From positions 1 to 36,494 of the forward strand of contig JAGAOS010000040.1 in the NCBI GenBank assembly GCA_017623575.1: 36,494 bases of DNA, in the 5' to 3' direction. The translations under genes were made by a program, and so were the position numbers. The notes under the pieces are model-generated. The model did not search any database and was not told where the DNA came from. It saw only the letters and a program-made list of their open reading frames with translations. Positions 1 through 36,494 of the stretch are shown here, piece by piece; position 1 is the stretch's first letter; each line of letters starts with the position of its first letter. This DNA comes from Clostridia bacterium. GTDB taxonomy: Bacteria > Bacillota > Clostridia > Oscillospirales > Acutalibacteraceae.

Positions 1-95
1 ATAAAATAGTGAATCCACGCGCCGATAATACCCAATGAGCAAAGGGCAATAATCCAACGGGCAATTATAAAAAAATAAGGGTAAACACCGCTCAA
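1..95 (-). CDS. Membrane protein, 5' end only (gene runs off the left edge)
   Basis: An open frame runs leftwards off the window edge without a stop. The preferred start is the TTG at 95, eight bases after an AAGGTGG ribosome binding site at 104-110; an in-frame TTG at 101 and a GTG at 104 are alternatives but sit too close to that site. The 31 visible residues begin MSGVYPYFFIIARW and continue strongly hydrophobic, so the N-terminus is probably a membrane segment. A textbook sigma-A promoter lies just upstream on the same strand, which is the main reason for believing the gene. The family cannot be recognised from so little sequence. Confidence 0.55.
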   Translation of the reverse strand, partial: MSGVYPYFFIIARWIIALCSLGIIGAWIHYF

Positions 96-126
96 CGCCA
101 ACACCACCTTTAAATATACTAAGTAA

Positions 127-155
127 ATTATATCAGTATGCGTTTGCATTGTCAA
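127..155 (-). promoter_or_regulatory. Sigma-A promoter for the left-edge gene
   Basis: Read on the minus strand, the -35 box is TTGACA (150-155) and the -10 box is TATAAT (127-132), separated by exactly 17 bases. Both hexamers are perfect consensus. Transcription would start near 120, leaving a leader of about 25 bases before the TTG start at 95. Confidence 0.8.
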
Positions 156-263
156 GAAATGGGGTTTAAACAGAGTGTTAATATATGTTATAATAAAATC
201 AAAACTTATGTAATATAAAAATACTTTTGTTTACTTATATAATAAATAGGCTAATGAAAAAAG

Positions 264-839
264 GTGAATACAACGGAAGACATAAAAATTATAGATTTGT
301 TATTTGAGCGCAATGAATCGGGTCTGAGCCAGATTGAAGCTAAATATAAAAATCTTTACAAAAGCATACTTGCTAAGCTGTTAAGCAACGGTGAGGATGT
401 TGAGGAATGTGAAAATGATGTACTGCTTGCGGTATGGAATTCCATTCCCCCAAACCGACCCGAAAATCTTTCGGCTTATATATGCAAAATAGCACGAAAT
501 GTAAGCATAAACAAATTTAAATACAACACCCGAACTAAAAGGTCAAAGGGGTATATTACAGCTTTGGAGGAGCTTAGCGAATGTATACCCGATAAAGCGG
601 CAGAAGGCAGCTTTGATAAAAAGGCAGAGCAAAAGGAAATAAGTGAGGCAATATCGGATTTTTTAAGGGGAATGGATGCCGAAACCCGTATTCTTTTTAT
701 AAGAAGATATTTTTATTTGGAATCTGTTACAGAGCTTTCAAAAAGGTATGGGATTTCTGAAAACAGAATTTCGGTTAAGCTTTTCAGAACAAGAGCAAAG
801 CTACATAAATATTTAGAAAAGGAGGGCATATTCATATGA
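264..839 (+). CDS. RNA polymerase sigma-70 family (ECF-like) sigma factor
   Basis: This 191-residue protein has the two-domain layout of an ECF-type sigma factor. A region-2 helical domain spans about residues 15-90 (including NLSAYICKIARNVSINKFK, the part expected to contact core polymerase and the -10 element). A region-4 helix-turn-helix spans about 130-185 (ending SENRISVKLFRTRAKLHKYL). The start is a GTG at 264; the nearby ATG at 254 is out of frame and stops after a few codons. The final TGA overlaps the ATG of the next gene (ATGA at 836-839), so the two are translationally coupled, as is usual for a sigma factor and its membrane-bound regulator. The upstream 160-263 stretch is very A+T-rich with a TATAAT at 189-194 but no convincing -35. 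The regulon cannot be inferred. Confidence 0.9.
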   Translation: MNTTEDIKIIDLLFERNESGLSQIEAKYKNLYKSILAKLLSNGEDVEECENDVLLAVWNSIPPNRPENLSAYICKIARNVSINKFKYNTRTKRSKGYITALEELSECIPDKAAEGSFDKKAEQKEISEAISDFLRGMDAETRILFIRRYFYLESVTELSKRYGISENRISVKLFRTRAKLHKYLEKEGIFI

Positions 840-1999
840 AAGAATCAAATGCAGAAAAGTTTTTTGATATTTTAAGCGAGCTTGATGATAATCTTTTAAC
901 CGAAGCATTGCAGGCGGATGACAAAAAAGCTCTTAAAAAAAAGAAAACAAAAGGTAGAATTATAATATTTCGCCCCGCTTTTATAAAAATTGCAATACTG
1001 TTTTTGTGCGTTGCCATTGTTGCCGCGGCGGTAATATTGGAAAAACCAAATAATGTTTATACCTCCGTTGGCAAAGATAATGAAGTCACCTCTGTTATTT
1101 TAAGCGAAAGACCCGATGCTTCATCAGGAAAACAAGAGTCCTCTGAGCGGGAGTCTTCCACACCTGAATATAATAAAAATACAAATAATACTTCATCTAA
1201 AGAATATGAAAATCCAAAGGTATCCTCTAATACCACTTCCTACAGCCATACCGAGTCGGAGGATTATGACCCTTATGATTGGGAATATATCCCCGATGAT
1301 GAAAGCTCTGCGGAGGAAAGCTCATCTGAAAATGATGATTACGGCGATTACTATATAGACAGTATTGATAAGCTGAATTTTTATTCGGTTAAAAAGGTAA
1401 TAGAGGAATATGATGTTTTTCCCTTATTAAACAGCAATGGCGGCGCTATAAAACCTATGGCTTCACCCCGCGCGCCTGCTTTTGTAAAGCCGCTTAATAA
1501 TTCGGTATATTACTACGAAATCAGCAGAGATACAGTGTTTAACATTACAATGGAAACCTATTTTACCATAAGGCTTAACAATAAAAACGGATTTTTGGCA
1601 AAAAAATTAGGCGGTACAGGTTTGGTTGAGGTTGTAATTACCGAAAATAATCTTGATGATATGATAACCTTTAAAAGAGGCGAAAAATATTATTCCTGTT
1701 TATTGAACAGCGGTCCCAGCTATGAAAGCGAGTCCAGGCGTACTGTTAAATTTTCAACCCATAAATATATAAAGGGCTATAATGTTGTTAAAAACTTTGA
1801 ACAACATAATTTTCAGTTTGAGGTTAAATATAATAACCTGAATGTAGTAGGCTTTAATGCTATTGACCTTGGAACAACAAGCAATAATCAAACCTATGAG
1901 GTAGACGATATTACACTTAATACAGACCGTTGTGTTGTAATGTTTATAAAACGCAGCTTTACAATTGAACAGCTGGAGTACTATTTTAAAAACAATTAA
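836..1999 (+). CDS. Membrane-anchored protein, probable anti-sigma/partner of the upstream sigma factor
   Basis: The 387-residue product has a short acidic N-terminal cytoplasmic segment (about 1-47, ending in a lysine cluster), one transmembrane helix at about 48-69 (FIKIAILFLCVAIVAAAVIL), a Ser/Glu/Asp-rich low-complexity linker at about 90-180, and a folded-looking C-terminal part that would lie outside the cell. The four-base overlap with the sigma gene and this topology match the partner proteins that commonly follow ECF-like sigma factors in Clostridia; the cytoplasmic segment would bind sigma and the outer domain would sense a signal. No named domain is recognised in the outer part, so the anti-sigma role rests on context and topology. 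Confidence 0.75.
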   Translation: MKESNAEKFFDILSELDDNLLTEALQADDKKALKKKKTKGRIIIFRPAFIKIAILFLCVAIVAAAVILEKPNNVYTSVGKDNEVTSVILSERPDASSGKQESSERESSTPEYNKNTNNTSSKEYENPKVSSNTTSYSHTESEDYDPYDWEYIPDDESSAEESSSENDDYGDYYIDSIDKLNFYSVKKVIEEYDVFPLLNSNGGAIKPMASPRAPAFVKPLNNSVYYYEISRDTVFNITMETYFTIRLNNKNGFLAKKLGGTGLVEVVITENNLDDMITFKRGEKYYSCLLNSGPSYESESRRTVKFSTHKYIKGYNVVKNFEQHNFQFEVKYNNLNVVGFNAIDLGTTSNNQTYEVDDITLNTDRCVVMFIKRSFTIEQLEYYFKNN

Positions 2000-2012
2000 A
2001 AAATACATTTAA

Positions 2013-2058
2013 AAATCTGCAATAAAAAATGTAAAAAGCTTTTATTGCAGATTTTTTT
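2013..2058 (+). terminator. Rho-independent terminator of the sigma/partner operon
   Basis: A perfect 15-bp inverted repeat (2013-2027 with 2040-2054, 12-base loop) is followed directly by a run of seven T. It lies 14 bases after the stop codon at 1999. Confidence 0.85.
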
Positions 2059-2120
2059 ATAGCTTAAATAAAAATTAAGAATAAAAAAATAAAAATTAAA
2101 TATTACCAGTCTTGTTTTTG

Positions 2121-2149
2121 TTGATAAAATGTTCGTTATATGTTATAAT
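2121..2149 (+). promoter_or_regulatory. Sigma-A promoter of the phospholipid operon
   Basis: TTGATA (2121-2126) and TATAAT (2144-2149) are spaced by 17 bases. The predicted start near 2156 gives a leader of about 34 bases before the ATG at 2190. The next four genes are tightly packed and have no promoter of their own that I can see. Confidence 0.75.
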
Positions 2150-2189
2150 AATGTAAATAATCTGAAAATTATATTTTTTGGAGAAGAAA

Positions 2190-2849
2190 ATGAAAAAATC
2201 AACTAGTTTTGGATTTAAATACTGGTTTGTTCCGATTTTTGCATTGATTGTAATTAATACAATTGCATATACAGGCACAAAGCTTCTTACCGATTCGGGT
2301 AACCATTTTGATATTGCCCTGCCTATAGATGCCGCAATTCCCTTTATTCCCGCATTTATTGTAATTTACATACTTTCCTATGCACAGTGGGTTATAGGCT
2401 ACGGTCTTATAGCGGCAGAAAGCAAAGAGGTATGCTACAGAGTAATATCTTCAGAAATTATTGCCAAATTAATTTGTATGGTAATTTTTTTGGTTTTTCC
2501 CACAATTATGACCCGCCCCGCTATTACGGGAAACGGAATTTTTGAATGGGCAACTAATTTTATTTACAGTCTGGATACCCCAACCACTCTGTTTCCGTCG
2601 GTGCATTGCTTAGAAAGCTGGATACTTTTCAGAACAGCGCACAAAACACGCCATAAAAAGTGGCTTGTACCCCTATGGTTTGTTTTTGCCTTGCTTGTTT
2701 TTGCATCGGTTGTTTTTGTTAAACAGCACTTAATTTTAGATATTCCTGCCGCTATTTTGGTGGGCGAAATAGGTCTTTTCTTAGGAAAAAAATTAAGGAC
2801 CGAAAGAGTTTTTGAAAAAATAAATCAAAAGCTTCTGAAAGGGGAATAA
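2190..2849 (+). CDS. PAP2-superfamily membrane phosphatase
   Basis: A 219-residue protein with about six hydrophobic segments. It carries the C-terminal two-thirds of the PAP2 (type 2 phosphatidic acid phosphatase) signature: PSVH at 136-139 (the usual PSxH/PSGH block with the general acid His) and KQHLILD at 178-184, whose His180 and Asp184 correspond to the nucleophile-His/Asp pair. The form resembles the PAP2_3 branch. It probably removes a phosphate from a lipid such as phosphatidate or from a polyprenyl diphosphate; the substrate is not decided by sequence. The start is the ATG at 2190, six bases after GGAG; an upstream in-frame TTG at 2178 precedes that site. It is the first gene of an operon ending in pssA and psd, so a phospholipid substrate is favoured. 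Confidence 0.82.
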   Translation: MKKSTSFGFKYWFVPIFALIVINTIAYTGTKLLTDSGNHFDIALPIDAAIPFIPAFIVIYILSYAQWVIGYGLIAAESKEVCYRVISSEIIAKLICMVIFLVFPTIMTRPAITGNGIFEWATNFIYSLDTPTTLFPSVHCLESWILFRTAHKTRHKKWLVPLWFVFALLVFASVVFVKQHLILDIPAAILVGEIGLFLGKKLRTERVFEKINQKLLKGE

Positions 2850-2851
2850 TT

Positions 2852-3970
2852 TTGGCAGATACGCAAAAAAATTCTGCGGGTAACACTGCAGATGCACAAA
2901 AAAGCGATGGCTTTGGCACTAAAAAACGTATTTTGTGGACTATTGTTTTTATAGTTATCGCGGCGCTTAGCATATGGGCAGTTATTTCCCAAACAGGAAA
3001 TTTTTCTTTTAAAAGCTTTGCTGAGTTTGTAAAAAATTCTAATCCCTACTGGCTTGCAGGGGCATTTATTTCTATGCTTGGCTTTATATTTTTTGAAGCC
3101 TTTGCACTTATTTACATCTGCCGCGCCTTTGGTTACAAAACGGGACTAAAAAGCGGCTTTGTATATTCGGCGGCGGATATATATGTTTCGGCAATAACAC
3201 CCTCGGCAACGGGTGGTCAGCCCGCAAGCGCATATTTTATGATGAAGGACGGTATGCCCGGTACCTTTGTAACGGCGGCGCTTATATGCAACCTTGTAAT
3301 GTACACCTCTGCAATGGTTGTTTTGGGATTAATTGCCGTGCTTTTAAGCCTTAAAACATTTTTTGGGTTTGGAATTATTTCAAAGCTGTTAATAGCTTTG
3401 GGTATAGTTGCACAGATCGGCTTGTTAGTTTTCTTTATAATGGTTTTACTTAAAAAAGGACTTTTAGAAAAGCTTTGCGCATCGGTGCTTAAATTTTTAG
3501 GTAAGCTTCATATTATCCGTAAGGTGGATAAAAAGCTAGCCAAGCTTCAGAAAAAAATGGACGCATATTCAGAACATACAAGCCTTCTTCGCGGTCAAGG
3601 CAAGCTGCTTTTTATGGTATTTATTTTTAATTTGTTACAAAGATTTTGTCAAATTATGGTAACCCCCCTAACCTACCTTGCCTCAGGCGGAGAGCTTTCA
3701 AAGGCGGTTGATGTTTTCATAACGCAGGTTTATGTTGTTCTGGGTTCAAACTGTGTTCCCATTCCCGGAGGAATGGGCGTAACCGATTACCTTATGCTGG
3801 ACGGTTTTGAAAAGCTGGGTATTGCAAACTATGAATTTTTAGAGCTTTTCAGCCGATTCCTTTCTTTCTATATGTGCATAATAATTTGTGGAATTACAAT
3901 TTTGGTAAGCTGTGTTACCTATTCAGATAAAGCAAGAAGCAAAAAACAAAAAAAGCAGGAGGCAAAATAA
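2852..3970 (+). CDS. UPF0104 / LPG-synthase transmembrane-domain family protein (flippase-like)
   Basis: This 372-residue polytopic protein matches the integral membrane domain found in MprF (lysylphosphatidylglycerol synthase) and in stand-alone YbhN-type proteins. The family motifs are visible: TPSATGGQP at about 116-124 and PIPGGMGVTD at about 303-312. A short hydrophilic N-terminal segment is followed by a first membrane helix at about 27-46, and the C-terminus is a lysine-rich tail. There is no aminoacyltransferase domain, so it does not itself make lysyl-PG; a lipid flippase or lipid-handling role is inferred. The start is a TTG at 2852, eight bases after GGGG/AAAGGGG, and only two bases after the preceding stop, indicating coupling in the phospholipid operon. 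Confidence 0.85.
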   Translation: MADTQKNSAGNTADAQKSDGFGTKKRILWTIVFIVIAALSIWAVISQTGNFSFKSFAEFVKNSNPYWLAGAFISMLGFIFFEAFALIYICRAFGYKTGLKSGFVYSAADIYVSAITPSATGGQPASAYFMMKDGMPGTFVTAALICNLVMYTSAMVVLGLIAVLLSLKTFFGFGIISKLLIALGIVAQIGLLVFFIMVLLKKGLLEKLCASVLKFLGKLHIIRKVDKKLAKLQKKMDAYSEHTSLLRGQGKLLFMVFIFNLLQRFCQIMVTPLTYLASGGELSKAVDVFITQVYVVLGSNCVPIPGGMGVTDYLMLDGFEKLGIANYEFLELFSRFLSFYMCIIICGITILVSCVTYSDKARSKKQKKQEAK

Positions 3971-3974
3971 AACT

Positions 3975-4670
3975 ATGATTGGCATTTATGATTATACTGT
4001 TGTGTTAACCTACCTTTCCTTGCTTTCGGCGGGAACGGGAATAGTTGTTGCCCTAAGCGGAAACGGACATCCATTTTTAGGAATATTCTTTTTGCTGTTC
4101 TGCGGACTTTGTGACGCTTTTGACGGCAAGGTGGCATCCACCAAAAAGAACAGAAGTGATACCGAAAGAAAATTCGGTATACAAATAGATTCCCTTTCTG
4201 ACCTTATTGCCTTTGGTGTTTTACCCGCCTGCATTGGCGCGGCATTTATAAGGGTTTCTGTTGGACTTAACAACATATGGCAAAACGGCACTAACTGGGT
4301 TCCGCTTTTGTTAAAGGGAATAATATTTGGTATTTTAATACTTTACATACTTACCGCAATGATTCGTCTTGCCTATTTTAATGTTACTGAGGAGGAGCGC
4401 CAAAGCACCGAAACGGGAGCCAGAAAATATTATCTTGGCTTGCCTGTAACCTCTGCATCTATAATATTTCCGTCGGTTGCGCTGTTTCAGTATCTTTTCC
4501 CCGCAGATTTAACCTGGGTTTACATAGCCGCAGTAATTATTACGGGAATTTTGTTTATTACTCCCTTTAAAATTAAAAAATTAAAGCTAAGGGGAATTCT
4601 GGTGCTTGTTGGAATAGGCGCCGCCGAATTCATTGCTTTAATTGTAGCCTTTATTTTAAGGCACAGATAG
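3975..4670 (+). CDS. pssA: CDP-diacylglycerol--serine O-phosphatidyltransferase
   Basis: The enzyme joins CDP-diacylglycerol and serine to give phosphatidylserine in the membrane. The 231-residue polytopic protein carries a CDP-alcohol phosphatidyltransferase motif at about residues 46-76: the first part reads CDAFDGKVAS and the second FGIQIDSLSD, with the conserved aspartates in place. Two departures from the standard DGxxARx8GxxxDxxxD motif are clear: the Arg is a Ser (codon TCC), and the spacer to the Gly is about four residues longer than in Bacillus subtilis PssA. The start is the ATG at 3975, after AGGAGG at 3957-3962; a longer in-frame extension upstream overlaps the previous gene and lacks a good site. 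Psd follows immediately, which supports the serine specificity. Confidence 0.88.
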   Translation: MIGIYDYTVVLTYLSLLSAGTGIVVALSGNGHPFLGIFFLLFCGLCDAFDGKVASTKKNRSDTERKFGIQIDSLSDLIAFGVLPACIGAAFIRVSVGLNNIWQNGTNWVPLLLKGIIFGILILYILTAMIRLAYFNVTEEERQSTETGARKYYLGLPVTSASIIFPSVALFQYLFPADLTWVYIAAVIITGILFITPFKIKKLKLRGILVLVGIGAAEFIALIVAFILRHR

Positions 4671-4679
4671 GATTTTTAT

Positions 4680-5507
4680 ATGGAAAAAAATAACAAAGGC
4701 GCTTTAAATTTTTTGTACAATACGGCTTTGGGCAGATTGCTTTTAAAGCCCCTTTGCAGCAGAGCCCTTTCAAAAATGTGCGGAGCTTTTTTAAGCTGTC
4801 GTCTTTCAAAGCCCCTTATAAAGGGATTTGTTAAAAGCAACGGCATTAAACTTAGCGATTATGAAAGCGATAATTATAAATGCTTTAATGATTGCTTTTG
4901 CCGTAAAATTAAGCCCGAGCTTCGCCCCATAGATACCGAAAAAACTCATTTTATATCCCCCTGTGACGGACTTCTTAGTGTTTATAATGTTACCGATGAA
5001 ACAGTTCTGCCAATAAAGCAGAGCAGTTATACGGTAAGGGAGCTTTTGGGCGGCGACCCCGTTTGTGAAAAATACAGGGACGGCGTATGCCTTGTTTTCA
5101 GGCTTTGTGTTGACCATTATCACAGATATTGTTATTTAGATAATCTTAAAAAAGGTGAAAATATTTTCATAAAGGGCAGGTTGCATACCGTTCGCCCCAT
5201 TGCCTTGCAACGATACCCTGTTTTTGTTCAGAATTGTAGGGAATACACCGTTATGGAAACCGAGAACTTTGGCACCGTTACACAAATTGAGGTTGGCGCT
5301 ATGCTGGTTGGAAAAATTAAAAACAACCATGGGTCGGGTGAGTTTGCAAGGGGTGAGGAAAAGGGAATGTTTTTATACGGCGGAAGTACAATTGTTGTGC
5401 TTGTGGAAAAGGGCAGGCTGAATATTAACAAAACCTTTTTTGAAGAAACCCAAAAGGGAAATGAAACCCCCGTTAAAATGGGAGAATGTTTGTTTACCGC
5501 AATTTAA
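4680..5507 (+). CDS. psd: Phosphatidylserine decarboxylase proenzyme
   Basis: Psd converts phosphatidylserine to phosphatidylethanolamine, completing the pathway begun by the adjacent pssA. The 275-residue length fits the family. The self-cleavage site is visible as YGGST at 233-237, where Ser236 would become the pyruvoyl cofactor at the new alpha-subunit N-terminus. An upstream FRLCVDHYHRY block holds the His of the family catalytic triad. The gene starts at 4680, nine bases after the pssA stop, with only a weak AGGA site overlapping that stop, so coupling is likely. A strong terminator follows at 5534-5579. Confidence 0.93.
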   Translation: MEKNNKGALNFLYNTALGRLLLKPLCSRALSKMCGAFLSCRLSKPLIKGFVKSNGIKLSDYESDNYKCFNDCFCRKIKPELRPIDTEKTHFISPCDGLLSVYNVTDETVLPIKQSSYTVRELLGGDPVCEKYRDGVCLVFRLCVDHYHRYCYLDNLKKGENIFIKGRLHTVRPIALQRYPVFVQNCREYTVMETENFGTVTQIEVGAMLVGKIKNNHGSGEFARGEEKGMFLYGGSTIVVLVEKGRLNINKTFFEETQKGNETPVKMGECLFTAI

Positions 5508-5533
5508 AATAAAGGGTATGCAAAAAAAGAATT

Positions 5534-5579
5534 AACCGTAATAGAAGCAAAATAATAATGCTTCTATTACGGTTTTTGT
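5534..5579. terminator. Bidirectional terminator between psd and the GHL6 gene
   Basis: A perfect 15-bp inverted repeat (5534-5548 with 5560-5574) is followed by T-rich sequence on the plus strand and by an A-rich upstream flank that gives T on the minus strand. It sits between two convergent genes and can serve both. Confidence 0.85.
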
Positions 5580-5593
5580 TTATAAATATTTTA

Positions 5594-7603
5594 TTATGCT
5601 TTATACTCAAGCACCACGCTTGCGTGGCAGTTAAGCTTTGGAAGTGTTACGGTCTGCTTACCCTTTTCTTCTGTAACGGTAAGCTCTTCTCCCGTAATAC
5701 CAAGATATGCTTTTGTAATCTTTTCGGGAAGATTTAAAGTAATTTTTATGTTATAAATATCGGGAATATCCTCAATAATTTCGGCACATCCGCGGCGAAC
5801 GGGCGCGGCATAGGTCATATTAAGGCAGTAACGGTTTTTATCAGCCTGCTTTATCATTGTTGCCCTACCCTGCGAGCCAAGACCCTTAATATTAAAGGCG
5901 GTGGCGGGGTTCAGCGCATCCAAAGCCATTATTAAATACCGCTTTTGATAAAGACTGCCCATTTCAAAATAAATTTTGCTCATTGGGTGAGTCATATAAA
6001 CAACATTACCCTTTTTAACTATCGCAGGCAGAGTATAAGATTCTTTATTGTGTGGAGTGTTTTTGTGACCGCTGTAATGAGCCATTGTGCGGCTGAAGTA
6101 AGGCATAATGCTTTCTGCCAGCACTTCTCCGTCGGTTAGCTTAATCTTTTCTCCTGTAATATTACAAAGCATAGGTGATTTTGGCAGACCGTATTTTTGG
6201 GCGGTAGCATCATCTGTGAATATATAATCGCAATCAAATTCACCCTTTGATATATATTCGGCACCACAGTCTATTTGGAATTTGCCATCCTTAACCAGTG
6301 CATCACCCATAAACAGTAGCTTACCGCCCTCTGCAATGTATTTTTTAAGGGCAGACAGAGCCTCATCCTTTAACACAATACCGTCGGGGATAATAACCGT
6401 ATCAAAATCGGCAAAATTGTTGTTAAAAATAATATCATAATCAATTTGATTTTCAAGCAGAATGTTTGAAAGACCTTCATTAGCGCCTCTGTTGTTTTTA
6501 TTAGCAAGGTATATTCCTACCCTTGCGGTAGATTCTCCACCATAGCAGAAGGGTGCAATTTTTTCTAAATAATCATAAGCAACACCAATGTTTTCGTAGG
6601 TTTGCATATCCATTTCGCCATCGGGGTGCATATGGTCACCAATGGATGCACCTGCGCCGTAAAGCGCCATATTTGCGATTTCATATTTAAGGGCTTCAGC
6701 GCACTTAAATCCGCCAAATTCTCCCCAGGTAAGGTGGAATTTACCGGTCATACCTAAAAAATATTTTCCCGTTTTGCTAAAGAATTTTGCTCGTACAGGC
6801 ATTTTGTCATAGCCACCCCAAGCGGTAGGTAAATCCTCCATTTCAAAATGGGTCTGGTCGTTGTGGTATTCGGGTCGGTACTGGTCGGCGCCGCCACTGT
6901 TGAAAAATATTGTGGCATCGGGGTGATATTTAACCATTATTGCCCTGCATTTTTCGGCAAATGCCTTGTGCTTTAAAATGTAATATTTGCGGTTATCTTC
7001 AACATTAAAGGGGTCAAGACCAATATCACGCATACCTTTTTTGCAGGATTCGCAATAACAGGTGTTACTTACATAGCAAATATCATAAAATAATCCGTCA
7101 ATTTTTTTATAACGCCGGCAGATTTCTTCTGTAAGTCTATAAATGTATTTTGTATATTCGTTTCCGTCATTAAGGCAAAGAAGGGTCCAACAAACAAAGG
7201 GACGGGGAGCATCAGGATTTTTTGATTCCTCTTTTTCAAGAAAGTCGTGCCTGAACACACTGCCATCCTCTTTAACTAGTGCCCATTCGGGATGTTCAGT
7301 AGCATCCTCCTCTGACCAGCCTGCAGTTATGTAAATGGGCGCGCGAACCCCAATTTCGTGGGCGGCATCTACCATTGCGCCTGTTAAATCAAAGTCTAAA
7401 TTAGGGTGCATTTTACCTATTTTAGTGGGGTAGTAGCACATACTGTTATGGCACTTGGCAAATACGGTAATGCTATCTAAATTACCCTTTTTAAGGGCAG
7501 ACTGAAATTGTTCTTTATTGAATTTTGAGCCAATTTTAGGAATATGGGGCGAGGTGTGAAAATCTAAATGTACCTGACGAAAGGGATAATTTTCTTTTTT
7601 CAT
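5594..7603 (-). CDS. GHL6-type (hypothetical glycosyl hydrolase 6) putative glycosidase
   Basis: A 669-residue protein without a signal peptide, so probably cytoplasmic. The N-terminal part (about 1-370) looks like the TIM-barrel family called hypothetical glycosyl hydrolase 6, with blocks such as QVHLDFHTSPHI near the start, IYITAGWSEEDATEHPEW near 90-110 and IDGLFYDICYVSNTCYCESC near 175-195, including a CxCxxC cluster. The middle (about 380-470) resembles the glutamine-amidotransferase-like trimerisation domain of GH42 beta-galactosidases (VIIPDGIVLKDEALSALKKY). The C-terminus looks like a beta-sandwich. The substrate is not known. The ATG at 7603 follows AAAGGAGC by seven bases. It is transcribed divergently from an AraC regulator, its likely controller. 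Confidence 0.75.
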   Translation of the reverse strand: MKKENYPFRQVHLDFHTSPHIPKIGSKFNKEQFQSALKKGNLDSITVFAKCHNSMCYYPTKIGKMHPNLDFDLTGAMVDAAHEIGVRAPIYITAGWSEEDATEHPEWALVKEDGSVFRHDFLEKEESKNPDAPRPFVCWTLLCLNDGNEYTKYIYRLTEEICRRYKKIDGLFYDICYVSNTCYCESCKKGMRDIGLDPFNVEDNRKYYILKHKAFAEKCRAIMVKYHPDATIFFNSGGADQYRPEYHNDQTHFEMEDLPTAWGGYDKMPVRAKFFSKTGKYFLGMTGKFHLTWGEFGGFKCAEALKYEIANMALYGAGASIGDHMHPDGEMDMQTYENIGVAYDYLEKIAPFCYGGESTARVGIYLANKNNRGANEGLSNILLENQIDYDIIFNNNFADFDTVIIPDGIVLKDEALSALKKYIAEGGKLLFMGDALVKDGKFQIDCGAEYISKGEFDCDYIFTDDATAQKYGLPKSPMLCNITGEKIKLTDGEVLAESIMPYFSRTMAHYSGHKNTPHNKESYTLPAIVKKGNVVYMTHPMSKIYFEMGSLYQKRYLIMALDALNPATAFNIKGLGSQGRATMIKQADKNRYCLNMTYAAPVRRGCAEIIEDIPDIYNIKITLNLPEKITKAYLGITGEELTVTEEKGKQTVTLPKLNCHASVVLEYKA

Positions 7604-7633
7604 AAAAACTGCTCCTTTTATTGCTAAAGTGTC

Positions 7634-7663
7634 TTGACAAGCCCATTATAACAGATTTATAAT
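7634..7663 (+). promoter_or_regulatory. Divergent promoter region of the AraC regulator and GHL6 gene
   Basis: On the plus strand TTGACA (7634-7639) and TATAAT (7658-7663) are separated by 18 bases, leading to the AraC-type gene. On the minus strand a second TATAAT is read across 7645-7650, inside the plus promoter, and would serve the GHL6 gene; its -35 is poor, as expected for an activator-dependent promoter. The two face-to-face promoters overlap, so a regulator bound here would affect both. Confidence 0.65.
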
Positions 7664-7741
7664 AAAAGTGTTATGTATGAAACTAACTAAAACTTGTAAA
7701 AAATTAACTTATTATAATCAATAATAAAGGAAAAATTTGTT

Positions 7742-8536
7742 ATGATAAGAAATTTTCTTTCAAATATAAATATACACCTTAATTACGGCAGTCTTACCAC
7801 CTGTGATGAAGGCTGGGTAGCCCATAATATAATCTGTAGCTTTCATAAGTTATATTTTGTTATAGACGGCAACTGCGTTATTGAGGTGGAGGGAGTCAAG
7901 CACAAGGGCAAAAGAGGAACTTTATTTTTCATACCCGCAAACACCCGACATTCCTATTATCAGGAGGATGAAAATTATGTTACAAAGCACTGGATTCACT
8001 TTACCTTTGAGGCTAATTCCAAAGACCCGTTCAAGGAGCTAAGGCTGCCTATATCGGTTAATGTAGACCAGCTAAAGCCAATGGAAAAAGCCTTTAAAAT
8101 CGCCTATTCCAAGGCTAATACAATGCATGAGCTTTTAATGCAGCAGGCAAAAATAATGGAAATTATTTCTGAATTTTTGCGGCTTGCAGGCTATGATGAA
8201 AGTTATTCTGCCGACCCACTACAGGCGGTTATGGAGTACATTCGCACCAATGTAGAGGAAAACATTACGGTGGAGAAGCTGGCGGAAATTATGCATCTGC
8301 ACCCTAATTATTTTATTCGTATGTTCAAACAGCTTACGGGTATGCCGCCAATGAAATATATAACCCTTTCAAAAATGGAGAGGGCAAAATCACTTTTAGA
8401 GCATACGGATATGCCGGTTTCGGATATTTCCATAACGCTGGGATATAAAGACCCTGCCCATTTTACAAAGGTTTTTAAGGCAAGCTGCGGGTATTCGCCA
8501 CGCCGATTCAGAGATCGCTTTGCAGAGAAGGATTAA
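7742..8536 (+). CDS. AraC-family transcriptional regulator
   Basis: The 264-residue protein has an N-terminal cupin-like sugar-sensing domain (about 20-110, with FFIPANTRHSYYQ) and a C-terminal AraC DNA-binding domain with two helix-turn-helix units (about 165-262; VEKLAEIMHLHPNYFIRMFK and then VSDISITLGYKDPAHFTKVFK followed by the GYSPRRFR signature). It is divergent from the GHL6 glycosidase and overlaps its promoter, so it probably activates that gene in response to a sugar. An AAAGGA site at 7724-7729 precedes the ATG. The MBL-fold gene downstream starts one base after its stop and is co-transcribed. Confidence 0.92.
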   Translation: MIRNFLSNINIHLNYGSLTTCDEGWVAHNIICSFHKLYFVIDGNCVIEVEGVKHKGKRGTLFFIPANTRHSYYQEDENYVTKHWIHFTFEANSKDPFKELRLPISVNVDQLKPMEKAFKIAYSKANTMHELLMQQAKIMEIISEFLRLAGYDESYSADPLQAVMEYIRTNVEENITVEKLAEIMHLHPNYFIRMFKQLTGMPPMKYITLSKMERAKSLLEHTDMPVSDISITLGYKDPAHFTKVFKASCGYSPRRFRDRFAEKD

Positions 8537-8537
8537 T

Positions 8538-9335
8538 ATGTTTAAGCTAATTGCAGATAATATTTATAAGCTGGATATCCCTTTTGAAAATATTACAACA
8601 AGCAGCTTTCTTGTAATGGGGGATAAAAATATTCTTGTAGATTGCGGCACCTATCCGTCGGATGTAACCGAAATTATTATGCCCGCCTTAAAAAAGCTGA
8701 AGATTACCCCCGATTACCTGTTTTTAACCCATTCTCACGGTGACCACGCAGGGGGTACGGAGGTGTTTTTGGGCGAGCTTAAAAATTTAAAGCTTATCTG
8801 CTTTCACGGAGAAATGTGCAAAAAATTCGGTGGAACATTGCTTTCCAATAATCAGGAATTAATAAATGGTATTTGTTTTTTATCATTGCCCGGTCATTCA
8901 TATGACAGCGGCGCCCTTTTTGATAAGCGTACCAAAAGCCTTATAACGGGTGATTGCCTTCAGCTTTGGGGAATTACCAAATACGGTTGCGGTGTGGGAC
9001 TGCCCATAGAATACAAAAAATCCATTTTTCGCCTTAAAAATATTAAAATCAATAATATTTTTGCATCCCACGAATATTATCCCTTTGGCAGCACCGCTTT
9101 GGGAAGTAATGCCGTAAAGGATTATCTTAATGAATGTGATGATTTTTATAATGAGATAATTTTATTCACCCTTGGGGCAAAAGGCAGGGGAGAGGACGAT
9201 TTTGATAAAATAGCCGCAGATTTCAGAAAAGAAAAATCCCTCGCACATCCTAAAATGCCCATAATTCCACCACATTGTTTTAAAGCAATTTCCGCATCGG
9301 ATGAAGAACTTATCAAACGGTATATCTGCCAATAA
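8538..9335 (+). CDS. MBL-fold metallo-hydrolase
   Basis: This 265-residue protein has the metallo-beta-lactamase-fold metal motif HSHGDH at 65-70 (HxHxDH), a downstream LPGHS block with the third His-type ligand, and TGDC with the bridging Asp. It is a cytoplasmic hydrolase of the broad glyoxalase II/lactonase-like group; the substrate is not evident. The correct start is the ATG at 8538, which begins one base after the stop of the AraC gene and five bases after AGAAGGA; an upstream in-frame TTG would overlap the AraC gene. Its pairing with a sugar-responsive regulator suggests a role in carbohydrate metabolism, but this is only context. Confidence 0.85.
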   Translation: MFKLIADNIYKLDIPFENITTSSFLVMGDKNILVDCGTYPSDVTEIIMPALKKLKITPDYLFLTHSHGDHAGGTEVFLGELKNLKLICFHGEMCKKFGGTLLSNNQELINGICFLSLPGHSYDSGALFDKRTKSLITGDCLQLWGITKYGCGVGLPIEYKKSIFRLKNIKINNIFASHEYYPFGSTALGSNAVKDYLNECDDFYNEIILFTLGAKGRGEDDFDKIAADFRKEKSLAHPKMPIIPPHCFKAISASDEELIKRYICQ

Positions 9336-9398
9336 CAGCAAAAATTCCTAATAATATTAATAATTTTTCAAAAGCGCACTTTATATTATAAGGTTTGA

Positions 9399-9421
9399 GC
9401 TTAATAAAATTAAGCATTTTT
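9399..9421 (+). terminator. Terminator of the AraC/MBL operon
   Basis: GCTTAAT at 9399-9405 pairs with ATTAAGC at 9409-9415 around a three-base loop and is followed by ATTTTTT. Confidence 0.7.
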
Positions 9422-9461
9422 TAAAAAAGCCTTAATATTCTAATAAAAAATTGTCATTTGG

Positions 9462-9490
9462 TTGACAAACCCCCCTTGCGGGCGTATACT
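9462..9490 (+). promoter_or_regulatory. Sigma-A promoter of glnN
   Basis: TTGACA (9462-9467) and TATACT (9485-9490) lie 17 bases apart. The predicted start near 9497 leaves a leader of about 108 bases before the ATG at 9605, long enough for RNA-level control. Confidence 0.88.
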
Positions 9491-9497
9491 GTAACAT

Positions 9498-9594
9498 AGA
9501 AAAAAGGCTTTATTCAGCCATTTTTTGTTAGTCAGCGTAGTATAATTCTGCGTTGTGGACGGAGTCCCGCCACAGCGCTTTAAATTTTAGGAGG
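9498..9594 (+). promoter_or_regulatory. Structured 5' leader of glnN
   Basis: The leader contains a strong hairpin with nine pairs (9550-9558 with 9570-9578, one G-U pair) capped by a further three-pair CGG/CCG helix. It ends only ten bases before the AGGAGG at 9589-9594. An earlier small element at about 9501-9525 pairs GGCT with AGCC and is followed by a T-run, resembling a weak attenuator. I do not recognise the hairpin as a named riboswitch or T-box (no T-box sequence and no glnA-motif core seen). A regulatory role is inferred from position only. Confidence 0.5.
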
Positions 9595-9604
9595 AAACTG
9601 TTTT

Positions 9605-11695
9605 ATGAGCCGTGTAAACGAAATGTTCGGCAGTATGGTGTTTAACGATGCCACCATGCGTGAAAAACTTCCCAAAGAAACATACAAGGCACTTAAAAAG
9701 ACCATTCAAAACGGCAAGGGCTTAGACCCTGCCATTGCCAGTAGCGTTGCCAGCGCTATGAAGGATTGGGCATTGGAGCGCGGCGCCACCCATTATACCC
9801 ATTGGTTCCAGCCAATGACAGGTGTTACCGCCGAAAAACACGATGGCTTTATTGCCCCTACCGATGACGGCGGCGCAATTATGGAATTTTCAGGCAAGGA
9901 GCTTATTAAGGGCGAGCCGGATGCATCCTCCTTCCCCTCGGGTGGACTTCGCGCCACCTTTGAGGCCAGAGGCTACACCGCTTGGGACCCAACCTCTTAT
10001 GCCTTTATTAAGGATGGTACTCTTTGTATTCCTACCGCTTTTTGTTCCTATGGCGGTGAGGCGCTGGATAAAAAGACCCCCTTGCTTCGCTCTATTGAGG
10101 CTATCAACAAGCAGGCAATGCGTGTTGTAAAGCTTTTTGGTAATGAAGATGTTAAAAATGTTGTTACAACAGTTGGTGCTGAGCAGGAATATTTTTTGGT
10201 AGACCGCAAATATTTTGACCAGAGAAATGACCTTATCTATTGTGGCAGAACCCTTTTTGGCGCAATGCCGCCCAAGGGTCAGGAGCTGGATGACCACTAT
10301 TTTGGCAGTATTAAAACCCGAGTTAAAGCATATATGCGTGATTTGGATGATGAGCTTTGGAAACTGGGTATTCTTGCCAAAACCGAGCATAATGAGGCGG
10401 CTCCCGCACAGCATGAGCTGGCTCCCATTTATACCTCAACCAACATTGCTACCGACCATAATCAGCTTACAATGGAGATTATGAAGCGCGTTGCCGAGCG
10501 TCACGGAATGGTTTGCCTGCTTCACGAAAAGCCTTTTGAGGGCATTAACGGTAGCGGTAAGCATAATAACTGGTCAATTTCTACCGATACAGGCGTAAAT
10601 CTTTTAGAGCCCGGTAAGCTCCCCCACGAAAACGCCCAGTTTATAACCTTCCTTTGTGCTGTTATTAAGGCGGTTGACGATTATCAGGATATGCTTCGTA
10701 TTTCTACCGTTGGCGCCGGAAATGACCATCGTTTGGGCGCAAATGAAGCCCCGCCTGCCATAATTTCTATGTTCTTGGGTGACGAGCTCACCGAGATTTT
10801 AGAGGCTATTGAGGGCGGTGTGGATTATGAGGGCGCCGACAAGCGCGAGCTTGAAATAGGTGTTCATGTTCTGCCCCACTTCCCGCAGGATACTACCGAT
10901 AGAAACCGCACATCTCCCTTTGCCTTTACAGGTAATAAATTTGAGTTTCGTATGGTTGGCTCCAGTATGTCAATTTCGGGTCCGAATATTGTGCTTAATA
11001 CCGCAATTGCCGAATCTTTAAAGCAGTTTGCCGATGAGCTGGAGGGTGCTGAAAACTTTACTGCCGCACTCAATAAGCTTATTAAAAGAACCATAAAAGA
11101 GCATAAGCGGATTATCTTTAACGGCAACGGCTATGATGATGCCTGGGTAAAAGAGGCTGAAAAACGCGGACTTTTAAATCTCAGAACCACGCCCGATGCT
11201 CTGCCCGAGTTTATAAAAGCCAAAAATATCAAGCTTTTTACCGAGCATAAGGTATTTACTGAGGCAGAGATGCATTCCCGTTATGAAATTCATTTAGAAA
11301 ACTACTGCAAGGTAATGGGAATTGAAGCCAACACAATGGTAAGTATGGCTAAGAAGTATATTTTCCCCGCCGTTACGGCATATATAAAGGATTTAAGCAA
11401 CACAGTTAATGAGCTTAAAGCCGCCGTTCCAAATGCGCCCTGCAAGGCAGAGGGTGAGCTTATTTTAAAGCTTTCCGAGCTGCTTAATGCAATGTATGAG
11501 GACAATAAAAGGCTGGAGGAGTTAAGCACCGAGGCAACCAAGCTTTCAGGCTTACAGGAGCGCGCCGATTATTACCGCGATAATGTAATTCCCTATATGG
11601 CAAAGGTTAGAGCCTCTGCCGATGAATTAGAGCTTATAACCGCTAAAAAATATTGGCCTATGCCCACCTATGGCGATTTAATTTATAAGGTTTGA
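9605..11695 (+). CDS. glnN: Glutamine synthetase type III
   Basis: The enzyme makes glutamine from glutamate, ammonia and ATP in the cytosol. The 696-residue length is that of the large GSIII class (about 700 residues, against about 450 for GSI). The N-terminal GSIII-specific domain is visible with [19 protein letters not shown] near 115-135, the catalytic barrel with [11 protein letters not shown] near 190-200, [16 protein letters not shown] near 258-275 and [10 protein letters not shown] near 315-325, and the C-terminal GSIII domain rich in helices. AGGAGG lies ten bases before the ATG. It is a single-gene unit with its own promoter, structured leader and terminator, so it is probably controlled by nitrogen status. 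Confidence 0.96.
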
Positions 11696-11711
11696 TTTAA
11701 TAATTTATAAT

Positions 11712-11748
11712 AAAAGGCAATCACAAGTTTTTGTTGTGATTGCCTTTT
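11712..11748. terminator. Bidirectional terminator between glnN and the restriction-modification operon
   Basis: A perfect 15-bp inverted repeat (11712-11726 with 11734-11748, seven-base loop) with A-rich and T-rich outer stem ends. It ends glnN on the plus strand and lies 51 bases beyond the last gene of the minus-strand operon, so it probably serves both. Confidence 0.8.
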
Positions 11749-11799
11749 AAAATTATTTGGTTTACATTAATGCTTTAAAAAAATCCAAAAGTAAAGTTA

Positions 11800-12546
11800 T
11801 TATTTTCTAAAAATAAATAAATACTCGTGTGCTATAAGCAAAAAATTATATTTTACGCTATTGGTTTTCCAATATCCTGTTGCCTTACAGTTGTGCTGTT
11901 CTTTAATAATCAGCTCTTTAAGTTTAAATCCTGCTTCTTCAAAGATACGCATAACATCAAAAGACATCGGTATCATATGACCTTTTTGGCGTGTATCGCC
12001 CATAAGAACGGCACAGAACTTGTCCTTTTTCAGAACACGGTAGCTTTCCGCAGCGACTTTTTTCATTTCCTCAAGGAAATCTTTTACTTTTAACAAAGAC
12101 AAATCTTCAGGAATATCCTCGCTATACCTAATAATATCAGCATACGGCGGATGTGTGCAAATAAGATCAATGCTGTCATTCGGGATAAAGTCAAGGTTTC
12201 GTGCATCGCCTTTATGAAGATACACCTTGCCGTCTGCCCCTTCATGCTCAAAATCAGTTTTTTCTTTGCAACGAGCAAGTGCAACATCATTCACATCAAC
12301 GCCAATGATATTCCGATTAAGCAACTTTGCTTCTACTAACGTTGTGCCGCCACCTGCAAATTGGTCAAGGACTAAGTCATTTTCTTTTGAATATCGGAGC
12401 AGAATGTTTCTAGGGATATATGGCGACCAATTACCACGCCATTTAGCGTCATGGGTAGCCCAATCTCCTCGAGTTGGAAAAGACCAGTGTGTAGTCATTT
12501 CCAACTCGAAATTTTCCGGCTCCCATTTTGTTATTTTTTTAGCCAT
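11800..12546 (-). CDS. DNA methyltransferase (N6-adenine or N4-cytosine type, HPPY motif)
   Basis: A 248-residue SAM-dependent DNA methylase. The SAM-binding motif I is DQFAGGGTT at 61-69 and the catalytic motif IV is THPPY at 131-135. Because motif I comes before motif IV, the order differs from the common beta-class enzymes. HPPY is an uncommon variant of the (D/N/S)PP(Y/W) core, so whether the product is m6A or m4C is not settled. There is little room for a long target-recognition domain. Its ATG overlaps the stop of the DpnII-family gene by one base (12546), so it is the last gene of the operon. It may protect against the neighbouring PD-(D/E)XK nuclease, or be the second (DpnA-like) methylase of the DpnII system. 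Confidence 0.85.
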   Translation of the reverse strand: MAKKITKWEPENFELEMTTHWSFPTRGDWATHDAKWRGNWSPYIPRNILLRYSKENDLVLDQFAGGGTTLVEAKLLNRNIIGVDVNDVALARCKEKTDFEHEGADGKVYLHKGDARNLDFIPNDSIDLICTHPPYADIIRYSEDIPEDLSLLKVKDFLEEMKKVAAESYRVLKKDKFCAVLMGDTRQKGHMIPMSFDVMRIFEEAGFKLKELIIKEQHNCKATGYWKTNSVKYNFLLIAHEYLFIFRK

Positions 12547-13424
12547 TATTTAAAAACCTCGCTAATTATACCATCTTCCAAATCTTTAATACTATAGATG
12601 TGATGCATAACATCGAAAGTTTCTTCCAGGTTGTTCCTAGCGCTTGTCCAACCTTTGCCATCAGTAAACCAAACAAATGTAAAACCGTCAATTTCTTCGG
12701 TTTCCCACGCAAGAGTTTTATAACTACGTGCGGTTTCGTTTAATTTACTACCGCCACTTCCATAGAAATTGGTTTCGATACCATAAATCATATTTGGTGT
12801 CTTAATGACAAAATCAAAGCGTTTTTCCATTTTGCCTTGATTGGAAATAGCGGATAAGTCTATATTCCATTTATCTGTAATTTGGTGAATATACATTTCT
12901 TTGAAGTAATTAACGCCTTTTATGAAACCTGCTTTTTGAATAAAGCTCTCAACCAAATCTTCCATAAGGTGACCGCCGCGATTTTTGCGGCCGTTTGAAT
13001 CAAGACCTGTTTCAACACCCGTTGCGTAATCAACCAAATTGTTTACGATATGGTTTTCTAATAAATCGAACAATCCGGTTTCACGCATAAAGTATTTATA
13101 ACGTTCATAATGAGCATGGCTATTAGGCGGATACTTTCCAAAATCAAATTGGAATAAGTGTCCACCGTTTTCGTCCTGACAGTATATTTCACTAGCCCTA
13201 ACCGCTAATAGTAGCGGAATGCACTTTAATACTTCGGGATATTTTCTCATTAAGTTTTCAAAATCAAGTTCAATATTTTTAGAGCCGATTAGGGAATTTA
13301 AGATGTTAAGTTCAACCTTGATACTATCCACATTTCGATGAACTTTCTCAAAACCTATGTAATAACCATAGTCTGCGATACTGTCACGAAAGCCTGACAG
13401 CCACGCACTAAAATCTCTTGACAT
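12546..13424 (-). CDS. dpnII: Type II restriction endonuclease, DpnII/MboI family
   Basis: The 292-residue length and sequence match DpnII-family endonucleases, which cleave unmethylated GATC. The family block GRKNRGGHLMEDLVE lies at 145-159. The nuclease core follows, with RFDFVIKTP (Asp204) and GIETNFYGSGGSKLNETARSY (Glu217, Asn219), a variant PD-(D/E)XK centre with ETN in place of ExK. The ATG is preceded by AGGAGG at 13433-13438 inside the end of the upstream gene. It sits four bases after that gene and overlaps the next methylase by one base. The GATC specificity is inferred from the family and from the Dam-type methylase in the same operon. Symbol used in the family sense. Confidence 0.9.
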   Translation of the reverse strand: MSRDFSAWLSGFRDSIADYGYYIGFEKVHRNVDSIKVELNILNSLIGSKNIELDFENLMRKYPEVLKCIPLLLAVRASEIYCQDENGGHLFQFDFGKYPPNSHAHYERYKYFMRETGLFDLLENHIVNNLVDYATGVETGLDSNGRKNRGGHLMEDLVESFIQKAGFIKGVNYFKEMYIHQITDKWNIDLSAISNQGKMEKRFDFVIKTPNMIYGIETNFYGSGGSKLNETARSYKTLAWETEEIDGFTFVWFTDGKGWTSARNNLEETFDVMHHIYSIKDLEDGIISEVFK

Positions 13425-13427
13425 CGC

Positions 13428-13964
13428 TCATTCCTCCTCGTTGTTAGGTGGCACAGGCAAACCCAACTTTGTAAGCGGTATATATTCAAAGTAGTAGTGA
13501 CAATGCATACTTATAATATAATCCAAAACATCCTTATACTTGGGATCTTTGAACCAATCCGAAAGCAGATAGATGTATTCTACATCAATATTGAGCTGTG
13601 CCATCAACTTCTGATACTGCTTTCTCTTAAAATCACAAGTCTGCAATTTTTCATCAACAGACCCTGCAACTTGCTGATATTTGCATTCGATAATAAAAAG
13701 CGTGTTATTTATGATTACATAAATGCTATCATCCGGCAAAAGTTTTTTGGAAATAATCTTTGTCCAATCAACGCCGACTTCTTTTAAATATCTATAAAAT
13801 CCGTGTTTTTTGAATATGCGAGCAACCTTTGCGTCATTATAAAACACAATGCCATCAGTCACACGATATCCATCTTGACTATTTAAGAAGGTTGCCAAAT
13901 CAGTTTTTCCTTCAAATACAAGCCCTGTTTTGGTATTTCCTCCGCCTTTTCCATTCTTTATCAT
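13428..13964 (-). CDS. PD-(D/E)XK nuclease, putative second restriction endonuclease
   Basis: From the ATG at 13964 the product has 178 residues. This start follows GGGAGA by seven bases and falls just after the stop of the zinc-ribbon gene; a longer frame to 14072 would overlap that gene by 86 bases and lacks a site. The core reads PDDSIYVI at 77-84 and FIIECKYQQVAGSVDEK at 90-106, the PD...ExK arrangement of PD-(D/E)XK nucleases with catalytic candidates Asp78/79, Glu93 and Lys95, preceded by Glu18. A glycine-rich start (MIKNGKGGGNTKTGLVFE) resembles small type II restriction enzymes, but I cannot name the family or site. It is embedded between the Dam-type methylase and DpnII, which is unusual. 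Confidence 0.72.
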   Translation of the reverse strand: MIKNGKGGGNTKTGLVFEGKTDLATFLNSQDGYRVTDGIVFYNDAKVARIFKKHGFYRYLKEVGVDWTKIISKKLLPDDSIYVIINNTLFIIECKYQQVAGSVDEKLQTCDFKRKQYQKLMAQLNIDVEYIYLLSDWFKDPKYKDVLDYIISMHCHYYFEYIPLTKLGLPVPPNNEEE

Positions 13965-13986
13965 AACGTTTCTCCCAAAAATATCT

Positions 13987-14166
13987 TTATTTAATCTTGC
14001 AAGGCTTTCCGGCTTCACAATGAGCCGAACGACATTCACGACAATATGACTGTGGTATATAACGACCATCACCCATATTTCTGTATCCGAATTCTTGCTC
14101 TATATCATCCTTACCGTATGCTGTCTTTCCACAGCAAGGGCATTGTGCATATTCTCCGTATGGCAT
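13987..14166 (-). CDS. Small zinc-ribbon protein (59 residues)
   Basis: A short gene not usually called. The ATG at 14166 follows a perfect AAGGAGG (14174-14180) by seven bases, and the frame ends in TAA at 13987. The protein begins MPYGEYAQCPCCGKTAYG and has two cysteine pairs, C9xxC12 (CPCC) and C42xxC45 (CREC), plus Cys50 and Cys56, the pattern of a zinc ribbon. It lies 13 bases after the Dam-type methylase and 22 bases before the PD-(D/E)XK gene in the same operon. It could be a small DNA-binding or specificity partner of the nuclease, or a controller; no role is established by sequence alone. Confidence 0.75.
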   Translation of the reverse strand: MPYGEYAQCPCCGKTAYGKDDIEQEFGYRNMGDGRYIPQSYCRECRSAHCEAGKPCKIK

Positions 14167-14178
14167 ATATAAACCTCC

Positions 14179-15249
14179 TTAGAAATTGCTAATAAGCAAT
14201 TCTTTAATTTTGCCTCTAGCCTCGCTGTTGCAGTTAATCATTCGTGTTGCTTCAACTCGTTTGATTTTATGAGCCGAATAAATGTTATCAAAGAAATCAT
14301 CTTCTGGGTTTGAATTTTTCGGATCCGAATTGCTAATTACAACCTTTGCGCCTTTTCTATGCATATCATCAACAAATCGTGCAAGTTCAATCTGTTCTTC
14401 ATCATTAAACAAGTTCTCCGTATATGCAGTAAAACTTGCTGTATCGGTAATAGGTCTGTACGGAGGATCAAAATAAACAAATGTATTTGCGTCAATAAAG
14501 TCAGCCGACTCTCTGTAATCTCCACATACAATAGTAACTCTTTGCAATTTCTCTGATACTGCTCTAAGATTGTTTTCATCGCAAATCATAGGATTTTTGT
14601 ATGCTCCCATTGGAACATTAAACAACCCTTTTTTGTTTACACGGAACAAACCATTGAAACAAGTTTTATTCAAAAAAATCATCAATGCTGCTTTTTCAAT
14701 ATTAATATTCTCGTTTCCGTTGACCTTTAAATCATTAAACCGTTCTCGTTTTTTCATATAATATGCTTTACGATTATCCGTATCCAACGGAATGAAATCA
14801 TTCTGCATAGCATAAAGCATCTCAATTAGTGCATCAATGTCATCACGAATAATGCGATATGTATTGATAAGCTCAGCATTAATATCGCTGATATAAACTT
14901 CTTCTAAATCGTATTTGCTGAGTATGTCAAATAAGACAGCACCCCCTCCTACGAACGGCTCAGCATATTTTGTAATACGGTCATCTGTAAAAGGATAGTA
15001 GCATTCAATTTCTTTAAGGAGCTGACCTTTACCGCCTGCCCATTTTAAAAAAGGTTTAACTGCTTTTTCTTCACTAATATTATGACGGGTACTTCTTGCA
15101 TCAATAGGTTTTTGCGCATTGATAGGAATTAACCACATGTTTCCTTTTCTTTCTGCCAAAGGAATTCTTTTTTTAGAGCAGAGAATTGCAACGCGTCTTT
15201 GTGAAATGCCCCATTTATTTGCGGCTTCTTTTGCGGACATAACTTCCAT
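14179..15249 (-). CDS. dpnM: DNA adenine methylase (D12/Dam class) with N-terminal helix-turn-helix
   Basis: A 356-residue fusion. Residues about 1-50 are a MerR/excisionase-like helix-turn-helix (SAKEAANKWGISQRRVAILC, then a wing with GNMWLIP). From about 65 it is a D12-class N6-adenine methylase: FLKWAGGKGQLL (motif X), EPFVGGGAVLF (motif I) and VYFDPPY (motif IV). Enzymes of this class paired with DpnII methylate GATC. The typical class length is about 270-290, so the HTH is extra; it may let the methylase regulate its own operon. The ATG at 15249 follows GAGGTG by six bases; a GTG nine bases upstream overlaps that site. It is the first gene of the operon, so protection is made before cleavage. 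Confidence 0.9.
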   Translation of the reverse strand: MEVMSAKEAANKWGISQRRVAILCSKKRIPLAERKGNMWLIPINAQKPIDARSTRHNISEEKAVKPFLKWAGGKGQLLKEIECYYPFTDDRITKYAEPFVGGGAVLFDILSKYDLEEVYISDINAELINTYRIIRDDIDALIEMLYAMQNDFIPLDTDNRKAYYMKKRERFNDLKVNGNENINIEKAALMIFLNKTCFNGLFRVNKKGLFNVPMGAYKNPMICDENNLRAVSEKLQRVTIVCGDYRESADFIDANTFVYFDPPYRPITDTASFTAYTENLFNDEEQIELARFVDDMHRKGAKVVISNSDPKNSNPEDDFFDNIYSAHKIKRVEATRMINCNSEARGKIKELLISNF

Positions 15250-15278
15250 ATATTTCACCTCTTTTGAATCTAATTATT

Positions 15279-15307
15279 ATTATATTCTAAAACTCGAATA
15301 ATAGCAA
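15279..15307 (-). promoter_or_regulatory. Promoter of the restriction-modification operon
   Basis: On the minus strand TTGCTA (15302-15307) and TATAAT (15279-15284) are 17 bases apart. The start near 15272 gives a leader of about 23 bases before the methylase ATG. No C-box is obvious. Confidence 0.6.
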
Positions 15308-15330
15308 TACCATTTTAACTTTTTATCGAC

Positions 15331-15365
15331 ATAAAAAATTAATCCCAAAAAACTTTGGGATTAAT
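15331..15365 (-). terminator. Terminator of the GH92 operon
   Basis: A perfect 12-bp inverted repeat (15338-15349 with 15354-15365, four-base loop) is followed on the minus strand by a run of T (15338 down to 15333). It begins four bases after the GH92 stop. Confidence 0.85.
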
Positions 15366-15368
15366 AAA

Positions 15369-17585
15369 TCACTGTTTTTTCCCTATTGAAAAAGGTGTTT
15401 TGTTGTAGGCTTTGCCTGTTGGTTCATTGGTCAGGGTGAATTTCAGGGTCATACCCTCTTTAATGCTCCGGTGGGTTATATAGGTGCGGTCAATCTCACT
15501 GCCGTTTTCGGTTATTTTGGCGGCATAGATGTTATCTTTACCAAAATTTTCGGCTTCAATTATAAAGTTGTTGCCATAGCCGGTGTGGATAATCGCCTTT
15601 TTAACCGACGGAGCGGCAAGCACATACTCGCCCGTAGCGGGGGTAAAGGGGTAAAATCCCAATGTGGATAAAATATACCACGCCGCCATACTGCCTGTAT
15701 CCTCATCACCGGGATAACCGTTTATGCCGCTGTTAAAAAGCTCTTTTACGGCGCGGCGCACCTGATAGCAGGTTTTATCCGGCTCGCCCATATATGAATA
15801 GATATATGGAATGTGAAAGCTTGGCTGATTAGAAAGAGCGCACTGACCAAAATCCACCGATGCCATTTCGGTCATTTCGTGGATTTCTTTACCTCTGTAT
15901 CCCACCTCAAAAATGGGGGGAAGGGCAAAAAGCTTGTCAATCATTTTAATCATCTCAGCCTTGCCGCCCATAAGAGAGGCGTGACCTGCCATATCGTGAA
16001 AAACAGAAAAGCTGTTCTGCCAGGCAGAGCCTTCGGTGTAATCAAAGCTCCATTCAAATTCCTTCCAATCAAGGCGGGGATTGCCGTTTTTATCCCTTGT
16101 TTTTAAAAGATTTGTTTCGGCATCAAAAATATTTTTGTAGTTAAGCGCGCGGTCTTTAAATTCCTTTGCAATATCCTCTTTGCCAAGAGCATCGGCAATT
16201 ATCGAGATGCAAAAATCACCGTATGCATAGTCAAGAGTTTTGTTTACACTTTCCCTGTATTCAAGAGGAACGAAGCCCAGCTTAATATAGTCGGCAATTC
16301 CGTCACGACCGCCAAGCTTTGGGTCATCACAGGGGGTGGTTGCGTGCTTAAGCATACCCTCCAGCATAAGCGAAAGGATGTTTTCATCAGTAACAATACC
16401 CTTTTTGGCGGCATCGGCAAACACCATATCAATTGCCGTACCGGGCATACAGGAAATGGGGCCGGGAGCTGAAAATCGGGGTAGCCAGCCTGATTCTTTA
16501 TAAAAATCAATAAGTCCCAAACATATTTCTTTATACATTTCGGGGTCAATTATCGTCATTAAGGGAAAGGCGGTTCGGTAGACATCCCAAAAGCCCATAT
16601 CGGCATAAAACGGGCCGCTTAAAACCTCACCGTTTGCGGGACTGTAGTGGATTTTTTCGCCCGTTTTTGTTGTTTCATAAAAGGTGTGGGGAAACAGATT
16701 TGCCCGCCACATACAGGAATAAAAGGTACGAAGCTGCTCCTCATCATCTGTTTCAATTTCAATTTTTGAAAGACGCTCATTCCAGATTTTTTCGCCCTCG
16801 TTATAAAGCTCCTCTACCGATTTTTTACCGATTTCGGCATTAAGATTTTGATTAGCCTGCTCATAGCTTATGTATGATGTTGCAAGGCTGTAATTAACTT
16901 CGGCTTTTTCGGTATTAAAGCAAAGGCTCACCCTTAAATCATCGCCCAGAAATTCGGCTTTGCCCTGCTCGACTTTATCATTGCAAAGGGCAACGGTTTT
17001 TTGTATATTGATTTTTGAACCAAACTTAATAATAAAAAACTCTTTAAAATTTTGCGGCAGAGCGTGGTTTAAGATTTTATTGGTAACAAAACCTTTTATA
17101 ATGCCATTTTCGGCATCTATTTTAAGCTCTGATACACCTTTTTGCAGATTGATAAAAAGCCTTTTTTCGGTGTTATTTTTGGGGAAAATCAAACTTCCCG
17201 CCGCACCGCGCATGGTGGGTACAAGCTCCATTTCGGTTTGATACCGCAAAAATTCTATTTTTAAACGGTTAGGCTTAAAAACGGTTTTTTCTCTGACAAA
17301 ACCGCTGGCAACAGTGGGGTTAAAATCTACAGTATCGCCCGATGTAGGCATAAAGGTCATTGCGCCGTAATCACCAAGCCAAGGGCTTAGCTGGTGGGTA
17401 AGGCGAATGCCTGTTGTATGGTGGTCCTGAGGGTTAAAAAACAAAAAATCACTGTCACATCTTGTTTCTACAGTAAAGGTATTCATACCAAAGGGCATTG
17501 CCGCAATTGGTGTGGTGTTGCCGTTTGAGTAGCTTTTTACAGAGTTTGTGCCTATAAGCAAATTTACATATTGTAAATAATTCAT
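15369..17585 (-). CDS. GH92 family alpha-mannosidase-like glycosidase
   Basis: A 738-residue glycoside hydrolase of family 92, whose members are calcium-dependent exo-acting alpha-mannosidases. Recognisable blocks are the N-terminal beta-sandwich start YVNLLIGTNSVKSYSNGNTTP, the central FWDVYRTAFPLM, LGGRDGIADYIKLGFVP, and the near C-terminal GDEDTGSMAAWYILSTLGFYP. No signal peptide is present, so it acts in the cytosol on imported oligosaccharides, in contrast to the secreted GH92 enzymes of Bacteroides. The start is the ATG at 17585, after AAAGGTG; a TTG five codons earlier lies within the ribosome binding site. It follows the kinase-epimerase fusion by 45 bases and is probably in its operon. 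Confidence 0.9.
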   Translation of the reverse strand: MNYLQYVNLLIGTNSVKSYSNGNTTPIAAMPFGMNTFTVETRCDSDFLFFNPQDHHTTGIRLTHQLSPWLGDYGAMTFMPTSGDTVDFNPTVASGFVREKTVFKPNRLKIEFLRYQTEMELVPTMRGAAGSLIFPKNNTEKRLFINLQKGVSELKIDAENGIIKGFVTNKILNHALPQNFKEFFIIKFGSKINIQKTVALCNDKVEQGKAEFLGDDLRVSLCFNTEKAEVNYSLATSYISYEQANQNLNAEIGKKSVEELYNEGEKIWNERLSKIEIETDDEEQLRTFYSCMWRANLFPHTFYETTKTGEKIHYSPANGEVLSGPFYADMGFWDVYRTAFPLMTIIDPEMYKEICLGLIDFYKESGWLPRFSAPGPISCMPGTAIDMVFADAAKKGIVTDENILSLMLEGMLKHATTPCDDPKLGGRDGIADYIKLGFVPLEYRESVNKTLDYAYGDFCISIIADALGKEDIAKEFKDRALNYKNIFDAETNLLKTRDKNGNPRLDWKEFEWSFDYTEGSAWQNSFSVFHDMAGHASLMGGKAEMIKMIDKLFALPPIFEVGYRGKEIHEMTEMASVDFGQCALSNQPSFHIPYIYSYMGEPDKTCYQVRRAVKELFNSGINGYPGDEDTGSMAAWYILSTLGFYPFTPATGEYVLAAPSVKKAIIHTGYGNNFIIEAENFGKDNIYAAKITENGSEIDRTYITHRSIKEGMTLKFTLTNEPTGKAYNKTPFSIGKKQ

Positions 17586-17630
17586 AATAACACCTTTCAA
17601 TAATTATACTTATAGTAATTTATAAGATTC

Positions 17631-19214
17631 TTATTCCAAAGATTCAAACACACTTTGGGCGGCTGTTTTGTATGTATAGTCCTTGTGGAAAACGCTGGAT
17701 GTTCCCACAACAAACACATCTGCGCCCGCCTCATACATTTTAGGGATATTTTCAAAGCTGCAATTTCCGTCTACCTCTAACAAAATATTGCTATGACCTG
17801 TGCTATCCAAAAGGTTTCTTGCCCTTTTTATTTTATCCAATGCGCCGCTTACAAGCTTTTGACCCGCAAAGCCGGGATTTACCGTCATAATAAGCAGCAT
17901 ATCAATATCATCCAAAAGCTCCTCTACTGCCGACAATGGTGTACCCGGATTAATGGCAAGACCTGCCCTTGCGCCCTTTGCCTTTATAAGCGAAAGGGTG
18001 CGGTGGATGTGTCGACTTGTTTCAAAATGAACTGTGACAATATCGTCAGGGCGAAGGGGCAGCATTTCAATTGCAAGGTCGGGATTTTCCACCATAAGGT
18101 GAATATCCAGCGGGATTTCCGACCCACCGCTTATAGCCTTTACCGTTTCGGTAGAAATCATATAATTTGGCACAAAATTGCCATCCATCATATCAATATG
18201 AAACAGCTTTATACCCGCATCGGCAAGGGCTATAAGCTCCTCACCCAGATTAAGCTGATTAGCGCACATAAGGGATGCCGAAAGCACAGCCTCGCGGTTT
18301 ATAACATTTTCCTTGCCAAAGAGGGCGGCACCTATCATAGGGGCATCCTCCCGCCATTTAGCAAGGGCGATTTTAAGCTCCTGCTGACCCTCAGTTTTAT
18401 AAGAATGTTCTTTTATATACTCCACAAAGGGATTTAAATAAAGCTCCATTTGAGCAGATAATCCGCCGCTGAAAATAAGGCAATCGGGCGAAAGCAAATT
18501 TATTGCCGAAACTATAACCTTACCAAGCATATTTATTGCCTGATTTATGGCAAAGTGGGCATCTTCATCACCATTTTGAGCGGCATCAAACAAATCGCGG
18601 GCGGTAGCATCCTCGCCGTAAAATTCCTTTGCCGTCATATCCAGACCCTTGCCTGCGGCATAACACTCCAAACAGCCGTTTTTACCACATCCGCAGGGTC
18701 TGCCCTGCTCAGCTACGGGAATATGACCAAGCTCACCCGCCGAAAGAAGGGCGCCGTGATAAATTTTTCCGTCAATTACAAGACCCGTACCTATTCCCGT
18801 ACCCAAGGTAATGCATATAAGGGCTTTGGCATCCTTGCCGTTGCCCGCCATATATTCGCCGTAGGCACCCGCTCTGGAATCCTGCAAAACCTTTGCCGAA
18901 ATACCTGTAAGCGCTTTAAAAATTTCAGCGACAGGGGCGTCATACCAGCCAAGATTAGGCACGAATTTTGCCACCGTAAAATCGGCTGAAACAGTACTCG
19001 GTACACCTATGCCAACACTTATAAGCTCCCTTTTTTGAATACCCATTTCCTCGCATAGCAAATCAAGGGTAGCGGCGGCAAGGCTTAGCACCGATTCACA
19101 ATCCTTTTTGGCAGGAACGGGTGTAACTTTGCTTGCAACAAGCTGATTTTCACCGTTTAAAATGCCAATGTTTATTTTAGTTCCGCCAATATCAATACCT
19201 ACATAATATTTCAC
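17631..19214 (-). CDS. ROK-family sugar kinase fused to D-allulose-6-phosphate 3-epimerase
   Basis: A 527-residue two-domain enzyme. Residues 1 to about 310 are a ROK kinase: phosphate loop DIGGTK (8-13), the conserved Asp112 (QDSRAGAYGE), and the zinc motif with His164 and CxCGxxGC (Cys174, 176, 181). From about 322 to the end is a ribulose-phosphate-epimerase-type barrel: HIDMMDGNFVPN, IPLDIHLMVENPD, and VDGNCS...AGADVFVVGTSSVF. The VDGNCS form resembles AlsE (allulose-6-phosphate 3-epimerase) more than Rpe, which has VDGG. It could phosphorylate a sugar such as allulose or allose and convert the 6-phosphate towards fructose 6-phosphate. The start is a GTG at 19214, seven bases after GGAGG. 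There is no stop or frameshift between domains. Confidence 0.88.
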   Translation of the reverse strand: MKYYVGIDIGGTKINIGILNGENQLVASKVTPVPAKKDCESVLSLAAATLDLLCEEMGIQKRELISVGIGVPSTVSADFTVAKFVPNLGWYDAPVAEIFKALTGISAKVLQDSRAGAYGEYMAGNGKDAKALICITLGTGIGTGLVIDGKIYHGALLSAGELGHIPVAEQGRPCGCGKNGCLECYAAGKGLDMTAKEFYGEDATARDLFDAAQNGDEDAHFAINQAINMLGKVIVSAINLLSPDCLIFSGGLSAQMELYLNPFVEYIKEHSYKTEGQQELKIALAKWREDAPMIGAALFGKENVINREAVLSASLMCANQLNLGEELIALADAGIKLFHIDMMDGNFVPNYMISTETVKAISGGSEIPLDIHLMVENPDLAIEMLPLRPDDIVTVHFETSRHIHRTLSLIKAKGARAGLAINPGTPLSAVEELLDDIDMLLIMTVNPGFAGQKLVSGALDKIKRARNLLDSTGHSNILLEVDGNCSFENIPKMYEAGADVFVVGTSSVFHKDYTYKTAAQSVFESLE

Positions 19215-19244
19215 AAAAGCGCCTCCTTTGAGGTTGTTTACTTC

Positions 19245-19273
19245 ATTATACAAATTAGTAGCTTTAAATTCAA
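19245..19273 (-). promoter_or_regulatory. Sigma-A promoter of the kinase-epimerase/GH92 operon
   Basis: On the minus strand TTGAAT (19268-19273) and TATAAT (19245-19250) lie 17 bases apart, giving a start near 19238 and a short leader before the GTG at 19214. Confidence 0.72.
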
Positions 19274-19310
19274 TAGGTTTTAGGGATATTTTTATATATA
19301 AAACCGACTT

Positions 19311-20006
19311 TTAAAGCGCTATTTTAACGGGCCTGTTTATTTTTATGGAATGGGGAGTTATATTACAGTCCATTGCTATTATTTTTACCCCCGATTTTTC
19401 CGCCCTTCGCAGAGCATCACCAAAGGCTTTATGGGTTATATCATTGGGACTAAATACTGTAACGCCCTGCATTTGTATTACAAATAGTATATATCCCTCA
19501 TAATTTTCTTTACAACAAGTAATAAGTTCGTTTATATGCTTTATGCCCCGCTCGGTGGGTGCATCGGGGAATAAAGCAATGCCGTCATTTTCTAAGGTAA
19601 CGCCTTTAACCTCTAAAAATATTTTTCTTTCTCCTGTTTCAATGTAAAAATCAAAGCGGGATTTTTTGTATGTTACCTCGCGGCGGATTATGGCATCTTT
19701 GCCAAAAAGCTCCCCCTTTTCAAGCCACTCCTCTGCGGCGGCATTAACCACCTGAGAATCCATATTTATAAGCAATATTTCGCCATTTTTCCGTTGCTTT
19801 TCTACCGCAATTAAATCATATTTTGTTTTGCGATTCGGATTATCGCTTTCGGTGAGATAAACGGTAGCGCCCTCCACCAAAAGCTCCCTGCACCGACCTG
19901 TGTTTTTTACATGAACGGTGTGGATTTCATCACCTGTTTTAACCCTTGCTATAAATCGGTTGGGGCGGGATAAAAACTCACCCTTTGTAACATTTGGGTA
20001 TATCAT
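19311..20006 (-). CDS. sfsA: SfsA family DNA/RNA nuclease-fold protein (sugar fermentation stimulation protein)
   Basis: The 231-residue protein matches SfsA end to end, with an N-terminal OB-like part (FIARVKTGDEIHTVHVKNTGRC) and a C-terminal nuclease-like part (SRFDFYIETGERKIFLEVKGVTL, then FPDAPTERGIKHINEL). SfsA was first linked to maltose metabolism in E. coli; the fold resembles PD-(D/E)XK nucleases and the D...ExK pattern is seen here (RFDF, EVK). Its cellular role is not settled in the literature. The ATG at 20006 follows GGAAGTG by about seven bases. No terminator is seen between it and the downstream kinase-epimerase gene, which nevertheless has its own promoter. Confidence 0.93.
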   Translation of the reverse strand: MIYPNVTKGEFLSRPNRFIARVKTGDEIHTVHVKNTGRCRELLVEGATVYLTESDNPNRKTKYDLIAVEKQRKNGEILLINMDSQVVNAAAEEWLEKGELFGKDAIIRREVTYKKSRFDFYIETGERKIFLEVKGVTLENDGIALFPDAPTERGIKHINELITCCKENYEGYILFVIQMQGVTVFSPNDITHKAFGDALRRAEKSGVKIIAMDCNITPHSIKINRPVKIAL

Positions 20007-20074
20007 AGCATCACTTCCAATGATATATTACCACATTTTTTATTACTTTGAAATACCTATTTTAAAAGTTATTC

Positions 20075-20103
20075 TTGACAAAGGCTAAGGGTGGTGCTAT
20101 ATT
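20075..20103 (+). promoter_or_regulatory. Sigma-A promoter of the GntR/ABC operon
   Basis: TTGACA (20075-20080) and TATATT (20098-20103) are 17 bases apart. The predicted start near 20110 falls inside the operator palindrome. Confidence 0.85.
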
Positions 20104-20105
20104 AT

Positions 20106-20132
20106 AACTGTACTATGTGTTATAGTACAGTT
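20106..20132 (+). promoter_or_regulatory. Operator palindrome, probable self-binding site of the GntR regulator
   Basis: AACTGTACTAT (20106-20116) and ATAGTACAGTT (20122-20132) form a perfect 11-bp inverted repeat with a five-base spacer. It overlaps the transcription start and lies 24 bases before the regulator gene. YtrA-type GntR proteins are known to bind such operators and repress their own ABC operons, so autorepression is inferred. Confidence 0.8.
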
Positions 20133-20155
20133 TGAAAAAATCGGCAGGTGGTATG

Positions 20156-20533
20156 ATGATTAAAATAGACTGGCAAAGCGGTGTACCTATATACGACCAG
20201 ATTGTAAGCGGTTTTATACGGCTCAGAGCCATAGGAGCCCTGCAGGCCGGCGATAAGCTGCCCTCGGTGCGAAGTATGGCAGTAAAGCTGGGGGTTAATC
20301 CCAATACGGTGCAAAAGGCGTATATTATTCTGGAAAACAAGGGAATCACATACTCGCTGCAGGGTAAGGGTTCTTTTCTTGCCGACGGCGATAGCGCAGG
20401 CAATGCGATAAACGATGAATGTATTACAGCGCTTAAAGGTGCGGCAAGTAAGGCGGCACGGCTTGGGGTAAGTCTTGATGATGCCATAGCCGCCATAAAG
20501 GAAGCATACAAAGGAGGAAACGGTAATGATTGA
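20156..20533 (+). CDS. GntR-family regulator, YtrA subfamily
   Basis: A 125-residue protein: an N-terminal winged helix (about 5-75, with GDKLPSVRSMAVKLGVNPNTVQKAY, the GntR recognition region) and a short C-terminal helical tail in place of a large ligand domain. This size and form define the YtrA subfamily, which regulates adjacent ABC transporters. I chose the ATG at 20156 because AGGTGG ends at 20151; the ATG at 20153 is possible but is only one base from the site. Its end overlaps the ABC ATPase start by eight bases. It probably represses its own operon through the palindrome at 20106-20132. Confidence 0.92.
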   Translation: MIKIDWQSGVPIYDQIVSGFIRLRAIGALQAGDKLPSVRSMAVKLGVNPNTVQKAYIILENKGITYSLQGKGSFLADGDSAGNAINDECITALKGAASKAARLGVSLDDAIAAIKEAYKGGNGND

Positions 20534-21425
20534 AATTAAAAATCTAACAAAAAGATTTGATAATATTTTAGCCCTTAACAATGTTACAATAACGGTTGAA
20601 AAGGGTCAGGTTTACGGTCTTGTAGGCTCAAACGGGTCGGGCAAATCCACCCTGCTTAGAATTTTATCGGGAATTTTTATGCCCGATAGCGGCACAGTCA
20701 CCATTGATGGTGAGGCAGTTTACGATAACCCGAAAATCAAAGAGAAAATCGCCTTTGTAAGCGATTCTCCCTGCTTTTTTCTGCATGCCAACTTAATTGA
20801 TATGGCTAAATTTTATGCCCGACTTTATCCCCGTTTTTCCTTTGAACGGCTGGAGGAAATAAACAAAATTTTTCCTATTGATAAAAAAGCCAAGCTTCAG
20901 AATATGTCTAAGGGAATGCAACGGCAGGCGGCTGTTATGCTTGCCCTTGCCTGCCAACCCGATTATCTTTTTTTGGATGAGGCATTTGACGGTCTTGACC
21001 CCGTAATGCGTGATGCTCTTAAGGGTATTATCGCCTGCGAGATTGAGGATAACGGTCTTACCGTAATAATATCCTCACATAATCTGCGCGAGCTGGAGGA
21101 GCTTTGCGACAGCGTTGGTCTTATTCATTTTTCGGATTTGGTTTTCAGTAAGGCGGTATCAGATATAAAAACCGATATACATAAAATTCAAACTGCCTTT
21201 AAAAATCTTCCCGAAGAATCGGAATTTAATGAATTGGAGCTTTTAAAAAGTGAGCGTACAGGAAATCTTATTCAGTTGATAGTGAAGGGTGATATGGATA
21301 AAATAAAGCCTATTATTGAGGCTGTGGAGCCGATTTTCTTTGAAGAAATCCCCCTTACTTTAGAGGAAATATTTATTTATGAGCTGGGAGGTAAAGGTTA
21401 TGATGTCAGCCATGTTATCCAATAA
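20526..21425 (+). CDS. ABC transporter ATP-binding protein (YtrB/BcrA-like)
   Basis: A 299-residue ATPase subunit. Walker A is GSNGSGKST at 34-42, the ABC signature is the variant NMSKGMQRQ near 126-134, and Walker B is YLFLDEAFDGLD near 147-158; the switch His is in SSHNLRELEE. The C-terminal about 80 residues form an accessory tail as in drug- and antibiotic-resistance exporters. AAGGAGG lies nine bases before the ATG at 20526. It is coupled to the GntR gene upstream and overlapped by the permease downstream. The substrate is unknown; related Ytr-type operons respond to cell-wall-active antibiotics. Confidence 0.93.
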   Translation: MIEIKNLTKRFDNILALNNVTITVEKGQVYGLVGSNGSGKSTLLRILSGIFMPDSGTVTIDGEAVYDNPKIKEKIAFVSDSPCFFLHANLIDMAKFYARLYPRFSFERLEEINKIFPIDKKAKLQNMSKGMQRQAAVMLALACQPDYLFLDEAFDGLDPVMRDALKGIIACEIEDNGLTVIISSHNLRELEELCDSVGLIHFSDLVFSKAVSDIKTDIHKIQTAFKNLPEESEFNELELLKSERTGNLIQLIVKGDMDKIKPIIEAVEPIFFEEIPLTLEEIFIYELGGKGYDVSHVIQ

Positions 21426-23157
21426 AAATTTTTCGTCGTTTTGGCAGATATTTAGGTTTACTATGTTTAAAAACAAGGCGCTTGTTATAGTCAGCAGCAT
21501 ACTTGCCTTTTTGTTCACACAAGGATTTACGATTTTAAAAACCACAAACAGTAAAGTTATTCTTTATAGACTTAAAATAGGAATTCCTATGCTATGGTGT
21601 ATTTGCACTCTGCTTGTAGCGGTGCTTATTGCCGTTAATTTGCGTTATATGCACCGAAAAAAATCGGCAGATATGTTTTTTGCTCTGCCTATTTCTACAC
21701 GCAAACTTTTTTCCGCCAGATTTTTAGCATCCTTTATAGGGTCAATTATTCCTGCCATAATTGGTCACATAACTATAATCATTTTTGCGTTTATATATTG
21801 CTCGGGTAGTGTGGAAATAGATTTCTTTGCGTGTGGTATTTTAATTAGTCTTGCTGCGATGATTGCGGCAATGTTTATATTTGCAAGTCTTGCCGCAGGC
21901 TTTATGATGTTTACGGGTCATACCTATGATGCTATACAAGCATTTTTAATTGTAAGCTTTTTGCCGTTTTTAATGGTTATCTTAATGCGGCGTGATATTA
22001 TAACCAGTCTATATGGTTATAATGGGTCTGTGAGTACATCCATATTTAAGGATGAATTTTGCTTTAGCATATCGCCCTTTATGTCTATTTTATATTTTGC
22101 TATTGAAAGTCTGAATTTTAATTATGATTTCGATGGTTTTTCATATAATAATGTAGATATTATAGGTTTCCTTATATGGTTTATGGTTGCGGTGCTTGTG
22201 CTTATTTTTAGCATATGGTTTGCCGCAAAACGCAAAAATGAAAGGGCAGGAGAGCCTTATGTAACCCCCCTATTGCCCATAATTCTGCAGTTTTTAACAG
22301 CAGTATCGGTGGGAATGATATTTGCGGCTATGTTTGGCGATTTTACAAGCCTTTTTTATACGGTGGCGGCAGTAATACTTGCAATGCTGGGCTCTGTTAT
22401 ATTCAGCGCTATACAAAAGCGTGGCTTTAAAAAACTGAAAAAGGATATTTTAACAGGCGCCGCCTCAGGGCTTGCCATTATAATTATTTTGGCAATATTT
22501 ATAACGGGCGTAGGCTTTGAAAACACCGTTCCTGCGGCAGAGGATGTGGCAGATGTTGTTGTAAAAGTAGATTTGCTGACATTTGAAAGCGAATTTGAAA
22601 AGCAGGAAGATATTGAAAAAGTAATTGCACTGCATAAGGATATTATAAGCCAAAAACCGGGACGAAGTTATGATATAATAAAAGGTAAAAAAATAAGCAG
22701 TAATTACGGCGTTGAAAGCATACAAATAGATTACACTCTTAAAAACGGTGAATATATATCCAGAAGATATTACTGCAAAATAGAGGATTTTTCTAATTCT
22801 GTAGAAAATATACTAAAAAGTGAAAATTCTATGGAGCGTTACAGCCTTAAGCCATCTTATGATAATATGACCGATTGTACATTAAGAATAAATTACTCGC
22901 CTTCAGATTTCATTAAGGTGCCGATTGAAAAGATTTATGAGCTTGCCCAAACCTATAAAAATGAATTGAGGGAGGGAAATCATTCCTGGGGTGATTTAAA
23001 CAGCGGAAAGGCTACTACCATTTGGTGTTCTGATGTTGCGTTTTATGATGAAAAAACAGGTTCCTTTCAAGGTTATTTAAACCTTAACATACCTTCCACC
23101 TGCACAAAAACTCTGGAATTAATAGATGAATGTCGCGGATTAGGCGCAGAGGGATAA
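21400..23157 (+). CDS. ABC transporter permease with C-terminal soluble domain (DUF6449-like)
   Basis: A 585-residue membrane protein. The N-terminal about 380 residues contain at least eight hydrophobic segments typical of YtrC/D-type ABC exporter permeases (for instance around 25-45, 60-80, 105-135, 140-170 and 180-195). After the last membrane helix (FKKLKKD... then GLAIIIILAIFITG near 365-380) comes a hydrophilic C-terminal domain of about 200 residues with no transport motif, which resembles the extracytoplasmic DUF6449 domain of such permeases. The start is the ATG at 21400, eight bases after GGGAGG; an ATG at 21379 lies before that site. It overlaps the ATPase gene by 26 bases, so the two form one transporter. 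Confidence 0.85.
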   Translation: MMSAMLSNKNFSSFWQIFRFTMFKNKALVIVSSILAFLFTQGFTILKTTNSKVILYRLKIGIPMLWCICTLLVAVLIAVNLRYMHRKKSADMFFALPISTRKLFSARFLASFIGSIIPAIIGHITIIIFAFIYCSGSVEIDFFACGILISLAAMIAAMFIFASLAAGFMMFTGHTYDAIQAFLIVSFLPFLMVILMRRDIITSLYGYNGSVSTSIFKDEFCFSISPFMSILYFAIESLNFNYDFDGFSYNNVDIIGFLIWFMVAVLVLIFSIWFAAKRKNERAGEPYVTPLLPIILQFLTAVSVGMIFAAMFGDFTSLFYTVAAVILAMLGSVIFSAIQKRGFKKLKKDILTGAASGLAIIIILAIFITGVGFENTVPAAEDVADVVVKVDLLTFESEFEKQEDIEKVIALHKDIISQKPGRSYDIIKGKKISSNYGVESIQIDYTLKNGEYISRRYYCKIEDFSNSVENILKSENSMERYSLKPSYDNMTDCTLRINYSPSDFIKVPIEKIYELAQTYKNELREGNHSWGDLNSGKATTIWCSDVAFYDEKTGSFQGYLNLNIPSTCTKTLELIDECRGLGAEG

Positions 23158-23160
23158 TAT

Positions 23161-23658
23161 ATGAAAAAAATCCTTATAATATCCATTTCGGTGGTGGTTT
23201 CTCTCTGCCTTATAGGGGCGGCGATGTATTTTATTATCACAAATGATGCCCTTTACGGTATAAATAAAATTACGGTAGAGGATGAAAAAATAGTTATATC
23301 CCAAAGCCTTGGCGGATACAAAATAGGCGGGGTTATAGGGTACAGGGTGTCTGCAAATGCAGAGGATACCGTAATTTATGAATCAGAAAAACCAAAAATC
23401 GCTGACTTTTTAGGCAAAAATCTTGTATCGGTTATAATAACCGCCTATAATATGGATGAAGCCTTTACCAATGGATTTTATAAAAAATTCCGCACCGTTA
23501 ACAAAATAGGGGATTATAATATTATTATAGCTAACCCACTTGACGATTCAACCTGTATGCTTGTTATTGGTACCAATAAAGAGGTTGACTTTAAAGAAAA
23601 GGAGTATCAAAAAATATCCTTATTTCAAAACATTACGGTAGAAACCGCTAAAAAATAA
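23161..23658 (+). CDS. Small membrane-anchored protein of the ABC operon
   Basis: A 165-residue protein with an N-terminal membrane helix at about 4-27 (ILIISISVVVSLCLIGAAMYFII) and a hydrophilic remainder predicted to lie outside the membrane. There is no lipobox cleavage motif that I trust, although a Cys is present at 16. It begins three bases after the permease stop, so it is the last gene of the operon and may be an accessory part of the transporter. No family is recognised. A hairpin and T-run follow at 23687-23710. Confidence 0.75.
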   Translation: MKKILIISISVVVSLCLIGAAMYFIITNDALYGINKITVEDEKIVISQSLGGYKIGGVIGYRVSANAEDTVIYESEKPKIADFLGKNLVSVIITAYNMDEAFTNGFYKKFRTVNKIGDYNIIIANPLDDSTCMLVIGTNKEVDFKEKEYQKISLFQNITVETAKK

Positions 23659-23686
23659 ATTATAAGTTTAAAAGGGGCTGTCTTTT

Positions 23687-23710
23687 GCAAAAGGCAGTCT
23701 TTTGCTTTTT
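23687..23710 (+). terminator. Terminator of the GntR/ABC operon
   Basis: GCAAAAG (23687-23693) pairs with CTTTTGC (23699-23705) around a five-base loop, followed by TTTTT. The stem is short, and an overlapping alternative pairing with GGCTGTC/GGCAGTC upstream is possible. Confidence 0.6.
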
Positions 23711-23762
23711 GGTATTTTAAATAACATTTTTTTCAAAACCCATAAAATCTTAAATTTTAATC

Positions 23763-23791
23763 TTGAATTACATTACAAAAAATAGTATAAT
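23763..23791 (+). promoter_or_regulatory. Sigma-A promoter of the tepA-spoIIIE region
   Basis: TTGAAT (23763-23768) and TATAAT (23786-23791) lie 17 bases apart, giving a start near 23798 and a leader of about 79 bases before the ATG at 23877. Confidence 0.68.
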
Positions 23792-23876
23792 ATATTATGT
23801 ATAATTTTATGCATTTCGGGAAATAATGGAACATAAGGCTTTTAGGCTTAATAAAGCATCTGAAGGGTGATTTTCC

Positions 23877-24596
23877 ATGGTTTCAAATGAGCATAAAAAT
23901 AACAACAAAAAAAGTTCATCAGAGGAATATGTTTCGGGTGTTTCAAGTGAACAGCTGGAGCAGATTGAAAAAACAGGCTCGGTTACACCAAAGGGTTCAA
24001 AATATGTTATACACTGCCTTACCGTTGCAGGTGAAATTGAGGGGCATATTCAGCTTCCGCAAGGCACCAAGGCCACAAGGTATGAGCATATTATCCCACA
24101 ACTTGTTGCTATTGAGGAGGACCCCGAGGTTGACGGAATGTTGGTTGTGCTTAATACCGTCGGCGGCGATGTAGAGGCGGGTCTTGCCCTTGCAGAGCTG
24201 ATTTCGGGTATGAGCAAGCCTACGGTTTCGCTTGTTCTGGGCGGTGGACACTCCATAGGTGTGCCCCTTGCGGTGGCGGCAGATAAATCATTTATTGTGC
24301 CGTCGGCTACCATGACAATCCACCCTGTTCGCACAAATGGTCTTGTTCTGGGTGTTCCCCAAACACTTAACTATTTTGAAAAAATGCAGGAGAGAATCAC
24401 AGGCTTTATAACCTCTAATTCATCTGTTACCGCCGAAAAGCTTTACGAGCTTATGATGAATACCGGCGAGCTTGCAACCGATATGGGTACGGTGCTTTGC
24501 GGTGATGATGCTGTGAAAATCGGACTTATTCACAAGGTTGGAAGTCTTAGTGATGCAATTGAATGCCTTTACGAGCTGATTGAACAAAATAAATAA
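23877..24596 (+). CDS. tepA: ClpP-like serine protease, TepA family
   Basis: A 239-residue ClpP-fold protein. The catalytic Ser126 lies in GGGHSIGVP and His149 in TIHPVRTNG, replacing the GQAAS and IHQP forms of ordinary Clp[20 protein letters not shown] matches the oligomer-forming region. The N-terminal about 35 residues are charged and low in complexity. In Bacillus the homologue YmfB/TepA (translocation-enhancing protein) lies beside spoIIIE, exactly as here, where ftsK/spoIIIE follows by 56 bases. The ATG at 23877 follows GAAGGGTGA. It is a cytoplasmic protein linked to protein export and germination or sporulation in Bacillus; its role in this organism is inferred. Confidence 0.88.
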
Positions 24597-24652
24597 TTTT
24601 TTGGGTGAGATTTAAAATCTCGCCCGCTAATACATATAAAGGAAGTTTTTAA

Positions 24653-27121
24653 ATGGCTACAAAAGGGTCAAAAAACGGCAAGCAGACAAAGCCTGCTAAA
24701 AAGCGCAGCGCTACTGCTACCGAAATTAAAAAAGAACGCGAGCAGGAGGTTCATACCCCCAGCGGCGGTGGACAGTTTAAGGCAGTTTTGCTTTTTGCCT
24801 TGGCTATTCTTGTTTTGTTTTTAATAATAATTAAGGGTAATGACAGTTTTTGGAATACTCTGCATAATTTCCTGTTTGGAGTTTTTGGCTTTGGCGCATA
24901 CACTCTGCCGCTCTTTTTGGGGGTTGTTGCGGTGTTTTCCGCTATGGAAAAATTTGCCGCCAGCGTAACAGTAAAAACCGTTGAAATCTCTTTAATGGTG
25001 GTGTTTATTGATGCCGCTATTGACATATTCAGCCCAAGCTTTCAGGGTCTTGGCTTTGGAAAGCACATATCCACCGCATATTCGGCGGGAGCATCGGGCG
25101 GCGGATTTATTGGCGCCTTAATAGGCGAGCCGCTTACCGCCCTTTTTGAAACGGCAGGCGCAGGCGTTATAGTTTGCCTTATTTTGTTTGTGCTTTTTAT
25201 GCTTTTTACGGGAATTACACTTATTGGTCTGTTCCGCGGAATTTCAAAGCCTGTGCAAAAGGCTAAGGAAAGGGCAAGCGAAAGCTACAACAGAGATAGA
25301 GAAAACCGTGAGCAATCCCGCAAAAGGCGTGCGATTGATATTCCTGTGGATGACATTCCCGAGGTGCGCGAGGCACCCGAAACCTTGGATGAAAAGGGCA
25401 AAAAGCTTATTAAAGCCTACAATGATGATAATTATTCAAAGCCTGAGGCTGAAGAGGAGCAAAAACAGCTAGACCTATTTAACGATGACTATGAGCTGCC
25501 ACCCACCATACCTGAGGTTATTGAGGATTCGGCATCTGATACAAAATCCACCGAAGATACCGAAGAAAAGCCCGCGCCCATAACCAAAGAGGATATTTCT
25601 GATTTTGAAAATGAGGTTGTGGATAATTCCGAAGAGCCGGAGGAGGAATACAAATTCCCGCCCGTAAGTCTTTTAAAGGAAAATCCCAAAAAAGGCTCAG
25701 CATCGGGCGAAAAGGAGCTAAAGGCAACGGCAGAAAACCTTGTTAATGTGCTTCGCAGCTTTGGTGTTGAAACCCGTATTGTGGATGTTACCAGAGGTCC
25801 GACGGTTACAAGGTATGAGCTTCAGCCCTCGGCAGGTGTTAAAATAAGTAAAATAACCTCCCTTGCCGATGATATTGCCCTTAACCTTGCGGCGGCAGGT
25901 GTTCGTATTGAGGCACCTATTCCCAACAAGGCGGCAATCGGTATTGAGGTTCCCAACAAGGCAACATCAATGGTCGGTGCCCGCGATATTATTGAAACGG
26001 TTGATTTTATGACGGCAAAAAGTAAGCTTACCGCCGCTTTGGGTAAGGATATTTCAGGTGCCGCCATTTTAACCGATATTGCCAAAATGCCCCACGGACT
26101 TATTGCAGGTTCTACAGGTTCGGGTAAATCGGTATGTATAAATTCAATTATCATAAGTCTTTTATACAAGGCAACCCCCGATGATGTTAAGCTTCTGCTT
26201 ATTGACCCCAAGGTGGTTGAGCTTGGTGTTTACAACGGTATTCCCCACCTTTTGGTTCCCGTTGTTACCGACCCACGCAAGGCGGCGGGCGCTCTTGGCT
26301 GGGCGGTGCAGGAGATGGAAAAACGCTACCGCTTATTTGCTGAATGTAATGTGCGTAATCTGGAGGGATATAACCATTTAGCAGAAATGAGCGACGACCT
26401 TCCCAGAATGCCCCATATAGTTATTATTATTGATGAGCTTGCCGACCTTATGGCAACCTCCTCCAAAGAGGTTGAGGATTACATTGCCCGAATTACCGCA
26501 AAGGCAAGAGCGGCAGGTATGCACCTTATTGTTGCAACTCAGCGCCCCTCTGTTGATGTTGTAACAGGTGTTATTAAAAACAATATTCCCACCCGTATTG
26601 CCTTCTCGGTATCCTCCCAGACCGATAGCCGCACCATTATTGATATGGGCGGCGCCGAGCGGCTTCTTGGTAAGGGCGATATGCTCTACTGTCCCTTTGG
26701 CGCAAACAAGCCAACCCGTATTCAGGGCTGCTTTGTAAGCGAGGAAGAGGTTGAAAGGGTTGTAGATTTTGTTAAAAACGGTCAATCCTGCGATTATGAT
26801 GAGGAAATAAGTGAAGAAATTGAGCGTATGGCGGCTCAGGGCAATAAGGACAGAGGCTCCCGCGGTGATGATGCATCCGACAGCGACCGTGACCCGATGA
26901 TAAATCAAGCAATAGAATGTGTTATTGAGGCAGGTAGAGCATCCGCCTCTCACCTGCAAAGCCGCTTAAAGCTTGGCTATGCAAGGGCATCACGCATAAT
27001 AAACGAAATGGAGCAGATGGGTGTTATAGGACCCTATGAGGGCGCAAAGCCGCGTCAGGTTCTTATAACCAAGGCCGAATTTTTAGAAATGCAGGCAAGA
27101 AACAGCGATAGTGAAAATTAG
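24653..27121 (+). CDS. ftsK: DNA translocase FtsK/SpoIIIE
   Basis: An 822-residue membrane-anchored DNA pump that moves chromosome through the division or sporulation septum. Four membrane helices lie within about 40-205, followed by an acidic, Pro/Glu-rich linker (about 225-350). The motor region begins at about 350 (EKELKATAENLVNVLRSFGVE), with Walker A GSTGSGKS at 486-493, a LLIDPKVVELGVYNGIPHLL block, and Walker B IIIIDELADLM near 590-600. The C-terminal gamma winged helix (about 755-815, ASASHLQSRLKLGYARASRIINEMEQMGV) reads oriented skew sequences. Start and AAAGGAAG site agree. The gene could be called spoIIIE; its tepA neighbour supports the sporulation version. Confidence 0.95.
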   Translation: MATKGSKNGKQTKPAKKRSATATEIKKEREQEVHTPSGGGQFKAVLLFALAILVLFLIIIKGNDSFWNTLHNFLFGVFGFGAYTLPLFLGVVAVFSAMEKFAASVTVKTVEISLMVVFIDAAIDIFSPSFQGLGFGKHISTAYSAGASGGGFIGALIGEPLTALFETAGAGVIVCLILFVLFMLFTGITLIGLFRGISKPVQKAKERASESYNRDRENREQSRKRRAIDIPVDDIPEVREAPETLDEKGKKLIKAYNDDNYSKPEAEEEQKQLDLFNDDYELPPTIPEVIEDSASDTKSTEDTEEKPAPITKEDISDFENEVVDNSEEPEEEYKFPPVSLLKENPKKGSASGEKELKATAENLVNVLRSFGVETRIVDVTRGPTVTRYELQPSAGVKISKITSLADDIALNLAAAGVRIEAPIPNKAAIGIEVPNKATSMVGARDIIETVDFMTAKSKLTAALGKDISGAAILTDIAKMPHGLIAGSTGSGKSVCINSIIISLLYKATPDDVKLLLIDPKVVELGVYNGIPHLLVPVVTDPRKAAGALGWAVQEMEKRYRLFAECNVRNLEGYNHLAEMSDDLPRMPHIVIIIDELADLMATSSKEVEDYIARITAKARAAGMHLIVATQRPSVDVVTGVIKNNIPTRIAFSVSSQTDSRTIIDMGGAERLLGKGDMLYCPFGANKPTRIQGCFVSEEEVERVVDFVKNGQSCDYDEEISEEIERMAAQGNKDRGSRGDDASDSDRDPMINQAIECVIEAGRASASHLQSRLKLGYARASRIINEMEQMGVIGPYEGAKPRQVLITKAEFLEMQARNSDSEN

Positions 27122-27156
27122 CTGATTTATTAAAAAAAGAAAGGAGTGGTTTGCAA

Positions 27157-29055
27157 ATGAGTTTTCTGCCCATTAATATGAGCCAAGCCAGAGAGCGCGG
27201 CTTTGACACCCTTGATTTTGTTATTATTACGGGCGATGCATATGTAGACCACCCCAGCTTTGGCACAGCTATTATTTCAAGAATTTTAGAGTCTGAGGGC
27301 TATAGCGTTGGCATTATAGCCCAACCGAATTTTAAAAACACCGATGATATTGCCCGCTTTGGCGCACCCCGCCTTGCATTTATGATAAACGCAGGCAATA
27401 TTGATTCAATGGTAGCTCACTATACCGCCGCCAAAAGAAAGCGCAGCGATGATGCCTATTCCCCAGGCAACAAAGCGGGACTTCGTCCCGACAGGGCGGT
27501 TACGGTGTACTCAAAGCTTGTGCGTCAACGCTTTGGCGATGATGTTCCGATTATAATTGGCGGACTTGAAGCATCGCTTCGCCGCTTTGCACATTATGAT
27601 TATTGGAGCAACAGTGTTATGCAGTCGGTACTAACCGACTCGGGTGCAGATATTCTCTCCTTTGGAATGGGTGAAAATTCCACCCGTCAGCTTGCAAAAA
27701 AGCTTGCAATGGGAGTGCCGATTTCAGAAATAACCGATGTGCTTGGCACCTGCTACAAAACCAAAAAGCCCGACGGTATAAACGGCATAATGCTACCCTC
27801 CTTTGAAAAGGTCAGGGACAGTAAGGAGGCGTACGCAAACGCCTGCCGAATTGAGTATGATGAGCAGGATGCCGTAAGGGGAAAAAGACTTATTCAGCTT
27901 CAGCTAAGCGGTGAATACATTGTTCAAAATCCCCCACAGCCGCCCCTTTCCACCGAGGAAATGGATGCCGTTTACGCTCTGCCCTTTGAGCGAACCTACC
28001 ACCCGATTTATGAAAAGCAGGGCGGCGTTCCCGCTATTTTAGAGGTGGAGTTTTCGGTAACACACAATCGCGGCTGCTTTGGCGCCTGCAATTTTTGCTC
28101 CATAGCCTTTCATCAAGGCAGACAAATCAGCGTAAGAAGTAAAGAATCGGTTTTAAAGGAAGCCGAGCTTTTAACCCAAAAACCTAATTTTAAAGGCTAT
28201 ATTCACGATGTTGGCGGTCCTACCGCAAACTTTCGTCGTCCATCCTGTGATAAACAGCTAAAGGCAGGTCTTTGCAAAGGTAAAAAGTGCCTTGCGCCAA
28301 CCCGTTGCCCTGCCTTAAAGGTTGACCACACCGAATATCGCGACCTATTAAGGGATATGCGAAAAATCCCAAAAATCAAAAGCATTTTTATCCGCTCGGG
28401 AATACGGTACGATTATCTTATTGCCGATAAGGATGAATCCTTTTTTAAAGACCTTGTCCGCTACCATGTAAGCGGTCAGCTAAAGGTGGCGCCCGAGCAT
28501 TGCTCCGCCGCCGTTTTAGATAAAATGGGCAAGCCCCATATTGAGGAATATTTAAAATTCCAAAAGCGCTTTTATGAGCTGACAAAGGGTATGAATTTAG
28601 AGCAGTATTTAGTACCCTACCTTATGTCCAGCCATCCCGGAAGCACCCTTGCCGATGCCGTTGAGCTTGCAGTTTTTCTTAAAAAGCAGGGTATACACCC
28701 AAGGCAGGTACAGGATTTTTATCCCACGCCGGGTACAATTTCTACCTGTATGTTTTACACAGAGCTTGACCCCTACACAATGAAGCCCGTATATGTTGCT
28801 AAATCTGCTGAAGAAAAGCAGATGCAACGCGCTCTTTTGCAGTATTTTAAACCCGAAAATCGCCCCATAATTGAAAAAGCCCTTAAAATAACGGGCAAAA
28901 CAAGGCTTATGGGTAATGGTACGGATTGTCTTATCCCTGCGCCCGCAGGCTTTAACCGCAATCAACATAATTCTGCAAAAAGTAAAAGCACCAAGCAAAA
29001 CACCAGAAAGAAAAGAAGCAACAAATGGGATCCAAAAGCAAAAAGAAAAAGATAA
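27157..29055 (+). CDS. YgiQ-family radical SAM protein
   Basis: A 632-residue protein matching the YgiQ family. The radical SAM cluster CFGACNFC is at 307-314 (C307, C311, C314), in the CxxxCxxC arrangement that binds a 4Fe-4S cluster and SAM. The N-terminal domain (about 1-290) and the C-terminal tail (about 515-632, ending in a Lys/Arg-rich stretch) are family-typical. Additional cysteines occur in the GLCKGKKCLAPTRCPAL stretch after the cluster. The reaction is not established for the family. The start is the ATG at 27157, ten bases after AAGGAG; a TTG at 27151 is nearer than usual. Its end overlaps the following MBL gene by 31 bases. Confidence 0.93.
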   Translation: MSFLPINMSQARERGFDTLDFVIITGDAYVDHPSFGTAIISRILESEGYSVGIIAQPNFKNTDDIARFGAPRLAFMINAGNIDSMVAHYTAAKRKRSDDAYSPGNKAGLRPDRAVTVYSKLVRQRFGDDVPIIIGGLEASLRRFAHYDYWSNSVMQSVLTDSGADILSFGMGENSTRQLAKKLAMGVPISEITDVLGTCYKTKKPDGINGIMLPSFEKVRDSKEAYANACRIEYDEQDAVRGKRLIQLQLSGEYIVQNPPQPPLSTEEMDAVYALPFERTYHPIYEKQGGVPAILEVEFSVTHNRGCFGACNFCSIAFHQGRQISVRSKESVLKEAELLTQKPNFKGYIHDVGGPTANFRRPSCDKQLKAGLCKGKKCLAPTRCPALKVDHTEYRDLLRDMRKIPKIKSIFIRSGIRYDYLIADKDESFFKDLVRYHVSGQLKVAPEHCSAAVLDKMGKPHIEEYLKFQKRFYELTKGMNLEQYLVPYLMSSHPGSTLADAVELAVFLKKQGIHPRQVQDFYPTPGTISTCMFYTELDPYTMKPVYVAKSAEEKQMQRALLQYFKPENRPIIEKALKITGKTRLMGNGTDCLIPAPAGFNRNQHNSAKSKSTKQNTRKKRSNKWDPKAKRKR

Positions 29056-29930
29056 ATAAAAAATCAACCGCATTAAAGATATTTTTTATTGGCTTATTTT
29101 TCGTTTTGTTTATTCTACCTGTTCTGATAGCGCCAACGGCAGAGAAGCATATGCTAAAATCCTCTGCCGATTTTGTGGAATTTATAAATGTCGGTCAAGG
29201 CGACTGCACCTTAATTAAAAGCGGCAATGAGGCTGCCATAATTGATTTTGGTGTGGAGGGAAGCGGCAAAAGAATTTATAAAAGGCTTTTAGAATATGGT
29301 ATTGAAAGCATAGATACTGCAATTATTACGCATCATCACAGCGACCATATGGGCGGATTTTTAAAGCTTGCTAAAAAAATAGAAATAAAGCATCTTATTA
29401 TTGGCAATACCACAGCCGAGGATGGCGAGAGGGATATTTATAACAGTATTATATCACTGGCAAGAAGTATGAATATTAAGATTATTTTGCCCCAAATCGG
29501 TAATATTTTTAAAATAGGTAATGCAAGTATTGAAATACTTGCCTATGATTCTGCGGCGCCTGAGGAAAATAACCGCTCTGTTATTTTTAAGCTTTGCATT
29601 TTAAACAATTCCCTGCTTTTTACAGGTGATGCCGAAAATATAGTGGAGCTGAATTTGGCAAAGTCGGAAGCTATAAAGTGTGATATACTTAAACTTGGTC
29701 ATCACGGCTCTGACACCTCCTCCTGCACCGAGTTTTTAAAGGCGGCATCCCCCAAAATTGCCATTGCGTCCTGCGGGTATGATAACTCATATAATCACCC
29801 CGCCGCCGATGTGGTGCAAAGACTTAAAGAATATAATATAAAGTACCTCAGAACCGATTTGAACCGCAGTATCCGCCTGACCTTTAACAATAAAAACACC
29901 TATACCATAACCACCGAAAGGGGATTTTAA
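29025..29930 (+). CDS. ComEC-like MBL-fold hydrolase with N-terminal membrane anchor
   Basis: A 301-residue protein with a Lys-rich start, one membrane helix at about 18-36 (IFFIGLFFVLFILPVLIAP), then an MBL domain carrying THHHSDHMGG at about 101-110 (HxHxDH), the VGQGDC block at about 57-62, and LKLGHHGSDTS. This is the soluble domain of the competence protein ComEC (where it is attached to a multi-helix channel) without the channel, so it is a membrane-tethered or secreted nuclease-like MBL protein. The gene overlaps ygiQ by 31 bases and is followed one base later by a DUF3006 gene, a pairing seen elsewhere in Firmicutes. A role in DNA uptake is not supported here. Confidence 0.88.
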   Translation: MGSKSKKKKINKKSTALKIFFIGLFFVLFILPVLIAPTAEKHMLKSSADFVEFINVGQGDCTLIKSGNEAAIIDFGVEGSGKRIYKRLLEYGIESIDTAIITHHHSDHMGGFLKLAKKIEIKHLIIGNTTAEDGERDIYNSIISLARSMNIKIILPQIGNIFKIGNASIEILAYDSAAPEENNRSVIFKLCILNNSLLFTGDAENIVELNLAKSEAIKCDILKLGHHGSDTSSCTEFLKAASPKIAIASCGYDNSYNHPAADVVQRLKEYNIKYLRTDLNRSIRLTFNNKNTYTITTERGF

Positions 29931-29931
29931 A

Positions 29932-30141
29932 GTGATAGTTTTAGATAGATATGAGGGCGATTTTGCCGTTATTGAGCAAGATGGGGTTATGAAAAGCATA
30001 CCCAAAAAGCTTTTGGAGCCAAACATCCCTGAAGGCTCTGTGATTATTGAAAAAAATGGCAGATATGTTTTGGATAATGACGAAACTACAGCCCGACGCA
30101 AAAAAATCGCCGAGCTGCAGAACAGTTTGTTTGAAGATTAA
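29932..30141 (+). CDS. DUF3006 domain protein
   Basis: This 69-residue protein matches DUF3006: a small beta-rich segment (VLDRYEGDFAVIEQDG, then IPEGSVIIEKNGRYVLDN) with a short basic helical tail. It starts with GTG at 29932 right after the ComEC-like gene. Such proteins often accompany ComEC-like MBL proteins, so they probably work together, but the activity is unknown. Confidence 0.88.
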   Translation: MIVLDRYEGDFAVIEQDGVMKSIPKKLLEPNIPEGSVIIEKNGRYVLDNDETTARRKKIAELQNSLFED

Positions 30142-30145
30142 AATT

Positions 30146-30358
30146 TTATTCGCTTACCTGATGTGTGGCGTGATCGCTTCTGAAAAGAAGGGATATGCAC
30201 CAAACCGAAGCTAAACCAACGGCGGTATAAATAATTCGGCTGAGCAGCGCATCCTGACCGCCGAATATCCAGGCAACAATATCAAAGCCGAAAAGACCAA
30301 TACTGCCCCAGTTAAGACCGCCTACAATAGAAAGAATCAAACAAAGTTTATCAAGCAT
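30146..30358 (-). CDS. DUF378 family small membrane protein
   Basis: A 70-residue protein with two membrane helices, the first containing the family block SIVGGLNWGSIGLFGFDIVAWIFG and the second near RIIYTAVGLASVWCISLLF. The function of DUF378 is unknown. The start is the ATG at 30358, eight bases after AAAGGAG; an upstream in-frame GTG at 30367 overlaps that site. It is convergent with the DUF3006 gene (five-base gap) and divergent from the rhamnulokinase gene, and forms a single-gene unit. I see no convincing promoter in the 91-base divergent gap, which is A-rich. Confidence 0.9.
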   Translation of the reverse strand: MLDKLCLILSIVGGLNWGSIGLFGFDIVAWIFGGQDALLSRIIYTAVGLASVWCISLLFRSDHATHQVSE

Positions 30359-30449
30359 ATTATTCACTCCTTTGCTTTTATTTTGCTACAAAAAACAAAA
30401 AATATACAAAAACAATTTAAATTTTCAGAAAAGAAAGGAAGATTTTTTT

Positions 30450-31922
30450 ATGAAAAAAAATCAAATTCTCGCTTTCGATTTTGGCGCATCCAGTGGTCGC
30501 GCAATGCTCTCCAGAATTGAAAACGGCAAAATGGTAATTGAAGAAATTCACCGTTTTTCAAACGACCCCGTTTTGGTAAACGGTCACCTTTATTGGGATG
30601 TTCTTCGCCTTTTTCACGAAATAAAGCAGGGCATTACCAAGGCAACAAATGCCGGCGGCTTTGACAGCATTGGTATTGATACCTGGGGCGTTGACTACGG
30701 TCTTTTAGATAAAGATGGTCAGCTTATTGGCAACCCTTACAACTACCGCGACATTCGTACCGACGGTATGCAGGAGGAGTTTTATAAGCTTATGCCCCGC
30801 GAGGAGCTTTATGCCGAAACAGGTATTCAGCAGGTAGACCTTAACACAGTTTATCAGCTTATGGCGGCAGTAAAATACCGTCCTCAGGATTTGGCGCAGG
30901 CAGAAACCTTGCTTTTAATGCCCGACCTTTTTGCATACTTTTTAACCGGTGCAAAAAGAATTGAGTATACAAACGCATCCACCACAGGTCTTTTAGACCC
31001 CAACACCAAGGATTGGAACGAAAAGGTTTTGGCAAAGCTTGGTCTTAAAAAGGAGCTTTTTGGCAAAATTATTAAGCCCGGTGAGATTTACGGAAACCTT
31101 CTTCCCGAAATTTGTGAGGAGCTTCACTGTGACAGCGTTCCCGTTATTGCAGTTGCCACCCACGATACCGCATCGGCAGTAGCCTCGGTTCCCACAGCGG
31201 AAAAGGATTATGCCTACATAAGCTGTGGCACCTGGTCGCTTTTTGGTACCGTTAATGATGAGCCTATTTTAACCGAGGAATCCCGTCAGATTGGCTTCAC
31301 ACACGAAGGCGCATCCGATGGAAAAATCCGTTACCTTAAAAATATTATGGGTCTTTGGCTTATTCAACAGTCCCGTCAGGAGTGGAAACGACAGGGTCTT
31401 GATGTTTCCTTTGATGAGATGGAAAATGCCGCAAAGGCCGCTGAGCCCTTTAAGTGCTTTGTTGACCCCGATGCCAAGGATTTTGTTGCCCCCGGCAATA
31501 TGCCCAAGCGCGTTCAGGAATTCTGCAAGCGTACAGGCCAGTATGTACCTCAGGATATGGGCGAAATTCTTCGTTGTATTTATCAGAGTCTTGCATTTAA
31601 ATATCGCTATGCAACCGAAATGCTGGAAAAGCTTATTGGTCATGAGCTACCCGTTATTCATATGATAGGCGGCGGTATTAAGGATCAACTCCTTTGCAGT
31701 ATGGCGGCTGATTACTGCAAAAAAACCGTTATGGCAGGCCCTGTTGAAGCCACCGTTACAGGTAATGCCGCGGTTCAGTTTATGTCCTTTGGTGAGTTCA
31801 AGGATTTAAGCCACGCCAGAAAGGTTATTAAAGATAGCTTCCCCATTAAGGAATACACCCCCGACACCTCTTTAGAGCTTGATGCCCACTTTGAGGAATT
31901 TAAAAAGTACATTGGTAAATAA
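30450..31922 (+). CDS. rhaB: Rhamnulokinase (FGGY family)
   Basis: This 490-residue cytoplasmic kinase phosphorylates L-rhamnulose to L-rhamnulose 1-phosphate. It has the ATP-binding start DFGASSGR at 10-17, DTWGVDYGLLDKDG near 77-90, YRDIRTDGM near 99-107, HDTASAVASVP near 235-245 and MIGGGIKDQLLCSMAADYC near 405-425. These are the RhaB forms; the related L-fuculokinase is less likely. The start is the ATG at 30450, after AAGGAAG. The kinase is alone: neither the isomerase nor the aldolase of the pathway is in the window, but the convergent GH106-related gene could release rhamnose. A strong terminator follows. Confidence 0.9.
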   Translation: MKKNQILAFDFGASSGRAMLSRIENGKMVIEEIHRFSNDPVLVNGHLYWDVLRLFHEIKQGITKATNAGGFDSIGIDTWGVDYGLLDKDGQLIGNPYNYRDIRTDGMQEEFYKLMPREELYAETGIQQVDLNTVYQLMAAVKYRPQDLAQAETLLLMPDLFAYFLTGAKRIEYTNASTTGLLDPNTKDWNEKVLAKLGLKKELFGKIIKPGEIYGNLLPEICEELHCDSVPVIAVATHDTASAVASVPTAEKDYAYISCGTWSLFGTVNDEPILTEESRQIGFTHEGASDGKIRYLKNIMGLWLIQQSRQEWKRQGLDVSFDEMENAAKAAEPFKCFVDPDAKDFVAPGNMPKRVQEFCKRTGQYVPQDMGEILRCIYQSLAFKYRYATEMLEKLIGHELPVIHMIGGGIKDQLLCSMAADYCKKTVMAGPVEATVTGNAAVQFMSFGEFKDLSHARKVIKDSFPIKEYTPDTSLELDAHFEEFKKYIGK

Positions 31923-31940
31923 ACCAAAGAGCCAAAAAAT

Positions 31941-31988
31941 TAACTGCAATAGAAGATGCAAAAGCAAAGCTCTTCTATTGCAGTTTTT
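31941..31988. terminator. Bidirectional terminator between rhaB and the GH106-related gene
   Basis: A perfect 14-bp inverted repeat (31941-31954 with 31971-31984) with an A-run before and a T-run after, between two convergent genes. Its arm AACTGCAATAGAAG is nearly the same as that of the terminator at 5534 (AACCGTAATAGAAG). Confidence 0.85.
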
Positions 31989-32007
31989 TGTTTTGTATTT
32001 TTAATTT

Positions 32008-34941
32008 TTAAAAGAAAAGACCAAATTCTACAAAGCAGTAGGAATCTACCCAATCTTTATTTTCTCCGCCTACCCAAAGGGGCGAATTATGGAAGAAGTT
32101 TGGCGGCGCTACCCAGTAGGATTCACCCTCTGCCAGATGGAAGGGACCTAACAGATTGCGAAGATTACCTGTTACGGTTATTTCAATTTCATTTTCGCCC
32201 GCCTTTAAAAGTCCGCTTAAATCAAGGGTATAGGGCTGCCACATAACCTTGCCTGCATCTACTCCGTTTACCTTCACCTTGGTAACGGTGGAGCAAAGGT
32301 CGGCAAAGCGTATAGAACGGTTTTGAGTTTCCTCAGCCGTTAAATTAAGGGTCTTTTTAAAGGTCATACTGCCCGCAAAGAAGGGATAGCCCTGCTTTGC
32401 AATATTGCCCGTAGTTACGGTTTTGGGCGCAGAGGTAATGTAAAATCCACCGTCTACTTTTAATGCGCGTCTATCCAAAGCCTCAAAGGTACTATCGGTT
32501 TTAACACCAAAATCACCCACAATATAAACCGACTCAATCTCCATATCATAGGTGAGCTTGTTCTTCTCAGATTCAAAAATCAAAGCGTTGCGCATATTTT
32601 CATAAACTGCCTCGCTCTGCACAAATTCGCAGGAAAGCTTAACCTCATTTTTGCCCGCTTTAACATATTTGCGAATATCAATAAGGCGAAAAGCGGGGTC
32701 GTGGCAGAAGCCAAGGTCGGTTTTTGTAATTTTCTCTCCGTTTACAAAAATGTTAAAGATCTCGGGGGTTTCTACCATAAGTCGACAATTTTCAAAGCCG
32801 TTATCACGAACCTCAAAATTAAATACAACCTCGGCATTTACCTTTTTACCGTATGCGCATAAAATCTCCTGAACATCACTTACGGGGATGTTTTTAGCCT
32901 TTTGCTCACCGTTTACATACAGGTCGCAGTAGTCTAAGGTAAGGGCGTTGTTATCGGCTGAGGCAATCTGCCATTCACCATTTAAAGTTAAGGGTGTAAG
33001 CTCCTTTGCCTCAATAGCGGCAGATTTTTCGCGGTCATCACCATATACAAACACTATTAATGAGCCGCGCTTTGCAAGACATCCGTTAAAAATCAGCTCA
33101 TCACCTTTGTTTTCAAAGCAAAGGGGTTTGGTTTCGCCTGTTTCGGCATTAAAGATGCATCCGCTTTTGCCCTTAACTGTTGCCGAAAATTCAATCTCTT
33201 CATTATTGGGGTTTACAAGATAGTGCATTGTCATATTATCATCGGTAAAGCCGCGCACCAAAGAAAGCACTGTTTTTTGGTCTTTGCCCACATAATCAAG
33301 CTTGATTTTTCTTAAATTAAGGGGTACAAAATCGGCTACACATTGAAGCTTTACTATGGGGTAAGAGCCAAATACTGTCTGCCATTCATTGGTAGGCTCA
33401 CCATCAATAAGTGTGGGAAGCTTTTCAGTAAATATTACGGTACCGCCCTCATTTTCAAACTTCTTTAAAAGCTCAAAGGTGGCTCTGCCAAAGCAATCTG
33501 CAGGGGGAACAATAACCGCCTTATAGCTTTGGGTGCCTATTTTAAACACGCCGTTTTCTACACTTCCGTGTCGTTCAATAAGCTTATTATCACCTAAATG
33601 ATACTGAATTTGCGCTCTTTCAAGATTTTCCATAACCGCTTTAAGGTCGTTGCTTAGTTTATCGGTCAGGGGGCGAGCCTTGGGGTCATTGTCATTATAG
33701 GCAACCCAGCCGCTTTCAATACTGTGAAGCAGTAAAACATTATAATCTACCTCACCCTCTGCAATAAGCATACCAATACGGCTTACCATATCGTTAAAGG
33801 TGCGGTAGTCCTTCCACCAGGGCTGATGACGGTAAAGGGATGCAGGGTAATCTCTTTTGCGGATACCACGCAGACTGTATCCCTCCAAATGCTGACAGAG
33901 GTAGTTTATTCCCCTTGCCATCTGAGGTTCATAAATCCAGCGAAGCTCCTCAAAGCTTACATTCCAACCGCAAAGGGCAAAGGTTTCAGAAAGAATTTGC
34001 TTTTTGCCAAGCTGATTACAAGCCGATGTAACCTGCATAACGGTAGCAATATCGGCAGGGATTCTGCCGAGATGGTCCATACCCGGTATATCCATAAACT
34101 CATAGTTAGGCATAGCGCTACCACTGCATTGCGCGTGGAACCAAAAATCCTCCTCACAGGTCATATGACCTGTATAAAGCTGATTATGCTCCTTGCACCA
34201 GGCATAAATCTGCTCATTAAAGGCGGCGGTAAAAAGATCACGAACCAGCTTCCAATAGCGATAACGCACTGCGGCACAGCCCTCTATATCGCAAAAAAGG
34301 GCGGGCAGATTTGAAAGCAGACTGTCGCCGTAGGCTTTTTTATACTCCTCATCCAGTATAAATGACCAAGGGTAGCCATTGCGCGAAACCTGAGGCTCGT
34401 CGGTAAAAAATCCTACCATACCGCCAAGGCTTGTGCCTAAATTATCTATGTATTTTTCGTGGGTGCTTTTTAAAAATTCGGCAATAACCGCCTTGTTCAT
34501 AACATCCACATAAAAGGGGTTTACATCATAATAAAAATGATAATTTTTGCCCTCTACTTCCATATTAGCAATGGTTCTGTCGGTGATTTTGGGAGCAGCG
34601 GTTACCTCACAACGAAGATATTTTTGCTGATATTCTACACCTTTACCGTTTACGGCGCCCTGACCAAAGCCACTGGGCCAGCCGTTTTCATCATAGCCCC
34701 AAGCAAGCATACCCTTTTCGTTTGCTTTTTGGCTTGCCGCTTTTATATTATCAAACCAATCATCCTTTAAATATTCGGTTTGCAGACCACCGCGGGCATG
34801 CATAAAAAATCCGCCAAGACCTGCTTTTTCCATTAGTTCAACCTGCTCGGTAGTGGAGTCAACAGTAAGCCTTTCGTTCCAGGACCAGAATGGCGCAGGA
34901 CGGTATTTTTTAGGTGGATTTTTAAGAAATTCCTTATTCAC
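32008..34941 (-). CDS. GH106-related glycoside hydrolase (putative alpha-L-rhamnosidase)
   Basis: A 977-residue protein without a signal peptide. The N-terminal block RPAPFWSWNERL followed by AGLGGFFMHARGGLQTEYL is that of the GH106-related family (Glyco_hydro_106), and FFTDEPQ near 210 would hold catalytic acids in the barrel. A middle part (about 480-650) resembles the barrel-associated domains of such enzymes. The C-terminus (about 690-970) contains GH2-like sugar-binding sandwich modules (NPWQPYTLDL-type and GENEIEITVTGNLRNLLGP). The characterised GH106 enzymes are rhamnosidases; rhaB across the terminator supports this, but the specificity is inferred. The start is GTG at 34941, eight bases after AAAGGAAG. 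It follows the retron RT by 38 bases on the same strand. Confidence 0.82.
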   Translation of the reverse strand: MNKEFLKNPPKKYRPAPFWSWNERLTVDSTTEQVELMEKAGLGGFFMHARGGLQTEYLKDDWFDNIKAASQKANEKGMLAWGYDENGWPSGFGQGAVNGKGVEYQQKYLRCEVTAAPKITDRTIANMEVEGKNYHFYYDVNPFYVDVMNKAVIAEFLKSTHEKYIDNLGTSLGGMVGFFTDEPQVSRNGYPWSFILDEEYKKAYGDSLLSNLPALFCDIEGCAAVRYRYWKLVRDLFTAAFNEQIYAWCKEHNQLYTGHMTCEEDFWFHAQCSGSAMPNYEFMDIPGMDHLGRIPADIATVMQVTSACNQLGKKQILSETFALCGWNVSFEELRWIYEPQMARGINYLCQHLEGYSLRGIRKRDYPASLYRHQPWWKDYRTFNDMVSRIGMLIAEGEVDYNVLLLHSIESGWVAYNDNDPKARPLTDKLSNDLKAVMENLERAQIQYHLGDNKLIERHGSVENGVFKIGTQSYKAVIVPPADCFGRATFELLKKFENEGGTVIFTEKLPTLIDGEPTNEWQTVFGSYPIVKLQCVADFVPLNLRKIKLDYVGKDQKTVLSLVRGFTDDNMTMHYLVNPNNEEIEFSATVKGKSGCIFNAETGETKPLCFENKGDELIFNGCLAKRGSLIVFVYGDDREKSAAIEAKELTPLTLNGEWQIASADNNALTLDYCDLYVNGEQKAKNIPVSDVQEILCAYGKKVNAEVVFNFEVRDNGFENCRLMVETPEIFNIFVNGEKITKTDLGFCHDPAFRLIDIRKYVKAGKNEVKLSCEFVQSEAVYENMRNALIFESEKNKLTYDMEIESVYIVGDFGVKTDSTFEALDRRALKVDGGFYITSAPKTVTTGNIAKQGYPFFAGSMTFKKTLNLTAEETQNRSIRFADLCSTVTKVKVNGVDAGKVMWQPYTLDLSGLLKAGENEIEITVTGNLRNLLGPFHLAEGESYWVAPPNFFHNSPLWVGGENKDWVDSYCFVEFGLFF

Positions 34942-34979
34942 AATAACACTTCCTTTAAAAATGCTTTTTATTATTTAAA

Positions 34980-36047
34980 TTATTCTAATTCATCACGCAT
35001 CAGTATTAAAATGCCTTTTGCTTTTTTAAAATAATTGTTACCCTCGCCCTTTTCAACCGAAAGCAGATAATTTATTTTACCAATAAGTACATTTAGCATA
35101 TGGGTAGCGATCGCATTTACATCATCGCCTAAAAAGCCGTTAGTTTCATAGACAAGGCTGCTTTTTACTCCGAACTTTAAAACATAATAAATCTTTTGGC
35201 GAAGCTCACGCTTGTACTCCCTTGAAACGGTAAGCTTTTGGTTTACCGTAATGCCCGTAACACTCTGACGGGAGGCGCTTGTAACAAAGCGGGTTTTATT
35301 TTCATTTACCTCAAAATTCATATTATACAGCATTTTTTTAACCTTAACATAAAGGTGGTATAGCGGCTTATCTGAAGAAAAGGTAAGATCGTCACAATAG
35401 CGGGTGTAGCTGATTCCGCGCTCTTCACACCAATTACCAATATTATTATCAAAATTTTTCATAACTATGTTAGAAATAGCGGGGGAAGTGGGTGCGCCCT
35501 GCGGCAGAGAATCGCTACGGCAACAAAGATTTGTTAAAATAACACCTATATGCTTTGGAAAATACCTTGTATTAAAGGCGGCGCTGTAGACCTGCTCAAA
35601 GGATATACTATCAAAAAAATCGGTTATATCCATTTTTAAAAGATATTTTTTGCCAATATGCGGGTTTGCGTTATCTACTATACTCACCTTTGGTTTATAG
35701 GCGGTAGCATATTTGGAAACAGGAAGCTTCATAAGAATATTGCGTAAAATTATTGATTGACATCTTTTAAGAACACAATAGGGGGAATATAACTGCCGCT
35801 CGCCGCCGTTTTTCTTTTTTATGGTGTGGGAATGATATAAAGAATCACAACCCTTGCGAACCATACGGAACATAACACCTAAGGGAATATCTAAAAAACC
35901 GGCAAGCTGAAGTGAATCATAAATAAAAGGCAGATTATTTAAGGTTCTGAAGTTTTCTACCATTTCCAAAGCCTCAGACAAGCCGAATTTTTTTATAAAA
36001 TTTGTGTCTTCGGCACCAAACATAATATGGTTTTTAACTATTTTCAT
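34980..36047 (-). CDS. ret: Retron reverse transcriptase
   Basis: A 355-residue retron-type reverse transcriptase that would make msDNA from the adjacent ncRNA. The motifs in order are: KKKNGGERQLYSP near 77-89, NAxxH at 126-130 (retron region X), a first catalytic Asp140 (KMDITDFFDSI), LPQGAPTSP at 181-189, the YCDD catalytic box at 217-220, and VTG at 263-265 (retron region Y). There is no maturase or endonuclease domain as in group II introns and no extra fused domain. The start is the ATG at 36047 after AAGGAGG (36054-36060); an in-frame ATG at 36098 lies before that site and inside the ncRNA region. No effector gene follows; the next gene is a glycosidase 38 bases away. Confidence 0.95.
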   Translation of the reverse strand: MKIVKNHIMFGAEDTNFIKKFGLSEALEMVENFRTLNNLPFIYDSLQLAGFLDIPLGVMFRMVRKGCDSLYHSHTIKKKNGGERQLYSPYCVLKRCQSIILRNILMKLPVSKYATAYKPKVSIVDNANPHIGKKYLLKMDITDFFDSISFEQVYSAAFNTRYFPKHIGVILTNLCCRSDSLPQGAPTSPAISNIVMKNFDNNIGNWCEERGISYTRYCDDLTFSSDKPLYHLYVKVKKMLYNMNFEVNENKTRFVTSASRQSVTGITVNQKLTVSREYKRELRQKIYYVLKFGVKSSLVYETNGFLGDDVNAIATHMLNVLIGKINYLLSVEKGEGNNYFKKAKGILILMRDELE

Positions 36048-36073
36048 AACTGCCTCCTTAAAATTAGATAAAA

Positions 36074-36281
36074 AAATCTTCCTGCAGTACAAAATCACAT
36101 AAGAAAGCGTTAGCGAATTTATAGGTCATGAAGTGACCATTTATTCGCTATAAGCGGTCTTATGAAAAGCCAATACGGGTGGCGTAACACGCAGACCGTA
36201 TTGGTAATTCCCTTTAAAACACAGGAACGGCGACTCGCCGCCCATTCTTAAAATAAGATGTACGCTACTGCAAGAAGATTT
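36074..36281 (-). ncRNA. Retron ncRNA (msr-msd), template and primer for msDNA
   Basis: Read on the minus strand. The a1 arm (36266-36281) and a2 arm (36074-36089) pair over 16 bases with one G-U. Just after a1 the AGC context puts the branching guanosine at 36265. The msr part has hairpins TCTTA/TAAGA with a TTT loop (36246-36258) and CGGCG/CGCCG (36228-36240). The msd part has a nine-pair hairpin (36196-36204 with 36170-36178) with an inner GCGT/ACGC helix, and a long second hairpin (36159-36164 with 36098-36103, then 36143-36150 with 36111-36118, then 36134-36138 with 36124-36128). The order msr, msd, RT is the standard one. Exact msDNA ends need experiment; they are expected near 36090 and 36205. 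Confidence 0.88.
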
Positions 36282-36293
36282 ATTTGTGCATAT

Positions 36294-36322
36294 ATTCTAA
36301 CACAAAGACTTTAGTTTTTCAA
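36294..36322 (-). promoter_or_regulatory. Retron promoter
   Basis: On the minus strand TTGAAA (36317-36322) and TAGAAT (36294-36299) are 17 bases apart. The predicted start near 36287 is about six bases before the a1 arm, the position expected for a retron ncRNA. Confidence 0.78.
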
Positions 36323-36426
36323 CTAATTTTAAAAGTTTTTTATTTGATGTTATGCTTAAATGAAAAAGTGAAGTTAGGGTAAATAGCTTAAGTGTACTTC
36401 AAAAAATCAAATAAGCGGAATTTTGT

Positions 36427-36460
36427 GGCTTTTAAGGAGTGTGCACTACTCCTCAAAGCC
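36427..36460. repeat. Imperfect inverted repeat upstream of the retron
   Basis: GGCTTT (36427-36432) pairs with AAAGCC (36455-36460), and GGAGT (36436-36440) with ACTCC (36448-36452), around a loop containing GTGCAC. One base is bulged and one pair is G-U if read on the minus strand, where the stem is more stable. There is no T-run on either side, so it is not a clear terminator. The rest of 36323-36494 is A+T-rich with no ORF that I can support. Confidence 0.5.
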
Positions 36461-36494
36461 GAAATTTAATATATTTCACTGTCGTTTAGGCATA

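What the first reader, a model, noticed from the sequence alone, without database searches (positions are those of the whole stretch)
36074..36322. Complete retron ncRNA and promoter can be read directly from sequence
Upstream of the RT there is a promoter (TTGAAA-17-TAGAAT) placed about six bases before a 16-bp a1/a2 inverted repeat, an AGC branch context giving a priming G at 36265, two msr hairpins and two long msd hairpins. The RT has the retron-specific NAxxH and VTG motifs. The co-occurrence of all elements in the right order makes this a strong retron call in a Clostridia-type genome, a group with few characterised retrons. The msd hairpin sequences are not ones I recognise from model retrons.
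Basis: partly seen in the sequence, partly recalled or inferred. Interest (0 to 1): 0.9.

Follow-up and report, generated by a model that had tools for sequence, protein, structure and literature searches.

The report
Ec107-type retron without a linked toxin
This Clostridia-like genome carries a complete-looking retron, a reverse transcriptase with its RNA template, that is a distant relative of the E. coli retron Ec107 and, like it, has no recognisable toxin gene beside it.

Summary
A promoter-like site (36322-36294), a 208-nt RNA closed by a 16-bp a1/a2 helix (36281-36266 / 36089-36074) and a 355-aa RT (36047-34980) follow each other on the minus strand. Over 14 loci (window included) 15 of 16 a1/a2 pairs show double-sided changes and 27 of 36 pairs overall; none of 500 shuffles reaches this. 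The RT has NAxxH, YCDD and VTG, scores best with PADLOC RT_Ec107-like and is 44% identical to the E. coli Ec107 RT over 274 residues. A covariance model built from the 14 RNAs finds the E. coli Ec107 RNA between pyrE and slmA. So this is a new, divergent member of the Ec107 (Retron-Eco5) group, next to type III-A in the tree. Sixteen III-side loci have a PRTase gene upstream; no Ec107-side locus examined does. None of 20 flanking proteins tested matches a defence family; a WYL regulator lies near 7 of 71 loci not on the III side, not in the window. The predicted product is a branched RT-DNA of about 125 nt. What it does without a linked effector is open. New member of a known kind.

The parts
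36294..36322 (-). sigma-70-type promoter-like site TTGAAA-17-TAGAAT, TG before the -10
   Evidence: comparable site 6-22 nt before a1 in 8 of 14 loci, window included
36074..36281 (-). retron ncRNA (msr-msd), 208 nt
   Evidence: fold z -7.1; covariation; model matches in relatives and E. coli Ec107
36266..36281 (-). a1 arm
   Evidence: 15 of 16 pairs with double-sided changes
36074..36089 (-). a2 arm
   Evidence: as a1
36265..36265 (-). predicted branch/priming guanosine (2'-OH)
   Evidence: AG invariant in 14 loci; role inferred from known retrons
36246..36258 (-). msr stem-loop 1 (TCTTATTTTAAGA)
   Evidence: single folds; not in the consensus structure, so not supported by covariation
36225..36243 (-). 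msr stem-loop 2 (GGGCGGCGAGTCGCCGTTC)
   Evidence: near-invariant loop; helix 2; shared with E. coli Ec107
36170..36204 (-). first msd hairpin (variable in sequence)
   Evidence: single folds; not in the consensus structure
36095..36167 (-). second msd hairpin, inner part TCACTTCATGA conserved
   Evidence: helices 3 and 4: 9 of 11 pairs with double-sided changes
36090..36214 (-). predicted template of the RT-DNA, about 125 nt; far limit placed by analogy with the 107-nt Ec107 product
   Evidence: inference from the alignment and the count
34980..36047 (-). retron reverse transcriptase, 355 aa, ATG start behind AAGGAGG
32008..34941 (-). GH106 alpha-L-rhamnosidase-like gene, 38 nt after the RT; judged not part of the retron
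   Evidence: three genomes of the genus have the orthologue with no retron in the 900 nt before it by blastn

Best explanation
A retron of the Ec107 (Retron-Eco5) group with all known parts of one. One promoter makes an RNA that carries msr-msd and the RT message. The a1/a2 helix presents G36265; the RT binds the msr (loop GGCGAGTCGCC), starts DNA synthesis from the 2'-OH of that G and copies the msd from 36090 towards about 36214, while host RNase H removes the template. The product is a branched RNA-DNA of about 125 nt DNA held by the RT. No toxin or effector is recognised nearby. I think the RT-msDNA complex is a genuine functional product and most likely serves phage defence with a partner encoded elsewhere in the host, as a sensor or guard. 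Shown by computation: anatomy, homology, covariation, purifying selection in two RT pairs, no PRTase effector beside relatives. Inferred: priming, product size, defence role, trans partner.
For: RT: PADLOC RT_Ec107-like 377 bits against 318 for RT_III-A; NCBIfam retron_St85_RT above its cut-off; nearest solved chain is the Ec86 RT; 44% identity to E. coli Ec107 RT over 274 residues. Tree: the 14 model loci plus L056 are a clade (100*) on a 64-row side (SH-aLRT 89, not starred) with E. coli Ec107; a 34-row side (98*) holds the 16 PRTase loci. RNA: covariation; R1 matches at E about 0.01 or better in 28 of 50 further loci not on the III side (L050 and L095 are one locus), 27 of them within 252 nt before the RT core, and in 0 of 32 III-side loci; E. 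coli Ec107 RNA at E 9e-9. Search of 295 genomes of the order by RNA alone: 8 with a match, 7 with an RT gene directly behind (one broken), 1 weak and not followed; four of the 7 were new. dN/dS 0.25 (G386/G423) and 0.14 (two E. coli). No trans PRTase in 10 of 11 host genomes; the one match is that genome's own III-type locus. WYL regulators within 5 kb of 7 of 71 loci not on the III side, 0 of 32 III-side; one WYL family is known from defence islands (PMC9122601, abstract).
Against: No product was seen. The trans partner is a guess: no candidate was found, and only PRTase was searched for. Flanking genes named by Pfam are mostly metabolic and 0 of 20 match PADLOC, unlike a defence island. The WYL link was noticed first and tested afterwards, and BrxR membership was not tested. 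R1 misses 22 of 50 loci not on the III side. Relatives L041 (frame broken) and L046 (three stops) have damaged RTs, so the element is dispensable.
Confidence: 0.6

Rival explanations
1. A type III-A retron whose effector genes lie just beyond the contig end, 213 nt upstream of a1.
For: The window is a whole contig that ends there; III-A is the next best RT family and its PRTase lies upstream in 16 loci; the window RT keeps an N-terminal stretch that aligns with a III-A profile from residue 24.
Against: None of the relatives examined has the PRTase, among them 9 of the 13 model relatives with more than 3 kb upstream (from the coordinates); no PRTase in the window's own genome, which is about 70% complete; the RT lies on the Ec107 side of the tree.
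Confidence: 0.04
2. A selfish or neutral retroelement: makes msDNA but gives the host nothing; it persists by rare insertion at gene ends, next to or in place of transcription terminators.
For: Few shared neighbour genes and many different sites; in E. coli it stands where K-12 has the pyrE-slmA palindrome (PMC6868368 passages); L033 against G290: about 1.6 kb stands for 96 nt that hold a terminator-like hairpin; damaged copies L041, L046; in 373 of 5426 E. coli genomes.
Against: RT under purifying selection in the two pairs tested; one place per E. coli genome; same site in sister species G386 and G423. I know no route of mobility, though none was searched for. Insertion between genes is what survival alone would give.
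Confidence: 0.25
3. A solo retron with a non-defence housekeeping role, for example in starvation.
For: Ec107 expression rises on phosphate starvation and entry into stationary phase (PMC6868368, passage citing Herzer 1996); metabolic neighbours.
Against: Patchy occurrence: 45 of 300 family genomes, own included, have any RT match, 11 others a close one.
Confidence: 0.1
4. A non-retron RT (group II intron, DGR or Abi type) with a chance inverted repeat.
For: Pfam names only the general RVT_1 domain.
Against: Retron families score up to 377 bits, group II maturase 68; covariation.
Confidence: 0.01

Closest known systems
Retron-Eco5 (Ec107), E. coli, between pyrE and slmA
   Same: Best RT family and 44% identity over 274 residues; YCDD; RNA found by the same covariance model, same TAGCG branch site and GGCGAGTCGCC msr loop; RT directly behind the RNA; no other annotated gene between pyrE and slmA; intergenic site (YCDD of Eco5 also from a PMC6868368 passage)
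   Different: Clostridia-like host; RT 355 aa against 319, most of the extra at the N-terminus; RNA 208 nt against 192; msd hairpin sequences not alike in the alignment
Type III-A retrons (PRTase, and by the literature a winged-helix protein)
   Same: Neighbouring RT lineage in the tree; next best RT family
   Different: 16 loci have a PRTase gene upstream, of which the two scanned are PRTase_III-A; 7 of the set share a gene of about 104 aa between it and the RT (the one scanned has no Pfam match); no Ec107-side locus has the PRTase; R1 finds no RNA at E<=0.01 in 32 III-side loci
Retron-Bth1 (Bacillus thuringiensis)
   Same: A retron without obvious effector that does make RT-DNA (PMC12548924, passages)
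   Different: RT unclassified there and interrupted by a group II intron; on an extrachromosomal element

Membership tests
Retrons in general | RT with retron motifs NAxxH (region X) and VTG (region Y) | tested here: met
   NANPH and VTG; N126, A127, H130, V263, T264, G265 invariant in 10 sequences; in a wider set of 14, A127 and G265 are nearly invariant
Retrons in general | a1/a2 inverted repeat closing msr-msd directly before the RT | tested here: met
Retrons in general | guanosine at the inner end of a1 in an AG context | tested here: met
   G36265; AG invariant in 14; use of its 2'-OH not testable
Retrons in general | production of msDNA | not testable with these tools
   needs a gel or sequencing
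Ec107 (Eco5) group | RT best match to RT_Ec107-like and on the Ec107 side of the tree | tested here: met
   the side has support 89, not starred
Ec107 (Eco5) group | homologous ncRNA | tested here: met
   R1 finds the E. coli RNA, E 9e-9
Ec107 (Eco5) group | no linked accessory gene | tested here: inconclusive
   GH106 gene follows, judged unrelated; upstream the contig ends; none fixed in relatives; WYL near 7 of 71
Type III-A retron | PRTase gene upstream (with a winged-helix gene, by the literature) | tested here: not met
   no PRTase in the genome held, about 70% complete; sequence directly upstream of the window is not held

The most novel reading that the evidence does not exclude
The Ec107 group is not an oddity of E. 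coli but a broad lineage of retrons, from Clostridia, Erysipelotrichia and Mollicutes to Enterobacterales, that has no cis effector at all, is kept by selection, sits at gene ends next to or in place of terminators, and so either guards a host-encoded target or works by a mechanism other than toxin release.
Probability: 0.35. Interest if true: 0.7.

Novelty: new member of a known kind. Interest (0 to 1): 0.42.

Why it matters
A common model makes a retron a toxin held in check by its RT and msDNA (PMC12548924, abstract). Ec107 fits it poorly, since no accessory gene lies at its locus. This locus and its relatives show that retrons of that build are widespread in Clostridia and share an RNA that one covariance model can find. 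A set of diverged, intact members makes it directly testable whether such retrons defend at all, and with which partner. They are also possible sources of RT-DNA for editing tools.

Tried and rejected
Rfam has no matching family: nothing at gathering scores, only chance-level matches (E 0.76 or worse) at a lax threshold. Back-translated peptide search of viral contigs found no relative, yet one unannotated, unverified 4.7-kb record filed as a phage carries RNA and RT of this kind; it may be a bacterial contig. I considered that the rhamnosidase behind the RT is an accessory gene: rejected, since three genomes of the genus have the orthologue without the retron in the 900 nt before it and none of the 11 relatives shows it. 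Empty sites: E. coli K-12 is clear; G290 gives one for L033; for L034 and L036 only one flank matched, for L032 the genus search held no other genome, and for the window only the GH106 side matched, so no rule for the target site is established. Further RNA copies: none in the own genome. A trans PRTase: not found. Rows dropped: three duplicate loci (L054, L055, L086); L046, L130, L136 from the tree (broken or too short pieces). L050 and L095 are one locus and were both kept. L040, 48% identical, has no a1/a2 at the expected place in my first scan and lies outside the window clade, but R1 finds an RNA there. Papers on retron classification (Mestre 2020) and a retron census (Khan) are not held; type names come from PADLOC, from passages of papers cited, and from recall. 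I make no claim that this clade is absent from print; searches made.

Full report
What was claimed and what is there. All are present on the minus strand at the places given. One correction to the anatomy: the -10 box ends 12 nt before a1. The fold of 36074-36281 is far more stable than shuffles, z -7.1.

Is it more than chance? The RT was searched in 300 genomes of the same family (drawn from a larger group): 45, own included, have some match; 11 others (L002-L012, fetched wider as L031-L041) have an RT 47-58% identical. A scan upstream of the RT found an inverted repeat of 10-20 bp, spanning 191-208 nt and ending 21-39 nt before the place of RT residue 1, in 10 of these 11; the exception is L040. 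The arms differ in sequence. Three loci from named genomes (L051-L053) were added, giving 14 RNAs with the window (A2). RNAalifold predicts 36 pairs. On that structure 97.1% of cells are paired, 27 of 36 pairs have double-sided changes, 0 of 500 shuffles reach any of the five measures, and slid versions pair 37-46% of cells. In a1/a2 it is 15 of 16 pairs. The alignment was not fitted to the structure, but the structure is a consensus of the same rows. msr stem-loop 1 and the first msd hairpin are seen in single folds but are not part of the consensus structure.

Independent test of the RNA. A covariance model, R1, was built from A2. Over 98 loci it matches, besides the 14 it was built from, 28 of 50 other loci not on the III side at E about 0.01 or better (five of these are partial matches to the model; L050 and L095 are one locus). 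In 27 of the 28 the RNA ends within 252 nt of the RT core; in L078 it lies 1.8 kb away. None of 32 III-side loci matches. R1 finds the RNA of E. coli Ec107 in the pyrE-slmA gap at E 9e-9. In 295 genomes of the order, searched by RNA alone with strict filters, 8 gave a match. G000 and G134 were in the model. G021 was known and has a damaged RT with three stops. G386, G423, G393 and G321 were new and have an RT of 51-55% identity directly behind the RNA; G386 and G423 share one site. G370, a weak match, was not followed. The own genome has one copy.

What family. PADLOC: RT_Ec107-like 377 bits, RT_III-A 318. E. coli Ec107, Budvicia aquatica, Ruminococcus flavefaciens and an Oscillospiraceae relative also score best with RT_Ec107-like. 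The window RT is 44% identical to the E. coli Ec107 RT over 274 residues. In a quick maximum-likelihood tree of 100 RTs the window pairs with L031 (97*), inside a 15-row clade (100*), on a 64-row side (89) with E. coli Ec107, Leminorella, Budvicia, Yokenella, Lachnospiraceae, Erysipelotrichaceae and Mollicutes rows. The other main group of 34 rows (98*) has the 16 loci with a PRTase gene upstream; two of those PRTases were scanned and are PRTase_III-A. Two rows (L105, L137) lie in neither. The root was not inferred and the 64-row side is not starred, so sister to III-A is the best reading, not proof.

Neighbours. Across 12 loci no gene besides the RT is shared near the retron except a few generic pairs. 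Across 98 loci the recurrent neighbours outside the III side are transporters, shared synteny of close species, a few generic families, a pair of genes in L050/L084/L095, or a WYL regulator. Twenty flanking proteins picked from 13 loci gave no PADLOC match. Of 10 scanned with Pfam, 8 have metabolic or cell-wall names (GH3, serine dehydratase, POR, YdjC, NadA, glutaminase-like, SPOR, oxaloacetate decarboxylase beta), one is a DNA glycosylase and one has none. Behind the window RT lies a GH106 gene. For the WYL family, 7 of 71 loci not on the III side have one within 5 kb and 0 of 32 III-side loci. In 17 host genomes of about 37 Mb (my sum) there are 27 WYL genes, three of them near the retron (G021, G321, G386), where about 0.12 would be expected (expectation is my arithmetic). 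I noticed this before testing it, so it is a lead. BrxR, one WYL family, co-localises with defence systems in 48% of cases (PMC9122601, abstract read); whether these are BrxR was not tested.

Sites. E. coli K-12 has 36 nt between slmA and pyrE with the palindrome CGCCGGATGA...TCATCCGGCG; in the retron strains about 1.3 kb stands there, as PMC6868368 (passages and section 8 read) reports from older literature. The retron is in 373 of 5426 E. coli genomes, one place each, all chromosomal; I viewed the flanks of two. For L033, genome G290 shows flanks of 87% and 81% identity and 96 nt with a terminator-like hairpin where L033 has about 1.6 kb. Insertion at gene ends may simply be what survives.

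Selection. G386 against G423: RT dN/dS 0.25; two E. coli RTs: 0.14. In the first pair synonymous divergence of the RT (0.12) is lower than that of the neighbouring gene (0.40), which may mean more recent exchange of the retron.

Mechanism. By established knowledge of retrons (recalled; RNase H role also in PMC8989520 passages) the RT starts at the 2'-OH of the G after a1 and copies the msd from the base before a2. Mapping the 107-nt length of Ec107 onto the alignment gives about 125 nt here (inferred). The function step is open: no recognised linked effector, no PRTase in trans.

Limits. The contig ends 213 nt upstream of a1, so the upstream side of this very locus is unseen. No product was observed.

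Noticed in passing
window 11800-15258 (-): A type II restriction-modification cluster: methyltransferase (11800-12546), restriction enzyme (12546-13424), a 214-aa protein without match, and a Dam-family methyltransferase with an N-terminal extension (14179-15258).
   Followed up: partly
window 17631-19253 (-): One 540-aa frame joins a ROK sugar kinase and a ribulose-phosphate/allulose-phosphate 3-epimerase domain.
   Followed up: no
window 30372-31922 (+) and 32008-34941 (-): Rhamnulokinase-like gene (496 bits, under the curated cut-off of 528) facing a GH106 rhamnosidase-like gene: a likely rhamnose-use locus next to the retron.
   Followed up: no
L046 (G021) and L041 (G169): Retrons with damaged RT genes but recognisable RNA; G021 has a second RT match about 4 kb further on.
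   Followed up: partly
L036 and L048 (both G240): One genome carries both an Ec107-type retron without recognised effector and a III-type retron with PRTase and a gene of about 104 aa.
   Followed up: partly
L191 (MT838960.1) 394-1353, 1235-2512, 3436-4714: A 4.7-kb record filed as a phage carries an RNA and RT of this kind with a WYL-like regulator and an unscanned 425-aa frame upstream.
   Followed up: partly
L046, L053, L056, L092, L187, L190, L191: A WYL-type regulator within 5 kb of the retron, 33 nt from the RT in L056 and abutting the RNA in L046.
   Followed up: partly
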